This document shows, piece after piece, positions 1 to 64,000 of a stretch of 64,000 nt of DNA. Origin of the DNA: Sediminispirochaeta bajacaliforniensis DSM 16054 (GTDB taxonomy: Bacteria; Spirochaetota; Spirochaetia; DSM-16054; Sediminispirochaetaceae); NCBI RefSeq assembly GCF_000378205.1, contig NZ_KB899415.1:1-64000 (forward strand), read 5' to 3'. The position numbers were made by a program, and so were the translations under genes. Below the pieces are notes generated by a model, which made no database searches, was not told where the DNA came from, and saw only the letters and a program-made list of their open reading frames with translations. Positions within the stretch are counted from its first letter, which is position 1, and every line of letters starts with the position of its first letter.

Positions 1-4
1 AAGG

Positions 5-127
5 CCGAGCGTCAGGGATGCGGAGAACGGCCTGAAGGCCGGTCCGAGCACAGAGTGCGAGGACGGGAGCGAAGCGGACTTCGGAGCAATCCCGACCCGA
101 GCGAGAAGCGAGGGGGACGCCCAGATG
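5..127 (+). repeat. Structured dispersed repeat, copy 1 (RNA-like fold)
   Basis: The sequence folds as one multibranched unit. Closing stem GCGTC (9-13) pairs with GACGC (116-120). A second stem GGGAT (15-19) pairs with ATCCC (89-93). Inside it lie three hairpins: CGGCC/GGCCG with a 4-nt loop (28-41); GTCC-GA-GCAC/GTGC-GA-GGAC (42-64), which has a tandem GA internal loop; and CGAAG/CTTCG with loop CGGA (70-83). A further hairpin CCC-GA-GC/GC-GA-GGG (96-114) repeats the tandem GA design. A second full copy at 17370-17490 keeps every stem, and its 42-64 hairpin pairs through different bases. No protein reading of it looks real. Strand is given by the orientation in which the GA loops and the terminal ATGA read. 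An omega-RNA/HEARO-like RNA is possible but unproven. Confidence 0.7.
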
Positions 128-250
128 AAAAAAACGAAGGGGAGGCAGATGAAGAGCCGGGGAAATGAGGGCTGATAAAGAATTTAGAGAATCTAATACT
201 ATACTGGTGCTATACTTTGTTCATATGTGTATAAGGAAGGAGATAAAGAG

Positions 251-838
251 ATGGTAAAAAGAAATATTGTGCATGTGCTTTTATTGGGAGTGGTTTCTGT
301 GGTTCTTGTTTTATCGTGTGCAACCACAGCACCGATGAGTGAGAGGAACGAAAAGTTTCAGGAAGAATCAGGAATATCAATTGGCTTTGCCCTTCGGGGG
401 CTGTATTCCCTTGGCGATGGGACCATGAAGCAGTTGTATGAAGATATTCTTGATGGACGGATCGACTTCATCTATGCAGCTGATGCAGACTATGTTGTGG
501 AAATAGATATGAACCAAAATCCTGATATGTTAAGGAACGTATCGATTGGCCCTATCCCTGCTGAATTAACAGATGCAGATAAAGCAGTCTATTTTACTGC
601 AACCTTGGGGATGGTATCAAAGCTCAAGGATTATTCCGGTGTTGATGTAGACAAAGAGGATGTTGCAAAAGTATTTTTTGAGATAGTAAAAGCCTATATA
701 GACAGCGGTTATGCATTGACACTAAACGAACAGGTGGTGGTAATCGATGAAGGATTGAAGGCCCTTGAATCTGGAACGATTGGGGAATTTGCCTTGAGAC
801 ATATGGAAATTGCTACCAACAGCATAGTGCTGAAATAA
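251..838 (+). CDS. Putative lipoprotein, unknown function (195 aa)
   Basis: I do not recognise the family. The start at 251 is chosen because AGGAAGGAG (234-242) sits 8 nt upstream; an ATG at 227 lies before this ribosome site. The first ~23 residues are a lipoprotein signal (positive start, hydrophobic core, lipobox V-L-S-C), so the protein is probably anchored in the envelope. The rest is soluble, moderately acidic and without obvious repeats. The next gene also encodes a lipoprotein of unknown role in the same orientation about 60 bp downstream, so the two may be co-transcribed. TATACT boxes at 200-205 and 211-216 could serve as -10 elements but lack clear -35 partners. Confidence 0.75.
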   Translation: MVKRNIVHVLLLGVVSVVLVLSCATTAPMSERNEKFQEESGISIGFALRGLYSLGDGTMKQLYEDILDGRIDFIYAADADYVVEIDMNQNPDMLRNVSIGPIPAELTDADKAVYFTATLGMVSKLKDYSGVDVDKEDVAKVFFEIVKAYIDSGYALTLNEQVVVIDEGLKALESGTIGEFALRHMEIATNSIVLK

Positions 839-899
839 AGCTACGTTCGGTCGGACAGGTATAGCACGAGATCTGTGAATGAAAAGGAAGGAGTTTTCC

Positions 900-1751
900 A
901 TGAGAAAGGTAGTACAGATTTTTTTGGGTCTATCGGTGGTCTTATTATTGGTGAATTGTACTAGTACGCCTGACTATCCTAAAGTGATTGACAGGGGAGA
1001 GTACAACCCCGATAGAGTATCTTCTGCAGAGCTTGCGCGTTTATATATTCATAATTACATAGCCGTTCTTAAAATTGATGATGCCGATGTCGATTGGAAT
1101 GCAACAGAGGAAGATTTTGCCCGCCAAGTTGTTAGGATTCCATCCGGCATACATGTATTAACTGTTAAATATGATACGGGGAAAGTATTTACTATGTTTC
1201 CTATGAAGGCGATCGGAAAATTTGATGCTGGTAAAGATTATATGCTTGAAGGAATGCAGGAAGGGGGTAAGGTCAGAATTAAGATCTATGATATGAATGA
1301 AGGTATGGAGGCTTCTTTAAACCTTGAGAAATTGCAGGGGAATGATGAGAGTACCATAAGTCAATACATAAAATATGTCCTGAACCCTACGATGGAAGAA
1401 AATAATCATTCTGTTAAATTGGAAAATGAAGAGTTTTTAGTGCTGTTTAAGCCTGATATGATATATGAAGTGACGAATAAGCATACTGGTGAAACGAAAA
1501 TCGGCAGACGTGGGTTTGAGATGGATTTTACCATGACAAATGCCAAAACGTATTTACTTGAGGTAGATCCTGCGACCATGACGCGCGATGAATTCCTGGA
1601 AACCAGCGATTATAAAAACAGGTCCAAGATAGTGATGATACCGATTGCATGCGATGGGCAAAGTGTAACGTACACATTCGTAAAACCAGAAGAACAAGCT
1701 GGAGAAGAGATTAGCTTTTCAATCTCCGAATTGGCTGATGCTTCGTCTTGA
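900..1751 (+). CDS. Putative lipoprotein, unknown function (283 aa)
   Basis: The start at 900 is preferred over an in-frame ATG at 879 because AAGGAAGGAG lies between them at about 883-892. The N-terminus has a short basic stretch, a hydrophobic core and the lipobox L-V-N-C, so lipidation and envelope anchoring are likely. The mature part is 260-odd residues, acidic, with no domain I can name. A stretch around residues 70-90 (D-x-G-K-V-F-T-M-F-P) looks like beta strands. It follows another lipoprotein gene with a ~60-bp gap, suggesting a small operon of surface proteins at the edge of the accessory region. Confidence 0.75.
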   Translation: MRKVVQIFLGLSVVLLLVNCTSTPDYPKVIDRGEYNPDRVSSAELARLYIHNYIAVLKIDDADVDWNATEEDFARQVVRIPSGIHVLTVKYDTGKVFTMFPMKAIGKFDAGKDYMLEGMQEGGKVRIKIYDMNEGMEASLNLEKLQGNDESTISQYIKYVLNPTMEENNHSVKLENEEFLVLFKPDMIYEVTNKHTGETKIGRRGFEMDFTMTNAKTYLLEVDPATMTRDEFLETSDYKNRSKIVMIPIACDGQSVTYTFVKPEEQAGEEISFSISELADASS

Positions 1752-1814
1752 ATGGCCGAGTCGTTTTGAGAAAAGCTTAAAAAGTGGGTTACAAAACATC
1801 AGGAAAGTCGCGAA

Positions 1815-1937
1815 ATGGTTAAGCAGAAACTCAAGCTGTTCATTGCTGACTTGAATGCTCTTAAATTGAAGAATCGCATGGTCGATGAGGATAGCGTCTT
1901 ATTGATATCCATCGGAATCCATGGCGAGGTGTATTGA
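1815..1937 (+). pseudogene. Short open frame, possible remnant of a coding C-terminus
   Basis: A 40-codon frame from ATG 1815, open upstream to a stop at 1767, encodes a basic, amphipathic, helix-like stretch (rich in K, L and E) ending in G-E-V-Y. There is no ribosome binding site. Nothing allows a family assignment. It is listed because 1752-2255 otherwise holds only this, the truncated repeat at 2040-2090 and a second short open frame (1992-2219) that reads through that repeat. The simplest view is debris of lost genes. Confidence 0.25.
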
Positions 1938-2039
1938 TTTGAAAAGCATCGGTCTTATCTTATTTATCTCTGTCTTGTCATTTTACGCTGAATGTGTACC
2001 CAGCCAGAGGCCGGGGATCTCGATATAGATGAATTTCAG

Positions 2040-2090
2040 GACTTCGGAGCAATCCCGAGTGCGAGCGGGAAGCGAGGGGGACGTCCAGAT
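2040..2090 (+). repeat. Structured dispersed repeat, 5'-truncated copy 3
   Basis: This matches the last ~52 nt of the full repeats at 5-127 and 17370-17490: the second half of the CGAAG/CTTCG hairpin, AATCCC, the GAGC..GCGAGGGG hairpin region and the terminal GACGYCCAGATGA. The 5' two thirds, including one side of both long stems, are missing, so this copy cannot form the full fold. It sits upstream of an araC-family gene within non-coding debris. Confidence 0.65.
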
Positions 2091-2255
2091 GAGACGGGAA
2101 GAGGCACACTGAATGTAGCGAAGGTGATGGGAACAGATGTGAGTATAGGAACCCTTTCAAAAGGGTTGAGAGGGCTTGATGTGTTGTACCAGAACCACCG
2201 GATAAAGAACTGGCCATAGAATAAGAAAGCGGCAGAAATAAAAGGGAAGAAAGAA

Positions 2256-3071
2256 ATGATTCAAGAAAAATTTCGTTTTATTAAACCATGCAGCGCACTC
2301 GAAAAGTATATTCGCTATCACTGGATTTTGCATAGTAACGCCAAGATATCCCAACTTACGTTTCCAATTGGCTGTATGCAGCTCGTTTTTCACAAAGGAA
2401 CACCTCTTTACGTTTCTACATCCGGAAGCTTGCAGAGCTATGCAACCGTCAGCGGACAAACTAATTATCCGTCGTATTTAAAATCTTCAGGTAATTTAAA
2501 AATGTTTGTTACGGTGTTCGAACCGTATGCAGCAGGTTGCATTTTAAAACTGCCGTGTAATCTTTTATATGGTTGTGAGGTTGCTGTGAAAGATTTAGAT
2601 GACAGGAGTTTGAATGGACTTGCAGAACGAATCATTGAAACAGAAAATGATGACATTTGTATCAAGTTGATTGAGCTATGGCTTTTGCAGCGTATTTCTG
2701 AATCGTTTGATGACTTAAATACGAATAGGGTTCGTAGTGTTGTTCGGGAAATGAATCAAAATCCGTTCGTAAGCCTTCAAAAACTGTCGGAAGTAACAAA
2801 TCTGTCACGAAAACAATTTAATCGTATTTTTACCGATATGCTCGGCATGAATCCGAAGGAGTTTTACCGTATTGTTCGTTTCCAACGTGCACTTAGTATG
2901 ATGCAGAAAAAAACGAACACTGTGGATCATTTTTCTGACATAGCGTGCGCCTGTGGCTTCTCTGACCAGTCGCACATGATAAGAGAAATTAAAACATTTT
3001 CCGGGCTGACACCGCTGCAACTTGTCAAAGAAGGCTTTTTATATTCAGATTATTTTTCACAGCCTATATAG
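2256..3071 (+). CDS. AraC/XylS-family transcriptional regulator (271 aa)
   Basis: The last ~100 residues form the two helix-turn-helix motifs of AraC proteins: a first helix region with S-L-Q-K-L-S-E-V-T-N-L-S-R-K-Q-F-N-R-I-F, and a second ending in the family signature (D-I-A-C-A-C-G-F-S-D-Q-S-H-M-I-R-E, then F-S-G-L-T-P-L-Q). The N-terminal ~150 residues resemble the sensing half of regulators of the DUF6597 group and should bind an unknown ligand. A purine-rich site (AAGGGAAGAAAG) precedes the ATG. A broken MefA-like exporter starts 52 bp downstream in the same orientation and is the likely former target. Base composition is lower in G+C than the core genes, which suggests acquisition. Confidence 0.85.
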   Translation: MIQEKFRFIKPCSALEKYIRYHWILHSNAKISQLTFPIGCMQLVFHKGTPLYVSTSGSLQSYATVSGQTNYPSYLKSSGNLKMFVTVFEPYAAGCILKLPCNLLYGCEVAVKDLDDRSLNGLAERIIETENDDICIKLIELWLLQRISESFDDLNTNRVRSVVREMNQNPFVSLQKLSEVTNLSRKQFNRIFTDMLGMNPKEFYRIVRFQRALSMMQKKTNTVDHFSDIACACGFSDQSHMIREIKTFSGLTPLQLVKEGFLYSDYFSQPI

Positions 3072-3123
3072 AATGTCTTTTTTCTTCTATAAGCGGACAT
3101 TTTTCACATGTAGAATTGCTATT

Positions 3124-4356
3124 ATGAAAACTTGGGAAAATAATACAATTCTTTTTTTGGCGGGCCAGGCTGTGACATTGTTCGGGTCGACGGTTGTACA
3201 GATGGCAATAATCTGGTTTGTGACGAAGCAAACTTCGCTCGGAAAGTGGGTAGCCATATTTACAATCTGTTCGTATCTGCCTCAGTTTTTGATTTCATTT
3301 GTAGGCGGTGTATGGGCTGACCGATATGATCGTAAACGCGTCATCATTGGTGCGGATGCCGTTATTGCACTTGTTACGTTAGGCATGTTTTTGCTTATGC
3401 CGTATATTGCTGATGACGTACATCAGAATATGTTGCTATACGCCCTGCTTGTTATGTCTGTAGTGCGTTCTTTTGGCGCCGGTGTCCAAACCCCGGCTAT
3501 AAATGCAGTGTTGCCATCGATAGTGCCAGCAACCGAACTCATGCGATTCAACGGAATAAACGCAACTTTTCAGGCAGTTATGCAATTTGCATCCCCAGCA
3601 GCTGCAGGCGTGCTACTTTCATATAGCTCCATCCGGTATGCACTGCTGGTGGATGTTGTAACCGCCGCGATAGGCGTCAGCATGTGTCTATTCGTGGCAA
3701 TTCCACAGATTACCTCGGAAGGAAAAGGGGATGCTGTACCGGAAACAAATGCTTCTGACACAAAGCAAACCTTTTTACCGACATGAAATACGGATTGCGC
3801 TATGTTGCATCGTCCCCTTTGATAGCGCGTGTTCTGATTGTATACGGGCTTTTTATTTTTCTAAGTACTCCTGCGGGATTTCTTGCGCAGCTGTATGTGA
3901 ACCGTACATACGGTACGGCATATTGGTATATGACAGCGGTTGAGCTTGTCGGCTTTTTCGGTATGACCGGCGGTGGAATCTTGATGAGTACATGGGGGGG
4001 ATTCAAAAACAGACAGAAGACGTTTGCAGCAGGACTTGCTTTATTCGGTGTGCTTGCCGTCGGGATGGGGGGGGGCATCGAATTTTATTTTGTATCTTGG
4101 ATGTATGCTTTTATACGGAATTGCTCTTACCATGACTCAGACAGCTGCCACAACGCTGATTCAGGAAAATACAGAGACCTCGATGCAGGGGCGGGTGTTC
4201 GGATTACTCAGTTCCGCATACGCGCTTTTTCTTCCTATGGGAATGGCAGCTTTTGGTCCTTTGGCAGATGCAATGTCTATGAAAATAATAATGATAGCAT
4301 CTGGATCGATCCTCGTTTTACTCGGCGGAACAGTATATATCGCTAAGGCAGATTAA
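3124..4356 (+). pseudogene. MefA-like MFS drug exporter, two frameshifts
   Basis: Three overlapping frames together encode one major facilitator of the macrolide-efflux (MefA/MFS_3) type. Residues 1-220 run from ATG 3124, with the A-G-Q-A-V start and D-R-x-D-R-K loop 2-3 motif. The middle part lies in the frame through 3783. The last part lies in the frame from about 4065 to 4356, with T-M-T-Q-T and M-Q-G-R-V-F-G. The first shift falls at T5 (3772-3776) and the second at a G9 tract (4067-4075); one base more or less at each restores a ~410-residue, 12-segment transporter. As read it is disrupted. Sequencing error or slippage at homopolymers cannot be excluded. The upstream araC gene is the probable regulator, and an attC site follows 80 bp downstream. 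Confidence 0.75.
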
Positions 4357-4436
4357 ATTGTGTTACTGTATTTCATGTTTTCTGGTAAGTTTAAACATAG
4401 TAGAAGGCGCTTCTCAAAATAAAGAACGGGAAGACA

Positions 4437-4557
4437 GCTAACAACTGCTTCAACCTGATATTTGCTTTGTCACATTTTGTGCTGTCGCTACGCTCCTGAC
4501 GCACAAATTGCGTCAAGCCCTACGGGCACGAAAATACAGGTTAAGCAAATGTTATAC
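4437..4557 (+). other. Integron attC recombination site (orphan)
   Basis: The two ends are imperfect inverted repeats built like an attC site. On the left, TAAC (R'' core, 4439-4442) precedes TGCTTCAACCTG (L''). On the right, CAGGTTAAGCA (L') precedes GTTATAC (R' core, 4551-4557). The left arm holds one extra base (C) relative to the right arm, as attC L'' arms do; this gives the extrahelical base that marks the recombined strand. The ~75-nt centre contains further short inverted repeats (TGTGC/GCACA) and a GTCGCTACGCTCC segment of the kind often seen in attC sites. The length of 121 nt is at the long end for attC. No integrase or second attC was seen in the window. Confidence 0.65.
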
Positions 4558-4604
4558 GGATTTCACGAGGTTTATAATGATATAACGAACTGGCAAATGA
4601 GCTA

Positions 4605-4733
4605 ATGCGGATTGAGCAACACTATAGCAAACGGTCTGAATTTACTACTTTGACACGGGATATCTCACTTCTAAGCCAATCTCATGCGGAGAAAGCAATG
4701 CTTAGCTTCGCTAACCAACAACATAATATATGA
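4605..4733 (+). CDS. Small open frame after attC (42 aa), doubtful
   Basis: A 42-codon frame encodes a hydrophilic, helical-looking peptide (M-R-I-E-Q-H-Y-S-K-R... ending H-N-I). There is no convincing ribosome binding site. Its position directly downstream of the attC core is where a cassette gene would begin, so it could be a cassette fragment. I do not recognise the family. Between it and 5103 I see only two inverted repeats and no gene. Confidence 0.25.
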   Translation: MRIEQHYSKRSEFTTLTRDISLLSQSHAEKAMLSFANQQHNI

Positions 4734-4790
4734 AGTATTTAACCTGATGCCTGTTTCTTTTGCATAGCACAGCCCTGCCTTTGAAGCTCT

Positions 4791-4813
4791 TTGATCACTC
4801 GACTTGTGATCAA
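4791..4813. repeat. Perfect inverted repeat TTGATCAC/GTGATCAA
   Basis: Two 8-bp arms separated by 7 nt. There is no T-run on either side, so it is not a clear terminator; an operator or a remnant of a larger element is equally possible. Confidence 0.4.
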
Positions 4814-4860
4814 TTTCGAGGCAGTAGCCCCCTTCTCTAATTTGTCAAAGACCCCTGATT

Positions 4861-4891
4861 TGAGGTTCCGCCCGGTGGGTCAGGAACCTCA
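4861..4891. repeat. Perfect 9-bp inverted repeat with 13-nt loop
   Basis: TGAGGTTCC (4861-4869) pairs with GGAACCTCA (4883-4891). It lies in the ~370-bp gene-free stretch between the small frame after attC and the InlB-repeat lipoprotein. No T-run follows. Function unknown. Confidence 0.4.
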
Positions 4892-5103
4892 CTCACCCCT
4901 CGTAAATGATTTTCTTCCGTATCCTCTTTGCAGTTCCCAGCTTGAAAACTCGGACACAGGAATTTCTCAAAAAAACTGCCAGATTTATAAATCTGTGAGA
5001 GTTTCCGTAAAAAATCGTCTACAGTTGCTTCTGATTGCAGAAAAATATTCCTTCCGCCTGTCACGGATACCCGGGAGACAAATCGAGTTACAGGAGAACA
5101 GAG

Positions 5104-5394
5104 ATGATAAGAAAAAGTGTCATAGTCGCGACGGCGGCCGTTCTGGCCTTGCTTATTTTTGCAGGCTGTTCCAACGGGACAACAGATCATGTGAGGCCGG
5201 CAGAGACCTACACCGTCACCTACAACGCCAACGGCGCAAACTCGGGGACGGTTCCCACGGACGGCAGTGCGTACCTTGCTGGCGACGAGGTGACGGTCCT
5301 GGGCAACACCGGAAGGCTTGCCCTTGATGATGAAAAAGTCAAAATAAAAGTGCAGACCCCAAACTTGGCTACTGTATTTCCTTTTGGGGTATAA
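5104..5394 (+). pseudogene. Truncated lipoprotein with InlB B-repeat start
   Basis: ATG 5104 follows CAGGAG at 5091-5096. The product starts with a lipoprotein signal and lipobox (I-F-A-G-C), then enters a Listeria-Bacteroides (InlB B) repeat: Y-T-V-T-Y-N-A-N-G-A, then G-T-V-P-T-D and G-D-E-V-T-V-L-G-N-T-G. Intact repeats continue for ~70 residues and usually occur in tandem. Here the frame runs into unrelated sequence after about residue 75 and stops at 96 residues. The gene therefore looks like the 5' end of a much longer surface protein cut by recombination. About 75 bp separate it from the convergent MATE gene. Confidence 0.6.
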
Positions 5395-5468
5395 TTTTCC
5401 TGTTGCCGCAACAACTATTTTTTTATTTCCGTTGGACGGCTTATGGGTATGGTCATATGGAATTTGTT

Positions 5469-7328
5469 TCACCTCATTTGCTTTTCAAAACGGAAGAAAT
5501 AATCTCCGCCTACCATGTCTTCGGGTGTGTTGGGATCTTTGTGCTGCGGATTGAAGAATTCCACTATATGAAAGCCACAGCGATTCACATAAAAATGAAC
5601 ATTTCGCTTTTCAAAATATGGGGTAACAGTTTCCCAAACCTTTGTGTCAGGGTGCAGCTTTTCAAGCTCCTTCCAAATAGCCTGTCCCACACCACGACTC
5701 TGCGTTCCATATTTTACATAGAGAAAATCAAGATGATTGTGTTGTGTTTCTTCGTCAATTATAACGATGGCCCCACCGACCATTTCACCATCTACCATCG
5801 CTTTGAAAGCGATTGCCCCTTTGCTATTTAATGAATGGTCGATATCCTCTTTGGGAAGTATCTCTGCATCAAAATCAGAAAACTCCGCTGCTGCTCCTTT
5901 TTGGAAAGCCTCTTGCATATCCTTTTTGTAATTTGCCAAATCTTCTTGACTTACAGGTAATAACGTTAAATTCATGTACGACGCTCCTTTTGCAGAATAA
6001 TGATACTTTTTCCGCTTTACGATAAGGAATATTGCTGTAAAAACAACCGCCATCACTTCAGCCACAACAATGGAAAGCCAAATACCATCAATTCCCCAAA
6101 TCATCGGGAGAATCAAAACGGCGCTGACCTCAAACACCAATGTACGCAAAAAGGAAATCAAAGCGGAGGTTAGTCCATCATTCAGTGCAGTAAAGAAGCC
6201 TGAACCGAAAATGGCAAAACCCATAAAGGGAAATGCAATGGCGAAAATACGGAACCCGGAAACAGTCAGATCTGCCAGTTCCTTGTCGTAGCCCACGAAT
6301 ATTTGTGCCAACGGAACAGCCAGCAGCTGTGCGGCAGTTACCATAACGATGCCGCTAATGCCAAGTAAATGAAGGCTCTTTTTTAAAAGGCCCTTTAGCT
6401 CGTTGTGATTTTTTGCACCGTCGTGATAAGCGATGATGGGGGCTACTCCAATAGAGTACCCTATGAAGGTAGCCGCGAAAATCATGCTGACATACATCAT
6501 GACACCGTAGGCTGCCACGCCGTTTTCTCCGGCGAATTTCAGAAGCTGTATGTTATAGAGCATTCCCACGATACTCATGGAAACGTTACTCATAAATTCG
6601 GAAGATCCGTTGGTACAAGCCTTAAAAATAGCCTTGCCGTCAAAGCTGGTTTTGCCAAGGCGAAGAATACTGTTGTTTTTTTGAGAAAAATAGATAAGAG
6701 GAATAACACCGCCTATAAGCTGGCTGAATGCTGTGGCAATAGCTGCACCTGCCAGCTTATATTCCGGCGGCAGGAGAATCACCAAAACCGCATCCAAAAC
6801 CATATTGGTGACACCGGCTGCACCCGTCACCAAAAGACCGAGATGAGGCTTTTCCGCTGCTACAAAAAAGCTCTGAAACAGAAGCTGTAACACAAGAAAC
6901 GGTAACGTCATAAGAATAATTCGTCCGTAAACAATGCAATGCCCAAGAAGCTCGCCTTTTGCGCCAAGCAGTGTGGCAATCGAACGAATAAATACAAATC
7001 CTAATGTAGCGAATAAGACACTAAGAATAAAAGCCACATACACAAACAGAGAAAAATATCTGTTTGCCCTCTCCTTGTCACCAGCACCAAAGGTGTTGGC
7101 AACAATGGCGGTTCCTCCGGTACCAAACATGAAGCCAACGGTTGCCACGATCATCAAAAAGGGCATGATCAGATTGACTGCAGAAAATGCAGTTGTGCCT
7201 GTATAGTTAGCAACAAAGAAACCGTCCACCACGCTGTAAATAGATGTAAAGATCATCATAGCAATGGACGGAAGTGAAAATCTTATCAGTTTGCCATAGG
7301 TAAAACGATCTGAAAGTTGTATCTTCAT
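5469..7328 (-). CDS. MATE-family exporter fused to GNAT acetyltransferase (619 aa)
   Basis: Residues 1-~450 form a complete 12-segment MATE/NorM-type transporter: the S-L-P-S-I-A-M-M start, D-G-F-F-V-A in helix 2, G-T-G-G-T-A and two related halves. Such proteins expel cationic drugs using Na+ or H+ gradients. After the last helix and a short basic link, residues ~455-610 form a GCN5-related N-acetyltransferase domain with the acetyl-CoA loop Q-S-R-G-V-G-Q-A and a terminal Y-x-N-R-C-G-F beta-bulge region. The fusion is continuous with no internal start. A marR gene ends 11 bp upstream, so the two form an operon. Joining export and acetylation in one polypeptide suggests detoxification of one substrate, but that is inference. 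The neighbourhood and base composition point to horizontal acquisition. Confidence 0.85.
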   Translation of the reverse strand: MKIQLSDRFTYGKLIRFSLPSIAMMIFTSIYSVVDGFFVANYTGTTAFSAVNLIMPFLMIVATVGFMFGTGGTAIVANTFGAGDKERANRYFSLFVYVAFILSVLFATLGFVFIRSIATLLGAKGELLGHCIVYGRIILMTLPFLVLQLLFQSFFVAAEKPHLGLLVTGAAGVTNMVLDAVLVILLPPEYKLAGAAIATAFSQLIGGVIPLIYFSQKNNSILRLGKTSFDGKAIFKACTNGSSEFMSNVSMSIVGMLYNIQLLKFAGENGVAAYGVMMYVSMIFAATFIGYSIGVAPIIAYHDGAKNHNELKGLLKKSLHLLGISGIVMVTAAQLLAVPLAQIFVGYDKELADLTVSGFRIFAIAFPFMGFAIFGSGFFTALNDGLTSALISFLRTLVFEVSAVLILPMIWGIDGIWLSIVVAEVMAVVFTAIFLIVKRKKYHYSAKGASYMNLTLLPVSQEDLANYKKDMQEAFQKGAAAEFSDFDAEILPKEDIDHSLNSKGAIAFKAMVDGEMVGGAIVIIDEETQHNHLDFLYVKYGTQSRGVGQAIWKELEKLHPDTKVWETVTPYFEKRNVHFYVNRCGFHIVEFFNPQHKDPNTPEDMVGGDYFFRFEKQMR

Positions 7329-7339
7329 GATGTTATTTC

Positions 7340-7777
7340 TTATAAAGCATCTATTTGCTTACGAAAACAATCCGCATATTTTTCCATCAGATGGATATAG
7401 GTGTTGATTTCTTCTGTTGACCAGGATTTGAAAGCCTGTATTTCCGCTTCGTAGAGCGTCGCCACAGTCTTATTCACATAGTCCTTACCTTTTTCTGTTA
7501 GGACAATTTTTTTTGCTCTGCCTGTGTACGGCTTCAGATATAGAATGCCATCAGTTTCTAAACCTCGGACAGCCGAGTTGACTGTTTGCTTGCTGATTCC
7601 CGATTTTTTATAAATATCGCTGAGTAAGCAGTTTTCTCCTGTGTCGTAGATCGTATACAAAACAATAGAAACGCTATCTGTAATGCCCAGCTTCAAGGAC
7701 GCCTGATGATAAAGCGCTTCCATTTCTGAAGTCAGATAATTTATTTGATGAATTTCGTTAAATCTCTGTATACCCAT
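7340..7777 (-). CDS. MarR-family transcriptional regulator (145 aa)
   Basis: A winged-helix repressor of standard MarR length. The recognition region is K-K-S-G-I-S-K-Q-T-V-N-S-A-V-R-G-L, followed by a wing ending G-R-A-K-K-I-V-L-T-E-K-G, which is the MarR signature. It is first in an operon with the MATE-acetyltransferase gene. Two related palindromic sites lie just upstream (7791-7806 and 7817-7831), so autorepression released by a ligand, probably the exported compound, is likely. ATG at 7777 is the first start after these sites. Confidence 0.88.
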   Translation of the reverse strand: MGIQRFNEIHQINYLTSEMEALYHQASLKLGITDSVSIVLYTIYDTGENCLLSDIYKKSGISKQTVNSAVRGLETDGILYLKPYTGRAKKIVLTEKGKDYVNKTVATLYEAEIQAFKSWSTEEINTYIHLMEKYADCFRKQIDAL

Positions 7778-7790
7778 TACTACACCTAAA

Positions 7791-7831
7791 AGTACGATTT
7801 CGTACTAAATAAATATAGTACGAAATCATAC
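7791..7831. promoter_or_regulatory. Twin palindromic operator of the marR-MATE operon
   Basis: AGTACGATTTCGTACT (7791-7806) is a palindrome with 7-bp arms. AGTACGAAATCATAC (7817-7831) is a second, slightly degenerate version with centre-to-centre spacing of about 26 bp. Both lie within 55 bp upstream of the marR start. MarR repressors commonly bind paired palindromes here; which protein binds is inferred from position. Confidence 0.6.
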
Positions 7832-7935
7832 ATGTGTCAATGTGGTTCATAAAATATTTATAAAGAGACCAATAAGAACTATCATTTCTGAATCAAAAAG
7901 GCCTGCATATTTATGGCTTCAAAGTGTCCTGAATC

Positions 7936-8769
7936 GTGGTGATACATGGCCTCCGGTACCACCGCAACGCCCCACATTCTATCACCGGAACAACTGCAGA
8001 GCTTCTCTCGATAGTCGACACCTATGCGCCGCCCCAACTGTCATTCGCGCGTCTGGTCCCGACCTATCAAGTACTGCTCCGTTTGTTCTACTGCTGCGGT
8101 CTTCGCCTTTCGGAAGGTTGTTTTCTCCGACGGTCGTGCGTAGATCTGATCGACGGAGTGTTGCATATTCTTCAATCCAAGGGAAACAAAGATCGCATTG
8201 TGTTTATGAGTAGGGACGTCTGCCATATGTGCATCGTATTTGACGAGTATAGGGATGGGATAATTCCTAACCGGCAATGGTTTTTTCCGGGAGGAAAAGG
8301 AGACCGACCGTTCGAAAAGACTTCACTTGATAGAAAATTCGCTCAATTTTGGAACAAGACAGCCTTTACCAGCAGGGTAGATCGAAAACCGACTATTCAG
8401 AGCTTACGGCACACCTTCGTTGTCAACAAAATGAACGAATGGATGGAAGACGACGTTGATACCGGCATAATGATGCCCTATCTCAGTCGATATCTCGGGC
8501 ACTCATCGATTGCGGAGACTCAGTACCTTTCCATCTATCACGCTGCAGTTCCCCTGAAAACGAACCTCCTGTTTTTCACCATCATCAAAAACTCGGCAAA
8601 CGCTATGTCCGAAAGCAACGTTGAGCGATTTATGGCTAAATATGCAAATGAAGCCCGCGCTCAGTGTATTTCTGTTCCCTCCAAGGTGCATCCGTACATG
8701 TTTAGAAGAACCCGAGCTACACAACTCTTGAGACACCAGAACAACAAACCCAAAAGCCAATTTGGATAG
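7936..8769 (+). pseudogene. Chimeric tyrosine recombinase remnant
   Basis: The frame encodes the catalytic half of a phage/XerD-type recombinase: C-G-L-R-L-S-E (first Arg), S-K-G-N-K-D-R (Lys), S-L-R-H-T-F (Arg/His), Y-L-G-H-S-S (His) and T-Q-Y (Tyr). The upstream part is frameshifted: H-I-L-S-P-E-Q-L-Q-S-F is readable in another frame at 7973-8005. After ~residue 210 the frame runs straight into part of a second recombinase (V-H-P-Y-M-F-R-R-T-R-A). The join of two recombinase pieces suggests deletion inside a cluster of tandem recombinases such as RIT-type elements, which carry several. It ends where IS66 debris begins. Non-functional as read. Confidence 0.7.
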
Positions 8770-9439
8770 AAAACGAGACCGTTATGGCCAAATTAAACGG
8801 TCTACGATAACAATATCGTGAGGATAAACTCGCATTGTTGTCAGGCGTCAGCGCCTCATGATCGAGGAACTTGCTGAGTTTATTCCACTGGCCTTTTGCA
8901 TAGGTTATCGTTTTTCCCAACTGGGAGGATGGAGCAACAGTGCTTTTCTTATTCAGCCAGGCAGCAAAGTCTTCAAGCAATGGTCCAATTGCATCGCGCC
9001 GGGCTGCAAGGAATGCTTCGGCAGGGAGCTCCTTCTCCCTCAGCTCCTTCTCTGGTCGATAGATTTTTGCAATCTTGCTTACCGCCTCATGGACGGCTCC
9101 GATTTTCTTTTTTATCTTTGTCGCTTCAACAAACTTTTTCCTGATGTGTGCAAGGCAAGCACCTCGTGATGTCGCATAGAGATAGCGCACGATTCGCCTC
9201 TTTGGATCTCCTCCGATTGCTACCCAAATATCGGAGTTGCTGCTGTCCTCTCTTTTGTGCTCTCGGTGTACCTGCACCCGGGTTTCATCCATGTTGATGA
9301 CAGGATTGTGGCGAATCTCCAGCTTTTCGCTGACCTCTTCCCCAATACTCGATGTGAAGCTTTTTTTCTTCGGTGGTAATCTTCATAGCAAAACACTCCT
9401 TTTTCCTTTGTTGCATGACGATGTTTCTGAAGCGCTTAC
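8770..9439 (-). mobile_element. Degenerate IS66-family insertion sequence
   Basis: The minus strand encodes recognisable IS66 transposase (TnpC): N-M-D-E-T-R-V-Q-V, then a join straight to A-H-I-R-K-K-F-V-E-A, then P-D-N-N-A. In intact proteins about 40 residues with the second catalytic Asp region lie between the first two, so this copy carries an internal deletion. The C-terminus is also replaced after P-D-N-N-A, and the accessory tnpA/tnpB genes are absent. GTAAGCGCTTC read on the minus strand from 9439 resembles the GTAAGCG end of IS66 elements and marks the probable left boundary. The right end was not found. Confidence 0.7.
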
Positions 9440-9788
9440 GGTGAAAAATCATATTATAGCTGTTTGGGACATTGACTTCCGCTCTTGATGATGTGATCCT
9501 TGAATACGTAAGCTCTGGTGCTTCTTGTGTCTGATATCCGCGTTCAAGCATCGGCATGCTGATGTGGTCACGAATCTTGATGTTTGAATAGGTGTATAAA
9601 TCCCTGAGTCCCAGGCTGATATTGCTTCCGTCGTTTCCGATTTCCAGATACTCGACAAGGTTATCGCTGGCCGTTATGAAAAACGCGTATCCGGTAGGCG
9701 GGTATACATTCGCTTCAATTTCGTTGCTGACGATTATTTCGGTGAACCGGTTCGGCCCAAACAGCAGTGTTACTTCGACCGTATGATC
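9440..9788 (-). pseudogene. Gene fragment interrupted by IS66, unknown product
   Basis: The minus-strand frame is open from a stop at 9789-9791 down to the IS66 end, without a start codon near its 5' end. The peptide (V-E-V-T-L-L-F-G-P-N-R-F-T-E-I-I-V-S-N, later Y-L-E-I-G-N-D-G-S-N-I-S-L-G-L-R-D-L) looks like real coding sequence with alternating beta strands, but I do not recognise it. It lacks both ends, one cut near the lacI promoter region and the other by the insertion sequence. Confidence 0.4.
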
Positions 9789-9796
9789 CTATTAAA

Positions 9797-9916
9797 GATT
9801 AACGATAATCCTTAAAACCAATGTTATATTGTGTTTTTGAACGGTATAAAGTGGGTTTGGGGAGCTATTAGGCAAATAATCCTTGTGTTATTTTAAAAGC
9901 TGGGTTAACGTTAATC
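9797..9916. promoter_or_regulatory. Pair of LacI-type operators upstream of lacI-family gene
   Basis: GATTAACGATAATC (9797-9810) and GGTTAACGTTAATC (9903-9916) share the palindromic core TTAACGWTAA with the central CG typical of LacI-family sites. They lie 106 bp centre to centre; the second ends one base before the regulator's ATG. Paired sites at this distance fit looping repression of the regulator and the downstream sugar operon. The binding protein is inferred from adjacency. Confidence 0.65.
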
Positions 9917-9917
9917 T

Positions 9918-10916
9918 ATGAATGTAAAACTTTCGGATATCGCCCGTATTACGGGTTTTTCGATAAATACTGTATCAAGAGCCCTGAGGGGCGATTCCCG
10001 AATCAGCGGGCAAACCAGCAGACTGATCTGCAGCAAAGCGGAAGAGCTGGGATACATCAGAAATGAGGTTGCCGGAAGTATGCGTTCCAGCAGGACCAAT
10101 ACAATCGGGGTTGTGTCTGCTGATTCCTCCAACCCGTTCTTTGCGGAAGTCCTTCTTGGAATAGAGGATGCAGCCCGAAAGATGAATTACAGTATCCTGC
10201 TTATCAATACTGAGGAGCAGGCAGAGAATGAATATGATGCAGTCAAGCTTCTTATCGGCCGCCAGGTGGACGGTCTTATTATTATTCCCGTATTTGACGA
10301 TCCTAAAAACCTGAGTATGTATGAATCGCTGGGTATTCCGTACATCTTTGCGGGAAGGCGCGTCAAGGGGCTTGAGGCACACTCGATTTTGCACGGAGAT
10401 GAAGAGGGTTCCTCGGAGGTGTTCAGTTATCTGCTGGAAACCGGCCACGAAAGGATTTTTTATCTTGCCGGGCCGGGCCGAATAAGCAATTCGGTCGACA
10501 GGCTGGAAGGCATGAAGAGGGCTTTCAGGGAAAAAGGGCGGGTCTTTGATGCAGACCTTGTTGTTGAGACAAGGGGGCATATAGACGACGGCTATTCGGA
10601 GATGAACCGGGCGCTGAACAAAGGGCTGGAATTTACGGCAGTCGCATGTTTCAACGATTTGGTTGCGATGGGTGTGCTGAAGTCGCTCCATGAAAATGGA
10701 TTGTGTGTACCGGAGGATATTGAGGTTTTCGGTTACGATAATCTGAATATGGCGCAATACATGCAGCCCAGACTCAGTTCCGTTGATGTTCCCAAAGCAA
10801 GGCTGGGACAGGCTGCTGTAGAGGAGCTTATGCTGCATATTGAAGACGGAAACAGACCGTATAATACCTTGGAAATGAAACCGAGGTTGGTTTTCAGGGA
10901 AACTACCAAAAGGTAG
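9918..10916 (+). CDS. LacI-family transcriptional repressor (332 aa)
   Basis: The N-terminal ~55 residues are the LacI helix-turn-helix (K-L-S-D-I-A-R-I-T-G-F-S-I-N-T-V-S-R-A-L). The remainder is the periplasmic-binding-protein-like sensor (N-T-I-G-V-V at the domain start, V-D-G-L-I-I-I-P, A-V-A-C-F-N-D-L-V-A-M-G). It probably represses the downstream sugar transport operon and itself through the two palindromes upstream. Its inducer is presumably the sugar imported by that operon. No ribosome site precedes the ATG, and the second operator ends one base before it. The binding protein gene follows 33 bp after the stop. Confidence 0.9.
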   Translation: MNVKLSDIARITGFSINTVSRALRGDSRISGQTSRLICSKAEELGYIRNEVAGSMRSSRTNTIGVVSADSSNPFFAEVLLGIEDAARKMNYSILLINTEEQAENEYDAVKLLIGRQVDGLIIIPVFDDPKNLSMYESLGIPYIFAGRRVKGLEAHSILHGDEEGSSEVFSYLLETGHERIFYLAGPGRISNSVDRLEGMKRAFREKGRVFDADLVVETRGHIDDGYSEMNRALNKGLEFTAVACFNDLVAMGVLKSLHENGLCVPEDIEVFGYDNLNMAQYMQPRLSSVDVPKARLGQAAVEELMLHIEDGNRPYNTLEMKPRLVFRETTKR

Positions 10917-10949
10917 AAATATTTTTATGTGATTTTTAAGGAGGAAAAC

Positions 10950-12242
10950 ATGAAGAGAAAAAGCTTGTCGGCATGTCTGCTTGTACTGTCGCTGCTTCTT
11001 CTGGGTACTGTCGGCATAGGCGCGTCCGGTAGCCAGGAGAAAGATGTTGCGTCTGAAAAAGGGGGCCCGATTGAAATCACTTTCTGGTCTCTGTTCACCG
11101 GTGGTGACGGTGAGTTTTTCGACGCCATGGTTGATGAGTTCAACCGGACCCATGATGATATCGTTATGACAACCGATACCGTTAAGTTTGATAATTATTA
11201 TACCAAACTTACAACTGCATTAACATCACAGAATGCTCCGGATGTAGTCGTAATTCACAGAAGCAAACTTCTGAACTACGTGCCTAGTGGAACACTATAT
11301 CCACTTGACGATGTACTGAAAAGTGTAAATGCTCCCATGGATGATTTTATTCCCGCAGCACTGGAGCCCTGCACGTTCGACGGAAAGATCTACTCGCTTC
11401 CGCTGGATGTGCATGCTCTAATCATGTACTACAATAAAGACCTTTTCAGACAGGCCGGTATAGACAAGGTGCCCGTCACCTATGAAGAATTTGTTGCGAC
11501 GGCTAAAAAGGTTCAGGACAAAACAGGGGCCATGGGTGCCGCTATCGATAATACTACTGCAACCTATAAGGCCTATACCCTTACCAGGCTGTTCATGTCG
11601 TTCATGGAGCAGCAAGGTGGAAGCGTGCTGACGGAAGATCTTTCCGCTGCCGATTTCAACAACGAAATGGGTGAGAAGGCGCTTCAAGCCCTTGTCGACA
11701 TGGTCCATAAATACGGGATAACGGAAAGCGGTCTGGATTATGATTCCTCTGTCGCCGCATTCAAACTCGGAAAAGCCGCAATTCATATTAACGGCGTCTG
11801 GGCTACCGGCTCATTCGAGAAGCAGGAAGGATTGGATTTTGCCGCGGTACCGCTGCCGGCAATGCTGGGGAAACCCGCCGCATGGTCCGGATCCCATACG
11901 CTTGCTATTCCAGCTAAAAAGGAAATGAGCAATGAAAAACTGGCGGCCGCCGTCGAGTTCATGCTGTGGATGACCGAGAGGGGGGACCTCTGGGCGAAGG
12001 CCGGCCATATTCCCATCAGGAAATCCGTCTCAGACAACCCCAATTTTCAGTCTCTCCCCCACAGAAAGGATTATGCAGCTGCCGCCGCATCGTCTTTCGC
12101 TGCTCCAAGGACAGTCGCATGGGACGAGATCTACAACAACCTTTCCGACTCTCTGGAGCTGGCCGTTGCATCCGGACAGGATGTAAAAACGGCTCTTGCC
12201 GAGATGGAAAAAATGGTCAACTCAATTATCGCTTCTTATTGA
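10950..12242 (+). CDS. ABC transporter sugar-binding protein (430 aa)
   Basis: A family 1 solute-binding protein that should capture an oligosaccharide or sugar derivative outside the inner membrane. The start at 10950 is fixed by AAGGAGG at 10939-10945. Signal peptide residues 1-~28 end near G-A-S-G-S-Q-E, the motif that commonly begins mature binding proteins in spirochaetes. Then come I-E-I-T-F-W-S-L-F-T-G-G-D-G and a typical L-P-L-D-V-H-A-L-I-M-Y-Y-N-K-D-L-F substrate-domain motif. It is first in the operon SBP-permease-permease-672-aa protein-phosphatase-fold enzyme. A strong hairpin follows its stop, which may raise its mRNA level over the downstream genes. The substrate is unknown. Confidence 0.9.
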   Translation: MKRKSLSACLLVLSLLLLGTVGIGASGSQEKDVASEKGGPIEITFWSLFTGGDGEFFDAMVDEFNRTHDDIVMTTDTVKFDNYYTKLTTALTSQNAPDVVVIHRSKLLNYVPSGTLYPLDDVLKSVNAPMDDFIPAALEPCTFDGKIYSLPLDVHALIMYYNKDLFRQAGIDKVPVTYEEFVATAKKVQDKTGAMGAAIDNTTATYKAYTLTRLFMSFMEQQGGSVLTEDLSAADFNNEMGEKALQALVDMVHKYGITESGLDYDSSVAAFKLGKAAIHINGVWATGSFEKQEGLDFAAVPLPAMLGKPAAWSGSHTLAIPAKKEMSNEKLAAAVEFMLWMTERGDLWAKAGHIPIRKSVSDNPNFQSLPHRKDYAAAAASSFAAPRTVAWDEIYNNLSDSLELAVASGQDVKTALAEMEKMVNSIIASY

Positions 12243-12268
12243 GTCCTGCCTGTAAGATTCTAAAATGC

Positions 12269-12292
12269 AAGGGAGAGAGGTCTCTCTCCCTT
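12269..12292 (+). promoter_or_regulatory. Intercistronic hairpin after binding-protein gene
   Basis: AAGGGAGAGA pairs perfectly with TCTCTCCCTT around a GGTC loop. No T-run follows, so it is more likely an mRNA-stabilising or processing hairpin than a terminator. It lies between the binding protein and the first permease. Confidence 0.55.
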
Positions 12293-12317
12293 CATTTCAA
12301 CAGCTTATGGAGTTTAT

Positions 12318-13187
12318 ATGGCAATTCCCGGCAATAAAGACACCAGGGACGGAGTTCTGTTTTCTCTACCCTTTGTTCTGATATACCTGTTTCTGCTTGT
12401 ATTTCCGATTATTTTCGGACTTTGCATCAGCTTCTATAAATGGGACATCCTGTCCAGCAGAAAATTCATCGGTCTCGGAAACTATATAAGTCTGTTCAAG
12501 GACAAGACCTTTTATACATCGCTGTGGCATACCTTCCAATTTGTTTTTATGACAACACCGATTCTTATGGTTGCAGGTTTTCTAATGGCGCTTTTCGTTA
12601 ATTCGAAATCGCTGCTGAGAGGAGCGGGGGAGAATATCTTTTTTATACCCTATGTTCTGTCGATAACGGTTATTGGCACGCTTTGGGCATGGCTCTTTCA
12701 GAAGAACTACGGCCTGTTCAACCAGCTTTTCATGCTTCTCGGTCACGCCAAGGTCGGATGGCTTACCGATCCACAAAAGGCCATGTGGTCCGTCTCGGCG
12801 GCCACTATATGGTGGACGGCCGGATTCAACATGATCCTGTTCTCCGCCGGAATGAAACAGATATCTGCCGAGGTTTACGAATCGGCCCGAATAGACGGGG
12901 CCGGATATTTCCGCATTCTCAAGGACATAACGATCCCGCTGCTGCGACCTACGATAGTTCTTTGCCTGCTTCTCCAGATAATAGCCTCGTTCAAGGTTTT
13001 CGGGCAGGTCTTCGTAATGACGGGAGGAGGGCCTTACGGAAAAACCCGGGTCCTCATTCAGTATATCTATGAAAACGGGTTCACCTATTTCAAGATGGGG
13101 TATTCCTCGGCAATGGCCTACGTTCTCTTTCTGCTCATAATGGTGATTTCAGTTGTCTATTACAAGATAATGGGGAGAGATAAATGA
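12318..13187 (+). CDS. ABC sugar permease, MalF/UgpA type (289 aa)
   Basis: An inner-membrane permease with six predicted helices. The coupling-loop signature lies around residues 190-215 (E-S-A-R-I-D-G-A-G-Y-F-R-I-L-K-D-I-T-I-P-L-L-R-P), where the ATPase docks. The start ATG is preceded by GGAG about 9 nt upstream. Its stop overlaps the start of the second permease by 4 bp (ATGA), indicating coupled translation. It forms a heterodimer with the next product. No ATPase gene is present in this operon, so a shared MsmX/UgpC-type ATPase encoded elsewhere must energise it. Confidence 0.92.
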   Translation: MAIPGNKDTRDGVLFSLPFVLIYLFLLVFPIIFGLCISFYKWDILSSRKFIGLGNYISLFKDKTFYTSLWHTFQFVFMTTPILMVAGFLMALFVNSKSLLRGAGENIFFIPYVLSITVIGTLWAWLFQKNYGLFNQLFMLLGHAKVGWLTDPQKAMWSVSAATIWWTAGFNMILFSAGMKQISAEVYESARIDGAGYFRILKDITIPLLRPTIVLCLLLQIIASFKVFGQVFVMTGGGPYGKTRVLIQYIYENGFTYFKMGYSSAMAYVLFLLIMVISVVYYKIMGRDK

Positions 13188-13993
13188 AAAAGAAGATTCT
13201 GTTCATTGTCGCTCTTGTTGTTCTTGTGCTATGGATCTTTCCGCTTGTCTGGCTTGCAATAACCTCGCTTAAGCTGGAGGAGGATGTCCTTACTGACGTA
13301 TTCCGCATTTTCCCCAAACACCCGACCCTGCAGAACTATGCCAAGGCGTTTTCTTCAACCTATATACTTAAATGGCTCTGGAATTCCACGGTTGTTTCTG
13401 TGGTAACGATGATCCTTACGCTTGCCGTAGATGCGCCCATCGCATATGCAATGGCAAAGATCAAGTTTCGTGGAAGGCAGATCCTTTTCTGGTTCGTAAT
13501 GGCCGGAATGATGATCCCCTTCCAGGTCATCATAATACCGCTGTATCTACAGTTCAACAGCTACGGACTTGTTAATACGCTTTCCGCAGCCATTTTGCCA
13601 AGGCTTGCACTTCCTATCGGGATATTTATTCTTAAGCAGTTTTTCGAGGGGATCCCGGATGAATTGGAGGAAGCAGCATTTATAGACGGAAGCGGCAGGG
13701 GGCGTATTTTCACGACTATCATATTACCGCTTGGGAAATCCGCGCTGGCTACCGTCATGATCCTGTCTTTCATAAATGCATGGAACGATTTTCTCTGGCC
13801 GCTTATAGCAATATCCGATACGGCAAAATATACAATTACCGTCGGTATCGCCAACTTTCAGGGAGTCCACGGAACGGATTATTCGTTGATCATGTCAGGG
13901 GCGGTAATCGCGTCCGTACCACAGTTTGTTTTCTACTTCATTTTCAGAAAGAAGATTGTTGAAGGAATTGCAATGACAGGGATCAAGGGGTAG
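13184..13993 (+). CDS. ABC sugar permease, MalG/UgpE type (269 aa)
   Basis: The second membrane subunit of the sugar importer. It starts with a positive-inside hydrophobic helix (F-I-V-A-L-V-V-L-V-L-W-I-F-P-L-V-W). It carries the E-A-A-F-I-D-G-S-G-R-G-R-I-F coupling motif near residue 165 and ends with I-A-M-T-G-I-K-G, the C-terminus common in MalG-type permeases. It overlaps the upstream permease by ATGA and is followed after 4 bp by the 672-aa gene. Confidence 0.92.
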   Translation: MKKKILFIVALVVLVLWIFPLVWLAITSLKLEEDVLTDVFRIFPKHPTLQNYAKAFSSTYILKWLWNSTVVSVVTMILTLAVDAPIAYAMAKIKFRGRQILFWFVMAGMMIPFQVIIIPLYLQFNSYGLVNTLSAAILPRLALPIGIFILKQFFEGIPDELEEAAFIDGSGRGRIFTTIILPLGKSALATVMILSFINAWNDFLWPLIAISDTAKYTITVGIANFQGVHGTDYSLIMSGAVIASVPQFVFYFIFRKKIVEGIAMTGIKG

Positions 13994-13997
13994 AAAG

Positions 13998-16016
13998 ATG
14001 CACATAGCATGCAAAACCAAGCTGGAACTCTTTCATGTAGATCCGCTGCTGGAGAAATGTTCCATAGAGTATGGAATTAAAAAAGACGGCGATTCTACCA
14101 TACCGTTGACGCTTGAATATGAGAAAGGCAGGACTACTGCCGTTTTCGAATCCTGTTCGATTACGGATGAATTTTCTTTAAACGGCCGAGTTCTCAGAAT
14201 CGACAGAACCTGGATTCTTGAACAAAATGCAGCCTGGAATCTCGAAACGGATCTGAATATCCGCATGGACGGAGCGGAGTTTTTTATTCCCTCGGTTCTT
14301 TACCGAGGAAATAACCGCGGCAAAGGTTGCTTTCCGAAAGGCTCCGAAGCCGCAGGATGGGCCTATTCAGAGGAACGGACACCGCTGCCGTGCTGTCTTG
14401 TTGTTTACAATGATCAAGAAAAGCTTATTTTCTTTACCGGGCCGGCAACTGGAGAGCATGATACGGCTGGAAGATCGGTAGTCAGCAACGAAGGGTTGAT
14501 AAAGATCCGGACGGTTGTGCCGGGCAGCGAAGGCCCTTTCAGATATACAGGAAAAAAGGCCCTTTCCTCCGGACACGATGCCAGATCATTTACGGTCTGT
14601 TCTCCAGAGGAGGAGCTGCCGTATATCTACTCAAGATCATTTTACCTTGTCTTTCCGGAAGAAAAGAGCGATATTTTCGCTGCGTACCGGGAAGGTTTGG
14701 AATATTCGGATGTCTTTTTTAATCCTGTCCGGAATACCACTTGCGGAATGCAATGGTCGGCATATCTGGACGGGAAAATTCGTAATCTGCTTTATCTGAC
14801 GGAATACGACAAACGCTCCGGGCTTGCATATGTAAGAATGGGAAGGGACAACGGGCTGCTGCAGGAAATATACGAGTATACAGCTGCCTCGTTTCTTGTT
14901 AAGAGCCTTGAAGGCGCATGGATTTATGCAAGGCTGGCCGGGCGAATGAACAGGCCGGAATTCCTTTCCTATGCCGAAGGCATAGGCCGGTTTTTTCTCC
15001 GCGGCGAGGTTCTTCCCGGCGTACATCAGGATTGCCGCGATCTCCGGAACGGCGAATGGGGCGGCTACCTTGGAATTTCCGAAAATGATGAATACAGAAA
15101 TCTTGTAAACGCCAGGTGCAACGGCGAGTCAATGAGCGGTTATATCAAGCTGTATGAAAGTCTTTTAGAACAAGGCAGGAGTGTTCCCGAGTTTTTACAG
15201 CTCCCGCTGCGGGTTGCTGATTTCTATATGGATAACCAGCTGCGCGATGATTCAGAGGGTTCTTTCGGCAGGTGGTGGTCTACAGACGGGAAACCAGTAA
15301 ATTCTCTTGGGACTAACGGGGCTTACATAGTATCGTTTCTTCTTCTGCTGGAACCCTACTATGAAGATTCGCAGAGGCTGAATGATGCTGTCGACAGGGC
15401 GGCCCGTTATTATGCAGGTCTTGCGGATTCCGGCGACTTCTTTGGCGATACGCTGGATGCGGATGCGTACGACAAGGAATCGGGAGTTTCCCTGCTTTCC
15501 ATGTTTCTGGATCTGTATGAAAGGGACGGAGCCAGGAAATGGCTGGACTACGCTGAAAAGGCGGCGGATTACATTCTTACATGGGTCTGGCAGTATGATA
15601 TAGTTTTCCCGGCCGGAACCCCTCTGGCAGAGGCTGAATTCCGGACAACCGGCATGACTTCCGTTTCGGTTGCCCACCACCACCTGGATTTCTACGGGAT
15701 GTCCATCGGTTACGATTTTCTGCGTTTGTGGGAAGCCTCGGGAACAGACATATACCGTAAAAACGCTCTTATGATGATTAATGCCTGCAGACAGCTGGCA
15801 GGGGACGGTCTTCACGGAAGCCCTGCAGCAGCGGGGGCGGACGGGTGGCAGCCGGAGCAGATAAATCACACAAACTGGGATTATTTCAACCGCGTTGACC
15901 GTTTCAAGGGTTTTTACGATATCTGCATAGCCTGGGTTACCGTTCTGGGGCTGGGTGCCTGGCTTAAAATCGAGAAGCGTTTCCCTGAAGTCTTCAGGGA
16001 AACAAGGGAGGATTGA
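13998..16016 (+). CDS. Large cytoplasmic protein, probable carbohydrate-active alpha/alpha-barrel enzyme (672 aa)
   Basis: I do not recognise a named family. The first ~250 residues look beta-rich, with G-x-x-x-F-P-K-G-S-E-A-A-G-W near residue 115. Residues ~280-660 show the repeated helix pattern of six-hairpin (alpha/alpha) barrels used by many glycoside hydrolases and lyases: E-W-G-G-Y-L-G, N-G-E-S-M-S-G-Y, G-R-W-W-S-T-D-G, S-V-A-H-H-H-L-D-F-Y-G-M, T-N-W-D-Y-F-N-R-V-D. No signal peptide is present, so it should act on imported sugar in the cytoplasm. It sits between the permease genes and a phosphatase-fold enzyme in a LacI-controlled operon, which supports a catabolic role. Catalytic residues cannot be assigned by eye. 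Confidence 0.6.
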   Translation: MHIACKTKLELFHVDPLLEKCSIEYGIKKDGDSTIPLTLEYEKGRTTAVFESCSITDEFSLNGRVLRIDRTWILEQNAAWNLETDLNIRMDGAEFFIPSVLYRGNNRGKGCFPKGSEAAGWAYSEERTPLPCCLVVYNDQEKLIFFTGPATGEHDTAGRSVVSNEGLIKIRTVVPGSEGPFRYTGKKALSSGHDARSFTVCSPEEELPYIYSRSFYLVFPEEKSDIFAAYREGLEYSDVFFNPVRNTTCGMQWSAYLDGKIRNLLYLTEYDKRSGLAYVRMGRDNGLLQEIYEYTAASFLVKSLEGAWIYARLAGRMNRPEFLSYAEGIGRFFLRGEVLPGVHQDCRDLRNGEWGGYLGISENDEYRNLVNARCNGESMSGYIKLYESLLEQGRSVPEFLQLPLRVADFYMDNQLRDDSEGSFGRWWSTDGKPVNSLGTNGAYIVSFLLLLEPYYEDSQRLNDAVDRAARYYAGLADSGDFFGDTLDADAYDKESGVSLLSMFLDLYERDGARKWLDYAEKAADYILTWVWQYDIVFPAGTPLAEAEFRTTGMTSVSVAHHHLDFYGMSIGYDFLRLWEASGTDIYRKNALMMINACRQLAGDGLHGSPAAAGADGWQPEQINHTNWDYFNRVDRFKGFYDICIAWVTVLGLGAWLKIEKRFPEVFRETRED

Positions 16017-16017
16017 A

Positions 16018-16770
16018 ATGCAAACACCATTCAGGTTCAGTTTATGCACATGCAATATATGGAACACCGAAAAATGGGAACAAAGAAAGGCTGCGCTGGA
16101 AGATTTTCTGGTAAGGTTTCATCCCGATATATGCTGTTTTCAGGAAATACGGGAGGAAACCATGCGTTTTCTGGACGAAGCTATGCCTTTTCATGCCAGG
16201 GTTGAAGATGATTTCAACGGCTGGCGGAATGAAGGGAACATTTATTATAAAAAGGATCTCTTTCGGGAAACGGGGCATACCGAACTCTTTCTGGACATGC
16301 CGGAACCTGATCGCAGGCTATTCATACTTGATCTTGAATGCCTTGCAGACGGCAGGAAATTCCAGGTTTGTACGGTCCACCTGACCCATCAGAATAACAA
16401 GGACGAACAGGATACAGGAACTTCCTACAGGCATGAAGAGGCTTTGAAGATTGCGCGCTGGCTTAAAAACCGCAAGTCGGATGCTCCACCGCTTTTACTT
16501 TGCGGCGATTTTAACGATCCGTGGCACCCTTCAAGGATACTGGCTGAGGCTGGTCTCAAAGATGTTTTTTACGAACTTGGCCTTCTTCAGCCTCCGACCT
16601 TTCCAAACCCCGCGCTGTCCGAAGAGATCTACATGAACGAGACGATAGACCGTATAATGTACGGCAGAGGGCTTCTGCCGGTTCTTGCTTCGGTGGTTGA
16701 TTTCCATGGAAGCGGGGCGAGCTGCGGAGTATCCGATCACAAACCGGTCGTTGCCGTATTTGAGTTTTAA
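16018..16770 (+). CDS. Endonuclease/exonuclease/phosphatase-family hydrolase (250 aa)
   Basis: The start at 16018 follows AAGGGAGG, which overlaps the end of the previous gene. Motifs of the metal-dependent EEP fold appear in order: an Asn in C-T-C-N-I-W-N near residue 12, Q-E-I-R-E-E (metal Glu) near 42, V-H-L-T-H (catalytic His) near 120, G-D-F-N-D-P-W near 162, and S-D-H-K-P-V-V near the C-terminus. The family hydrolyses phosphodiesters or phosphate esters of nucleic acids, inositol phosphates, lipids and other small molecules. Here the operon context suggests a phosphorylated or phosphodiester-linked sugar compound as substrate. No signal peptide is seen. A terminator follows. Confidence 0.8.
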   Translation: MQTPFRFSLCTCNIWNTEKWEQRKAALEDFLVRFHPDICCFQEIREETMRFLDEAMPFHARVEDDFNGWRNEGNIYYKKDLFRETGHTELFLDMPEPDRRLFILDLECLADGRKFQVCTVHLTHQNNKDEQDTGTSYRHEEALKIARWLKNRKSDAPPLLLCGDFNDPWHPSRILAEAGLKDVFYELGLLQPPTFPNPALSEEIYMNETIDRIMYGRGLLPVLASVVDFHGSGASCGVSDHKPVVAVFEF

Positions 16771-16790
16771 AAGAACACTGCACTGCTTTT

Positions 16791-16822
16791 AAAGGGAGGG
16801 AATTGCGATTCTCTCCCTTTTT
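16791..16822 (+). terminator. Rho-independent terminator of the sugar operon
   Basis: AAAGGGAG(G)GAAT pairs with ATTC(T)CTCCCTTT, ending in a run of five T. It follows the phosphatase-fold gene by about 20 bp and closes the lacI-SBP-permease operon. From here to the MerR remnant at 17024 (about 200 bp) I see no gene. Confidence 0.75.
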
Positions 16823-17023
16823 CCGAGGAGAATTCGGTAAGGTAGTTGAGATGAAGCGGTATTTTTACGAAGGCGGAAGAGCGGACTTTTCTAAATAAAA
16901 AAACACACCTTTTCATACATCGGAAAAGAAGCGATCTATGGCAAGTTGCTTCAGACGTTTTGTGAAATTTCCGACTATTGTAGAACGTAGATAGTATCCC
17001 GCCAGGTCCCTATACCAGAATGA

Positions 17024-17316
17024 ATGTTTAATATTTCTATTTCAGCTCTTCGTTATTATGATAAGGAAGGCTTGTTCCCAGTAACGCAACGCTTGTTAAG
17101 CGGCGGGATATGTTTCTTGATAAGAAGAAGTCCGTTGAGGCTGATATCCTTGCGATGATTAAAGTTTTGGATTTGATTACATATAAATGCTGGTATTATA
17201 CCGAAGCCGTGAAAGATAATTCCGAAGAAAGAGTCAAATCTATTAAACCGGAAGATATGCCTGAAGATATAAAAAAGTCATTTGAGAATTCACATGGTGA
17301 CATGATATGCGGGTAG
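17024..17316 (+). pseudogene. MerR-family regulator remnant
   Basis: From ATG 17024 one frame reads I-S-A-L-R-Y-Y-D-K-E-G-L-F-P, the unmistakable recognition helix and wing start of MerR proteins. It lacks the first helix (normally ~18 residues earlier) and loses frame after S-G-G-I near 17105. From 17110 another frame reads V-L-D-L-I-T-Y-K-C-W-Y-Y-T-E-A and M-P-E-D-I-K, the C-terminal coiled part seen in MerR regulators of this group. About 40 residues in between are deleted. Broken at both joins, so it is not functional. Confidence 0.6.
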
Positions 17317-17369
17317 TCTGTTTTTTTTACCCTGAATAGTATACTTTCCCCTTATAAACAAACCGATGA

Positions 17370-17490
17370 CCGAGCGTCAGGGATGCGGAGAACGGCCGCA
17401 GGGCCGGTCCGAGGCGAAGCCGAGGACGGTAGCGAAGCGGACTTCGGAGCAATCCCGACCCGAGCGGCAAGCGAGGGTGACGCCCAGATG
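17370..17490 (+). repeat. Structured dispersed repeat, copy 2 (RNA-like fold)
   Basis: About 85-90% identical by eye to copy 1 at 5-127. All stems are kept: GCGTC/GACGC, GGGAT/ATCCC, CGGCC/GGCCG with loop GCAG, CGAAG/CTTCG, and CCC-GA-GC/GC-GA-GGG. The hairpin that reads GCAC/GTGC in copy 1 reads GGC/GCC here while keeping GTCC-GA and GA-GGAC, so both sides changed together. It ends CGCCCAGATG like the other copies, but the next base is G. It separates the MerR remnant from the convergent DUF5714 gene. Confidence 0.7.
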
Positions 17491-17528
17491 GTGTGGAATA
17501 TCATAGCCTCTGCCTTCGTATTCAGGAC

Positions 17529-18110
17529 TTAGGTTGCTGGGTAGTAGGGACAGGCTGTTTTCTTACATTCGGCGTTTCGCTGGTAAAATGTGCAGCGTAT
17601 CGGTGTGGTCTGCCCAAGGTCGAGGTCAAAATGTTGTTTCATGAAGGTGATGCTTGTGCTTACTGCGGTAAAGCAGACGCGCTTGCAGCAGCGGGGGCCG
17701 CCGATTTCCGCGATGTTGTATAGGCAGTCGGAGCTTAGGCGGTTTACAAGTGCCCAGGTGTCGGTCGAATAGGGGCTTGTGCCTGTCGCTACCGAAAGGA
17801 ACATACCGCTTCCGACGGCCGCACCGCAGGCTCCGTACCAACCGCAGAATCCGGCGAGCAGGTTTTTTGCCCGGTCTCCGGCAAGGTTCAGCGCTTCCCT
17901 GAGTTTGGCTTTCCTGTCGTTCTTCAGCCTGCAATAGGTGGTCAAAAGGACTGCCGGAACAAGGTAGTGGTGTTCCGGACAGTGCATGGGAAAATCAGGA
18001 TTTTTCCATATCTTTTCCAAAAGCTGCAGCGGCGGGGATGGATTTTCGTAGGCCCCCAAACAGGTATCCGTAATATATTGGTATAACTCTTCATTAATTG
18101 GATGGGCCAC
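17529..18110 (-). CDS. DUF5714-family protein (193 aa)
   Basis: A cysteine-rich protein of the DUF5714 type: P-M-H-C-P-E-H-H near residue 40, G-F-C-G-W-Y-G-A-C-G-A-A near 88, I-G-G-P-R-C-C-K-R near 137, and C-K-K-T-A-C-P-Y-Y at the C-terminus. The clustered Cys and His residues suggest a metal or Fe-S site. Family members I recall occur in anaerobes, sometimes near radical SAM enzymes, and their function is not known to me. The start is GTG 18110 with AAGGAGG 7 nt upstream. It is divergent from satD, with a ~190-bp shared promoter region. Confidence 0.7.
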   Translation of the reverse strand: MAHPINEELYQYITDTCLGAYENPSPPLQLLEKIWKNPDFPMHCPEHHYLVPAVLLTTYCRLKNDRKAKLREALNLAGDRAKNLLAGFCGWYGACGAAVGSGMFLSVATGTSPYSTDTWALVNRLSSDCLYNIAEIGGPRCCKRVCFTAVSTSITFMKQHFDLDLGQTTPIRCTFYQRNAECKKTACPYYPAT

Positions 18111-18265
18111 GGTGTTCCTCCTTTTTACCTTGTCGGGTGTATGGTAACTATCCTGGTCCGGCAGATATAGCAGAATCCTTGTATGTTTTGCATATTCTTA
18201 CGCTGCATTGTGTAAGGATGTACCAAAAGGGTACATATAAGTTTGTATGAACCTAAAAAGTTCAT

Positions 18266-18295
18266 TTGACAGATATCGTACCTAATCGTTACAAT
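18266..18295 (+). promoter_or_regulatory. Strong sigma-70 promoter of satD
   Basis: TTGACA (18266-18271), an 18-bp spacer and TACAAT (18290-18295). The predicted transcript starts about 7 nt after the -10 box, which coincides with the GTG at 18302. This makes the longer reading from TTG 18266 untenable and implies a leaderless mRNA. Confidence 0.7.
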
Positions 18296-18301
18296 GGTGT
18301 T

Positions 18302-18931
18302 GTGAAAGTCATAGCAGTGATCGCGGATATTGTCGATTCCCGGCGGATTGAGCGGCGACAGGAGTTTCAGAGGCAGCTACAAGCATGCCTTAGCGACCTC
18401 AATGAAACAAGCTCGGCCCTTTTATCTCCCTATACGATCACCCTGGGGGATGAATTCCAGGCTGTCTACAAGGCTGGTTCCCGGGTCGTGGAGGATCTGC
18501 TTTTTATCAGCAGGAGCCTTTTCCCTGTTTCGCTCAGAATCGCCCTGGGGGTCGATGATATTGCGACGGATATCAACACGAAAGAGGCAATCGGGATGGA
18601 TGGGCCCGCTTTTCATGTGGCACGGGATGGGTTAAACAATGTAAAAGAGGAAAAAATCACTATTGTACAGCTCTATGGTCGCTATAAACAAAGGCAGAGG
18701 CTTCTCAACAGCGGCTTGTATTACGCCTATTCGGTGATGAGTGACTGGAAAGAGCATACCCTTTCGATTTTCTATGGGGTTTTCAGGAATCAGCCCGTGA
18801 AAGATATCGCCCGGATTGTGGGAATCAGTGAGCGGGGAGTCTATAAAACGATCAAAACACATAATCTCGTCGCCTTGGCACGATATTTTCAGACCGTTTC
18901 CGATGAGATTGCAGCCATGGGGGAAGGTTAG
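18302..18931 (+). CDS. SatD-family protein (209 aa)
   Basis: The N-terminus K-V-I-A-V-I-A-D-I-V-D-S-R-R matches SatD proteins, and T-L-G-D-E-F-Q-A-V with L-R-I-A-L-G-V is their conserved core; this resembles a degenerate nucleotide-cyclase-type fold. Residues ~160-200 include a helix-turn-helix-like segment (V-K-D-I-A-R-I-V-G-I-S-E-R-G-V-Y-K-T-I-K). In streptococci satD lies in an acid-tolerance locus; the biochemical function is unknown. GTG 18302 is chosen because the promoter -10 box ends 6 bp upstream and no ribosome site exists. The next gene, 2 bp downstream, encodes its usual membrane partner. Confidence 0.8.
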   Translation: MKVIAVIADIVDSRRIERRQEFQRQLQACLSDLNETSSALLSPYTITLGDEFQAVYKAGSRVVEDLLFISRSLFPVSLRIALGVDDIATDINTKEAIGMDGPAFHVARDGLNNVKEEKITIVQLYGRYKQRQRLLNSGLYYAYSVMSDWKEHTLSIFYGVFRNQPVKDIARIVGISERGVYKTIKTHNLVALARYFQTVSDEIAAMGEG

Positions 18932-18933
18932 CC

Positions 18934-19698
18934 GTGATAGGATACCTCTATTTTTGCCTTGTGATTCTTATCGTACGTTTGTGGGCCCAGTGGCGGGAAG
19001 CCCCCCTGGATCTGCGGTCGATGCTGAGCTGCTCTACGGCCGAGTTGTTCCTGCTCATGCCTCTTTACAGCTGGAGGAGCCTTCTTCCCCTCTTTTTGTT
19101 TACCGTTTTGTTCAACCTGTTTTCTCTTTTTACCGAACACCGCGCTGAACAGCGAGGGAATTCGATATTTCTTTCCAGAATTCTTCAGTTTTTGGTCCTC
19201 ATGCTTGCCGGAAGCTTTCTCTTTGGAATATTTTTGCCCGGACTTTCTTTCAATTCCGTATCTGTCTCTCTTTCGAGGCTCATGGGGCGAAACAATCCTC
19301 TTCTGTCTTCCCTCGGAACAGGCGCTTTCGACCGATTTGTGCTTGTTTTTTTCGGCGCTGTTGTCTTGGTGAATGAGATGAACAATGTCATTCGTTTTAT
19401 CCTCGGCCTGATAAAAACCGAGCCGCGCTTGAAAGCGACAACGGATGATGACCTCGACAGCAAGGAGCTGGGGAGGGGAAAGATCATCGGTGTTCTGGAG
19501 CGAATGCTCTTTTACCTCTTTGTCTTGACGGGGAACTATTCTTCTGTTGCCTTTGTCTTGACTGCAAAGGCGTTTGCCCGCTTTAAGGAACTTGATGATA
19601 AAGATTTTGCGGAATACATGCTGATCGGGACGCTCCTATCCAGCGCTCTGTCGATCTTCTGGACCTTTATCATCAGGGCGGTGATTGCCACGCTGTAG
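18934..19698 (+). CDS. Integral membrane protein paired with SatD (254 aa)
   Basis: A GTG start 2 bp after satD. Seven or so hydrophobic segments are visible: residues 1-15, ~35-70, ~85-110, ~135-155, ~190-210 and ~225-254. A charged loop R-L-K-A-T-T-D-D-D-L-D-S-K-E-L-G-R-G lies near 165-185, and the following R-F-K-E-L-D-D-K-D-F-A-E-Y matches the DUF3307-like partners found beside satD. Coupled translation with satD is likely. Function unknown. Confidence 0.65.
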   Translation: MIGYLYFCLVILIVRLWAQWREAPLDLRSMLSCSTAELFLLMPLYSWRSLLPLFLFTVLFNLFSLFTEHRAEQRGNSIFLSRILQFLVLMLAGSFLFGIFLPGLSFNSVSVSLSRLMGRNNPLLSSLGTGAFDRFVLVFFGAVVLVNEMNNVIRFILGLIKTEPRLKATTDDDLDSKELGRGKIIGVLERMLFYLFVLTGNYSSVAFVLTAKAFARFKELDDKDFAEYMLIGTLLSSALSIFWTFIIRAVIATL

Positions 19699-19748
19699 GC
19701 TTTTCTTTCTCTTCCATATTCTACTATCTGCAAATCTCCAAAAAAACG

Positions 19749-19803
19749 TTGACAGAATTGTAAAGGTATCTTAACATTTTTACTTGTTAAGCGATCTTAA
19801 CAA
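19749..19803 (+). promoter_or_regulatory. Promoter with overlapping TTAACA/TGTTAA repeats
   Basis: TTGACA (19749-19754), a 17-bp spacer and TAACAT (19772-19777) make a good promoter for the downstream transporter operon. CTTAACA (19770-19776), TTGTTAAG (19784-19791) and CTTAACAA (19796-19803) form one inverted and one direct repeat overlapping and following the -10 box, an arrangement that fits an operator. The TTAACA unit resembles Gram-positive PhoP boxes, and a PhoB-like regulator is encoded downstream, but the link is speculation. Confidence 0.55.
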
Positions 19804-19831
19804 ATTCTGGTTTCTGTGAAAGGAGATGATG

Positions 19832-20980
19832 ATGAAAAAGATAGTCTTGCTCTTTACCTGCCTCGTTCTTACCGCTTCTCTTTCGGTTTCTCTTCTCTTT
19901 GCCGGAGGGAAACAGGAGGTTTCCGAACCCGCTGTAGCCAAAGAGGTGCCTATGACCCACGAAGAGCTTGTGGCCGCGGCCCAGGCCGAAGGAAAGGTGG
20001 TCGTTTATTCCGTCACCAGCAGAATCGCCAATGCTGCCAAGGCGTTCGGCGAAAAATACGGGATTGAGGTTGAGGCAACGAACCTCAAGGATTTCGAGCT
20101 GATCGAAAAGATCTCGAAAGAGGGTAGTACGGGGGCTGCCGGAGCCGATTTTGTACTTTGCCAGGACGGTGGCCGCGTCATGGGAGAGCTCCTCAACCTC
20201 GAATATCTGTATAATTATGTCCCTCCGACAATGAAGGATCAAATTCCCGCTGAGTTCCAAAGTCCCCTGGCCTTTGCCTTTATCAATAAGGTTTTCATTT
20301 TCAACGACGAGGTGAGCGAGGCGTATCCCTTTACCAACATATGGGCCCTCACGACCAAGGAGTGGAAAGGTAATTTTCAGTTCAAAAATCCCTTTCAGGA
20401 AGGGGTCAATGCAAACTTTCTTACCATGGTGACGAAGCCCGAGGTTGCCGACAGGATTGCAAAGGCGTACAAGGATTATTTCGGAAAAGAGATCGAGCTG
20501 ACCACCCCGAATGCGGGCTATGAATGGATCAGGCGGATTCTGGAAAACGACCTTGTGCTTACCACCAGCGACACCAAAACCGCCGAGAGTATCGGGGTAA
20601 AAGGGCAGGGTAAGGAGCATAATGCCGGACTGTTTGTCTTCTCAAAGCTGCGATACAAGGATACCAAGAACCTTGCCCTTGCTCCGATTATGGAGATGGA
20701 ACCCTTTTCCGGTTTTTACTATCCGATCTACGCTCTGATGTGCTCGAATGCCGGTCATCCCAATGCTGCAAAGCTTTTTATCGAGTTTCTGCTCACCGAA
20801 GAGGGCTTTTCTCCCTGGAGTTCCGATCTCGGAACCTACTCTTCGAACCCCTCGATTCCCCTCCAGCCTGACGACTATCCCATGACCACCTGGGTGAAGA
20901 TTTTGGTCGAGGAGGATCCTGCCTACTGTTTCGAACATCGAGCCGAGGTCGAAGAGTTTCTCAACGAATACATCTACTGA
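19832..20980 (+). CDS. ABC transporter substrate-binding protein, iron/organophosphate type (382 aa)
   Basis: Three in-frame ATGs follow AAGGAG; the third (19832) has the best spacing. The signal peptide runs to about residue 23, and the mature start F-A-G-G-K-Q-E is typical of spirochaete binding proteins. The body (E-G-K-V-V-V-Y-S-V-T-S-R, G-A-D-F-V-L-C-Q-D, T-W-V-K-I-L) belongs to the FbpA/AfuA/PhnS-like group of type 2 periplasmic binding proteins. Members bind Fe3+, 2-aminoethylphosphonate or hexose phosphates. The fused permease and ATPase follow. Two-component genes of PhoB/PhoR type and a phosphohexomutase lie downstream, which hints at a phosphorylated substrate, but the sequence alone does not decide. 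Confidence 0.82.
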   Translation: MKKIVLLFTCLVLTASLSVSLLFAGGKQEVSEPAVAKEVPMTHEELVAAAQAEGKVVVYSVTSRIANAAKAFGEKYGIEVEATNLKDFELIEKISKEGSTGAAGADFVLCQDGGRVMGELLNLEYLYNYVPPTMKDQIPAEFQSPLAFAFINKVFIFNDEVSEAYPFTNIWALTTKEWKGNFQFKNPFQEGVNANFLTMVTKPEVADRIAKAYKDYFGKEIELTTPNAGYEWIRRILENDLVLTTSDTKTAESIGVKGQGKEHNAGLFVFSKLRYKDTKNLALAPIMEMEPFSGFYYPIYALMCSNAGHPNAAKLFIEFLLTEEGFSPWSSDLGTYSSNPSIPLQPDDYPMTTWVKILVEEDPAYCFEHRAEVEEFLNEYIY

Positions 20981-20988
20981 TTATGTAC

Positions 20989-21024
20989 CGTACCGGATCG
21001 TTTGCTAAGATCCGGTACGTTTTT
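20989..21024 (+). terminator. Intra-operon terminator/attenuator
   Basis: CGTACCGGATC pairs perfectly with GATCCGGTACG around a 9-nt loop, followed by TTTTT. It lies 8 bp after the binding-protein stop and 27 bp before the permease, so it probably terminates most transcripts and makes the binding protein more abundant than the membrane and ATPase parts. Confidence 0.8.
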
Positions 21025-21050
21025 AGACGGATACGAAAAGGACGGAATCT

Positions 21051-22844
21051 GTGAACTACCGTAACAGGGCTATATCATTTTTGAAAAAGCCTCATAACGT
21101 CATCCTTGTGTCTCTTGCCGTTATTCTTATTTACCTGACGGTTGTCCCGATGCTGACTATCATGATGGATACCTTTACGGTCCATCAGGCCGAACTGATG
21201 CGGGTGAAGGGGGCAAGGGTAGGGGATTTTACCCTTTACCACTGGACCAAGGTCCTCTTTTCTTCGGCCGGTAAAAAGATATTTTACGAGCCATTCTTAA
21301 ATACCATGTTGGTTGCCTTCGGTACCTGTTTTATCGCCATTCTTCTCGGAGGAACGGTTGCATGGCTGGTTACAAGGACCAATATGCGCTTCAAGGGCGT
21401 TATCTCGACCCTCTTTATTTTTCCCTATATCATGCCTTCCTGGACGCTCGCCATGGCATGGTTGAACTTTTTCAAGAACTCCCTTGTCGGTGGTGCTCCC
21501 GGTTTTTTTACCGCAATTACGGGCATACAGACACCCAACTGGTTTGCCTACGGTCTCTTCCCCATCGTGGTAGTTTTAGGACTGCATTATGCTCCTTTTG
21601 CCTATATCCTGATCGGCGGTATTCTCAGGAATATGGATGCGAACCTGGAAGAGGCTGCCCTTATCCTGAAAGCAAGCAGGGGGAAGATTATGCGGAAGAT
21701 TACCATTCCCATTGTGCTCCCTGCCATGCTCTCCACTTTTCTTCTCGTTTTTTCCAGTGCCATGAGCGCCTTTGCCGTTCCGGCATTCCTCGGAACTTCG
21801 GTTCGTTTCCAGGTTCTGACCACCCAGATGTTCAGGACCCTCAATGGGCTGAACCCCGGCTACGGTTACATCATTGCGCTTATCATGATTCTGATTGGTG
21901 TGTTGATCCTCGGTATCAACCAAAAAATCATCGGTACCAGAAGGTCTTTTACAACGATAACGGGGAAAAGTTCTAATATCGCCTATCTCAATCTGCGTGG
22001 TTTTCGAAGCGTCATTTCGGTACTGCTCCTTCTGCTCGTCGCCCTGGTCTGTATTGTCCCTCTGCTCTCTTTTGCATTGGAATCCTTTATCATGGAACCC
22101 GGCAATTATTCCCTCGGAAACTTTACCACCCTCTTTTGGGTCGGTTCTGGAGACCCGACCATTGCAAACGGCGAACCTGGGGTTTTACGGAATTCCTCGA
22201 TCTTTCACGGCCTGTGGAACAGTGTCAGGCTTTCGGTCATTGTGGCGTTTATAGCAGGTTCGGTCGGAATCCTTGCCGGCTACGCCATCGTAAAGCGGCG
22301 TAATTCAAGGCTGTCGCTGCTGGTAAATAATCTGGCATTTTTCCCCTACCTTATGCCGAGCATGGCCTTCGGTGCCATCTACCTTTCCATGTTTGCCGTC
22401 AAACGAGGCTTTATTCCTCCCCTCTATGGAACATTTGCGCTTCTTGTTCTGGTGGGCGCTGTTAAGTATCTTCCCTTTGCATCCCGGGCAAGTGTGGGTG
22501 CCATGCATCAGCTGAGCAACGAAATCGAAGAGGCTGGAACCATACAGGGTATCGGCTGGGGAAAGCGCATGCTCCGTATCATCATACCGATCCAGAAGGC
22601 AAGTTTCCTTTCCGGCTACCTGCTTCCCTTCATCTCCTGCATGCGGGAACTTTCCCTTTTTATTCTCCTTGTCACCCCCTCTTCGCGAATCCTAACCACC
22701 ATGCTTTTTCAATATAATGAAAAGGGATGGAACCAGTACGCCAACGCCATCAATCTTCTCATCGTTCTCTTTGTGGTCATCAGTAATCTTGTGGTGAACC
22801 GGGTCACCGGGGCATCGATCGATAAAGGAATAGGAGGGCACTAA
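21051..22844 (+). CDS. Fused ABC permease, FbpB/AfuB type (597 aa)
   Basis: Two complete six-helix permease units in one chain, as in iron(III) and hexose-phosphate importers. The first coupling motif lies near residues 200-225 (L-E-E-A-A-L-I-L-K-A-S-R-G-K-I-M-R-K). The second lies near 490-510 (E-I-E-E-A-G-T-I-Q-G-I-G-W-G-K-R-M). A central hydrophobic helix near 320-345 joins the halves. GTG is the start. Its end overlaps the ATPase start by one base (TAATG). It works in the inner membrane with the flanking binding protein and ATPase. Confidence 0.9.
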   Translation: MNYRNRAISFLKKPHNVILVSLAVILIYLTVVPMLTIMMDTFTVHQAELMRVKGARVGDFTLYHWTKVLFSSAGKKIFYEPFLNTMLVAFGTCFIAILLGGTVAWLVTRTNMRFKGVISTLFIFPYIMPSWTLAMAWLNFFKNSLVGGAPGFFTAITGIQTPNWFAYGLFPIVVVLGLHYAPFAYILIGGILRNMDANLEEAALILKASRGKIMRKITIPIVLPAMLSTFLLVFSSAMSAFAVPAFLGTSVRFQVLTTQMFRTLNGLNPGYGYIIALIMILIGVLILGINQKIIGTRRSFTTITGKSSNIAYLNLRGFRSVISVLLLLLVALVCIVPLLSFALESFIMEPGNYSLGNFTTLFWVGSGDPTIANGEPGVLRNSSIFHGLWNSVRLSVIVAFIAGSVGILAGYAIVKRRNSRLSLLVNNLAFFPYLMPSMAFGAIYLSMFAVKRGFIPPLYGTFALLVLVGAVKYLPFASRASVGAMHQLSNEIEEAGTIQGIGWGKRMLRIIIPIQKASFLSGYLLPFISCMRELSLFILLVTPSSRILTTMLFQYNEKGWNQYANAINLLIVLFVVISNLVVNRVTGASIDKGIGGH

Positions 22845-23956
22845 TGCCGAAAATTCACTTGGAACACATTACAAAACGCTTCGGCAGGTCTGTGGCCGTG
22901 GATAACCTCGATCTTGTCATCGGAGACCGAGAGTTTGTGACATTGCTGGGCCCCTCGGGTTGCGGTAAGACGACAACCCTTCGTATGATTGCGGGACTGG
23001 AGACCCCGACCGAGGGGGAAATCTACATCGACGACCGTTGTGTTTTTTCCTCGGAACGGGGGATCGATATCTCTCCCGATAAGCGGGATGTCGGCTTTCT
23101 TTTTCAAAATTATGCCCTCTGGCCTCACATGACCGTATACAAGAATATTGCCTTTGGGCTTGAAAATATGAAGTGGGAAAAGAAACGAATAGAATCCAGG
23201 GTGCGTGAGCTCTTGGAGATGCTCCGAATCGAAGAGCTTCGGGACCGCTATCCTTCCGAGCTCTCAGGCGGTCAGCAGCAGCGGGTAGCCATTGCCAGGA
23301 CCCTTGCCACCGGGCCGAAAATACTTTTTATGGACGAGCCGCTGAGCAACCTGGATGCGAAACTTCGGATGGAGATGCGGACCGAGCTTAAGCGTCTTCA
23401 TGCGGAAACAGATTCAACCTTTGTCTATGTGACCCATGACCAGCTGGAGGCCATGACCCTCTCAAGCAAAATTTGCCTTCTGAAGGAGGGACTCCTACAG
23501 CAATTTGCACCGCCCCTCGAGGTCTACCACCGACCGATGAACCTTTTTGTCGCCGATTTTGTGGGAAGTCCCAACATTAATATCCTAGAGGTGACCGGAG
23601 AAAATGTAAATCTCGACGAGATAAAGCTGAATCACAAACTACTCAAACTTCTCTTTACCCCCACCTCTTCGAGCATCACCGTTCAGGAAGGTCAGCAATT
23701 GCTTCTTGGCATCAGGCCTGAAGATATCGTCCTTTCTCCGGAGGGGACGGTAGAGGGGAGCATCTATTCAACCCTGCCGTCCGGAATGGAAACCATTGTC
23801 AAGATTGATCTCGGCGGACAGATTCTTACCAGCGTTGTATTCGGAAGTGTCGATTTTACCATGGGCGAGAAGGTGTGGCTCTCGTTTCAGTCGGATAAGA
23901 ATGTCCTCTTCGATAAGAAAAGCGAACGTACTATTGCCATTGGAAAGCTGCTGTAA
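22844..23956 (+). CDS. ABC transporter ATP-binding protein, FbpC/PotA type (370 aa)
   Basis: Canonical motifs are present: Walker A G-P-S-G-C-G-K-T-T near residue 38, Q-loop F-Q-N-Y-A-L-W-P-H near 88, signature L-S-G-G-Q-Q-Q-R-V near 140, Walker B I-L-F-M-D-E-P-L-S-N-L-D near 160, and H-loop Y-V-T-H-D. A C-terminal TOBE-like regulatory domain (G-I-R-P-E-D-I) follows from ~250. It powers the fused permease upstream. The 43-bp gap to the response regulator contains only its ribosome site, so the regulators may be read from the same transcript. Confidence 0.93.
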   Translation: MPKIHLEHITKRFGRSVAVDNLDLVIGDREFVTLLGPSGCGKTTTLRMIAGLETPTEGEIYIDDRCVFSSERGIDISPDKRDVGFLFQNYALWPHMTVYKNIAFGLENMKWEKKRIESRVRELLEMLRIEELRDRYPSELSGGQQQRVAIARTLATGPKILFMDEPLSNLDAKLRMEMRTELKRLHAETDSTFVYVTHDQLEAMTLSSKICLLKEGLLQQFAPPLEVYHRPMNLFVADFVGSPNINILEVTGENVNLDEIKLNHKLLKLLFTPTSSSITVQEGQQLLLGIRPEDIVLSPEGTVEGSIYSTLPSGMETIVKIDLGGQILTSVVFGSVDFTMGEKVWLSFQSDKNVLFDKKSERTIAIGKLL

Positions 23957-23999
23957 GAAAGAGCTCTTTATAGTAGAATCATCACAAAGGAGCTGTCGC

Positions 24000-24728
24000 A
24001 TGGTGGTTGATGATTCGGGAAGCGGAAAGACAATTCTTGTAGTGGATGATGAGGAGCATGTTGTAAAGCTCCTCTCCATGAACCTCACATCCCGGGGATA
24101 TGGTTGCCTCTATGCTTATACCGGAGAAGAAGGGCTTGAACAGGCCCGGTTACATCATCCGGACCTGATTATCCTCGACGTGATGCTTCCCGGAATAGAC
24201 GGAATCGAGGTTTGCAGGCTGCTCAAAAGTGATCCTCGCACCCAGCTTATCCCCGTGCTTATGCTCAGCGCGAAGAGCGAGGGGATCGACAAGATTCACG
24301 GCCTTGAGGGAGGAGCCGACGACTATATTACCAAACCCTTTAGTCTCACGGAGCTTTTCTTGCGGGTCGAGGCCTCGTTGCGGCAAATTGCATTACTGAC
24401 GGGGGCCCGGTCGGGGCGGCCGCATATGCTTTTTATCGGATCGCTTTCCATCGATACCGAACGCTACTTTGCTTTAAATGGCGGGGAGAAAATCGATCTT
24501 ACGCCTGCAGAGTTTAAGATTTTGAACATGCTGGTAAAGCATCAGGGAGAAGCGGTTTCCCGTCCTCTTATGTATCGGGAACTTTTTGACAAGGATCCCG
24601 CCGATGCCGGACGTTCCGTGGATGTGCACCTCCGGAATATCAGAAAGAAATTGAACGATGCAGGGGTCACCGGCTGCCGTATCGAGACGGTCCACGGCTC
24701 AGGCTACAGGATACTCCCTCAACCATGA
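24000..24728 (+). CDS. OmpR/PhoB-family response regulator (242 aa)
   Basis: The start at 24000 is set by AAAGGAG 7 nt upstream; a longer frame overlaps the ATPase gene and is rejected. The receiver domain (residues ~10-125) has the acidic pair D-D-E, phosphoacceptor Asp in I-I-L-D-V-M-L-P-G near 60 and Lys in I-T-K-P-F. The C-terminal winged helix shows I-D-L-T-P-A-E-F-K-I-L, R-S-V-D-V-H-L-R-N-I-R-K-K-L and a terminal G-S-G-Y-R. It pairs with the kinase whose start overlaps by ATGA. Resemblance to PhoB is general; the target genes are unknown but may include the transporter operon upstream. Confidence 0.93.
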   Translation: MVVDDSGSGKTILVVDDEEHVVKLLSMNLTSRGYGCLYAYTGEEGLEQARLHHPDLIILDVMLPGIDGIEVCRLLKSDPRTQLIPVLMLSAKSEGIDKIHGLEGGADDYITKPFSLTELFLRVEASLRQIALLTGARSGRPHMLFIGSLSIDTERYFALNGGEKIDLTPAEFKILNMLVKHQGEAVSRPLMYRELFDKDPADAGRSVDVHLRNIRKKLNDAGVTGCRIETVHGSGYRILPQP

Positions 24729-26482
24729 AAAAACGGCAAACCGCCCTGATCGTTGTTCTTTTCTCGGTGCTTTGCTCGGTCACCATTGCATTCTACCTCT
24801 ATACCGTCGACCTCATCGTGAGCCAAACACGCAGACGCGGGCTTGATGCGATCGATCAGATCAGGCGGGCCTTAGATCGGGAGGAGGGAACGGTGCAGGA
24901 GATTATCCTGCAGCTATCTCAAACCATACCGGCGCATATTGTGATTGTCGATACCGATGCGCGGCTTTTGGCCGATTCTCACAAAGCCGAAACTCAGCTT
25001 TCCGGCAAATATATTGATGCGGACCTTTCCGAGGCGAGACTTCGCAGGGGAGAGGCAACCCACGCCCTTCGAAACCGCCATCCCGATAATCTATCCGTAT
25101 CCATTGCGAAACAGGTGGACATCAGGGACCACGAAGGGGTGTTGATATCCGTAACCTACGATATCGATGAAATTCGTCGTCTGGAAATCTCTTTCCTGAT
25201 TTGGATGATAATCACCTTTCTTCTGCTTACGGCGATGATTGTCCTGTTTCTTACGATTCAGATCAAACGATACCGCCGTCCCATCCGTACCCTGTTACAG
25301 CACACAAAGGATGCGGCGGCCAGCGGTCTTTCAAAAATCAGCATCGATACCGTTGATCCCGATCTCGATGAGTTGGTTGAGAATTTTAATTCGCTTGTCG
25401 ATCGGTATGATTTCCTTGTTGTAAACGACAATCGCAAATACAGCAGAATAAATACCCTTCTCTCCAATCTGCAAACCGGTATCCTGATGATCGACCGAAG
25501 CAATAAGATTACCCTGGTCAATCCCAGGGCCGAGATGCTGCTCGACCTGGATAAGGCGAGGCTATTTGCAAGTGGTGATGTTTTTCCCTCGAATAATGAA
25601 CACATTGCCGCAATACTTCGCCAGACCCGGCTGATACACGGAGACCGCGAGGCCCGGTCCCTACGTCTGACCTCATCCCGGGGTGAAATCCTGGAGTGCA
25701 GTCTGGAGGCCATGACGAATAAATACCTCCCCTATGATTATACGGGGGTACTTGTCCTTGTTCGCGATGTGACGGAAATGAAGCGTTTGGATCGCCTGAA
25801 ACAGCAGTTCGTGGCAAATGTTTCCCACGAACTGCGCACCCCTCTGACGGTCATAAGCGGATTTGCCGAGACCCTGGGAGCATGGAAAGGCCTTTCGGAT
25901 GATGACAGAAATAGCGCCGTCTCCATTATCGCCCTTGAGGCTGCACGCCTGAAGAAGCTGATCGGAGAACTGCTTACCCTTTCTCGTTTCGATGATGGTG
26001 TGCAGGAAGAGACCTTTTCCCCTTTTGATGTTTCGGAGATAGTACGAGAGGTTCGTACAGCCTTGGAACCGATTGAACGAAGCAAGGATATTTCGACGAT
26101 GATTCATCTGCCGAACCATGGTCCGGTGATGGATGGGGTAAAACTCTGGTTTCGACAAATCGTTTACAATATCTACGACAACGCATTGAAATATACCCCC
26201 GCTGGGGGCTGGGTGGAGATCAACGTAGCGGAAAGCGATCGGTCCCTAAGCCTTTCGGTCTCCGATTCGGGCCCCGGTGTTCCAAAAGAAGAACGGGAGC
26301 ACATCTTCGAGCGTTTTTATCAAATCAATCGATCGACAAACAGCAAGAATCCGGGTAGCGGTCTGGGACTCTCGATTGCAAAGCATATGATCGACCAACT
26401 TTCCGGGACCATCCTCGTTTCTGAGAATCGTGAGGGCGGAGCCCTTTTCATCCTCCGATTTCCCGTTCGAAAAGCATTGTAA
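24725..26482 (+). CDS. PhoR-like sensor histidine kinase (585 aa)
   Basis: Two membrane helices (residues ~8-28 and ~155-180) flank a ~125-residue extracytoplasmic sensor. A HAMP-like stretch and a PAS domain (~240-350) follow. The dimerisation/phosphoacceptor motif is V-S-H-E-L-R-T-P-L near 368. The ATPase shows an N box (I-Y-D-N-A-L-K-Y), G1 (S-D-S-G-P-G-V-P) and G2 (G-S-G-L-G-L-S-I). The order matches PhoR/WalK-type kinases. It phosphorylates the response regulator encoded immediately upstream. The signal is unknown. Confidence 0.92.
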   Translation: MKKRQTALIVVLFSVLCSVTIAFYLYTVDLIVSQTRRRGLDAIDQIRRALDREEGTVQEIILQLSQTIPAHIVIVDTDARLLADSHKAETQLSGKYIDADLSEARLRRGEATHALRNRHPDNLSVSIAKQVDIRDHEGVLISVTYDIDEIRRLEISFLIWMIITFLLLTAMIVLFLTIQIKRYRRPIRTLLQHTKDAAASGLSKISIDTVDPDLDELVENFNSLVDRYDFLVVNDNRKYSRINTLLSNLQTGILMIDRSNKITLVNPRAEMLLDLDKARLFASGDVFPSNNEHIAAILRQTRLIHGDREARSLRLTSSRGEILECSLEAMTNKYLPYDYTGVLVLVRDVTEMKRLDRLKQQFVANVSHELRTPLTVISGFAETLGAWKGLSDDDRNSAVSIIALEAARLKKLIGELLTLSRFDDGVQEETFSPFDVSEIVREVRTALEPIERSKDISTMIHLPNHGPVMDGVKLWFRQIVYNIYDNALKYTPAGGWVEINVAESDRSLSLSVSDSGPGVPKEEREHIFERFYQINRSTNSKNPGSGLGLSIAKHMIDQLSGTILVSENREGGALFILRFPVRKAL

Positions 26483-26491
26483 GGAGTAACT

Positions 26492-27889
26492 ATGCACGCA
26501 TCTCATCACTTATCCGAAGAAATACTTAAGGCTTGTGATATTCGCGGCATCGTAGGCGATGATCTCAATGAGAAGGATGCCTTCTTTATCGGAAAGGCCT
26601 TCGGCACCTCTCTTATTCGCATGGGGAAGAAAAGATGCCTGGTGGGATTCGACGGCAGGTTCTCTTCGCCGTCACTTTCCAGGCGGCTGATTGAGGGGCT
26701 TATCTCCTGTGGAATCTCTGTAACAAAGATCGGACTTGTGCCGACTCCTGAACTCTACTTTGCCATGCACCATTGGAATATGGATGCCGGCGTGGTTGTG
26801 ACCGCCAGCCATAATCCCGCCGAATATAACGGTTTTAAATTTCTAAGCTCCGAAGGGCCCTTCCACGGGAAGGCAATCCAGGAGTTTCGGCGGCTCTGTG
26901 AGAATGGGGATTTTGAAGAGGGAGAGGGTAGTGAATGCTTTCACTCTATCGACGATGACTATATCATGTATCTCCTTGGCCACCTGAAGCTTCCGGAGGC
27001 CCGAACGCTGTCGGTGGTCTGGGACCCTGGAAACGGTTCTGCAGGGAAAATTCTTCCCTCAATCGTTAAAGGGCTACCGGGATCTCACCGCATCATTTGT
27101 GGGGAGGTCGACGGCTCCTTTCCCAATCATCATCCCGATCCGAGCTTAAAGGAAAACATGAACATGCTCGCCGGTGCAGTAAAAGAGGAGCATGCCGATC
27201 TCGGCATCGCTTTCGACGGTGACGGCGACAGGATAGGGGTTGTCGACGGGGAAGGCTATATCTTTATGGGTGATCAGCTGCTGACCATCTTTGCAAGGGA
27301 TTTTCTTGCCTCTCATCCCGGCGCCACGGTGATGTCGGAGGTCAAGGCCAGCCGTTTTTTCTTTGATGACGTGGCATCTCACGGTGGTGTTCCACTGATG
27401 TGGAAGGTTGGGCACACAAATCAAAAAGAGAAAATGAAGCGGGAGGGAATCGGGCTTGCAGGAGAGACCAGCGGTCACATCTTTTTCGAGGAAAATAGGG
27501 GCTATGACGACGGATTTTTTGCCGCAATCAAGCTCATCAATATTCTTTCCCGCAGTAGCCAGAGCATTACCGAGATGAGGAAGGCCTTTCCTCGCTTTTA
27601 CGATAGTGGAGAAATCCGCATCACCCTTTCACGTAAGAAGCGAGAAGGGGTGGTGAAAGAAATTTCACAGCGTCTGAAAGAAAAGGGGATCCCTTTCACC
27701 GACATCGACGGCATTCGGGCACATTGCGGCGATGGTTTTTGGATGCTTCGCGGATCAAATACCCAGCCACATATAACCATCCGCTGTGAGGCTGCTTCGC
27801 CTGCTGGTCTCGACGCTTGTATGATCACCATGCGAAAAGAACTTGCGCTTTCGGGAATTACCGAGTCTATGCTGGAAGCTAAAGGATAG
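26492..27889 (+). CDS. Phosphomannomutase/phosphoglucomutase (465 aa)
   Basis: An alpha-D-phosphohexomutase that moves phosphate between C1 and C6 of hexoses. All four signature loops are present: catalytic serine loop T-A-S-H-N-P near residue 100, metal loop D-G-D-G-D-R near 245, sugar-specificity loop G-E-T-S-G-H near 325, and phosphate-binding loop R-G-S-N-T-Q-P near 420. AAGGAG precedes the ATG. It follows the kinase by 9 bp and could supply mannose-1-phosphate or glucose-1-phosphate for envelope polysaccharide, or process an imported hexose phosphate. Standard length. Confidence 0.93.
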   Translation: MHASHHLSEEILKACDIRGIVGDDLNEKDAFFIGKAFGTSLIRMGKKRCLVGFDGRFSSPSLSRRLIEGLISCGISVTKIGLVPTPELYFAMHHWNMDAGVVVTASHNPAEYNGFKFLSSEGPFHGKAIQEFRRLCENGDFEEGEGSECFHSIDDDYIMYLLGHLKLPEARTLSVVWDPGNGSAGKILPSIVKGLPGSHRIICGEVDGSFPNHHPDPSLKENMNMLAGAVKEEHADLGIAFDGDGDRIGVVDGEGYIFMGDQLLTIFARDFLASHPGATVMSEVKASRFFFDDVASHGGVPLMWKVGHTNQKEKMKREGIGLAGETSGHIFFEENRGYDDGFFAAIKLINILSRSSQSITEMRKAFPRFYDSGEIRITLSRKKREGVVKEISQRLKEKGIPFTDIDGIRAHCGDGFWMLRGSNTQPHITIRCEAASPAGLDACMITMRKELALSGITESMLEAKG

Positions 27890-27962
27890 CGAGAAGAGCT
27901 TCAAGTCCTCTCTCCTCTTGCCGATAGTAATAAAAGAGAAGCGAAAAGCGCGGGAGGAAACT

Positions 27963-28811
27963 GTGGTACGAGGAATCTATACCGGTGCAAGCGGAATGGT
28001 CGATCAGATGCACAGAATGGATGCCATCTCGAACAACCTTGCCAATGTCGATCTGGTCGGGTACAAGCGTGATCAATCGGTAAGCAAAGCCTTTCCTCAG
28101 ATGCTGATACGGAGAATGAACGACGACGGGGTCTACTCCTTTCCCTTTGGAAGTGCGGATACCGCTCCGGTTGTCGGCATGATCGGGACCGGTGTCGAGT
28201 ACAATGAGTCCTTTACCGTTTTCTCGCAAGGGGCCCTGAAAGAGACAGGCAACGATTTTGATCTTGCCCTTGACGGAAAGGGATTTTTTGCGGTCGACAC
28301 CCCCCGAGGGGAACGCTATACCCGCAACGGCACCTTTGTTCTGACCAAAGAGGGAATCCTTACCACCAAAGAGGGAGAGCCCGTTCTCGGAGAGAACGGT
28401 ATCATCCGGATCAAAAAGAATAATTTCGTGGTGGATGAGAGGGGCCAGGTATGGCAGAACGGCAGTTACGACGGTGATCCCCAGCGCCTTGTCTCCAAAG
28501 AGGAAAACGAGTGGGAGAACCTTGAGCTGGTAGATACCTTAAAGGTGGTGGATTTCCGTCGGGACCGTTACCTGAAAAAAGAGGGTGACAGTCTCTATAT
28601 TGCCCCCGAAGAGGCTGGCGCTTCCAATCAGGTTGCCCTCGGCTCCGAAACCAAGGTGGTCCAAGGCTTTCTCGAAGGGAGTAATGTCAATTCAGTCACC
28701 GAGATGGTCAGGATGATAGAGGTAAACAGGGCATACGAGGCCAACCAGAAGGCGATTCAAACCCACGACGCACTTACCGGACGTCTGATCAACGACGCTA
28801 TTAAAGTATAA
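27963..28811 (+). CDS. flgF: Flagellar basal-body rod protein FlgF/FlhO (282 aa)
   Basis: A GTG start after GGGAGGAAACT; a longer frame into the mutase end is rejected. The N-terminal R-G-I-Y-T-G-A-S-G-M and S-N-N-L-A-N-V-D form the Flg_bb_rod motif. A middle F-D-L-A-L-D-G-K-G-F-F-A-V and a C-terminal Flg_bbr_C block (E-G-S-N-V-N-S-V-T-E-M-V-R-M-I, then R-A-Y-E-A-N-Q-K-A-I-Q) complete the family pattern. It is the first gene of the rod/P-ring operon. In Borrelia the equivalent gene is called flhO. Confidence 0.93.
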   Translation: MVRGIYTGASGMVDQMHRMDAISNNLANVDLVGYKRDQSVSKAFPQMLIRRMNDDGVYSFPFGSADTAPVVGMIGTGVEYNESFTVFSQGALKETGNDFDLALDGKGFFAVDTPRGERYTRNGTFVLTKEGILTTKEGEPVLGENGIIRIKKNNFVVDERGQVWQNGSYDGDPQRLVSKEENEWENLELVDTLKVVDFRRDRYLKKEGDSLYIAPEEAGASNQVALGSETKVVQGFLEGSNVNSVTEMVRMIEVNRAYEANQKAIQTHDALTGRLINDAIKV

Positions 28812-28825
28812 GGAGTGATTGAGCC

Positions 28826-29620
28826 ATGATGCGATCTTTGTGGACCGCTGCCAGCGGCATGACCGGACAGCAGTTTAATATAGACACTATCTCCAATAAT
28901 CTTTCGAACGTAAATACCACCGGTTTCAAGAAAAACCGGGCGGATTTTGAGGACCTGCTCTATCAAACAAGCCGGGTCGCAGGAACCCCTGCCACCGAGT
29001 TGACCACGGTCCCCACGGGAGTGCAGGTTGGCCATGGTGTGAAGGTTGCTGCTACCCAGAAGATGTTTACCCAGGGTGCCCTTCAGAACACCGGCAACGT
29101 TACGGACCTGGCGATCCAGGGGGACGGTTTTTTTCGTGTTCTTCTGATCGACGGGAGTTATGGATATTCTCGGGACGGTTCATTTAAGATAGACAGCAAC
29201 GGACAGCTGGTAAACTCAAACGGACACAGACTCATACCCGAGGTTGTTTTGCCGGAGAATTTTGAACGGGATTCCCTTACCATAAGTCAGGATGGACGTA
29301 TTACCGTCAAGGTGGCGGGAAATGATGATCCTGTTCAGGTCGGGCAGCTGGAACTCTACCGTTTTGTGAATCCTGCGGGTCTAAGCGCCATCGGGCAAAA
29401 TAATTTCAAGGTTACCAATGCCTCCGGCGATGCCATTCCCGGTCGTCCGGGTTTCGACGGTATGGGACAAACCGTTCAGCGCTTTTTGGAAATGAGTAAT
29501 GTTTCGGTTGTCCAGGAAATGGTGAATATGATTGTCGCTCAGAGGGCCTATGAACTGAATTCGAAGGCAATCCAGACATCCGATACCATGCTGGGGATCG
29601 CCAATAGTCTTAAGCGATAG
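28826..29620 (+). CDS. flgG: Flagellar distal rod protein FlgG (264 aa)
   Basis: AAGGAG precedes the start. The N-terminus M-R-S-L-W-T-A-A-S-G-M and S-N-N-L-S-N-V-N-T-T-G-F-K are diagnostic of FlgG. The C-terminus has S-N-V-S-V-V-Q-E-M-V-N-M-I-V-A-Q-R-A-Y-E. The length of 264 residues is typical. It polymerises as the distal rod of the periplasmic flagellum and is secreted by the flagellar type III apparatus. It follows flgF by 14 bp and precedes flgA by 9 bp. Confidence 0.95.
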   Translation: MMRSLWTAASGMTGQQFNIDTISNNLSNVNTTGFKKNRADFEDLLYQTSRVAGTPATELTTVPTGVQVGHGVKVAATQKMFTQGALQNTGNVTDLAIQGDGFFRVLLIDGSYGYSRDGSFKIDSNGQLVNSNGHRLIPEVVLPENFERDSLTISQDGRITVKVAGNDDPVQVGQLELYRFVNPAGLSAIGQNNFKVTNASGDAIPGRPGFDGMGQTVQRFLEMSNVSVVQEMVNMIVAQRAYELNSKAIQTSDTMLGIANSLKR

Positions 29621-29629
29621 GTTAGGGCG

Positions 29630-30466
29630 ATGATGGTGACCCGTTGCTGGAGAAAAGGGCTTGCTTTGTTGCTTCTTTTCATCCCGATTCTGGAGCTTTC
29701 CGCGGATGATGTGCTGCGGATTCCATCTGTTATTCGTGCGGATACAAGCGCTTCGGCACCCGATGCTTCCGCACTTTGGGGACGGATGACACAGGCTTTG
29801 TCAAGGTCGGGGCTTCAAAAGCCCGGCAACGGTATGCTTCTTATCTCGGGTTCCGCTGCTTCATCGCTTCTTTCTCCATCCCAAGGGGCCGTGGTTGCTC
29901 CCAAGTGGATCGCTGTGCTTCCGTCGGAGGCTCCCTCCTCTTTTTTCTATACCTTTTTTCCTCTTTTGGTCCAAAAATTCGGCGTTGCTCTGGAATCGGC
30001 TCCCCTTCGGGACCTGATTCCAGATGATACGGTCATTCAATTTGAGTTTCCGCAATCGATGAACGATAGTTCCATGCCACTCCGTGATCTCTCCTTTTTG
30101 GCTCTTGATCCCTTGGCTGCCGCCTTTTCCGGGATGCAAACCGGTAGCGGGTCCTGCCGGCTTCCCCTGCGACTTGTTTTTCACGGGGAAGAAAAAATCG
30201 TTATGGCCCGACTTCGGCTTTTCTCTCTTCAAGACCACGCTTACTCATCGGCCGTCCGTTCCGGCGATCAATTGCGGGTTAGCTATGGAACCGGTGGTGT
30301 TCTTGTGAAATTTTCCGCACGGGTTGAATCTGTAGATGAAAGAACAGGAACCTTGCGTATCCGGCCGCTCTCTTCGCTTTTTCGGGATGAACGGGGAACC
30401 CCTCGTTTTGATGCGGTGCTTGATGAAAACGGAAAGGCTACAATTGTCGATGGAGCGTTGAAATGA
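29630..30466 (+). CDS. flgA: Flagella P-ring assembly protein FlgA-like (278 aa)
   Basis: A signal peptide is visible (basic start, L-A-L-L-L-L-F-I-P-I, cleavage near S-A-D). The C-terminal ~100 residues carry a SAF-like FlgA region: R-S-G-D-Q-L-R-V-S-Y-G-T-G-G-V-L-V and later T-L-R-I-R-P-L. Similarity is weak by eye in the middle, so the name rests mainly on position between flgG and flgI, as in Borrelia. Its role would be to chaperone FlgI into the P-ring in the periplasm. Its stop overlaps flgI by ATGA. Two ATGs in tandem (29630, 29633) leave the exact start open. Confidence 0.7.
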   Translation: MMVTRCWRKGLALLLLFIPILELSADDVLRIPSVIRADTSASAPDASALWGRMTQALSRSGLQKPGNGMLLISGSAASSLLSPSQGAVVAPKWIAVLPSEAPSSFFYTFFPLLVQKFGVALESAPLRDLIPDDTVIQFEFPQSMNDSSMPLRDLSFLALDPLAAAFSGMQTGSGSCRLPLRLVFHGEEKIVMARLRLFSLQDHAYSSAVRSGDQLRVSYGTGGVLVKFSARVESVDERTGTLRIRPLSSLFRDERGTPRFDAVLDENGKATIVDGALK

Positions 30467-31506
30467 AACAGATACGGCTATCCCTTTTTTTTGCCCTATG
30501 TCTGGTGTGCAGCAGCACCGGTTACGCGCAGGCTGCCAGTAGCGCGACTTCTTCTTCCTCGGCGGCTCCGGCTGCAGGGGGAACGAGAATCGGCGATATT
30601 ACCGAGCTTCGTGGAATCAGAACGAACCAGCTTGTCGGTGTCGGTATCCTTACCGGACTTGATGGCAAGGGTGACGGTTCCCGTTCCGTTCCCATCAGGT
30701 CGTCACTTGCCATTATGCTCGGACACTTCGGAATCGAGGTCGATGCCCAGGATGCCGCAGGGAAAAATAGCGCACTTGTTTTAGTGACTGCCGACGTCCC
30801 CCCTTTCGCTTCTCCCGGGGATCGTATCGACATAACTATCTCGGCGCTTTTCGATGCGAAAAACGTGAAGGGTGGAGTCCTGCTTCAGACTCCGCTTAAG
30901 TCGGCTGGAGGCGATGTCTACGCTGTTGCCCAGGGCAAGGTCGAACGTTCCGGCGAGAGCTCCACCGTTGGAGAGATCATTGGCGGAGCCGTCATGGAAA
31001 ACCGTGTGCATAGTGATGTAGAAGGTGAAGGAGGTTTCACCCTTCTCCTCGATCGTCCCAATTACCGTGTTGCCTACCTCATTCGGGAGGCGATAGCCAA
31101 CGCCTATCCCGATCTTTCGGTATCCGCCGGAGATGCTTCGTCGGTAAGTGTTACCCTTGGTGAGGAAGGGGATCTTGTCCGTCTTATCGGCGAGATTCAG
31201 CAGCTTCGCATCGATCTTCCCCGCCCCTCGAAGGTTGTTATCGACGAGGCTTCCGGTATCGTCGTTATGGGCGGGAATGTACAGATAGCTCCCGTGACGG
31301 TGACCTATAGAGGAGCGACGATCGAGGTAGGGCCTCCCGGCTGGAATAGCGGCAATACCAATGGATTTTCCATCGATGAAACCGTTTCCGTTCAGAAATT
31401 CTTCGAAGTTCTTCAGTCATCTGGCATCGCGACCGATGATATTATTGATATTCTTAAGGTTATCGATAGGGCCGGGGCCCTGTATGGCAGCCTTGAAATG
31501 ATGTGA
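30463..31506 (+). CDS. flgI: Flagellar P-ring protein FlgI (347 aa)
   Basis: A signal peptide (~25 residues, ending near A-Q-A) is followed by a Ser/Ala-rich link. The conserved start then reads T-R-I-G-D-I-T-E-L-R-G-I-R-T-N-Q-L-V-G, with G-L-x-G-K-G-D and V-T-A-D-V-P-P-F-A-S-P-G downstream. The C-terminal S-V-Q-K-F-F-E-V-L matches the family. FlgI forms the ring around the rod in peptidoglycan. It is ATGA-coupled to flgA and followed by a FlgJ-type rod-binding gene. Confidence 0.95.
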   Translation: MKQIRLSLFFALCLVCSSTGYAQAASSATSSSSAAPAAGGTRIGDITELRGIRTNQLVGVGILTGLDGKGDGSRSVPIRSSLAIMLGHFGIEVDAQDAAGKNSALVLVTADVPPFASPGDRIDITISALFDAKNVKGGVLLQTPLKSAGGDVYAVAQGKVERSGESSTVGEIIGGAVMENRVHSDVEGEGGFTLLLDRPNYRVAYLIREAIANAYPDLSVSAGDASSVSVTLGEEGDLVRLIGEIQQLRIDLPRPSKVVIDEASGIVVMGGNVQIAPVTVTYRGATIEVGPPGWNSGNTNGFSIDETVSVQKFFEVLQSSGIATDDIIDILKVIDRAGALYGSLEMM

Positions 31507-31518
31507 GGTGATTATTTC

Positions 31519-31836
31519 ATGGAGATTCCAGCGACAATACGATCGGCAGATCGATCGGTTCCCGCAGCAGAAGCGGCGGCGAGAAGGGCGTCTTTGACTC
31601 AGGATCAGACGAAGCTGAAAAAGGCGTGCAATGATTTCGAGGCTCTCTTTATAAAACAGATGTTCAAGGCAATGGATAAGACCGTCGAGCATACCGGACT
31701 CTTGGACGGGGGAATGGCCGAAGAGTATTTTCGTGATATGCTGCTCGATTCTTATGCCGACGAAGCATCAAAAACCAGTAAACTTGGTATTGCCGAAATG
31801 ATGTTTCGACAACTCAGCAGTAAAGGGATAGTCTAA
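31519..31836 (+). CDS. flgJ: FlgJ-type rod-binding protein (105 aa)
   Basis: Residues ~35-100 match the N-terminal rod-binding domain of FlgJ: K-K-A-C-N-D-F-E-A-L-F-I-K-Q-M-F-K-A-M, then G-L-L-D-G-G-M-A-E-E-Y-F-R-D-M. The muramidase half found in enteric FlgJ is absent, as is common in spirochaetes and many other phyla. The protein probably caps the rod during assembly. It starts 12 bp after flgI with GAGGTG as ribosome site and ends the flagellar run before an AT-rich gap. Confidence 0.85.
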   Translation: MEIPATIRSADRSVPAAEAAARRASLTQDQTKLKKACNDFEALFIKQMFKAMDKTVEHTGLLDGGMAEEYFRDMLLDSYADEASKTSKLGIAEMMFRQLSSKGIV

Positions 31837-31854
31837 AAAAGTAGACATTTTTTC

Positions 31855-31930
31855 TCGATATCAATATTTTTTTATGTAAGATGTTAATAATTATTTATAT
31901 AGTATATAGATAACAAAACAATAATGTTTC
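31855..31930 (+). promoter_or_regulatory. AT-rich region upstream of the sigma factor gene
   Basis: The gap between flgJ and the sigma gene is strikingly A+T-rich (long T and A runs, TATATAGTATATAG). It contrasts with the ~50% G+C of its neighbours and probably contains the promoter for the sigma gene. No single pair of boxes stands out. Confidence 0.4.
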
Positions 31931-31976
31931 GATTTTTATGGCATGGTTTTTGCTTTCTGTTCGACAGGAGCAAACT

Positions 31977-32822
31977 ATGACGAAGATTGAGAAACACAGG
32001 CAGGAAGATGATGCCCTGCGAAGCTATTTTGATGAGATTAAACAACACAAGCTGCTTACCTTCGAGGAAGAGCTGGAACTCTCCCGAAAAATTCAATCGG
32101 GTGATGAAGCCGCTCGGCACCGTCTCATTGAGGCAAATCTTAGGCTTGTAGTGAAGATCGCCAAATCGTATGTGACACCAGGTTTTGGTCTCCTTGATCT
32201 CATCCAGGAAGGAAATATGGGACTCATCCGGGCCGCTGAAAAATATGATCACCGAAAACAGGTACGGTTTTCCACGTATGCGGCATGGTGGATTCGCCAG
32301 AGTATCGTACGGGCAATTGCAAAGAAGCAGAAGGCAATCAGGCTTCCACATAGGAAAAATAATCTACTGAAGAAGATTCAGCGTACCTATTATCAACTCA
32401 GCCAGGAGCTTGAACACGAACCTTCGGCCGAAGAGATCGCTGTGGAAATAGGAATTGATCCCTCCATGGTCGACCAGATGCTTCAGGTTGGAAATCCCGT
32501 TGTTTCCCTCGACTGTGAGATCGGCGATGATGCTTCGACCCTTCTTGACATGCTGGAAGATTCAACCTATGAACCGGAGCGCGTCTGTATAAACAAGTCG
32601 ATGCAGGAAGATACCATGCACTTTCTCGACCATCTGAAAGAGCGCGAGCGCCAAATCCTCTTGTATCGGTTTGCCTTCTTCGGCGGGAAAAAATATACCC
32701 TAAAGAAGATTGGAATGGAGATGGGTATCAGCCCGGAGACGGTACGTCAGATTGAAATGCGTGCGATTCGAAAGTTGCGGGACCATGCGGAGGAGATGAA
32801 AGACTATCTTCACCGAGCTTGA
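31977..32822 (+). CDS. RNA polymerase sigma factor, RpoD/RpoS-type (281 aa)
   Basis: The start at 31977 follows ACAGGAG. Regions are readable in order: 1.2 ([11 protein letters not shown]), 2.1-2.4 ([40 protein letters not shown]), 3 ([10 protein letters not shown]) and 4.2 ([21 protein letters not shown]). Region 1.1 is missing and the length is short, as in alternative group 2/3 factors. In Borrelia the same place after flgI is held by rpoS. Synteny suggests a relative of that factor, but its regulon here is unknown. Confidence 0.88.
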
Positions 32823-32853
32823 CCAAAGCCCTATGAACGAATAGTGTGATAGG

Positions 32854-33798
32854 GTGACGGATAAGAAGCGACCGCCGAAAACCAAGCCGACCCAACTATA
32901 TTTGCTGCTGGGAGTCATTATAGTACTGCTCCTTGCGGCATTGTTGCTTTTTCCGGGAAAGACAGGGTCGCGGAAGCGGGTACTTTCGGAGGAAAAGGAG
33001 AATTCTCCTTCGCAACAGGAGGTTCCCCCTGATTCGGGGACTCTTCCCGTTGCGACGCAAAAACCCGCCGAGGAACTGAAAGGCGGGAAGCCTCTTCCCG
33101 GTCAGAAGGTTCCGATAAAGCCGTTACGCGGAGAGCTTGCCATCATTATCGATGATGTCGGGTATAGTCTCAAAGAGCTCCGTCCCCTGCTTGACTTTCC
33201 GGGTCCCATCACCTTTGCAATCCTTCCGGGTGTTACCTATTCCAAGGAGGCCCTTAAGGAAATCCTTCAGGCCGGGAAGGAGGCTATACTTCACCAGCCC
33301 ATGGAGGCTGTCGGAGGTAATGATCCGGGGCCCGGTGCCATCTACACCTGGATGGACAGTACAGCCGTTCGCGAACAGTTGGACAAAAATCTAAAGGAGC
33401 TCAGGGGCGTTAAGGGGATCAACAATCATATGGGTTCCAAGGTAACCTCCGATCCTCGGGTGATGGAAGCGGTCTTGGATGATTTGAGAGAAAAAAACTT
33501 GATGTTTATAGACAGCAGGACTACTGCAGAGACGGTCTCCAGGGGGATTGCGCAGCGCCTGCATATTCCGTATCAGGAAAGGAGCGTTTTTCTGGACAAT
33601 ACTCAAGAGCGGGAAGAGATCCTCCAGGCTTTTCAGGAGGGACTGCAAAAGGCGGAAAAAAACGGGCGGGCAATTATGATTGGTCACGTATGGTGTCATG
33701 AGCTTGCCGAAATTCTACTGGAGGTGTATCCTCAGGCCCTGGAAGAGGGGTTCGAGTTCCTTTCTGTAAGTGATTTGATTGATGATACTTCGGAGTAA
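32854..33798 (+). CDS. Divergent polysaccharide deacetylase (YibQ-like) membrane protein (314 aa)
   Basis: A GTG start. One N-terminal membrane helix (~residues 17-36) is followed by a Pro/Lys/Glu-rich linker. From ~90 the divergent polysaccharide deacetylase domain begins: L-A-I-I-I-D-D-V-G-Y, F-A-I-L-P, H-Q-P-M-E, G-I-N-N-H-M-G-S, F-I-D-S-R-T-T, H-V-W. The conserved D-D and H-M-G-S keep the deacetylase-like metal site pattern. It is probably anchored facing the periplasm and acting on cell-wall or other polysaccharide; activity is unproven in the family. It precedes tsaD by 2 bp. Confidence 0.82.
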   Translation: MTDKKRPPKTKPTQLYLLLGVIIVLLLAALLLFPGKTGSRKRVLSEEKENSPSQQEVPPDSGTLPVATQKPAEELKGGKPLPGQKVPIKPLRGELAIIIDDVGYSLKELRPLLDFPGPITFAILPGVTYSKEALKEILQAGKEAILHQPMEAVGGNDPGPGAIYTWMDSTAVREQLDKNLKELRGVKGINNHMGSKVTSDPRVMEAVLDDLREKNLMFIDSRTTAETVSRGIAQRLHIPYQERSVFLDNTQEREEILQAFQEGLQKAEKNGRAIMIGHVWCHELAEILLEVYPQALEEGFEFLSVSDLIDDTSE

Positions 33799-33800
33799 GC

Positions 33801-34814
33801 ATGCTGGTTCTTGGAATTGAAACATCCTGTGATGAATGCTCGATTGCCGTGGTTGAAGACGGCAAAACAATTCGTTCAAACATCGTAGCGACTCAGATCG
33901 ATCTCCATCGGGAATTCGACGGGGTGGTACCCGAGATCGCCTCTCGTCTCCATACCGAGTGGATTTCTTCGGTTTTCAGGAGGTCCCTCGAAGAGGCCGG
34001 TATTGCGAAAGAGGCCATTGATGTTGTGGCGGTGACAAGCCGTCCGGGGCTCATTGGTTCTCTGCTGGTTGGGCTCTCCTTTGCCAAAGGCCTTGCTTTT
34101 GCCCTCGGCAAGCCCTTGGTTACGGTCGACCACATCCGTGCCCACCTTTACGCTCCCCATTTGGAACACTGTATCGACTATCCCTATCTTGGACTCCTCG
34201 TTTCAGGCGGCCATACCGTCATCGGGATTGTCCGGGAGTACGACAGCGTTGAAGTCCTGGGCACAACCATAGACGACGCCTGTGGTGAGGCCTTTGATAA
34301 GGTTGCAAAGCATTACAAGATGGGCTATCCCGGAGGGGTGGCTATCGACAAGCTTGCAAAGCAGGGGGATGACTCCCTCTTTTCTTTTCCTGACCCATCA
34401 TTGCACAAGGGGGATCATCGATATGATGTCTCCTATTCCGGCTTAAAGACTGCGGTCATCAATCAAATTGCCCAGTTTACCTCTGCGCCTCCTCCATATC
34501 GTAACGAGGACATTGCCGCAAGCTTTCAGAAGGCTGCCGTTGGGATGCTGATGAAACGTCTGAGATACGCCATTGAGGACACAGATATTCGCCGCGTGGT
34601 GGCCGGCGGCGGAGTGGTCGCAAACTCCCGTTTGCGTCGAGAGCTTTCCGAGCTTGAGGATGTGGAGGTTATCGTTCCTTCGATGCGGTTGTGTACCGAT
34701 AATGGTGCAATGATAGCGGGGCTGGGCTATATGATGTTCATAAACGGCATCACCTCGTCCTTGGCCGAAAATGCCTCATCAAGGGTCGCTGCCTTTAGAC
34801 GAGGCTATCCGTAA
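33801..34814 (+). CDS. tsaD: tRNA N6-adenosine threonylcarbamoyltransferase TsaD (337 aa)
   Basis: It transfers the threonylcarbamoyl group to A37 of ANN-decoding tRNAs together with TsaB and TsaE. The start L-G-I-E-T-S-C-D-E-C, the metal motif V-D-H-I-R-A-H, V-S-G-G-H-T, D-D-A-C-G-E-A-F-D-K-V and V-V-A-G-G-G-V-V-A-N are diagnostic, and the length is standard. GGAG precedes the ATG. It converges with the MinD-like gene, whose end lies 9 bp away. Confidence 0.96.
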   Translation: MLVLGIETSCDECSIAVVEDGKTIRSNIVATQIDLHREFDGVVPEIASRLHTEWISSVFRRSLEEAGIAKEAIDVVAVTSRPGLIGSLLVGLSFAKGLAFALGKPLVTVDHIRAHLYAPHLEHCIDYPYLGLLVSGGHTVIGIVREYDSVEVLGTTIDDACGEAFDKVAKHYKMGYPGGVAIDKLAKQGDDSLFSFPDPSLHKGDHRYDVSYSGLKTAVINQIAQFTSAPPPYRNEDIAASFQKAAVGMLMKRLRYAIEDTDIRRVVAGGGVVANSRLRRELSELEDVEVIVPSMRLCTDNGAMIAGLGYMMFINGITSSLAENASSRVAAFRRGYP

Positions 34815-34823
34815 GAAAATCGG

Positions 34824-35783
34824 TCAGAACTCTTCGCCAAGCTGCCGGATATCCTCGTTCTCTTCGAACAGTGCCGGTGCTTCCGGTATTGGAGTTGAGA
34901 TAAGCTTCTTTGCAATTAATGTCATCGCCCTGCCGAATTGACTATCCGGATGGTTCTGATAAAAAGGACGGCGTTCGATAATGGATCTGGATATTCCTTC
35001 TTCCCGCTTCAGAAATCCGATATACTCCATTTTGATGCCGACATTGCGGGTGGTTATGGAGCGAAGTTTGCTACCGAGTAAAAGGTCCTGGTTGCTGGCC
35101 CCCATATTAAGAACGATCCTCGGGTAGAGCTTGCCCAGCTGGCTGCGGCATTGCTCCGCCGCTTCCTGCGAAAAATCTTCCATCCCGGCCAGAAGATCTG
35201 AAAAATCGTTTCCCGATCCCTCCAGTCGCTCGGTCATAAACTCGGAGATAAAGTTCCGTTCTTCACTTTTGGAGGGAAAGGTGCGGAAGAGAAGTCTGAA
35301 GACCGCAGTCTTTAGAAAGGAATAGGAGCTGAGGATCGCGGTTGTTTCAGGGCTTGTAACGATGAGCCCCGAAGAGGACATAAGGAAAAAATCAACGACA
35401 TTATAGCTGCTGCCGGCTCCCAAATCCAGAAGAACAAAGTCGGCGGTCAGTTGTCCCAGCTCTTTCATGATCTTAAGTTTGCGGAAATAAGGAAGATTGG
35501 CAGTGCCCGGAAGCAGGGCATCACCCGGAATAAGAAAAAGCCTGGGAATCCCGGTATCTACAAGGAGCGATTCCAGAGACTCCGCCTTTTTATAGATGAA
35601 GCTGCCGATGCCTGCATGACGATTTTTGACTCCCAGACAGGTGTGAAGGTTGGAACTTCCGAGGTCGAGATCGACGAGGATGACCGTTTTCCCCAAGGAG
35701 GCGAGGGCTATACCCAGGTTGGCGGTGAAAACCGTTTTTCCGACGCCACCCTTTCCACTGGCAATAGGAATAATTACCTGCAT
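34824..35783 (-). CDS. MinD/ParA-family ATPase (FlhG-like) (319 aa)
   Basis: The deviant Walker A S-G-K-G-G-V-G-K-T lies at residues ~9-17, with V-D-L-D-L-G-S-S-N near 40 and D-F-V-L-L-D-L-G-A-G near 115, the features of the MinD/FlhG branch. The ~320 length and the C-terminal extension after ~200 resemble FlhG/YlxH proteins that control flagellar number and placement, but it lies beside tsaD and apt rather than flhF, so the role is open. No ribosome site precedes ATG 35783; TTGCTT and TATGCT boxes 17 bp apart end 9 nt before the ATG, so its message may have almost no leader. Convergent with tsaD, divergent from apt. Confidence 0.82.
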   Translation of the reverse strand: MQVIIPIASGKGGVGKTVFTANLGIALASLGKTVILVDLDLGSSNLHTCLGVKNRHAGIGSFIYKKAESLESLLVDTGIPRLFLIPGDALLPGTANLPYFRKLKIMKELGQLTADFVLLDLGAGSSYNVVDFFLMSSSGLIVTSPETTAILSSYSFLKTAVFRLLFRTFPSKSEERNFISEFMTERLEGSGNDFSDLLAGMEDFSQEAAEQCRSQLGKLYPRIVLNMGASNQDLLLGSKLRSITTRNVGIKMEYIGFLKREEGISRSIIERRPFYQNHPDSQFGRAMTLIAKKLISTPIPEAPALFEENEDIRQLGEEF

Positions 35784-35866
35784 ATCGATAACAGCATAGA
35801 GGAGAGTGTCGGAAAAAGCAATGATCTGTGGCCATCCCCTCTTTCGCTTTCGGGTAAAATTGTATT

Positions 35867-36412
35867 ATGGTGGCTTCTATGAGTGCCACATACGATTTCG
35901 ATGCCGCCATACGAAGAATACCCGATTTTCCCAAACCTGGCGTTCTTTTCTACGATATTACCTCGTTGATTGGAAATGCCGAGGCTTTTGGGGCCGTGAT
36001 TGACACAATGAAGCATCTTTACCAAGGTCGGCGTATTGATGCCATAGCAGCGGTTGAGGCCCGGGGATTTCTCTTTGCCACTCCCCTTGCGTACCTTCTG
36101 AATCTTCCGACAATTCTGATTCGGAAAAAAGGCAAACTTCCCGGAACCACCGTAGAGCGTTCTTTTTCTCTGGAATATGGTGAGGATACGATTCAAATCC
36201 ATCGTGGCGATATCCCCATAGGGGGGAATGTTCTTATTGTTGACGACCTGATTGCCACAGGAGGTACCATCCGCGCTGCGGTGGACCTCCTTCGTGAATC
36301 GGGCGCTTGTGTAAGCGAGCTTTTTTCCGTCATTGGTTTACCTTTTCTTGGCTTTAGGGAGCTTCTTTCCGATTGCAGCATCGAGACATTGGTTTGCTAT
36401 GAGGGAGAATAA
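35867..36412 (+). CDS. apt: Adenine phosphoribosyltransferase (181 aa)
   Basis: It salvages adenine to AMP using PRPP. Conserved pieces: I-P-D-F-P-K-P-G-V-L-F-Y-D-I-T near the N-terminus, V-E-A-R-G-F-L-F-A-T-P-L, R-K-K-G-K-L-P-G and the PRPP loop V-L-I-V-D-D-L-I-A-T-G-G-T. Starts at 35867 or 35879 are both possible. Neither has a ribosome site; TAAAAT ends 6 nt before 35867, which would fit a leaderless transcript, but no good -35 box is seen. Confidence 0.93.
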   Translation: MVASMSATYDFDAAIRRIPDFPKPGVLFYDITSLIGNAEAFGAVIDTMKHLYQGRRIDAIAAVEARGFLFATPLAYLLNLPTILIRKKGKLPGTTVERSFSLEYGEDTIQIHRGDIPIGGNVLIVDDLIATGGTIRAAVDLLRESGACVSELFSVIGLPFLGFRELLSDCSIETLVCYEGE

Positions 36413-36423
36413 AAATGTAGGAG

Positions 36424-36452
36424 TTGACAAAAATAAGGCTTTTTAGTAGATT
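36424..36452 (+). promoter_or_regulatory. Promoter of the tRNA-Gln/tRNA-Glu pair
   Basis: TTGACA (36424-36429), a 17-bp spacer and TAGATT (36447-36452). The first tRNA begins 16 bp downstream. Confidence 0.75.
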
Positions 36453-36468
36453 CCCATGTACCAAACGT

Positions 36469-36539
36469 TGGCCGATAGTGTAATGGTAGCACAACAGATT
36501 CTGGATCTGTTTGTGAGGGTTCAAATCCTTCTCGGCCAG
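36469..36539 (+). tRNA. tRNA-Gln (anticodon CTG)
   Basis: A 71-nt cloverleaf: acceptor TGGCCGA/TCGGCCA, D arm with AATGGTAGC, anticodon stem ACAGA/TCTGT around TTCTGGA (anticodon CTG), T arm with GGTTCAAATCC and discriminator G. CCA is not encoded. It is followed 8 bp later by tRNA-Glu, and both share the promoter upstream. Confidence 0.93.
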
Positions 36540-36547
36540 CTCTTCAT

Positions 36548-36619
36548 GGTCCCTTCGTCTATCGGCTAGGACGGAAGATTCTCAGTCTTCAAAGAGGGGT
36601 TCGATTCCCCTAGGGACTA
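36548..36619 (+). tRNA. tRNA-Glu (anticodon CTC)
   Basis: A 72-nt cloverleaf: acceptor GGTCCCT/AGGGACT with one G-T pair, anticodon stem GAAGA/TCTTC around TTCTCAG (anticodon CTC), T arm GGTTCGATTCC and discriminator A. CCA is not encoded. A terminator follows. Confidence 0.93.
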
Positions 36620-36631
36620 TTTCGGCGATAA

Positions 36632-36656
36632 ACGCTCGATAATCGGGCGTTTTTTT
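36632..36656 (+). terminator. Terminator of the tRNA pair
   Basis: ACGCTCGAT pairs with ATCGGGCGT (one G-T pair; the innermost bases form the loop), followed by TTTTTT, 13 bp after tRNA-Glu. Confidence 0.75.
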
Positions 36657-36720
36657 GTCTCTCGCTTTCCTTTTGAAAATCCTTGTGTTTTATTCTCTTG
36701 TCCGCTATCTTATTAAAACC

Positions 36721-38424
36721 ATGAACAGTGAAAGTTCTTTCGATCGTTTGGTGCAGGCCCTTTCAACCGAAGAGCGGCAGACGATGCTTGATCGTATTCG
36801 TACCGCTACAATGACCAGCGATGAACCTCTGGTGTTGGAAGAGCCGATCGAAAACTATACGCCTCGTGATTCTTTTGCCCGCCTTGGATTTTGGAAACGG
36901 TTTTTTTGTTTTCTGAAGGCACTTTTCACCGGTACCGATAAGTACGAAATTGTTGAAGAGCTTGATATTCAACGTCTTGCAAAAGATGTGGAAAAAATGA
37001 GCCCCTCCGTGCTCAACTATGGGCAGGGGGAGATCGGTATAGGATTTTACGATCGAATCGCCAAGCTTGAGGCTTCTCTGACCGTACTCAGACCACCGCT
37101 TAGAACTGCCCTCGGTGGATCGAAAGAGGAGTTCGTTGCTTTCTATGTCGGTTGGATTATGCCCCTTGTGCAGGAAGAGCTGCTTACTTTGCTTGATCCT
37201 GAGAAGCTTGCCTTTGAGCGTTCTCTCGATGACCCCTTCGAGGTGAAACGGGCGATTGAATCTTCCCTTAAGGAATACCTTGGAGAGATTCTCGATAACG
37301 ACAGAAAGCGACTCTATCAGCAGGCCCGGGCGTTGAGTCTTCTCAAGCAATTTGTTGATTTTCCCTTTTCCAAACTGCTTCAACCCTTTACCAATGCCGA
37401 TGGCAGGGTTTCTCCTGTTGCGATGAACGAAATCAGGGGAACGTTATTTGAATTCGATGCCCTTCTTTACTCATTGGAACCCCTGCCCGATGATGATGCC
37501 TTGAAGGCTGTTTTTATGTTCGATATGCAGAAGGATCTGGATGAACGGGATTTTAATCCTGCGGATCAGCTTCTGAAGATGATGGACAGCATTTCCTGGG
37601 CATGGCAGGTCATTCGTCAGACCGCCGCCGAGTTACGTGTCAACGATCTTTGTCGGATCGTGAGTAGGAACCTCAACTATCAGGCCGAATCCGTGGGTGG
37701 GGGAGAAGACTGGTTTCAGATATATCGGAAATTCTGGCAGAAACGGTGTGATGCTGTACTCGGCCGCTATATTGAAGAGTCCAAGCGGAAACAGATCATT
37801 CAGGATGCGGTAAAATTCCTGAAAAAACGTGAGCTGCCCCTATTGGATAACTATCGTCCATCTTCGGTGATGCTGAATGTTCGCCCCCGTTTTCCCATTA
37901 GTCTTAGCTTTATTGCTTCTTTTGTGAAGGAGCTTTTTCTTCAGGAGTTGCACAGCCCTCTTAAATTGATTCTTATCGACGGGCAGTTCTATAAGGAACA
38001 GAATAGGGAAGAGTACAACGAGTCCTACAGCGGTATCTTGAAGGTTGTCGACGACATTGCGTACATTGATTCGGCGCTTGCCCCCGACGGGGCCTTGCAG
38101 GGTGAGTTTGAGCAGCTTTCGAAAGAGGTCCTCGGCACGAAGATTATTCGCAAAAAAGTCGAGGCCCGAATCGGAGAACTGGATCGTGAGGCCGATAGGA
38201 TTATCAACGGGTTTGAGGAAAATCTTCGACTTTTGGCAAATGTCATCGGTGGCATCGTAGACGGGGAAATGGGGGGGCGTTTCGACACTCTCAGTAATCT
38301 CGGCTATATCGGTAAGAACGACAACAGCAACCTCATGCGCCGTTTAAAGGCCATTAAACAGATTTTAGAAAAGGCAATCTTTATTTGCAGGGAGTTGTAC
38401 GATATTGAGCGAAATCTCGGTTAA
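36721..38424 (+). CDS. Large cytoplasmic protein resembling DUF5312 of spirochaetes (567 aa)
   Basis: It appears to be a full-length member of a family I know only from spirochaetes (DUF5312). There is no signal peptide. A short hydrophobic patch near residue 60 (W-K-R-F-F-C-F-L-K-A-L-F) may touch the membrane. The rest is helical and charged, with a C-terminal G-E-L-D-R-E-A-D-R-I-I-N-G-F coiled region near 490-520. ATG 36721 is used; the longer frame from 36655 starts inside the preceding terminator and is rejected. No ribosome site is visible, but TTGTGT and TATCTT boxes 17 bp apart end 9 nt before the ATG. Function unknown. It overlaps the next gene by 20 bp. Confidence 0.75.
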   Translation: MNSESSFDRLVQALSTEERQTMLDRIRTATMTSDEPLVLEEPIENYTPRDSFARLGFWKRFFCFLKALFTGTDKYEIVEELDIQRLAKDVEKMSPSVLNYGQGEIGIGFYDRIAKLEASLTVLRPPLRTALGGSKEEFVAFYVGWIMPLVQEELLTLLDPEKLAFERSLDDPFEVKRAIESSLKEYLGEILDNDRKRLYQQARALSLLKQFVDFPFSKLLQPFTNADGRVSPVAMNEIRGTLFEFDALLYSLEPLPDDDALKAVFMFDMQKDLDERDFNPADQLLKMMDSISWAWQVIRQTAAELRVNDLCRIVSRNLNYQAESVGGGEDWFQIYRKFWQKRCDAVLGRYIEESKRKQIIQDAVKFLKKRELPLLDNYRPSSVMLNVRPRFPISLSFIASFVKELFLQELHSPLKLILIDGQFYKEQNREEYNESYSGILKVVDDIAYIDSALAPDGALQGEFEQLSKEVLGTKIIRKKVEARIGELDREADRIINGFEENLRLLANVIGGIVDGEMGGRFDTLSNLGYIGKNDNSNLMRRLKAIKQILEKAIFICRELYDIERNLG

Positions 38425-39127
38425 TAATGATTTTCTTCGTTTTTTTCCCTTTTCCGATCCGAAGGTGCAGGTCGATATGTCGCTTCGCAGTCTCGGTGAC
38501 ATGAGCGATCCTGAGGGGGAACCCCGTCGTAGGTTTTACGAAGGAACAGGCCTTTCGGCGCGGAGAGTTTTTACGCTGCAGCAGGTCCATTCCCGCCGTA
38601 TCGTTTACGTGGACGGAAGCGATCTTCCCGTTGCCGTTTCCCGAATGGAGGGGGACGGTCTTATCAGTCGTGATCCTTCTCTTGCCCTTGGCGTCACCGT
38701 TGCGGATTGCCTGCCTATGTTCCTTTTTCATGCGAAGAGCGGAACCTTTGCCGCACTCCACAGTGGCTGGAGGGGCACCGGTATCGTCGCTGATGCATTG
38801 GAGGCGTTTCGGGCGAATTGGGCCATCGCCCCGGACGAGGTGGAGGCCTTTATCGGCCCATCAATCGGCGGATGCTGCTATCGGGTGGACGAAAAGCGGG
38901 CTCTGGATTTTTCCCGACGCTACGGTGATGCCGTCCTGCGAAAGGATGGACGGGAGTTCTACCTCGACCTCGGTGAGGTAAATGAACGCTTGCTGCGGAA
39001 CTCCGGGGTACGCCAGCTGGTACGGGAGAAAAGCTGTACCAGCTGCGATGATCGTTTCGGCAGTTATCGCAGGGAGGGGCCCGAAGCATTCCATAGAATG
39101 CTTGCACTGATCGCCTTTTTTCGGTAA
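38405..39127 (+). CDS. Laccase-domain (YfiH/PgeF) purine nucleoside phosphorylase-like protein (240 aa)
   Basis: Multicopper-polyphenol-oxidase-like fold: Q-Q-V-H-S-R, G-D-G-L-I-S-R, V-T-V-A-D-C-L-P-M, A-A-L-H-S-G-W-R-G-T and G-P-S-I-G-G-C-C-Y-R-V. These carry the two His and one Cys that bind zinc. Homologues act as purine nucleoside phosphorylases/adenosine deaminases, or edit misjoined peptidoglycan precursors. The start is TTG 38405, inside the end of the upstream gene, with GGGAG about 10 nt before it; an in-frame ATG at 38477 is the alternative. Standard length from either start. Confidence 0.85.
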   Translation: MSEISVNNDFLRFFPFSDPKVQVDMSLRSLGDMSDPEGEPRRRFYEGTGLSARRVFTLQQVHSRRIVYVDGSDLPVAVSRMEGDGLISRDPSLALGVTVADCLPMFLFHAKSGTFAALHSGWRGTGIVADALEAFRANWAIAPDEVEAFIGPSIGGCCYRVDEKRALDFSRRYGDAVLRKDGREFYLDLGEVNERLLRNSGVRQLVREKSCTSCDDRFGSYRREGPEAFHRMLALIAFFR

Positions 39128-39181
39128 AGTTTTTCCTCGAATACAGCGACCGTCCTCTATGGTCGAAAGGAACAGAACATC

Positions 39182-40963
39182 ATGGCCGACATTACCGATA
39201 CGAAAACTCTGTGGAAAGGTGCCGTTGCCGACGCCTTGTTGCGCCACGCTGAAAGTATGAAGATTTCCTTCCAGCGGCCGGATCCCGCGTCTTTGGTTGC
39301 GGAACAGCCCCCGAAACCGGAAATGGGGGACCTCGCCTTTCCTATGTTTCCTTTTGCCAAGCTTTTTCGCACATCTCCGATGGCCATTGCAAGTGCCGTG
39401 GCCGATCAGGCAAAACAGACTGCAGCGGCACTTGGTGCCTCAGGTGAGGTCGAGGCTTCCGGTCCCTATGTAAATGTCCGTTACGATCTTGCATCGATGA
39501 TGCCCGGTTTGCTGAAGCAGGTTTTTTCCGAGACGGAAGCTTATGGAAAAACCGATCTGTATGCTGGCGAGAAGATCATGATTGAATTTTCCTGCCCCAA
39601 TACAAATAAACCCCTTCATCTTGGCCATTTGCGCAACGATGCCCTTGGAGAAAGCGTAAGCAGGATCTTAAAGGCCAACGGCGCCGATGTGATGAAAGTA
39701 AATCTCATCAATGACCGCGGTATTCACATCTGTAAATCCATGCTTGCCTATTCTGTTTTCGGTGAAGGGAAAAGCCCGGAATCAGAGGGGTGTAAGGGTG
39801 ATCACTTTGTCGGTGATTATTATGTGAAGTACAACAGCTGGGCGAAAGAGGAACCCGAGGCAGAGGAACGAGCCAGGGAACTCTTGAGAAAGTGGGAGGC
39901 CGGTGATCCTGAAACCGTCGAACTCTGGAAAACCATGAATCGCTGGACCATCGACGGCATAGGTGAGACATACCGAAAGACCGGCATCTCCTTTGACGAT
40001 ATCTATTATGAGAGTAAAACCTATTCGGCAGGCAGGGATGAGGTGCTGAAAGGCTTACGCAACGGTGTCTTTTATAAAGAAGAAGACGGCTCCGTCTGGG
40101 TTGATCTTGCCGAAATCAATCTGGACAAAAAGGTTCTTCTGCGAAGCGACGGAACGACCCTCTATCTTACCCAGGATATCGGTACGGCGATCGCCAGACA
40201 TGGAGATTGGCCCTTTAAGCGGCTTATTTATGTCGTGGCTTCCGAACAGCAGTATCATTTTAAGGTTTTGTTTCATGTCTTGAACAAGCTTGGTTTCGAT
40301 TGGGCCGAGAACCTTTACCATCTCTCTTACGGCATGGTCAATCTTCCGGAAGGCAAAATGAAAAGCCGGGAGGGGACTGTTGTGGATGCAGACGATCTTA
40401 TTGCCGAATTGAGTTCCATGGCTGCTGCGGAAATCAAGTCGAAGGGTCGAGAAAGTGATGTGGGAGATGTCGAAAAAACGGCAGAAGCCGTCGGACTTGC
40501 CGCTCTCAACTATTATCTCCTTCAGATTTCTCCTGCAAAGGATATGATCTTCGACCCGAAGGAGTCGATCTCCTTCAACGGCAATACAGGCCCTTACCTG
40601 CAGTACATGGGGGCGAGGATCAGCAGCATGCTGAGAAAATTCGAAGAACGAAGCGATGAGTTCAAGGGGGCGACAGTGGATCCCTCGCTCATTACCACGA
40701 TTGAAGAGCGGGAACTTATCAAGTTGATATCGTTGTTTCCGGAGAGGGTGGCACAGGCTGGAGCGGAATTTAATCCCTCCATCGTCACCACCTATCTGTA
40801 CGATCTGAGCCGGACCTTTAGCCGCTACTATCACGATAATCAGATTTTGAACAACGATGATAAGAATTTGGCATTTACACGGCTTTCCCTGGCGAAAGGG
40901 GTTTTGCAGGTCCTGAAAAATGCCTATCGGCTTGTGGGGATTCCTTTTCTCGAAGTGATGTAG
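39182..40963 (+). CDS. argS: Arginyl-tRNA synthetase (593 aa)
   Basis: A class I synthetase. The N-terminal Add-1 domain is followed by S-C-P-N-T-N-K-P-L-H-L-G-H-L-R-N-D (HIGH motif) near residue 145 and K-M-K-S-R-E-G-T (KMSKS variant) near 395. An anticodon-binding DALR domain ends the protein (F-S-R-Y-Y-H-D-N-Q-I-L). Length is standard. AAAGGA lies 10 nt before the ATG. It stands alone between the laccase-domain gene and the ribosomal protein operon. Confidence 0.96.
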   Translation: MADITDTKTLWKGAVADALLRHAESMKISFQRPDPASLVAEQPPKPEMGDLAFPMFPFAKLFRTSPMAIASAVADQAKQTAAALGASGEVEASGPYVNVRYDLASMMPGLLKQVFSETEAYGKTDLYAGEKIMIEFSCPNTNKPLHLGHLRNDALGESVSRILKANGADVMKVNLINDRGIHICKSMLAYSVFGEGKSPESEGCKGDHFVGDYYVKYNSWAKEEPEAEERARELLRKWEAGDPETVELWKTMNRWTIDGIGETYRKTGISFDDIYYESKTYSAGRDEVLKGLRNGVFYKEEDGSVWVDLAEINLDKKVLLRSDGTTLYLTQDIGTAIARHGDWPFKRLIYVVASEQQYHFKVLFHVLNKLGFDWAENLYHLSYGMVNLPEGKMKSREGTVVDADDLIAELSSMAAAEIKSKGRESDVGDVEKTAEAVGLAALNYYLLQISPAKDMIFDPKESISFNGNTGPYLQYMGARISSMLRKFEERSDEFKGATVDPSLITTIEERELIKLISLFPERVAQAGAEFNPSIVTTYLYDLSRTFSRYYHDNQILNNDDKNLAFTRLSLAKGVLQVLKNAYRLVGIPFLEVM

Positions 40964-40964
40964 C

Positions 40965-40994
40965 TTGACCCCCATTGCCTTGTTATGGTATAAG
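40965..40994 (+). promoter_or_regulatory. Promoter of the rplU operon
   Basis: TTGACC (40965-40970), an 18-bp spacer and TATAAG (40989-40994). It begins 1 bp after the argS stop and leaves a ~35-nt leader before rplU. Confidence 0.7.
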
Positions 40995-41034
40995 TTCGTC
41001 TACGTATTATTATGGATTGATTGAGGTTGGATTG

Positions 41035-41349
41035 ATGTACGCACTGGTTGAAATTAAAGGAAAACAGTACAAAGCCGAAAAAGGGGCTCTGCTTACGGTC
41101 GACAGACTTGATACTCCCGAAGGTCAGGAGCTGGAGTTTGATTCGGTTCTGCTTACCAGCGATGGCGAGAAGGTAAGCGTAGGCACTCCCTATGTTGATG
41201 GTGTTAAGGTAAAGGTCTCCGTTGAAGGAGAAGAAAAGGGTGATAAGGTCACTATTTTCAAATTCAAGAAGCGGAAAGCCTATCGAAAACGACAGGGCCA
41301 TCGGCAGAAGTATTCTTCTATTCGGGTTACCGATATTATCGGCGCCTAA
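41035..41349 (+). CDS. rplU: 50S ribosomal protein L21 (104 aa)
   Basis: M-Y-A-L-V-E-I-K-G-K-Q-Y at the start and K-R-K-A-Y-R-K-R-Q-G-H-R-Q near the end are L21 signatures, and the length is standard. ATG 41035 follows GAGG; a longer in-frame reading overlaps the promoter and is rejected. It heads the operon rplU-prp-rpmA-obg-nadD-yqeK and beyond. Confidence 0.96.
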   Translation: MYALVEIKGKQYKAEKGALLTVDRLDTPEGQELEFDSVLLTSDGEKVSVGTPYVDGVKVKVSVEGEEKGDKVTIFKFKKRKAYRKRQGHRQKYSSIRVTDIIGA

Positions 41350-41364
41350 GGCAAGAAGGTTCGG

Positions 41365-41703
41365 ATGGTAACGGTAGTCGTCTCTCTTGACGAGGCCGGA
41401 ATCGTCCGGGAAATGACGGCGGAAGGACATGCCCTCGGTTTTGCCAAGGGCGAAAATCCTGTTTGTGCCGCCGTTACGGTTCTTGTTCGGACCTATCTCC
41501 GCTGGATCGAGATTGGAGGGATAGAGTCCGTTGAAGGAGAAGCGCCGAAATCCGGCGTTTTGTATGCGAGTGTTGGTAAGCCCTGTCGGGAACGGGAGCC
41601 TCTTTTTCAGGGGGCTTCTCAGTTTTTGCTGACTGGTCTTTCCGACCTCCATGAGACATTTCCCCGACAATGTTCGTTGAGGGTAAAAAGATTCAAGGAG
41701 TAG
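41365..41703 (+). CDS. prp: Ribosomal-processing cysteine protease Prp (112 aa)
   Basis: A small YsxB/Prp-type protein between L21 and L27, the position it holds in Firmicutes. The catalytic pair is visible as G-H-A (His near residue 27) and N-P-V-C-A-A-V-T-V-L (Cys near 38). In Firmicutes the enzyme removes an N-terminal extension from L27. The L27 encoded next has no such extension, so its substrate here is uncertain. No start problem: 15 bp after rplU, with AAGAAGG as ribosome site. Confidence 0.85.
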   Translation: MVTVVVSLDEAGIVREMTAEGHALGFAKGENPVCAAVTVLVRTYLRWIEIGGIESVEGEAPKSGVLYASVGKPCREREPLFQGASQFLLTGLSDLHETFPRQCSLRVKRFKE

Positions 41704-41709
41704 CGTGAA

Positions 41710-43541
<1,832 letters not shown>

Positions 43542-43545
<4 letters not shown>

Positions 43546-44153
43546 AGATGAATCTCGAGAAGATGTATCAAAGAGTCGATGTCGAGGCGAAACGCCTGCT
43601 ATCTCCCTTACGATATCAACATGCTGTCCGAACTGCGGAGGCTGCAGCCCGCTTATGCGGGAGGTTTGACGCGGATGAGAAGCTCGGAAGGCTTGCCGGA
43701 ATTGCCCATGACCTTGGGCGAGGTGAGAAGCCTTCTGTGGTTCTTGAAACAGCCAAAGCGGTTGGGCGCAAGGTCAGCCCGGAAGAAGAGGAGCACCCGT
43801 TGTTGCTGCATGGCTGGTATGGAGTCCGCCTTCTGAAAGCGATATTCCCGGATTGTCCTGCTGCCGTCTGTGAAGCCGTCGAGTTCCATACCGCAGGAAA
43901 ACCGGGGATGGGTACGATCGCCAAGATCATCTTTTGTGCCGATTATCTTGAACCAGGCAGGGATCATCTCGATCGGACATTGCTGGAGGCGAGTGAACGT
44001 TGCGAAACCCTGGATTCTCTCTGTATCGTCGTGCTTGAGCATCAGCTTGCCTATCTACGATCACAGGGCAGACGGATTGTCAAGGAGTCTCTCCTTTTAT
44101 ATGATGAGCTAAAACGAGGTAGCTGTGAGGCGAAAAACAGAAAACTCAAATAA
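43542..44153 (+). CDS. yqeK: HD-domain protein YqeK (diadenosine tetraphosphatase-like) (203 aa)
   Basis: HD-superfamily motifs: Y-Q-H-A-V-R-T-A near residue 26, G-I-A-H-D-L-G-R-G near 56, H-P-L-L-L-H-G near 85 and E-A-V-E-F-H-T-A-G near 110. This is the pattern of YqeK, which symmetrically hydrolyses Ap4A in Gram-positives. It follows nadD with an ATGA overlap and precedes the LCP gene and rsfS, the same order as in Bacillus. The start could also be the second Met at 43548. The end overlaps the next gene by 29 bp. Confidence 0.88.
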
Positions 44154-45330
44154 GGCACTGCTGCTTTTGGCGGTGTTGCTTCTTATTCTCGGAATAACGG
44201 TCGTTTTTTTATACGTTAATACTAGAACCGACGAGATTGCCGCTCTCCGTTCGGAACAGCATTATATTCCTGTGTTGTTTTCCGTTCACGAGGGGGATGA
44301 GCATCTCTTTTCGGAACTTTTTATCTATCATCCGCTTACCGGAAAAGGCGCTTTTTTCGATATTCCGGGAGAACTCGGTCTGATGATACCCTCATTGAAG
44401 AGGATTGATCGTATCGAAACGATTTTTGATCCGGAGCATCCTGATGAATTTCGAAATGCCGTGGCCAAAATGATGGCGGTAGATATTCCGTATCACATCA
44501 TTCTTTCCTATGAGGATCTCGAAGGTGTGGTGGATCTCATGGGAGGTGTTGATCTCTTTATCGCCAATCCTGTTGAATATATGGAGAACGACCAGATCGT
44601 TCTCCTCCCGTCCGGAAGCGTCAGACTTGACGGAGCAAAGGCCGCGCTGTACGGAACCTATCATGATCCCGACGAGTCGGATATTGAACGCATAAACCGG
44701 CGTCAGCGTCTCGCTCAGGCCTTTTTCGGTCGGATGGGGGAAGAGGCTTCCTTGCTTATGGAAGGAAGTGCTGAGAAGCTTTTGCATAAACGTATTTCCA
44801 CCAACCTCAATAGACGGGCCTTCTCTTCCTATCTTGAATCGCTTACTCTCTTTGATGCTGATCGGGTTGTATTTCAACGTATTCTGGGGACGATACGGAA
44901 TGTCGATGGGAAGGAACTTCTGTTTCCTCATTATGAAGGAAAGGTCGTCCGGGAAGCGGTGGAACAAACCCTCGTTTCCATCGCCAGTGAGGAAATCCTG
45001 AGTAATGAAGAGTTGACATTATCACTTGAGATTTTGAATGGCACTTCAAGAAATGGTCTGGCGGGAAGAACCTCTACTGTTTTTAAGGGCTTTGGGTATG
45101 AGGTCGTCGGCATTGGAAATGCACCCGAAACCGAGGTAGAAAAGAGTTATGTCGTCGATCATACAGGTGATATCACAAAGGCTCAGCGGGTAGCGAACCT
45201 TATCAGGTGCAAGGATGTTCGAAGCGCTTCGGAAACATCCCTTGCTTCAACTACCGATAGCGATGTTCTTATTGATGTAACTATTGTTTTAGGAAAGGAT
45301 TTTGATGGAAGATACTGCAAGGAGGAATGA
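44125..45330 (+). CDS. LytR-CpsA-Psr-type membrane protein with LytR_C domain (401 aa)
   Basis: A GTG start is followed by one membrane helix (~residues 11-30) and an extracytoplasmic LCP-like domain, with I-D-R-I-E-T-I near 95, V-D-L-M-G-G-V-D-L-F-I near 133 and R-I-N-R-R-Q-R near 190. The C-terminal ~90 residues (L-E-I-L-N-G-T-S-R-N-G-L-A-G, then D-V-L-I-D-V-T-I-V-L-G) are a LytR_C domain. LCP enzymes attach anionic polymers to the wall in Gram-positives; in spirochaetes the substrate is unknown. It lies between yqeK and rsfS. The catalytic pyrophosphate-binding Arg residues appear kept, but I cannot verify all of them. Confidence 0.78.
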   Translation: MRRKTENSNKALLLLAVLLLILGITVVFLYVNTRTDEIAALRSEQHYIPVLFSVHEGDEHLFSELFIYHPLTGKGAFFDIPGELGLMIPSLKRIDRIETIFDPEHPDEFRNAVAKMMAVDIPYHIILSYEDLEGVVDLMGGVDLFIANPVEYMENDQIVLLPSGSVRLDGAKAALYGTYHDPDESDIERINRRQRLAQAFFGRMGEEASLLMEGSAEKLLHKRISTNLNRRAFSSYLESLTLFDADRVVFQRILGTIRNVDGKELLFPHYEGKVVREAVEQTLVSIASEEILSNEELTLSLEILNGTSRNGLAGRTSTVFKGFGYEVVGIGNAPETEVEKSYVVDHTGDITKAQRVANLIRCKDVRSASETSLASTTDSDVLIDVTIVLGKDFDGRYCKEE

Positions 45331-45331
45331 G

Positions 45332-45670
45332 ATGAAGCGGGCGGCCCTGGCGTTGGCGGAGGAAATCAGTAGCCATAAGGGCGAAAATACGGTCCTCATC
45401 GATTTGACGGGAAAAAGTAGCTGGACGGATTATTTTCTTATTTCGACGGTAAACAGTCTCGGACACCTGAAAGGAATGGTCCGCAATGTGAAAGAGAGAC
45501 TTGCCGAACTTGGAGTAGAACTACTTCAGCGACATAAACGTATCGGCGAAGACGGATGGGAGCTAATCGATTGCGGCTTTTTGGTGATACACCTCATGAC
45601 CAAAGAAATGAGGGATTTTTACGACCTTGAACGACTCTGGTTTGAAGGTGACGTAATTTTCAGGGAATAA
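45332..45670 (+). CDS. rsfS: Ribosomal silencing factor RsfS/Iojap (112 aa)
   Basis: It binds L14 and blocks subunit joining in starvation. The core W-T-D-Y-F-L-I-S-T-V-N-S-L, W-E-L-I-D-C-G-F-L-V-I-H-L-M and Y-D-L-E-R-L-W is diagnostic. ATG 45332 is chosen because AAGGAGG (45319-45325) lies 6 nt upstream; the longer reading from 45302/45305 overlaps the LCP gene and has no such site. It ends the long rplU operon. Confidence 0.93.
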   Translation: MKRAALALAEEISSHKGENTVLIDLTGKSSWTDYFLISTVNSLGHLKGMVRNVKERLAELGVELLQRHKRIGEDGWELIDCGFLVIHLMTKEMRDFYDLERLWFEGDVIFRE

Positions 45671-45695
45671 ACCATAAAGAAAGCAAGATAGATAA

Positions 45696-45740
45696 GAGGG
45701 GAGGAAGAGCCGTTTTTTTCACTTGGCTGGTCCTCCCTCC
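45696..45740. terminator. Hairpin between convergent rsfS and acidic-protein gene
   Basis: GAGG(G)GAGGA (45696-45705) pairs with TCCTCCCTC (45731-45739), and inside it AGCC pairs with GGCT. The T-run lies inside the loop, so it is an imperfect terminator, but its place between two converging genes supports that role. Confidence 0.5.
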
Positions 45741-45767
45741 GTTTCTTCTTTCCGCCTTTACATCGTT

Positions 45768-46028
45768 TCAGGCATCAAAATCGTCGTAATCCAGACCATC
45801 GTCGTAGTCGAGGTCTTCTTCGTCGAGGAATTCGCCTTCCTCTTCGTCGAAATCCTCTTCGTCATCCAGCCCTTCGTCGAGATCTTCTCCGTACTCTTCA
45901 TCAAGCAGTTCGTCTTCGAAGTCGTCGAAATCATCATCAAAGTCAGACTCGTAATCGTCAAAGTCATTGTCGAGATGATCGTCGTCAGCGCTGGATAAAA
46001 AATCCAAATCTTCCAATTCGTCCATCAT
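45768..46028 (-). CDS. Extremely acidic Asp/Glu-rich small protein (86 aa)
   Basis: By my count 50 of 86 residues are Asp or Glu, and there is no Lys or Arg. The acidic clusters alternate with single Phe, Leu, Tyr and Gly residues (D-D-F-D-D-F-E-D, D-E-E-Y-G-E-D-L). The two frames on the other strand give only hydrophobic nonsense. It has a convincing promoter (46128-46157) and GAGGGAGGG upstream of the tandem ATGs, though 12 nt away. I recognise no family. It resembles only the acidic tail of the Firmicute RNA-polymerase delta subunit, or nucleic-acid-mimic and metal-buffering proteins. It is probably disordered in the cytoplasm. Function unknown. Confidence 0.65.
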   Translation of the reverse strand: MMDELEDLDFLSSADDDHLDNDFDDYESDFDDDFDDFEDELLDEEYGEDLDEGLDDEEDFDEEEGEFLDEEDLDYDDGLDYDDFDA

Positions 46029-46127
46029 TACGTACGTGAACCCTCCCTCAAAAAGATTCTCATACAGAAAGCATCTACTGTACTGAAGAACATGTTACTT
46101 CGGTCGAGGCAACCTTAACCTACACCT

Positions 46128-46157
46128 AATCTACGAGATGGCTATAAAACATGTCAA
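46128..46157 (-). promoter_or_regulatory. Promoter of the acidic-protein gene
   Basis: On the minus strand TTGACA (46157-46152), an 18-bp spacer and TAGATT (46133-46128). It overlaps the end of the cheX-like gene and predicts a ~90-nt leader. Confidence 0.6.
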
Positions 46158-46645
46158 CTCTTTTTCGACCATTCTTTTGCCTTTTTTATGCCAACGAAGA
46201 TATTGATCTTTCCGAAGCCGCCGGAAATATCCTGATTGAGGAAATCATCCAGCGCTCTGATGTCGTAAGAAATGTTGGCCCCGATGAGCAGGGTCGGGGG
46301 AGTGATGTCGCATTCGAAACCGTGATCTGCGAGAAGCATCACCGACCTTCCGGAAAGTTGGTTGAGGATCTCGCCGAAGGCTTCCCGCTGAAAGCTTCCA
46401 AAACCTTCTTCACTCTCTTCCATCCCCATATTGGCAAGGACCTTGGAGATGAACGCAACCAGACTTTTTGTATCGGAGCGTAGAAGTAAGAATCCTTGGA
46501 TATCCCCGGTAATACCGATGGTCGCGACGGCCTCACTCGGAGGGTTCATTTCGGGAGCCGCTTTATACGTAAGGTCCGCAAATCCAATTTCATGGAGGAC
46601 CTCTTCGAAGGCTTTTTCAAAAAGCGATAAATGGCCGTTTATCAT
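46154..46645 (-). CDS. CheX/CheC-type chemotaxis phosphatase-like protein (163 aa)
   Basis: The active-site pattern of CheC/CheX phosphatases is readable: E-I-L-N (E-x2-N) near residue 96, followed about 25 residues later by a Pro pair (I-T-P-P-T). Flanking segments G-F-L-L-L-R and F-I-S-K-V-L-A fit the CheX fold. These enzymes dephosphorylate CheY. It lies far from the chemotaxis operon at 56 kb. ATG 46645 is preferred because a perfect TTGACA-17-TATACT promoter ends 7 nt before it; the longer reading from TTG 46681 would start inside the -35 box. The transcript therefore seems leaderless. Confidence 0.78.
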   Translation of the reverse strand: MINGHLSLFEKAFEEVLHEIGFADLTYKAAPEMNPPSEAVATIGITGDIQGFLLLRSDTKSLVAFISKVLANMGMEESEEGFGSFQREAFGEILNQLSGRSVMLLADHGFECDITPPTLLIGANISYDIRALDDFLNQDISGGFGKINIFVGIKKAKEWSKKS

Positions 46646-46652
46646 GCCCCTC

Positions 46653-46681
46653 AGTATAGGTTGATACGAAGAGCGTGTCAA
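46653..46681 (-). promoter_or_regulatory. Promoter of the cheX-like gene
   Basis: On the minus strand TTGACA (46681-46676), a 17-bp spacer and TATACT (46658-46653), followed by 7 nt and then the ATG. Its -35 box is back to back with that of ispE, separated by 1 bp. Confidence 0.8.
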
Positions 46682-46682
46682 A

Positions 46683-46711
46683 TTGAACTAACGCATGGTA
46701 GCGGTTATACT
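46683..46711 (+). promoter_or_regulatory. Promoter of ispE
   Basis: TTGAAC (46683-46688), a 17-bp spacer and TATACT (46706-46711), followed by 7 nt and then ATG 46719. The predicted start of transcription falls on or next to the ATG. Confidence 0.75.
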
Positions 46712-46718
46712 ATCGATC

Positions 46719-47627
46719 ATGACACTGACCATAGAGGCTCCGGCCAAGATAAATCTTCACCTGCAAGTTGGAAAGCTTCGTTCAGACGGTTATCATGACC
46801 TTCTCAGCTTAATGCACCTCGTCGATCTTTCAGATAGGGTGAGCCTGCGGACGGAAGGAAAAAGGGGAACGGTGGAACTTGAAGGGGATTTCGACTGTCT
46901 GAAGAAGGACAATTTACTGTATAAGGCTGCTTCGGCCTATCTTCGAGAGAGACAGAAGAGGATTCCGAACGCTCCCCCGGCTCCTGGTTTGACCATTTCC
47001 TGTTTGAAAAGGATCCCGGCGGGGGGGGGGCTCGGAGGGGGATCATCCGATGCCGCTGCGCTATTAAAGCTGCTTGAGCGTTTTTTCGGGGCTTTTCCCG
47101 AAAGGGGGGGGCTTGATGAGATCGCCCTTTCTTTGGGGAGCGATGTTCCTTTTTTCCTCCACACAGGGGCCGAGATAGCTCAGGGAAGGGGCGAGGTGCT
47201 CGAACCTGTGGAACCTCTTCCCGCTTATCCACTTGTGCTGGTATTTCCCTCCTGGAGAATTTCAACCCCCGATGCCTATGCCGCGATCGATAGGTTTAGG
47301 CTCGAAAAAGCGGATCATCCCCGCTTCCTTTCCCCCGGGCAACTACGCGAAGCATACCGCAGGCCTGTTGCCCAATGGCCTTTTTTTAACGATTTCACCT
47401 CCCCGGTTCTCTTGCAGTTTCCCGAATCCCGTGACCTCCTTTTACGGTTGCAGGACCAGGAAGCCCTCTATTCGCAGATGTCGGGAAGCGGTTCCACCTT
47501 TTTCGGACTCTTCGGTGAGGAAAAAACGGCCCTTTGGGCCTTTGAAAGGCTAAAATCCATGGGCTATCGTTGTCATCTTGGAAAAATGCTTGCGCGCCCG
47601 TATGACCCGGTTTACAATGGGCGATAA
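46719..47627 (+). CDS. ispE: 4-diphosphocytidyl-2-C-methyl-D-erythritol kinase IspE (302 aa)
   Basis: A GHMP kinase of the non-mevalonate isoprenoid pathway. A-P-A-K-I-N-L-H-L lies at the N-terminus, the ATP-binding P-A-G-G-G-L-G-G-G-S-S-D-A-A near residue 105, L-G-S-D-V-P-F-F near 143 and S-G-S-G-S-T-F-F-G-L near 260. The start at 46719 rather than 46695 is forced by the promoter. The ATP loop is encoded through a run of ten G, followed 70 bp later by a run of eight; both keep the frame intact. spoVG follows 31 bp downstream, a pairing also seen in Firmicutes and Borrelia. Confidence 0.93.
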   Translation: MTLTIEAPAKINLHLQVGKLRSDGYHDLLSLMHLVDLSDRVSLRTEGKRGTVELEGDFDCLKKDNLLYKAASAYLRERQKRIPNAPPAPGLTISCLKRIPAGGGLGGGSSDAAALLKLLERFFGAFPERGGLDEIALSLGSDVPFFLHTGAEIAQGRGEVLEPVEPLPAYPLVLVFPSWRISTPDAYAAIDRFRLEKADHPRFLSPGQLREAYRRPVAQWPFFNDFTSPVLLQFPESRDLLLRLQDQEALYSQMSGSGSTFFGLFGEEKTALWAFERLKSMGYRCHLGKMLARPYDPVYNGR

Positions 47628-47658
47628 CAGCTAAAGGTGCAACGCGCATGGAGGATTT

Positions 47659-47958
47659 ATGGAAATTACTGACATTCGCATCAGGAAACTTGGTTCCGAC
47701 AGCAAGTTGAAAGCGTATGTGACGATTACCTTCGACGATTGCTTTGTGGTACACAATGTAAAAATCATCGATGGGAAGAATGGTGCTTTTATTGCAATGC
47801 CGAGTAGAAAAACCAGGAGCGGTGAATACAAGGATGTCGCACATCCCATTAATTCCGACTTCCGTGGGCGGCTGCAACAGCAGATTCTTGATGAATATGA
47901 ACGTGTTTTGGAGAGCGGTGAGGATGTCCCTCATTACGAAGACGACGAAAGTCTTTAA
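47659..47958 (+). CDS. spoVG: SpoVG regulatory protein (99 aa)
   Basis: M-E-I-T-D-I-R-I-R-K-L and V-K-I-I-D-G-K-N-G-A-F-I-A-M-P-S-R-K-T are the conserved SpoVG segments, and H-P-I-N-S follows. In Borrelia and Firmicutes the protein is a site-specific DNA/RNA-binding regulator. The tail is short and acidic. GGAGG precedes the ATG. Probably co-transcribed with ispE. Confidence 0.95.
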   Translation: MEITDIRIRKLGSDSKLKAYVTITFDDCFVVHNVKIIDGKNGAFIAMPSRKTRSGEYKDVAHPINSDFRGRLQQQILDEYERVLESGEDVPHYEDDESL

Positions 47959-48057
47959 GATGAATAGATTGGTATAGAAAAAAGGGAGTAAAATCACCCG
48001 TTCTAGTGGAAAAAAAATCTAAACTATGATAGAAACATAACTCTGTTGCCAGAACAG

Positions 48058-48130
48058 TGGGGCGTTGGCAAGCGGTTAAGCCACCGGTTTTTGGAGCCGG
48101 TATTCGCAGGTTCGAATCCTGCCGCCCCAG
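48058..48130 (+). tRNA. tRNA-Gln (anticodon TTG)
   Basis: A 73-nt cloverleaf: acceptor TGGGGCG/CGCCCCA, D arm with AAGCGGTTAAGC, anticodon stem CCGGT/GCCGG around TTTTGGA (anticodon TTG), T arm GGTTCGAATCC and discriminator G. CCA is not encoded. Together with the CTG species at 36469 it covers both Gln codons. Confidence 0.93.
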
Positions 48131-48166
48131 GTATATTTTTAGTAAAAGATCCGGAGGAGATTTTTC

Positions 48167-48796
48167 ATGGAACAGAAGACGTTAACCGGTTTCGCCCGTA
48201 CCGAGCTAAAAAAAGGTGCTGCCAAAAGGCTTCGCCGAGAGGGCAAGATTCCCGCTATTATTTACGGCCACTCAGAACCCGTGCCTATTTCCGTCCCTGC
48301 CAACGAGTTTGAGAAGAAGTATTCCGATCTTTCCGAGAGCACGATCATTACCATTTCTGTCGGCGGAAAAGAGTACGATGTTCTTATCAAGGATTACCAG
48401 GAAAATACTATGCGGGGTGAAGTGACCCACCTTGATTTTTTTGAGATCGAGCGGGGCAAGAAGCTGAAGACCCATGTACCTCTGCATGCCGTAGGAACGG
48501 CCCAGGGGATAAAAGAGGGGGGTATCCTCGAGCTTGGTTTCCACGAGATTGAAATCGAATGTTTACCAAAGGATATTCCTTCTCATCTCGAAATCAATGT
48601 AGAGGGTATGGCCATCGGTGATTCTCGACACATATCCGATATCTCGGTTCCCGAAGGGGTTACTGTTCTTGTCAGCACGGACATGGTTGCCGCCTCAATC
48701 ACAACTGCCAAGGTTGAAGAAACTGCTCCTGAGGAAGGCGAAGAGGAAGCTGCTGCAGCGGATGCGGCTGCTGCCGAAGCTTCTGCAGCAGAATAG
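48167..48796 (+). CDS. rplY: 50S ribosomal protein L25/general stress protein Ctc (209 aa)
   Basis: The N-terminal L25 domain (R-R-E-G-K-I-P-A-I-I-Y-G-H, then D-V-L-I-K-D-Y-Q) binds 5S rRNA. The C-terminal TL5/Ctc domain (residues ~100-185) is followed by an Ala/Glu-rich tail (residues ~185-209) of low complexity. CGGAGGAG lies 9 nt before the ATG. It sits next to pth, the usual arrangement. Confidence 0.94.
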   Translation: MEQKTLTGFARTELKKGAAKRLRREGKIPAIIYGHSEPVPISVPANEFEKKYSDLSESTIITISVGGKEYDVLIKDYQENTMRGEVTHLDFFEIERGKKLKTHVPLHAVGTAQGIKEGGILELGFHEIEIECLPKDIPSHLEINVEGMAIGDSRHISDISVPEGVTVLVSTDMVAASITTAKVEETAPEEGEEEAAAADAAAAEASAAE

Positions 48797-48805
48797 TTCT
48801 CTGCC

Positions 48806-49399
48806 TTGATACATCAGCTTTGTATCGGTCTGGGAAATCCTGGTCCGCAGTATAGGGAAACCCGACACAATGTCGGGTTTCTTGTCTTAGAGACTCTTGC
48901 CAAAGAATTCGGAGCTCAGTGGCGAAGGCCCTTCTTCTCACCGTATCGTTTTGCAAGGCACAGACATTCGGATGCGATGCTTTTTCTTGCCCAGCCTCTT
49001 ACCTTCATGAATCGTTCCGGCGATGTACTTTCCGCAATTTTACAGAAAAGCGGTACTTCATCTGAGAGTATGCTCGTTGTGTGCGATAATCTCGATCTTG
49101 CTCCGGGACAGGTTCGTATTCGGAAAGGCGGTTCTGCTGCCGGTCATAACGGCTTAAAATCGGTCATCGCTGCCGCCGGGACCGGAGAGTTCCTTCGTGT
49201 CTATGTAGGAATCGGTCGCCCCAATGGGGGAACCATTGTCGATCACGTACTTGGGATTCCTATCGAAGGAGAGGAACAAAAGGCTGTCGAGGCCGGTATT
49301 GTACGTGCCGCCGAAGCGGTTACCCAGCTTATTGAAGGTGAGGAGCTGCAAAGTGTGATGAACCGCTTTAATAGAAGGAATCGTGAAAACGGACATTGA
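48806..49399 (+). CDS. pth: Peptidyl-tRNA hydrolase (197 aa)
   Basis: It releases peptides from stalled peptidyl-tRNA. C-I-G-L-G-N-P-G-P-Q-Y, T-R-H-N-V-G-F (catalytic His), T-F-M-N-R-S-G and V-C-D-N-L-D-L (Asp) are diagnostic. TTG 48806 is the only start that keeps the N-terminal strand; no strong ribosome site is seen, so translation may be coupled to rplY, 9 bp upstream. The end overlaps tilS by 17 bp. Confidence 0.93.
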   Translation: MIHQLCIGLGNPGPQYRETRHNVGFLVLETLAKEFGAQWRRPFFSPYRFARHRHSDAMLFLAQPLTFMNRSGDVLSAILQKSGTSSESMLVVCDNLDLAPGQVRIRKGGSAAGHNGLKSVIAAAGTGEFLRVYVGIGRPNGGTIVDHVLGIPIEGEEQKAVEAGIVRAAEAVTQLIEGEELQSVMNRFNRRNRENGH

Positions 49400-50732
49400 A
49401 TCGCTGTTGCGCCAGAAATTAGAAGCCGTGGGGGCCTTAGCGGGGGGGAGGCTTCTTGTTGCCTATTCAGGGGGGCCGGATTCTACCGCTTTACTTGCTG
49501 CCTCCGTTGCGCTTCGTTCCGTTTCTGCCGACTTTACCCTTGAAGCTGTGTATATCGATCACTGCCTGCGAAGCCAGGATGAACGCCGGGAAGAACGTAC
49601 TATTATTCAGGCCGCGACCCGTCGTTGGAATGTTCCCCTGCATCTGCTATCCGCCGGAGAAGGGAAAATAGTCTCACAGGCAGGCGCGTCAGGCAGCGGG
49701 GTTGAGGCAGCGGCTCGTCAATACCGCTATTCCTGCTTTGAAAATCTCATTTCTCATGAGAAATTTGATTATTGCCTCTTGGCACATACCCTCGATGATC
49801 AGGTGGAAACGATCCTTCAGCGTCTTTTCGAAGGGGCGGCCCTTGATTCCTCCTTGGGCATACCCGAACGCAGGGGGCCGTTTTTTCGACCCTTTCTTTC
49901 GGTGAAAAAGTCCGATTTGCTTGATTACCTGAGAGAACGGAATTTCTCCTTTTCGACGGATTCGACCAACGGAGAGAACTTGTATCTGCGTAATCGTATT
50001 CGGAACGAGATTATTCCTGTTGTCGCCTCTGTTTTTCCCGCATATCGTACGGCCATAGAATCCTTTCTTGCAAAGCAACGAATGGCCGATTCGGCGCTGA
50101 GAGCGTTGTTGCCTGAGATTCCCTTCAGGAAGGAATCTCCTTCCTCCGTTTCCTGGGATGCCGAATCCTTTTTTGCCGCTCCGGAAGAGGCACGCCGCCG
50201 TTTTCTTTATCGCATCCATACGGAAATCGATTCTTCTCAGCGGCGTTTACCATATCCCTTTGTCGAACGGATTATTCGCATGGACGATAAGCCGGAAGCC
50301 TTGATTGAAGCATTCGGTTCCAGGATAAGCAGGAGGGGAGATCGGATTTTTTGGGACGGGGTTGTTGTCCTTCGGGGAAAAAACCGTTACATTAGACGGA
50401 TACAGGATGGTAGCCTGGTAAACCTTCCCAATATTGGTAAGGTTCGCCTTTCTTTTTCCGGGCTAACCCCTCCGGTGATTATTCGATACCGAATGGAAGG
50501 GGATGTTATTTCTACGACGGGTGGGAAGAAAAGGCTGAAAAAACTTTTTCAGGAATGGGCTCTGCCACAGAGTCTTCGTAATATGGTTCCTGTTTTGGAA
50601 GATAGCCGCGGTATCGCTGCCGTTTTGGGCAGCCCTTTTGGTTTTCCCGATAGATATGCCGTTGGTGGAAAGAAATATTGTTCAATCAAAATGGAGTATG
50701 TAGGTGAATCCCGAGAACAGACAGCCAGATAA
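49383..50732 (+). CDS. tilS: tRNA(Ile)-lysidine synthetase (449 aa)
   Basis: It converts C34 of tRNA-Ile(CAT) to lysidine. The PP-loop A-Y-S-G-G-P-D-S-T lies near residue 28, Y-I-D-H-C-L-R near 59, H-T-L-D-D-Q-V-E-T near 137, and the C-terminal TilS domain (G-D-V-I-S-T-T-G-G-K-K-R-L-K-K) near 380. A GTG start overlaps pth, and the 3' end overlaps ftsH by 29 bp. The tilS-ftsH order is conserved in many bacteria. Confidence 0.93.
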   Translation: MKTDIESLLRQKLEAVGALAGGRLLVAYSGGPDSTALLAASVALRSVSADFTLEAVYIDHCLRSQDERREERTIIQAATRRWNVPLHLLSAGEGKIVSQAGASGSGVEAAARQYRYSCFENLISHEKFDYCLLAHTLDDQVETILQRLFEGAALDSSLGIPERRGPFFRPFLSVKKSDLLDYLRERNFSFSTDSTNGENLYLRNRIRNEIIPVVASVFPAYRTAIESFLAKQRMADSALRALLPEIPFRKESPSSVSWDAESFFAAPEEARRRFLYRIHTEIDSSQRRLPYPFVERIIRMDDKPEALIEAFGSRISRRGDRIFWDGVVVLRGKNRYIRRIQDGSLVNLPNIGKVRLSFSGLTPPVIIRYRMEGDVISTTGGKKRLKKLFQEWALPQSLRNMVPVLEDSRGIAAVLGSPFGFPDRYAVGGKKYCSIKMEYVGESREQTAR

Positions 50733-52647
50733 GAATGGCAACGATCCGAACAAGCTAAAGTTCGATTTTAACAAGAACAGGTTTGCTCTCTTCTTTCTGA
50801 TTTCGCTGATCATCATGTTTGTCCTTCTTTTCATGATGAATTCCGGCGGAGGGGAGATGGAAATTTCTTATTCCAGTTTCCTCAATTATTTGAAAGAGGG
50901 ACAGGTTGATGCTGTTAAGATTCTTGACAACAGCGAAATCAGGGGAACGATGAAGGGCTCCGACGGGCAGTCGGTAGTTTTCGTCACAACCATTCCGTAT
51001 TACCACGATAATCTCATACCTATGCTCGAAGAGCACGATGTTAATATTTCAGGAGGGACCAAGGGGCTTTCTGCCGGCCGGGTTTTTCTTGAACTTATTC
51101 CCTGGCTGCTCTTTCTACTTTTTTTCTGGTTCATGTTCAGACAGGTCCAGGGAGGGGGAAACAAGGCCTTTTCCTTCGGAAAGAGTAAGGCGAAGCAATA
51201 TCTTGAGCAGGATAGTCGAATTACCTTTAATGATGTTGCGGGTCAGTCCGAGGCGAAATTTGAGCTTGAAGAGGTGGTCGATTTTCTGAAGAATCCCACG
51301 AAATTTACAAAAATAGGTGCGAAGATTCCCAAAGGTGTCTTGCTCGTCGGAATGCCCGGTACGGGAAAAACATTGCTTGCCAAGGCGGTGGCCGGGGAGG
51401 CCGGTGTGGCCTTTTTCCATATGTCGGGTTCCGATTTTGTCGAAATGTTCGTAGGTGTCGGCGCAAGTCGTGTGCGTGATCTTTTTGAGCAAGGTAGGCG
51501 GCATGCTCCCTGTATCATTTTTATTGATGAACTTGATGCCGTAGGCCGAACCCGTGGTGCAGGATACGGCGGCGGACATGACGAACGCGAGCAAACCTTG
51601 AATCAGATGCTTGTGGAGATGGATGGCTTCGATACGAAGGATGGAGTGATCATTCTTGCGGCGACGAACCGTCCTGATGTTCTTGATCCTGCGCTCCTTC
51701 GTCCCGGCCGTTTCGATCGGCAGGTTGTTGTCGATATGCCTGATGTAAAGGAGCGGGAGGATATTCTCGCAATTCATTGTCAAAAAATTCAGCTTGCCGA
51801 TGATGTGGATTTGAATAGAGTTGCCAGGGCCACTCCCGGAACTTCAGGCGCCGATCTCGCCAATATGGTCAATGAAGCGGCTCTTTTCGCCGCTCGTAAC
51901 AATCGTCAGACGGTTTGTATGCTTGATTTCGAAGAGGCGAGAGATAAAACCCTCCTGGGTGTCGCACGAAAATCCCGGGTTATTACCCCGGAGGATAAAA
52001 GGGCCACCGCTTATCACGAGGCTGGTCATGCATTGCTCCACTATTATCTCAAACATGCGGATCCTCTTCACAAGGTAACCGTTGTTCCTCACGGCAGGGC
52101 TCTTGGGCTTGCTCTTTCCTTGCCGGAGCGGGATACCTATTCCAGAACAAAAGGCTGGCTGATGGATCGGATAAAGATCGCTATGGGGGGATATGTTGCT
52201 GAAGAGCTCATTTATGGTGAGACCACAACGGGAACACAAAACGATATCAAGCAGGCAACCAGTATCGCCAGACGAATGGTCACCGAATGGGGCATGAGCG
52301 ATGAACTTGGCTTCGTGGCCCTTGGGCAGGAGGATGAACCGATCTTCATCGGAAAAGAGATTGCCCAGCATAAAGATTATTCCGAGGATACTGCAACCAG
52401 AATTGATGTCTCGGTTCGAACACTCCTGAAGGATGCCCTGGACGAAACTCGCGTGATTCTGACCGAGCATAAAGATCAGCTTGATACGCTTGCCAAAAAT
52501 TTGGTGAAGGAAGAGACCCTTGACGATGCCGAGATTAGAATCCTTCTCGGTTTTCCTCCTCGGGAGTCGATAACAAGTCTGAAAATAGAAACTTCGGAGC
52601 CTGAAGATTCCGAAAGCGATCCCGAAAATGAGGATGAGGAGAAATAG
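50704..52647 (+). CDS. ftsH: ATP-dependent zinc metalloprotease FtsH (647 aa)
   Basis: Two N-terminal membrane helices (~residues 22-42 and ~122-142) flank a small periplasmic domain. The AAA module has Walker A G-M-P-G-T-G-K-T near 217, Walker B I-I-F-I-D-E-L-D and the second region of homology near 320 ([19 protein letters not shown]). The zinc site is H-E-A-G-H near 438. The C-terminal ~25 residues are highly acidic. GTG start within tilS. It degrades membrane and regulatory proteins. Confidence 0.96.
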
Positions 52648-52695
52648 GCTCCGAAGAGATCGGTATGCAAGAATTGAAGCGGTAGCGAGGTACGT

Positions 52696-54402
52696 ATGGT
52701 TTCTCGGTTCTTCCCTGTCCTCTTTCTGGCAGTTTGCTTGATTCCTGCTTTTCTTCTTGCTCAACCGGTACGATCTCTTTCCGGTGCAGAATCGGAACTG
52801 GGAGCATTGTATGCCGGCTATGCCTATGACGCCTATAATGCGGGAGAAAAAAGTGATGCATCCCGCCTCGCCAATGCGGCTCTGGTTTTTGATCCGGGAA
52901 ATCGTGATGCTCTTGCGGTTTCCGCTCTGCTTACCGCCGACGGGGGAGAACTTGAATCGGCTCTTCGTTTGTTTGAAAAGACCGCTGCCGCATATGTCCC
53001 AGACCAGACGGCCCTGATTGATGTGGAGCGGCTCCGGCGTCGTATGGCCGATACCGCCTTGCGGCTTGGATTTCCGGAACGATCGTATCTTTATTTGTTG
53101 CCATTGACGGAAGGAGAGCACATTACTCCTGAGACCGGGGCGCTTTTTGTCAAAATCCTTTCACTTCTTGGAAAGGAAGATGAATCCGTCGATGTTGCGA
53201 GGGAGCTTGCTTCCCGTTATCCCTCTTCATCCCTTGCTGTAAAGGTGTATTTGCAGGTGGATGCCGGATATCTCCCTCCCTTTCTTATTAAGCCGCCTGA
53301 TAACCCAAAAGCGGTGCGGCAGCTTTCTGCTTACGACAAAGATGTTTATCAGCTGCTTTATGTGCGTCTGCGAAATCAAGACCTGAAGCACGAGATTGCA
53401 GGAGCGTATAAAGAGCGTTTCGGGGAAGATCTTTTCTGGTACTTAACCGAGGGGATAGGTGATGTGGTGGATCAGCAGGAGCGTGCTTCGCTGATAGGAC
53501 GGGCACTTACCGCCCATACTCCCGCTTCCCGTGAAGCTATTCATTTTTTCCGATCCCTTTTTACCGGCGAAACCGATAGAGAAACCTATGATGCCTGGTT
53601 TGCTTCCTTTTCGGGGCTCCTTATTAGTGACCTGAATGGTGACGGATATTCTGAAACCTCTGAAAGGTACAAGGATGGGATTCTTACCGAATATCGTCTT
53701 GATCAAGATCAGAATGGCCGCTATGAATATCGTGTGGATTTCGAGGATGGAAGACCGTCGTCGATTCAATCCGATACCTGGAAACTGACCTATGCGGACT
53801 ATCCCTATATTGACCAGGCGGAACTGAGTGATGATACAGGAACCGTCACCTATATGCTATATCCATATAGTATGATTCATCGTCTCGAATATCTTCCCAG
53901 GTTGACGGATTCTTTGAACGACAGCAAGCCAGTTGTACATATCACTTTTCCTGTCGAAGAACGTATTTCGGCCAGATCTCTTTCTGAAAAACGGTATGTA
54001 AAGGAAAACCGTGAAACGATTACCATGGATCGGCCTTTTGCCGGGGGTGTTGAATACCATATTACCTCTCCGAGAGAGGGCGATGTTAGAGAACAGCGGC
54101 GAAGTGATGGAACCTTTATCATACGAGAGCGGGATCCTGACGATGATGGGATTTTTGAGGTGAAAGAGCGCTATCTCGATAATAAACTTATCGAGCTTAC
54201 CTTTGATGAAAACGGCGACGGACATCCTGAATACATGGAATCCCATGGAGAACAAACGGTCTATCTCTGGGACCTAAACGACGACGGTCTTTATGACTGC
54301 CGCGAATACATCGACGAGTCGGGAAGGAGTGTCCGGGAGGTTTCGACGAAGCTTGATGGGGTCTTTGATTTTCGTTTAAACGAGGAAGTGGAGGGTACTT
54401 GA
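52696..54402 (+). CDS. Exported protein with repeat N-terminus and EF-hand-like loops (568 aa)
   Basis: Signal peptide residues 1-22 end at L-L-A-Q. Residues ~35-200 form helical pairs resembling tetratricopeptide repeats (Y-A-G-Y-A-Y-D-A-Y-N-A-G-E, later S-V-D-V-A-R-E-L-A-S-R-Y-P). The C-terminal half carries five short acidic loops of the D-x-[DN]-x-[DN]-G type: D-L-N-G-D-G near 312, D-Q-D-Q-N-G near 336, D-P-D-D-D-G near 480, D-E-N-G-D-G near 504 and D-L-N-D-D-G near 526. These look like calcium-binding EF-hand or dockerin-like loops set in strand-rich repeats. Probably periplasmic. Function unknown. It is followed 1 bp later by an HtrA-type lipoprotein, so the two may work together. Confidence 0.7.
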   Translation: MVSRFFPVLFLAVCLIPAFLLAQPVRSLSGAESELGALYAGYAYDAYNAGEKSDASRLANAALVFDPGNRDALAVSALLTADGGELESALRLFEKTAAAYVPDQTALIDVERLRRRMADTALRLGFPERSYLYLLPLTEGEHITPETGALFVKILSLLGKEDESVDVARELASRYPSSSLAVKVYLQVDAGYLPPFLIKPPDNPKAVRQLSAYDKDVYQLLYVRLRNQDLKHEIAGAYKERFGEDLFWYLTEGIGDVVDQQERASLIGRALTAHTPASREAIHFFRSLFTGETDRETYDAWFASFSGLLISDLNGDGYSETSERYKDGILTEYRLDQDQNGRYEYRVDFEDGRPSSIQSDTWKLTYADYPYIDQAELSDDTGTVTYMLYPYSMIHRLEYLPRLTDSLNDSKPVVHITFPVEERISARSLSEKRYVKENRETITMDRPFAGGVEYHITSPREGDVREQRRSDGTFIIRERDPDDDGIFEVKERYLDNKLIELTFDENGDGHPEYMESHGEQTVYLWDLNDDGLYDCREYIDESGRSVREVSTKLDGVFDFRLNEEVEGT

Positions 54403-54403
54403 C

Positions 54404-56218
54404 GTGAATTACGATGCAGCGAAGCGAGCCTCTGTTCTGATTTTTCTTTTTGTTTCCACGATTGCATATATCGGTTGTAGTTCCGGCCCGGAGCCTCGTG
54501 GAGAGAGTAAGCCTCTTTCAGAGGTAACCTATCAAGGCATTGAAGATGCCTTTGAGGCGGGACGTTATGAAGAGGTGATTCAGGAAGTCCAGCTTCTCGA
54601 TCCCGCCTCGCAGCCGCAGGAGGGCGAACATGAAAACCTCGACTGGTTCTTTACGCGGTCCGTCGAGGGGCTCGTCGATAGTTACCATAAGGCTGTCGAT
54701 TCCAATGATTACTACCTTGCTCTTTCTCTGGGAAGGAGCCTTGCGGCCCTCCATATACTCCATCCCGAGATAGATATTGATCTTCTGGACGAAAGAGAGC
54801 TGGCTCTTCGAAAGCTTGAGGAGGCGGGGGATGATTCTCCTGTTCCCTTTCTTAATCGATTCCTTTTTGAAGAGATCGACGACCTTTCGGATGCGCAGAT
54901 AGAGGAGATAGCTGCGCTCTCGGTGGCCGAAGCAAACGGTTCGGTTGCGGCCCGTATAGCCGGGGAGCTTCAGAATCGGGGAAAAACGCTTGATTCCTCA
55001 CTTAGTTCCTTTATTAATGGAAGGAAACGCAGCCCCGAAGAACAGCTTCCTGCCGTGGCCACCGTATGGGTCAATCGGGGGATGACCATCACCGGCGGTG
55101 TCGGTTTACCGGACAGGGTCATCGGTTCCGGTTTTTTTATCGACAGACGTGGGTATCTGATAACAAACTACCATGTCATTGCCAGCGAGGTGGACCCCAG
55201 CTACGAAGGGTACAGTCGCCTGTATGTGAAATTTTCCGATGATAGTGACACAAGAATTCCCGCTCGTGTTGTTGGCTACAGCAAAACCTTTGACCTTGCG
55301 CTTCTTAAAACCGAAAGAGAACCAAAACAGCTTCTTTCTTTTAGCCCCGATAAAACGATCCACGTCGGAGAGAAAATTTTTGCCATCGGCTCTCCTGGAG
55401 GGCTTGAGAATACCCTGACCGCCGGCATTGTTTCTTCAACGGGAAGAAAATTCCTTCAACTTGGTGATGTCTTTCAGGTCGATGTTCCTATCAATCATGG
55501 AAACAGCGGTGGTCCTTTGCTTAATGCAAGCGGGGAGTTGATCGGGATCGTTTTTGCGGGAATAGAACAGTTTGAAGGGATCAATTTTGCCATCCCCTCG
55601 GAATGGGCACTTTTGTTGTTGGAAAAATTATATAAAGGTGGTGATACCCCTCTCCCCTCCATCGGTTTTGCCGTGAGGGAAACCCAGGAAGGCCTCAGCG
55701 TTATTTATGTCGCACCCGGTTCTCCTGCGGAAAATGTCGGTATTCGGTACGGAGATCTGTTGACGGAGTTTGATGGTACGAAGGTGAACAAGTTAATTCA
55801 GGTCCATCCTCTGCTGATCAATCATGCTCCCGGTGAGCTCGTTGCCACTCGCTGGCTGAGAGATGGACAGGAACGATCTCTTCTTATTCGAATGGAAAAA
55901 CGAAAACCGACACCATTTCTGCCCCTTGCCAAAATCGATCGCCCCGAGGACCTTTTCCCTCCGCTGTTCGGTATGCGAGTTGAACTTATCGGTGGCGGTC
56001 TCTTCTCCGATCGTTATCAGGTGCAGGAGGTCTTTTCCGGATCGAGTGCGGATGAGACGGGGTTTTCTCCCCTTGATCCTTTTACCCTCCAGAAATGGCA
56101 GGTCATCGATGATCCTGGTGTTGTTGTTGCCGTATTGAGGATAAAAAAAAGAAAGGCGGGCTTTCTCGAGAGCGGGGTGCAGATGGCATCTTATCTCGAG
56201 ACTACAAATTTTCTCTAA
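54404..56218 (+). CDS. HtrA-like trypsin-fold lipoprotein protease with PDZ domain (604 aa)
   Basis: GTG start. The N-terminus is a lipoprotein signal with lipobox A-Y-I-G-C. Residues ~40-190 are a helical region of unknown type. The S1C protease domain follows with all three catalytic residues: His in I-T-N-Y-H-V-I near 256, Asp in F-D-L-A-L-L-K near 297 and Ser in H-G-N-S-G-G-P-L near 367. A PDZ domain (residues ~420-500: S-V-I-Y-V-A-P-G-S-P-A-E-N-V-G-I) comes next, then ~100 residues that may be a second degenerate PDZ. DegP/DegS-type proteases handle misfolded envelope proteins. The lipid anchor and the long N-terminal helical region are unusual. Confidence 0.82.
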   Translation: MNYDAAKRASVLIFLFVSTIAYIGCSSGPEPRGESKPLSEVTYQGIEDAFEAGRYEEVIQEVQLLDPASQPQEGEHENLDWFFTRSVEGLVDSYHKAVDSNDYYLALSLGRSLAALHILHPEIDIDLLDERELALRKLEEAGDDSPVPFLNRFLFEEIDDLSDAQIEEIAALSVAEANGSVAARIAGELQNRGKTLDSSLSSFINGRKRSPEEQLPAVATVWVNRGMTITGGVGLPDRVIGSGFFIDRRGYLITNYHVIASEVDPSYEGYSRLYVKFSDDSDTRIPARVVGYSKTFDLALLKTEREPKQLLSFSPDKTIHVGEKIFAIGSPGGLENTLTAGIVSSTGRKFLQLGDVFQVDVPINHGNSGGPLLNASGELIGIVFAGIEQFEGINFAIPSEWALLLLEKLYKGGDTPLPSIGFAVRETQEGLSVIYVAPGSPAENVGIRYGDLLTEFDGTKVNKLIQVHPLLINHAPGELVATRWLRDGQERSLLIRMEKRKPTPFLPLAKIDRPEDLFPPLFGMRVELIGGGLFSDRYQVQEVFSGSSADETGFSPLDPFTLQKWQVIDDPGVVVAVLRIKKRKAGFLESGVQMASYLETTNFL

Positions 56219-56236
56219 GTTCGTTTCTCCTTCTCC

Positions 56237-56264
56237 TTGCAAAAACGTTTCTGTAGATTATACT
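56237..56264 (+). promoter_or_regulatory. Promoter of the chemotaxis operon
   Basis: TTGCAA (56237-56242), a 16-bp spacer and TATACT (56259-56264). A short leader with GGGAGG (56271-56276) precedes the GTG of the STAS gene. Confidence 0.55.
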
Positions 56265-56281
56265 GATGTAGGGAGGCTCGT

Positions 56282-56611
56282 GTGAACGAACAGAATGATT
56301 CCTCTGTGGTCGTGGCCTTAGGGGCAAAAGCAACAATAGAGCAGGTTTCCTCTCTTGCCGATGAAATTCGGGCAAAGCTAAAACAAACCGATACGCTTCT
56401 CTTTCAGGTCGAGCAGGTCGAGCAGATTGACTTGTCGGTGATCCAGCTCATGTACGCGACAAAACGGCAGGCCGATAAAGAGGGAAAGACATTTCAGTTT
56501 ACCGGCACGGCTTCTCAGGCTTTCTTGGATACCTTGGTTGATGCCGGATTCCTTAATGAGCCGGTAGACGATCTTAGCGTATTACACCGTTCACTGATTG
56601 ATTTTGACTGA
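56282..56611 (+). CDS. STAS-domain protein (109 aa)
   Basis: A single STAS (anti-sigma-antagonist-like) domain. A-K-A-T-I-E-Q-V begins it, and I-D-L-S-V-I-Q-L near residue 54 is the site that carries the phosphorylatable Ser in SpoIIAA-type proteins. GTG start with GGGAGG upstream. It opens the operon with cheA, an arrangement seen in other bacteria where the STAS protein accompanies chemotaxis kinases. The partner kinase is not obvious; role unknown. Confidence 0.8.
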   Translation: MNEQNDSSVVVALGAKATIEQVSSLADEIRAKLKQTDTLLFQVEQVEQIDLSVIQLMYATKRQADKEGKTFQFTGTASQAFLDTLVDAGFLNEPVDDLSVLHRSLIDFD

Positions 56612-56631
56612 AGGCCGAAGGAGAAACAGCT

Positions 56632-58767
56632 TTGTCGTCAATGGATAATTTCAAAGAAACTTTTCGTGAAGAGGCTTTCGAACTTCTGGCGTCTTTGGAA
56701 AGCGATCTTCTCGAATTGGAGTCGAGCCCCGATGATAAGGAGCTTGTGTCGTCGGTCTTTCGTGTGATGCATACGATAAAAGGATCTTCGGCCATGTTCG
56801 GCTTCGATGCGATTTCGGAATTTACCCATGAAGTGGAATCTTTTTTTGATAAAGTACGAAACGGCGAATTACACATCGATCGGCAGATAATCGATGCCAC
56901 TCTTTCGGCAAGGGATCTTATCCGGGAAATGCTGGAAGAGGAAGGGGATTCTAACGAACGAAAAGAGGAGTGTGAAGCGGTTCTTCAGACCTTTCGGACG
57001 CTTGCGCAGCAGGCGAAGGGAGAGGAATCTTCTGATGTGGAAACAGAGGGTGAGGCTGAAGAAGCGGTTTCCGAAATGGAAAAGGAGGAATCGAATCAGG
57101 AAGAGGTGACGTACCGAATTCGTTTTGTTCCACCTTCTTATCTTTTTAAATCGGGAACTAATCCCATACTGCTTTTGCGTGAGCTTCGGGAACTCGGTGA
57201 TTGCACGATCATTCCCCGCCTTGATTCTATCGAAGGATTGAAGAAGTTCGATCCCGAATCCTGTTTTTGCAGCTGGGAAATCATCTTAACAACAAAAGCC
57301 GATATCAACGCCATACGCGATATCTTTATTTTCATCGAATCGGATTCGACGATTCAAATCGATACCATTGAAAGTTTCAGCGATATGATTGAAAACTCTC
57401 CGTCAAGGCGACTGGGAGATATTCTTCTCGAACGCGGAGTGATCAGTGAAGAGACCTTGAAGGAGGCTCTCGGAAAGCAGAAACGTCTTGGAGAAGTGCT
57501 TGTCGAAACAAAGGCTGTTTCCCGTGGCGATATTTCGGCTGCCTTGCAGGAACAGGAGCATGGCAAGCGTGTCCAGGAAAAAAGAAGTGCAACCCTCGGA
57601 AAAGCGGGAATGTCGATAAGAGTTGCAAGCGATAAACTCGATTCTCTGGTGGATCTCGTCGGAGAACTTGTTACCGTTCAGGCCAGAATCAGCCAACTGG
57701 CTGCTCAGGAGAATGACGCATCCGGCCATCTGCGCCTTGTCTCCGAGCAACTTGAGCGGTTGGTTGAAGAGCTTCGGGATAATACCATGAGCCTCAGAAT
57801 GGTTCCTATCGGTACCACCTTCAGCAAATTTCGTCGTTTGGTCAGAGATCTTTCCCTGGAATTGGGGAAAAAGGTTGAATTACAGGCAGAGGGGGCCGAA
57901 ACCGAGCTCGATAAGACGGTTATCGAACAGCTGGGTGATCCCCTTGTCCATCTGATCCGTAACTGTATTGATCACGGTATCGAAATGCCTGAGGTCCGTT
58001 CTTCCTGCGGTAAGCCTGAGGTTGGAAAGGTTCTCCTTTCGGCCCGGCATGTGGGAGCCACGGTCCAGATTTCCATCGAAGACGACGGTGGAGGGCTTGA
58101 TCGTGCTGCAATATTGGCGAAGGGCGTCGAACGCGGGCTCCTTTCACCCGACGGAAAGCTGAGTGACGAGGATATTTTCCAGACGATATTCCTTCCCGGA
58201 TTTTCCACTGCAAAGAAGATCACCGCCGTTTCCGGACGCGGGGTGGGGATGGATGTTGTTAAACAGCAAATTGAGGCCCTGCGGGGCTCCGTCTTGATTT
58301 GGAGTGAAGCGGGAAAAGGCACCCGAATTACTATTTCGTTGCCGCTTACCCTCGCCATTGTAGATGGATTGCTTGTCCGGGTGGGTGAAGAGTTTTTTGT
58401 TGTACCCCTTTCTGTGGTTGAGGCGTGTGTTGAGCTGGATGAAAACGCAGCAGAGGAACGCGGTAGGCGGCGGCTTCTTGAATTCCGTGAAAAACTGCTC
58501 CCCTATGTTCGCTTGGATGATCTTTTCGATCTTCCTAGTGATGATACCCCTCTTCGGCAGGTTGTTGTGACCGAGCTCGATTTTACCAGATTCGGTATTG
58601 TCGTTGATGAAGTCATCGGGGACCATCAGACGGTGATAAAGAGCCTGGGTCCGCTCTATCAACGCGTGGAAGGGGTTTCCGGAGCAACTATTCTCGGTGA
58701 TGGAAGGGTGGCTCTCATTCTTGACATTCTGCAGCTTGCAAAGATTTCTGCTGCCGTTGCCGGATGA
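56632..58767 (+). CDS. cheA: Chemotaxis histidine kinase CheA with MshEN-like tandem motif (711 aa)
   Basis: Domains in order: Hpt (P1) with His47 in M-H-T-I-K-G; an acidic linker; a ~90-residue CheY-binding-like region (~165-255); two adjacent 24-residue segments (260-283 and 285-308) of the R-L-G-x2-L-x3-G-x6-L-x3-L-x2-Q type; P3 dimerisation; ATPase with L-I-R-N-C-I-D-H-G and G-R-G-V-G-M-D-V; and a CheW-like domain. Start TTG 56632 is chosen because GAAGGAG lies 8 nt upstream, whereas ATG 56641 would be 17 nt away. The first 24-residue segment fits the c-di-GMP-binding MshEN consensus exactly and the second partly. Followed by cheR and cheB; no cheW or cheY is adjacent. Confidence 0.92.
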   Translation: MSSMDNFKETFREEAFELLASLESDLLELESSPDDKELVSSVFRVMHTIKGSSAMFGFDAISEFTHEVESFFDKVRNGELHIDRQIIDATLSARDLIREMLEEEGDSNERKEECEAVLQTFRTLAQQAKGEESSDVETEGEAEEAVSEMEKEESNQEEVTYRIRFVPPSYLFKSGTNPILLLRELRELGDCTIIPRLDSIEGLKKFDPESCFCSWEIILTTKADINAIRDIFIFIESDSTIQIDTIESFSDMIENSPSRRLGDILLERGVISEETLKEALGKQKRLGEVLVETKAVSRGDISAALQEQEHGKRVQEKRSATLGKAGMSIRVASDKLDSLVDLVGELVTVQARISQLAAQENDASGHLRLVSEQLERLVEELRDNTMSLRMVPIGTTFSKFRRLVRDLSLELGKKVELQAEGAETELDKTVIEQLGDPLVHLIRNCIDHGIEMPEVRSSCGKPEVGKVLLSARHVGATVQISIEDDGGGLDRAAILAKGVERGLLSPDGKLSDEDIFQTIFLPGFSTAKKITAVSGRGVGMDVVKQQIEALRGSVLIWSEAGKGTRITISLPLTLAIVDGLLVRVGEEFFVVPLSVVEACVELDENAAEERGRRRLLEFREKLLPYVRLDDLFDLPSDDTPLRQVVVTELDFTRFGIVVDEVIGDHQTVIKSLGPLYQRVEGVSGATILGDGRVALILDILQLAKISAAVAG

Positions 58768-58773
58768 ACCTCT

Positions 58774-59622
58774 ATGGATTATAGCAAAACCTTCAAAAAG
58801 CGCGATTTGCGCGATGAAGAGTTTAAGCGTTTAAGTTCCTACATCGAAACGAACCTTGGTATCAGAATGCCTCCTGCTAAAAAGGTGATGCTGGAAAGTC
58901 GCCTGCAAAAGCGATTAAAACATCTTGGACTCAATAATTTTTCCGAATATGTTGAATACCTTTTTAGCAAAGATGGACAAGAACTTGAGATCCCCGCCAT
59001 GATTGACGTGGTTACGACCAACAAGACCGATTTTTTTCGTGAGCCGGCCCACTTTGATTATTTGCGGGAGAAGGTTTTTCCTCATTTGCACATGAAGCAG
59101 AACGGCAAACCGATAATGTTATGGTCGGCTGCATGTTCCACTGGGGAAGAACCTTACACCCTTGCCCTTGAAGGTTCGAAATTCCGGGAGCAGCACCCCG
59201 GCTTTGATTTTCGTATTTACGCTACAGATATCTCGGGAGAGGTCCTTACGAAGGCGCGTTCCGGAATATATCTTAAAGATCGGTTGGATCCGATACCGAA
59301 AGAGTTCGTCCGGAAATACTTTACGAGGAGTAAGGACCCTGCACAGAATTTAGTTCGGGTAAAACCGGAATTGCGGGCTTTGGTCTCGTTTCTTCGCCTG
59401 AATCTTATGGATCCCGTTTTACCCTTCAGGGATATGTTTGATGTCGTGTTTTGCAGGAATGTTATGATCTATTTCGATCGTGATCGACAGAAATTTTTGC
59501 TGGAAAAGATAGCACGTTCGATGAAGCCCAATGGGTTCTTATTTCTTGGTCATTCCGAAACCTTAACGGGGATGGATGTTCCCTTTGCATCTGTTGCGGC
59601 TACCATATATCGTCGTATTTAG
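58774..59622 (+). CDS. cheR: Chemotaxis protein methyltransferase CheR (282 aa)
   Basis: It methylates glutamates of chemoreceptors using S-adenosylmethionine. The N-terminal helical CheR_N domain is followed by [23 protein letters not shown] (SAM pocket), Y-A-T-D-I-S and [11 protein letters not shown]. Length is standard. The start lies 6 bp after cheA. Confidence 0.95.
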
Positions 59623-59630
59623 GAGGAGCA

Positions 59631-60713
59631 GTGGAAGAAAAGAAACTCACAGTCATGATTGTTGACGATTCGGCGGTCGTTCGTCAGACTATGAAAGATA
59701 TCATCTCATCGGATCCTATGTTGGAGGTTGCCGCAACAGCGGCCGATCCTCTTATTGCCGCGAAGAAGCTTGAGAGCTTCATTCCTGATGTTATTGTCCT
59801 TGATATCGAGATGCCGCGTATGGATGGTCTGACATTTCTCCGCCGGCTGATGAACGCTCATCCCGTCCCTGTGGTAATCTGTTCCAGTAAGACCGAAGAC
59901 GGTAGCCAGAATGCGATCCATGCGCTTGAGTACGGTGCGGTTGAAATCATTCAAAAACCGAAGATGGGAACAAAACAGTTTCTTGAAGAATCGAAGGTAA
60001 CGATCTGTGACGCAGTAAAAGCCGCTGCGTATACCAAGGTGGAAAAGAAGCCGGTACTCATTACGCAGAGAACGGTACAACCAAAACTGACAGCAGATGC
60101 GGTGCTTTCGAAGGGCACCGCACCTTTGACAATTGATACCACGGATAAGGTCGTTGTGATCGGCGCATCGACAGGAGGTACCGAAGCCCTTCGGGAGTTT
60201 ATCGAGCAGCTTCCTGTAGACGCCCCCGGTATTGCGATTGTTCAACACATGCCCGAGCATTTTACCGCTGCTTTTGCAAAAAGACTGGACGGACTTGCAC
60301 GTGTTACGGTGAAAGAAGCGGCAAATAATGATTCCGTACTTCGTGGACATGTGCTGATTGCCCCAGGTAATCGTCATATGCTTCTCAAACGGAGTGGGGC
60401 ACGCTATTATGTAGAGGTTCGGGAAGGTCCACTCGTGAGTAGACATAGACCCTCTGTGGATGTCCTGTTTCGCTCTGCAGCACGCTATGCAGGCAAAAAC
60501 GCCATAGGTGTCATTATGACAGGGATGGGCGATGATGGGGCCCGTGGGATGGCTGAGATGCATGAGTCCGGCTCTTTTACCATTGCGCAGGATGAGAAAA
60601 GTTGTGTCGTATTTGGAATGCCGAACGAGGCGATTAAACGTGGAGGAGTTGACGAAGTCCTTTCTCTCGATCGGATAGCCGGTAGAGTTCTTGAGAAGGG
60701 CCAGAGAGGATAG
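59631..60713 (+). CDS. cheB: Chemotaxis methylesterase CheB (360 aa)
   Basis: The receiver domain (residues ~5-125) has phosphoacceptor Asp in [11 protein letters not shown] near 57. After a linker comes the methylesterase domain with Ser in G-A-S-T-G-G-T-E-A near 184, His in Q-H-M-P-E-H-F near 211 and Asp in G-M-G-D-D-G-A-R-G near 306. It removes receptor methyl groups and is activated by CheA. GTG start with AGGAGGAG upstream. Confidence 0.95.
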
Positions 60714-60733
60714 CAGATACTTCGTTGCAGAAC

Positions 60734-62137
60734 ATGAAAGATTCGGAAAGAAAACCGCTTATCCTTGTCGTCGAGGATGAGCAAGTTGTTGCGATAGATA
60801 TAAGCAGAACGTTACGAGGGCTTGGATACGATGTCTGTCAGCCTGTGGCATCGGGAGAAAAAGCCCTTCAGATGTTGAAGAGTGTCGAACCGGATCTTAT
60901 TCTGCTGGATATTCGTCTGGAAGGTGAGCTTGACGGCATCGAGACGGCCAAAGTGATTCGCCGCGATTATCAAATCCCGTATATCTACCTTTCAACTTTT
61001 TCCGACGAACAAACCCTCGGCAGGGCGAAAAAAACCGAGCCATACGGCTATATCACCAAAAGCAGCCACCGAAACGATCTCCATTCTATGATTGAGATGG
61101 CCCTTTATCGCTCAAAGATGGAACGAAGGATACGTGAGAACGAAGAGATCCTTTCCGTGACCCTCAAGAGTATCAGTGATGCTGTTATCGGGACTAGTCT
61201 GGATGGATCCATCATCAGCTGGAATAGTGGAGCCGAGACGATTTTCGGCTATAAAGCGGAAGCTGTGAGAGGAATGAATATTTCCATCCTCACTCCGCCC
61301 TTTTACCCGAATGAGATGCCGGAGATTCTTGATTCCATTTGGAACGGCAGTGAAGTCGACCATTACGAGACGATACGGCAGAAAAAGAATGGTACCATTA
61401 TTAATGTTTCTGTCAAGGTTTCTCCCATTCGTAACCATCAGAACCGGATAAGTGGTGCTTCCATCATTGCTCGCGACATAACCACCCGTAAGCATTTGGA
61501 AAGAGAGATCCTGGAAATCAGCGAAAAAGAGCGGAAACGGATCGGTCAGGACCTTCACGACAGCCTTGGTCAGAAACTGACCGGTATAAGTCTGCAGATT
61601 AAGGCCCTTGAAAACCGTCTCCGCCAGTCGCTTCCGAATGAGGCGGAGAATGCCGCCTCTATTGCGGCTCTGGTAAATGACACCATCATGCAGACGAGAA
61701 ACCTTGCAAAGAATCTGCTTACCGTTACTCTGCAGACGCAGGGGCTTTCCGTAGCCCTCCAGGAGCTTGCAAGCTATTGTGAGGAGCTTTACGGCATCCC
61801 TATCGATTGTAAAACCGCACTCAAGGAAGAAATCGCCGATTCGGCCCTTGCCGGTCAACTCTATCATATTGCTCAGGAGGCGGTTACCAATGCCATTCGG
61901 CATGCCAACGCAGACTTCATTGAGATTATGCTTCACGATGATGATTCGGAAATTATCCTTGAGGTAAAAGATAACGGAAATGGCGCCGTCCTCGGCAGGC
62001 AAGGAGGAATCGGCTTGAAAATCATGGAGTTTCGTTCCAGTATGATAGCTGGTAGGCTGAGTATTTACGGTGAACCCGAAAAGGGAAGCAGTATTACCTG
62101 CCGAGTTCCAAAAATCGGTTCAGTAGGCGGGACATGA
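60734..62137 (+). CDS. Receiver-PAS-histidine kinase, NarX/HisKA_3 type (467 aa)
   Basis: The N-terminal receiver (~8-125) has Asp in I-L-L-D-I-R-L and T-K-S at the Lys position. A PAS domain (~135-260) and a HisKA_3 dimerisation region follow, with phosphoacceptor His in G-Q-D-L-H-D-S-L-G-Q near 278, then a compact ATPase (A-V-T-N-A-I-R-H, G-G-I-G-L-K-I-M-E). There is no membrane segment, so the signal is cytoplasmic or comes through the receiver. ATG 60734 is used; an upstream TTG at 60725 is possible, and neither has a strong ribosome site. It overlaps the NarL-type regulator by ATGA and should phosphorylate it. Confidence 0.88.
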   Translation: MKDSERKPLILVVEDEQVVAIDISRTLRGLGYDVCQPVASGEKALQMLKSVEPDLILLDIRLEGELDGIETAKVIRRDYQIPYIYLSTFSDEQTLGRAKKTEPYGYITKSSHRNDLHSMIEMALYRSKMERRIRENEEILSVTLKSISDAVIGTSLDGSIISWNSGAETIFGYKAEAVRGMNISILTPPFYPNEMPEILDSIWNGSEVDHYETIRQKKNGTIINVSVKVSPIRNHQNRISGASIIARDITTRKHLEREILEISEKERKRIGQDLHDSLGQKLTGISLQIKALENRLRQSLPNEAENAASIAALVNDTIMQTRNLAKNLLTVTLQTQGLSVALQELASYCEELYGIPIDCKTALKEEIADSALAGQLYHIAQEAVTNAIRHANADFIEIMLHDDDSEIILEVKDNGNGAVLGRQGGIGLKIMEFRSSMIAGRLSIYGEPEKGSSITCRVPKIGSVGGT

Positions 62138-62784
62138 AAAAACGTATCGTGGTTGTCGATGATCATCCCATTGTCAGGCAGGGCTTTGTTCTGCTCATCA
62201 ATCAGGAAGCCGATCTCGAAGTGGTAGGACAGGCAGAAGATCCCTCGGCTGCTTTGACGATTATTTCCGCGACCAAGCCTGACCTTGTGTTGGTGGACCT
62301 TTCGTTGAAGAACGGGGACGGGCTTGAAATGATCAAGGATTTGTCTCGCCTCTATCCCGAACTGCTGATGCTGGCTGTAAGCCTTCATGATGAAAATGTC
62401 TATGCGGAACGAGCTTTACGTGCCGGTGCCAAGGGCTATATCATGAAAAGTGAGGCCACCGACAGCGTGATGATAGCGATTCGACAGGTTTTGTCGGGAG
62501 GTTTTTTCCTTAGTGCCAAGATGAATGAAAGGCTACTGACCCGCCTTACCACTGCCGGTAAGCAGGATACGATAGATCCGATGGCCCGTTTAAGCGATAG
62601 AGAGTTTGAAGTGTTTCAGCTTATCGGACAAGGCTATGATACCCGGCTCATTGCAGAGTCCCTTTGTCTCAGCATCAAGACGATCGAAACCTATAAGTCT
62701 CATCTGAAAACAAAGCTCGATCTGAAAAACTCGACGGAGCTTATGCAGCGGGCCGTTGAATGGAGTGTGAAGCATCGAAGATAA
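62134..62784 (+). CDS. NarL/FixJ-family response regulator (216 aa)
   Basis: The receiver has V-V-D-D-H-P-I-V at the start, phosphoacceptor Asp in L-V-L-V-D-L-S-L and Lys in Y-I-M-K-S. The C-terminal LuxR-type helix-turn-helix reads L-S-D-R-E-F-E-V-F-Q-L-I-G-Q-G, then I-A-E-S-L-C-L-S-I-K-T-I-E-T-Y. Partner of the kinase immediately upstream. Targets unknown. The next kinase gene begins 4 bp downstream. Confidence 0.93.
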   Translation: MKKRIVVVDDHPIVRQGFVLLINQEADLEVVGQAEDPSAALTIISATKPDLVLVDLSLKNGDGLEMIKDLSRLYPELLMLAVSLHDENVYAERALRAGAKGYIMKSEATDSVMIAIRQVLSGGFFLSAKMNERLLTRLTTAGKQDTIDPMARLSDREFEVFQLIGQGYDTRLIAESLCLSIKTIETYKSHLKTKLDLKNSTELMQRAVEWSVKHRR

Positions 62785-62788
62785 AAGT

Positions 62789-64000
62789 ATGCATGAAACA
62801 GAACAGAAAGCTCCCTCCATCCTTGTTGTAGAAGATGAAAGCATAGTAGCCATGGATATGGAACGTCGGCTGCGGGGATTGGGCTACCATGTGGTCGGGC
62901 GTGTCCTTACCGGAAAAGATGCTGTTCAGCAGGATGATCTGTTGCATCCTGATATTGTGCTTATGGATATTCATCTAAAGGGCGATATGGACGGTATCGA
63001 GGCCTCTACATACATTCGAAGCAAACGTGATGTTCCCATTATCTACATCACTGCCTATTCAGATGATAAAACCCTTGAGCGAGCCAAGGCGACCCAACCT
63101 TACGGATATATCTTGAAGCCATTTCAGGAACGCGAAATCCATTCGGTTATCGAGATGGCCCTTTACAAACATCATGCCGAGACGGAGTTGAAGCGCGCCA
63201 AGCGGGAAGCGGAAGAGGGGCTGCGGGCGAGAAACGAGTTTCTTGCGAATATGAGCCATGAGTTTCGTACTCCGATTAATTCAATACTGGGTATGGCTAC
63301 GCTTGCCAAGGAACGAAGCGATTCGTCCGAGGTAGGGGAGTATCTTGATCTTTTGATTGAGTCGGGAAAAGGCCTGTTGGATATGGTCAGTTCGGTTCTC
63401 GATTATGCAAAGATAGAATCGGACCGATTTAAACTTGTCATGTCGAATCTTAATGTTTCTTCAATGGTGAAGAAGATACGGGAACGGTTTGCCTATCAAA
63501 TTGCCCAAAGCGATGTTGATTTTTCCATCACCGTCGCGCCGGGGGTTCCGAAACTTCTCTGGTGTGATGAGGAGAAATATTATCAGATCATATTGAATTT
63601 GGTTTCAAATGCCTTGAAGTTTACCTCTCGGGGGGAGGTTTCGGTGACAATTTCCGCCGGAGAAAAAATTGATCAGGCAGGCGGTTCTCTTTTGCTTAAG
63701 GTGGTGGATACAGGGGTGGGAATTGCCAAAGATCAACAGGACCACATCTTTCGGGCCTTTACCCAGGTAGACGGTTCGGCGACAAGAACCTTCGGCGGAA
63801 CAGGCCTCGGTCTTACAATCGTAAAGCAATTCGTCGATCAGGTCGGAGGTTCTATCGAGCTTACAAGTGATACGGGAAAGGGCACGGAGGTTGTGGTGAA
63901 GCTGCCTGTCAGAATCTCTACCGGAGCGGAACATCGTATTGGCCACGACGAAGGCTCCACATTTCCCGATACGCCCATCAATATGTCTGATTTTGCCGAG
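62789..64000 (+). CDS. Receiver-histidine kinase, 3' end beyond the window (404+ aa)
   Basis: The frame is open from ATG 62789 to the window end. The receiver (~8-125) has D-E-S-I-V-A-M-D, phosphoacceptor Asp in V-L-M-D-I-H-L and I-L-K-P-F, and is closely similar to the receiver of the kinase at 60734, suggesting duplication. A short coiled link leads to HisKA with M-S-H-E-F-R-T-P-I near residue 157. The ATPase has N-L-V-S-N-A-L-K-F, D-T-G-V-G-I and G-G-T-G-L-G-L-T-I, ending near 375. At least 30 further residues follow, so another receiver or Hpt domain may lie downstream (hybrid BarA-like kinase). Confidence 0.88.
   Translation, partial: MHETEQKAPSILVVEDESIVAMDMERRLRGLGYHVVGRVLTGKDAVQQDDLLHPDIVLMDIHLKGDMDGIEASTYIRSKRDVPIIYITAYSDDKTLERAKATQPYGYILKPFQEREIHSVIEMALYKHHAETELKRAKREAEEGLRARNEFLANMSHEFRTPINSILGMATLAKERSDSSEVGEYLDLLIESGKGLLDMVSSVLDYAKIESDRFKLVMSNLNVSSMVKKIRERFAYQIAQSDVDFSITVAPGVPKLLWCDEEKYYQIILNLVSNALKFTSRGEVSVTISAGEKIDQAGGSLLLKVVDTGVGIAKDQQDHIFRAFTQVDGSATRTFGGTGLGLTIVKQFVDQVGGSIELTSDTGKGTEVVVKLPVRISTGAEHRIGHDEGSTFPDTPINMSDFAE

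Follow-up and report, generated by a model that had tools for sequence, protein, structure and literature searches.

Back-to-back promoters and predicted leaderless starts of a CheX-like gene and ispE in Sediminispirochaeta bajacaliforniensis

How do the messages of two divergent genes begin when only 73 bases separate their start codons? The question arises from a locus in the window, the stretch of 64,000 nucleotides of Sediminispirochaeta bajacaliforniensis DSM 16054 analysed here. A CheX-like gene (46154..46645, minus strand, 163 amino acids) starts there at ATG 46645-46643 and ispE (46719..47627, plus strand, 302 amino acids) at ATG 46719. With a probability of about 0.8, we attribute the arrangement to back-to-back housekeeping promoters that would give two leaderless mRNAs, a minority mode of initiation conserved for the CheX-like gene. 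Sequence geometry, enrichment and conservation were observed directly; from them we infer the actual start sites and leaderless translation.

Genes and promoters in the 73-bp spacer

The CheX-like protein scored above the Pfam cut-off for the CheX domain (PF13690, 1.2e-11, 45 bits against 27). It also carries an E-x2-N motif, which we take to be the active-site motif of CheX phosphatase, and the two residues concerned, E92 and N95, were invariant in 12 aligned members. Domain and motif are thus shared with the CheX family of CheY-P phosphatases, whereas the gene belongs to a separate, putatively leaderless branch and its phosphatase role is putative. The ispE product was assigned by its GHMP kinase domains and the N-terminal PAKINL, presumably the N-terminal motif of IspE; IspE relatives were found in 41 of 60 genomes, and a search of E. 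coli with the ispE DNA gave no match. On the far side of the CheX-like gene, rsfS (45302..45670, plus strand, RsfS 1.5e-24) converges on it. Downstream of ispE lie a gene for an L25-type ribosomal protein and spoVG (47659..47958, plus strand, SpoVG 2.8e-38), which in contrast to both divergent genes has a GGAGG Shine-Dalgarno (SD) site. An Rfam search returned tRNAs only.

The CheX-like gene is preceded by TTGACA-17-TATACT-7-ATG on the minus strand, with the −35 box at 46676..46681, the −10 box at 46653..46658 and the 7-nt discriminator GAGGGGC at 46646..46652. On the plus strand ispE is preceded by TTGAAC-17-TATACT-7-ATG (−35 box at 46683..46688, −10 box at 46706..46711), and the seven nucleotides before its ATG read ATCGATC. 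A single base, 46682, separates the two −35 boxes. An earlier note on this DNA had described TATACT boxes 7 nt before each ATG, 17-bp spacers and −35 boxes 1 bp apart, and every one of these distances checked. None of 20,000 shuffles of the spacer gave both promoters at the observed strength; a plus-strand promoter with up to three mismatches appeared in 0.5% of them and a minus-strand one with at most one mismatch in 0.01%.

A −10 box ending 7 nt before the ATG on both strands would place the transcription start at or next to the start codon. Since the spacer is nearly all promoter, each message should indeed begin almost exactly there. No usable SD site was found at either start. That neither gene has a ribosome site, as the earlier note put it, held for ispE; before the CheX-like ATG, however, stands the directly adjoining, G-rich GAGGGGC. 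With a gap of 1-3 this is too close for a usual SD site, and it would not be transcribed if the message starts at the ATG. The discriminator is predicted to be untranscribed, or to leave a leader of 0-2 nt. The spacer was identical in a sister species of the genus in which the flanking genes differ, an identity that carries little weight because the two species are too close.

A second in-frame ATG (46695..46697, plus strand) lies within the ispE promoter spacer, and the open reading frame list starts ispE there, which would add eight residues. This is likely a false start: we prefer the short form, MTLTIEAPAKINL, beginning at 46719, on the assumption that it has the usual IspE N-terminus. Both ATGs also occur in the sister species, so that the DNA alone does not decide the start. 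The case of 46695 against 46719 illustrates how easily start codons of leaderless genes can be misannotated.

Leaderless starts as a minority class

Gene calling covered the complete contig of 176,769 bases, 400 kb from the sister species and, from each of four further spirochaetes, 100 kb. The calls came from a simple caller of our own rather than from annotation, and first genes are transcription-unit starts as judged by position. Promoters with up to three mismatches were counted when 6, 7 or 8 nt separated their end from an in-frame start, and the expectation was taken from other distances. On this contig 11 of 66 first genes had such a promoter against 1.9 expected (Poisson 5e-6), and in the sister species 14 of 163 against 3.7 (3e-5). 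Two further samples gave 10 of 59 against 2.6 (G027) and 6 of 41 against 0.9 (G029), while the remaining two of the six showed no significant enrichment at this threshold (G035, 2 of 37; G028, 2 of 43). Operon-internal genes on the contig (0 of 72) and first genes in two stretches of E. coli K-12 totalling 100 kb (0 of 45) had no promoter at this position. In whole genomes of 60 relatives, the strict pattern TTGACA-N16-18-TATANT-N6-8-ATG occurred 323 times, compared with 154 for N12-14; by genome, 47 were up, 6 down and 7 equal.

The tail of the 16S rRNA retains the anti-SD sequence CCTCCT. Together with the position-specific enrichment, this identifies leaderless starts as a minority mode beside normal SD use, and we regard this as a well supported, real class. 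The earlier suggestion that leaderless starts are common in this genome has to be narrowed to such a minority, with an excess of about 9 of 66 first genes on the contig and about 10 of 163 in the sister-species sample. It had called for a genome-wide search for −10 boxes 6-8 nt before starts; our count on the contig gave a sharp peak at this distance among first genes. Among its individual examples satD (SatD family) was a strong case, with TTGACA-18-TACAAT-6 before GTG 18302, a start 12 codons inside the longest open reading frame. The MinD-like gene (34824-35783) and the apt-like phosphoribosyltransferase gene (35867-36412) did not pass a promoter filter of up to four mismatches. A promoter scan that was not tied to genes proved too noisy, with no clear peak in this genome or its sister; matches inside genes hid the signal, and the scan was limited to first genes of called genes for this reason. 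As a separate observation, one leaderless-type promoter recurs without change on six contigs of genome G025 (C4, C7, C23, C37, C64 and C65), probably as part of a mobile element present in several copies.

Leaderless genes are not new to spirochaetes. Of the 18 spirochaete genomes surveyed by Zheng et al. (2011, PMC3160421), 6 had predicted TA-led (leaderless) genes, which made up 3.9% of genes on average. Like the CheX-like gene and ispE, such genes lack an SD site and have a −10-like signal, about 12 bp ahead of the start. The survey gives percentages and, in its accessible text, names neither a gene that is leaderless across spirochaete families nor back-to-back pairs. In Leptospira interrogans, likewise a spirochaete, differential RNA-seq gave about 440 mRNAs whose UTR is shorter than 10 nt (PMC5243855); leaderlessness was measured there and is predicted here. 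The accessible text of that paper reports sigma-54 motifs and no other promoter motif, whereas the housekeeping motif was clear in our case. A survey of nucleotide bias placed Spirochaetes at a mean of −3.25 on a component tied to leaderless or S1 signals (PMC5397173), which, as far as its accessible text goes, tells against a dominant leaderless role.

Conservation in the CheX-like group and at the divergent locus

A profile of 12 CheX-like members was searched over 394 genomes of the class, and the combined searches gave 46 members with a readable start (L214, whose start lies off its contig, was dropped). A member was counted as leaderless when its promoter had up to four mismatches in the two hexamers together, with A2 and T6 required in the −10 box, and when 5-9 nt separated the end of that box from a start close to position 1 of the profile. 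This applied to 40 of the 46, all with distances of 6-9 nt (19 at 6, 18 at 7, 1 at 8 and 2 at 9), and the count was unchanged when only the profile-predicted start was used. At two mismatches or fewer, 31 of 46 remained, against 0.1 expected from shuffled upstream DNA. An SD scan of the 40 found no site. Their −10 box was most often TATACT, as at our locus (18), followed by TATAAT (7), TATAGT (5), TATATT (5) and others (5), and eight start with GTG. The variable −10 letters and the GTG starts indicate that the position was kept though the letters changed. The proportion was 14 of 17 among members from the search of 60 relatives and 26 of 29 among those added later.

The 40 span 15 family codes, which are internal labels (f1, f5, f6, f8, f17, f19, f23, f24, f26, f29, f30, f34, f35, f39 and f42); the case in f8 (L179) is a weak match with three mismatches. 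Five of the six remaining members are SD-led (L176, L177, L219, L222 and L232, from f28 and f32) and L180 fits neither class clearly, so the trait can be lost. Canonical, chemotaxis-type CheX sequences, a sample from the many more that matched in the 394-genome search, formed one strongly supported branch of 20, in which none was leaderless and 19 were SD-led. The tree came from a quick search and has many long branches; the boundary of the CheX-like group hence rests mainly on this canonical branch. It is well supported by these comparisons that the putative leaderless start of the CheX-like gene is an old property, conserved across the class in many spirochaete families. In genome G021, where ispE was not found, a minus-strand leaderless-type promoter beside cheX (L175) leads to an ATG with TGA as the very next codon; it may be left over from the promoter of a gene that was lost.

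The CheX-like gene and ispE diverge at 21 loci of seven family codes, and two of these loci come from the genus of the window. The starts are 66-266 bp apart, less than 146 bp in 19 loci and at most 98 bp in 11. Among the 21, the 1-bp gap between −35 boxes was found in the window's genus only. Inspection by eye showed −35 boxes overlapping in TTGTCAA in G108 (L215:400-472), where the CheX-like ATG and an ispE GTG are 66 bp apart, boxes 8 bp apart in the f39 pair G115/G177, and gaps well over 20 bp in f24, f17 and f42. Judged from these sequences, the locus often takes the form of a compact divergon, and the precise placing of the −35 boxes is not conserved.

Two other divergent pairs on the contig are leaderless by promoter position on both sides. 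At L148:16868-16962 the starts are 94 bp apart, and the plus-strand gene reads, we presume, like coaD (MLKAMFPGTFDPPTNGHLNL). At L151:6903-6963 they are 60 bp apart, with the best-scoring promoters of the two strands interleaved. An excess of double-leaderless pairs is not claimed (3 of 14 on the contig against about 1.1 under independence, with 8 leaderless among 28 genes).

For ispE, the count took one locus per genome from the 41 genomes that had a match. A promoter with up to three mismatches ended 5-8 nt before the start in 11 and 9-12 nt before it, giving a short leader, in 10; the other 20 had no leaderless signal (7 SD-led, 11 neither, 2 with no start found). A predicted leaderless or near-leaderless start is common for this gene (21 of 41) but labile. 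An IspE scan of genome contigs returned mostly matches from other phyla and was left out of these counts. In genome G002 of the same family (L008), ispE diverges from a gene whose product is a small acidic protein of 83 amino acids, and the intergenic DNA contains a TTGACA/TATACT promoter ending a few nucleotides before an ATG.

Alternative explanations and proposed mode of expression

Chance matches or AT-rich composition are a most improbable origin of these promoters. Hexamer matches are generally easy to find, and the scan not tied to genes lacked a clear peak in this genome, but such an origin is contradicted by the spacer shuffles and the position-specific backgrounds, as well as by the paralogous CheX control with none of 20 leaderless. 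We also think it quite unlikely that the visible promoters are decoys or secondary, with ordinary leaders coming from other promoters and start sites elsewhere. GAGGGG before the CheX-like ATG and the upstream in-frame ATG of ispE might be read this way. Any promoter further upstream would, however, fall inside the divergent gene, and a near-consensus promoter at a fixed distance in 40 of 46 CheX-like members, with no SD site in these 40, is hard to reconcile with decoys. A downstream alternative start with an SD-like 4-mer was present in just two of the 40 (L174 and L233).

The earlier note had further supposed that the two genes are expressed in competition: the −35 boxes would be so close that a polymerase at one blocks the other, and the pair would act as a regulatory switch. 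The 1-bp gap here, the overlap in G108, the 11 of 21 loci whose starts are no more than 98 bp apart and the interleaved promoters of L151 would all suit this idea. We nevertheless find it doubtful. As the −35 gap varies, with starts at least 103 bp apart in f24, f17, f26 and f42, competition was not accepted as a conserved device, and in six of seven tight f23 loci ispE had no clear leaderless promoter. In phage lambda the promoters PR and PRM lie about 82 bp from each other and can be occupied by polymerase together, a precedent that also speaks against exclusion. A 2026 study of E. coli bidirectional promoters sharing a −10 box, which are tighter than the cheX-ispE spacer, described little competition at basal activity in all five tested, although it can arise once one side is strengthened (PMC12825309). 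Both systems have divergent transcription from compact DNA and potential polymerase interference. The E. coli promoters, however, have one shared −10 box, with divergent start sites on either side of it or within it, commonly 10, 18 or 23 bp apart, whereas our locus has two complete promoters, with separate −10 boxes 47 bp apart and predicted start sites about 74 bp apart; as far as its accessible text goes, that study does not count divergent promoters as bidirectional when they are separate. Polymerase competition is possible in the tightest cases; interference at the cheX-like/ispE locus would more likely be a by-product than conserved control.

Two leaderless messages from back-to-back promoters thus remain our preferred reading. 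The 73 bp would consist almost entirely of two complete promoters of the housekeeping (sigma-70) type. On each side RNA polymerase would begin transcription at the ATG or no more than about 2 nt away from it, and ribosomes would take up both mRNAs at the 5' AUG without an SD site. Leaderless initiation is on this reading a normal minority mode of the genome, which has also retained SD-led genes and an anti-SD tail of the ordinary kind. The single base between the −35 boxes would be a compaction at the level of the genus that the lack of leaders made possible.

A more far-reaching proposal is that leaderless translation of the CheX-like gene is under selection: its mRNA would be meant for translation by intact 70S ribosomes at times when ordinary 30S initiation is in short supply, as in starvation, with ribosomes silenced by the RsfS protein encoded next to it. 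We regard this as unlikely. If true, a phosphatase of the CheX type and the state of the ribosomes would be linked throughout the class.

A literature search found no paper joining CheX with leaderless expression and, judged from the listed results, none on leaderless ispE. Leaderless genes as such are known from spirochaetes; what seems new is their conservation over such depth in a single gene. What our data add is one gene whose putative leaderless start was kept over great divergence, against a paralogue that is SD-led. With this contrast across families, the question of selected or inherited leaderlessness can be addressed directly, and the CheX-like gene may serve as a concrete, testable case for whether the trait is selected or merely inherited.

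Follow-up and report, generated by a model that had tools for sequence, protein, structure and literature searches.

The chemotaxis histidine kinase CheA encoded in the window (the whole 64-kb stretch of DNA analyzed here) contains a tandem of two 24-residue motifs, at aa 260–308, that the evidence supports as related to the MshEN domains. This segment probably constitutes a compact MshEN_N-type c-di-GMP receptor, tethered between the P2 and P3 domains, which would modulate CheA phosphotransfer. We infer c-di-GMP binding, its affinity and its effect on the kinase from conserved residues and structural models.

The CheA gene (56632–58767, plus strand, as are all features below) encodes a protein of 711 aa, with TTG as start codon and a Met at aa 4. 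Its Hpt, H-kinase_dim, HATPase_c and CheW domains all score above their Pfam cut-offs. These correspond to P1 (PF01627, 63.4 bits; aa 9–103, 56656–56940), the P3 dimerization domain (PF02895, 43.9 bits; aa 328–387, 57613–57792), the P4 ATPase domain (PF02518, 54.5 bits; aa 436–573, 57937–58350), and the P5 or CheW-like domain (PF01584, 86.4 bits; aa 579–703, 58366–58740). The full domain complement of a CheA protein is thereby present, and CheA structures are matched down to E 4e-123. A P2-like region at aa ~160–245 (57109–57366) is conserved in orthologues, whose alignment across phyla gives the pattern TYRI.F.P...GTNPL..L.EL ... DVFIFVE. Searches of Pfam and of PDB sequences returned no match to this region and no solved relative, so that a CheY-binding role is assigned to it by position only. 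The tandem lies between the P2-like region and the dimerization domain, where the first-pass annotation had placed it. Directly upstream of cheA is a gene for a STAS-domain protein (PF13466; 56282–56611), and downstream are genes for a CheR methyltransferase (PF01739; 58774–59622) and a CheB methylesterase with a receiver domain (PF01339, PF00072; 59631–60713). Homologues of these neighbors occur at homologous loci in at least 33 (STAS), 47 (CheR) and 64 (CheB) of the best 80 of 537 related stretches.

Nucleotides 57409–57555 translate to RLGDILLERGVISEETLKEALGKQ-K-RLGEVLVETKAVSRGDISAALQEQ. The first-pass annotation had described a first motif in full agreement with the MshEN consensus, a second lacking the Gly and one Leu, and a spacer of one residue, and all three points were borne out. 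Motif 1 (aa 260–283, 57409–57480) matches all eight fixed positions exactly, motif 2 (aa 285–308, 57484–57555) matches six of eight, with Lys294 in place of Gly10 and Ile301 in place of Leu17, and Lys284 alone (57481–57483) separates them. Translated in all six frames, the window holds the strict motif a single time; 1.7e-6 occurrences would be expected by chance in a protein with the composition of CheA, and the chance of a second copy (at least six of eight positions, nine possible spacers) is ~9e-5. The ligand-contacting residues R/K1, L2, G3, L17, L21 and Q24 are found in both motifs, save that Ile301 replaces Leu17 in motif 2. The segment departs from the canonical domain at two points. 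The turn Gly at position 10 is kept in motif 1 (G269) and replaced in motif 2 (K294), and the spacer is one residue where the canonical MshEN spacer is five, within a domain of 53 residues (PMC5013675). The canonical spacer of about 23 residues given in the first-pass annotation was mistaken; the shortening amounts to four residues, or roughly one helical turn.

Profile searches place the segment in the MshEN family by one of two routes. The NCBIfam model NF053729 (c-di-GMP_motif, MshE-related) matches aa 260–308 with 50.3 bits (E 1.5e-13; cut-off 38) over positions 1–53 of its 53-position tandem, which makes the segment a member, while the Pfam MshEN model PF05157 gave no match in CheA at E up to 10 and none in the genome at E ≤0.001. 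A profile of 67 homologues, searched against PDB sequences, finds PilF (E 9.7e-24) and MshE (5HTL; E 1.8e-9), the latter with a single alignment gap, of four residues, at the spacer. Together with the predicted fold, the NF053729 match and these matches to solved c-di-GMP-binding domains support the MshEN relationship that had been proposed. The Pfam families DUF4388 and FumaraseC_C also touched the tandem segment, each below its own cut-off.

Two template-free AlphaFold2 models were built, one of aa 257–315 (59 aa, 67 sequences) and one of aa 248–326 (79 aa, 65 sequences). The shorter model (pLDDT 88.9, pTM 0.69) has the four-helix bundle of MshEN_N, with two helices in motif 1 (aa 261–268 and 273–280), one in motif 2 (aa 286–292) and a last one at aa 298–314. 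It superposes on c-di-GMP-bound MshE (5HTL; Z 9.7, 1.5 Å, 54 residues) and on PilF GSPII-B complexes with c-di-GMP (1.2–1.8 Å), and rows of the fold search beyond the MshEN/PilB family reach Z ≤5.0 (fumarases included, VIA-align). In both models the helices are separate, four in number and mostly above pLDDT 90. In CheA, linkers often form helices and have low complexity, which would favor a plain helical linker that resembles MshEN by chance. This reading, which the first-pass annotation had set against its own, is scarcely credible. It is refuted by the score with the curated NF053729 (E 1.5e-13), by a spacer and residues that are invariant across phyla among the best 80 of 537 stretches, and by the models, in which the superposition of aa 257–315 on 5HTL shows that the segment is not a plain linker.

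The longer model (pLDDT 85.8, pTM 0.53, high local confidence) parts from the shorter one at one point. Its helix 2 runs to aa 282 and its helix 4 to aa 324, and its fold search returned no MshEN match. This makes the closed fold construct-dependent, although a missing match is not in itself a sign of a different fold. Neither the analyzed loci nor viral contigs contained a canonical-spacer protein to serve as positive control for the comparison of the two models. CheA dimerizes through P3, and shortening of a hinge is a general cause of domain swapping. If a one-residue spacer disfavors folding back, motif 1 of one CheA protomer might pair with its partner's motif 2, and the dimer would then be clamped near P3 by c-di-GMP. 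The extended helix 2, low pTM and missing MshEN match of the 79-aa model are in keeping with such a swapped receptor, as is an (MshEN_N)2 homodimer to which Wang et al. 2016 refer (PMC5013675). Against it, the 59-aa monomer closes onto 5HTL despite the short spacer, with helix 2 ending at aa 280, and the linkers to P3 vary in length; we regard a swapped receptor as very unlikely. A related proposal, which we rate as quite unlikely, is that in a conserved clade of CheA kinases the hinge-shortened domain would switch between a closed, ligand-binding form and an open, cross-dimer form, with c-di-GMP thereby setting the P1–P2 arms and the kinase output.

A scan with one genome per species yielded 537 related stretches, and the best 80 of these were analyzed; unless stated otherwise, the counts in this paragraph refer to those 80. 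They come from Spirochaetota, Thermodesulfobacteriota, Nitrospirota, Deferribacterota and other phyla. The spacer is exactly one residue in 80/80, a figure that gives no estimate of prevalence because the stretches were picked by similarity, and it remains one residue throughout an alignment of 81 CheA proteins (K in 64, R in 13, Q in 3 and P in 1). In motif 1, K/R at position 1 is found in 80/80, G3 in 79/80 and G10 in 80/80, while Q24 is kept in 68/80 and replaced in 12/80, nine of these by Lys. Helix 2 of the 59-aa model ends at aa 280 and the turn spans 281–285, which may explain the lower conservation of the motif-1 Gln. The CheA proteins with Lys for this contact Gln (L043, L047, L059, L077, L079, L091, L100, L101, and L102) include many from Deferribacterota, and all keep the motif-2 Gln. 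Motif 2 has G3, L21, E23 and Q24 in 80/80 and R/K at position 1 in 73/80, with Gly at position 10 in only about half (40/80; 40/81). In 66 of 81 sequences, neither motif has lost any of its six contact positions. The extension of helix 4 (aa 309–324, 57556–57603), which the 79-aa model shows as helix as far as aa 324, conserves E-H-[VLI]-[KR] and basic residues. The linkers flanking the tandem vary, with 25–30 residues from P2 and 16–25 to P3.

These patterns bear on whether the domain still binds its ligand. XpsE is a MshEN domain that has lost binding (PMC5013675), and with this precedent the CheA segment might likewise be a former c-di-GMP domain whose four-helix fold was kept for packing or partner docking. 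The spacer that is four residues short, the loss of motif-2 Gly10 in this protein and half of its homologues, and the replacement of the motif-1 Gln in 12 of the best 80 would fit such a loss, and the new invariant E23 with the conserved basic extension of helix 4 could point to another contact surface. On the other hand R/K1 and Gln24, which make polar contacts and are unneeded for folding, are kept in both motifs together with the ligand-contacting Gly3. The motif-2 Gln is present in 80/80, and none of the best 80 of 537 shows the changes known from XpsE (Gly to Val/Leu, Gln to Val). Moreover, the domain is absent from GGDEF-poor genomes (see below). We therefore consider lost binding unlikely and retain the reading as a c-di-GMP receptor.

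The history of the tandem was traced in a tree of the P3–P5 domains of 88 CheA proteins, built by a quick method with SH-aLRT support and no bootstrap. CheA proteins with the compact tandem form one clade (61 rows, SH-aLRT 100) that holds Spirochaetota, Thermodesulfobacteriota, Nitrospirota, Deferribacterota and others. Exceptions within it are a spacer of 2 (L021), a spacer of 4 (L034), and three members without the tandem. The tandem is ancestral to this clade and the three tandem-less members represent two independent losses. In these three (L115, L116, and L117; genomes of 1.0–1.8 Mb) a low-complexity or unrelated linker replaces the tandem. The 17 tandem carriers examined in the clade have 14–41 GGDEF matches per genome (3.5–10.2 per Mb) and the three tandem-less genomes 1, 2 and 4 (0.8–2.2 per Mb); the genome of the CheA described here has 16 GGDEF, 4 EAL and 8 PilZ matches. 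Retention of the tandem is thus correlated with c-di-GMP-rich genomes, an association that is suggestive only, because there are only two independent losses and small genomes confound GGDEF poverty.

Among relatives, 22 of 60 genomes contain a match to the segment, nearly always within a CheA frame. Further CheA groups have tandems with spacers of 2 or 5–8, and typical spirochaete CheA proteins (770–880 aa) are without the tandem. The same genome encodes two more full-length CheA proteins from other groups of the tree, one with a spacer of 2 (L002) and one with no tandem (L120). The former, a multi-Hpt CheA (859-aa frame with two Hpt matches, contig G000:C7), likewise has its tandem right before P3 (G000:C7:124151-124300; 46.6 bits with NF053729). 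Unlike the compact type it belongs to a separate CheA clade, has the spacer of 2, and its motif 1 starts with PLG. Elsewhere (G000:C17:111952-112095; L003:1492-1683) a stand-alone protein of 63 aa, MTERIGDYFVRLELLSFEQAEQVLAVQQEQPNRRFGEIAVELGFIGEEDIKSYKRYCAEKDGS, consists almost wholly of a MshEN-like tandem; it scores 37.4 bits with NF053729 (cut-off 38) and overlaps the start of a membrane-protein gene.

Among the closest known systems, MshEN_N of Vibrio cholerae MshE (5HTL) shares with the CheA segment the two RLG...G...L...L..Q motifs and the four-helix bundle. It differs in its spacer of 5 and in what comes next, which is MshEN_C and an ATPase where CheA has P3 (PMC5013675). GSPII-B of Thermus thermophilus PilF (8PDK) has the same fold and a motif-1 Lys, as do most CheA proteins with the compact tandem; its spacer is of canonical length, it belongs to a pilus ATPase, and its C-terminal subdomain adds to an affinity of 6 nM (PMC11731258). 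Because this domain binds at 6 nM with Lys167 and Leu196, which widened the consensus to (R/K/L)LG (PMC11731258), Lys at the first motif position is compatible with binding. MshEN_N alone suffices in MshE, where residues 1–62 bind c-di-GMP at 0.35 μM (PMC5013675), and PilF 159–221 binds at 54 nM (PMC11731258); the C-terminal MshEN subdomain is dispensable for binding. The C-terminal MshEN domain of E. coli NfrB likewise represents a c-di-GMP allosteric input outside the secretion ATPases, in this case on a glycosyltransferase, with binding and function tested by experiment where those of CheA are predicted (PMC8669469). An association of CheA with MshEN was already reported by Wang et al. 2016, who list CheA carrying MshEN as an architecture; it may or may not be of the compact type, as their main text describes neither its sequences nor its spacer or function (PMC5013675). 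Our literature search, which covered mainly the main texts of open-access papers, found no experiment on, or description of, a CheA with the one-residue spacer, and it is this form and its breadth that are new.

As a receptor, the four-helix domain would hold a single c-di-GMP between motifs 1 and 2, arranged pseudo-symmetrically, and would sit on flexible tethers with the P1–P2 arms on one side and P3 on the other. Binding could then modulate phosphotransfer, either through access of P1/P2 to P4 or through partner recruitment. Unwinding of the first turn of helix 1, as occurs in PilF on c-di-GMP binding (PMC11731258), is a plausible first step. The variable linkers on both sides favor steric or docking control of the P1–P2 arms over a rigid rod. 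A rigid helical signal into P3 is disfavored in particular by the linker from Q308 to P3, which takes nine different lengths.

The known routes by which c-di-GMP acts on chemotaxis run through PilZ adaptors and through receptors that contain PilZ. The conserved motifs and predicted fold suggest that this messenger of sticking versus swimming may also act directly on the chemotaxis kinase. If the domain binds, its one-residue spacer would broaden the MshEN binding motif beyond the form defined in the literature. A receptor domain inside CheA would place the swim-or-stick messenger on the central kinase itself, and since the compact module occurs in at least four phyla, binding would mean a direct c-di-GMP input to a large group of chemosensory systems.
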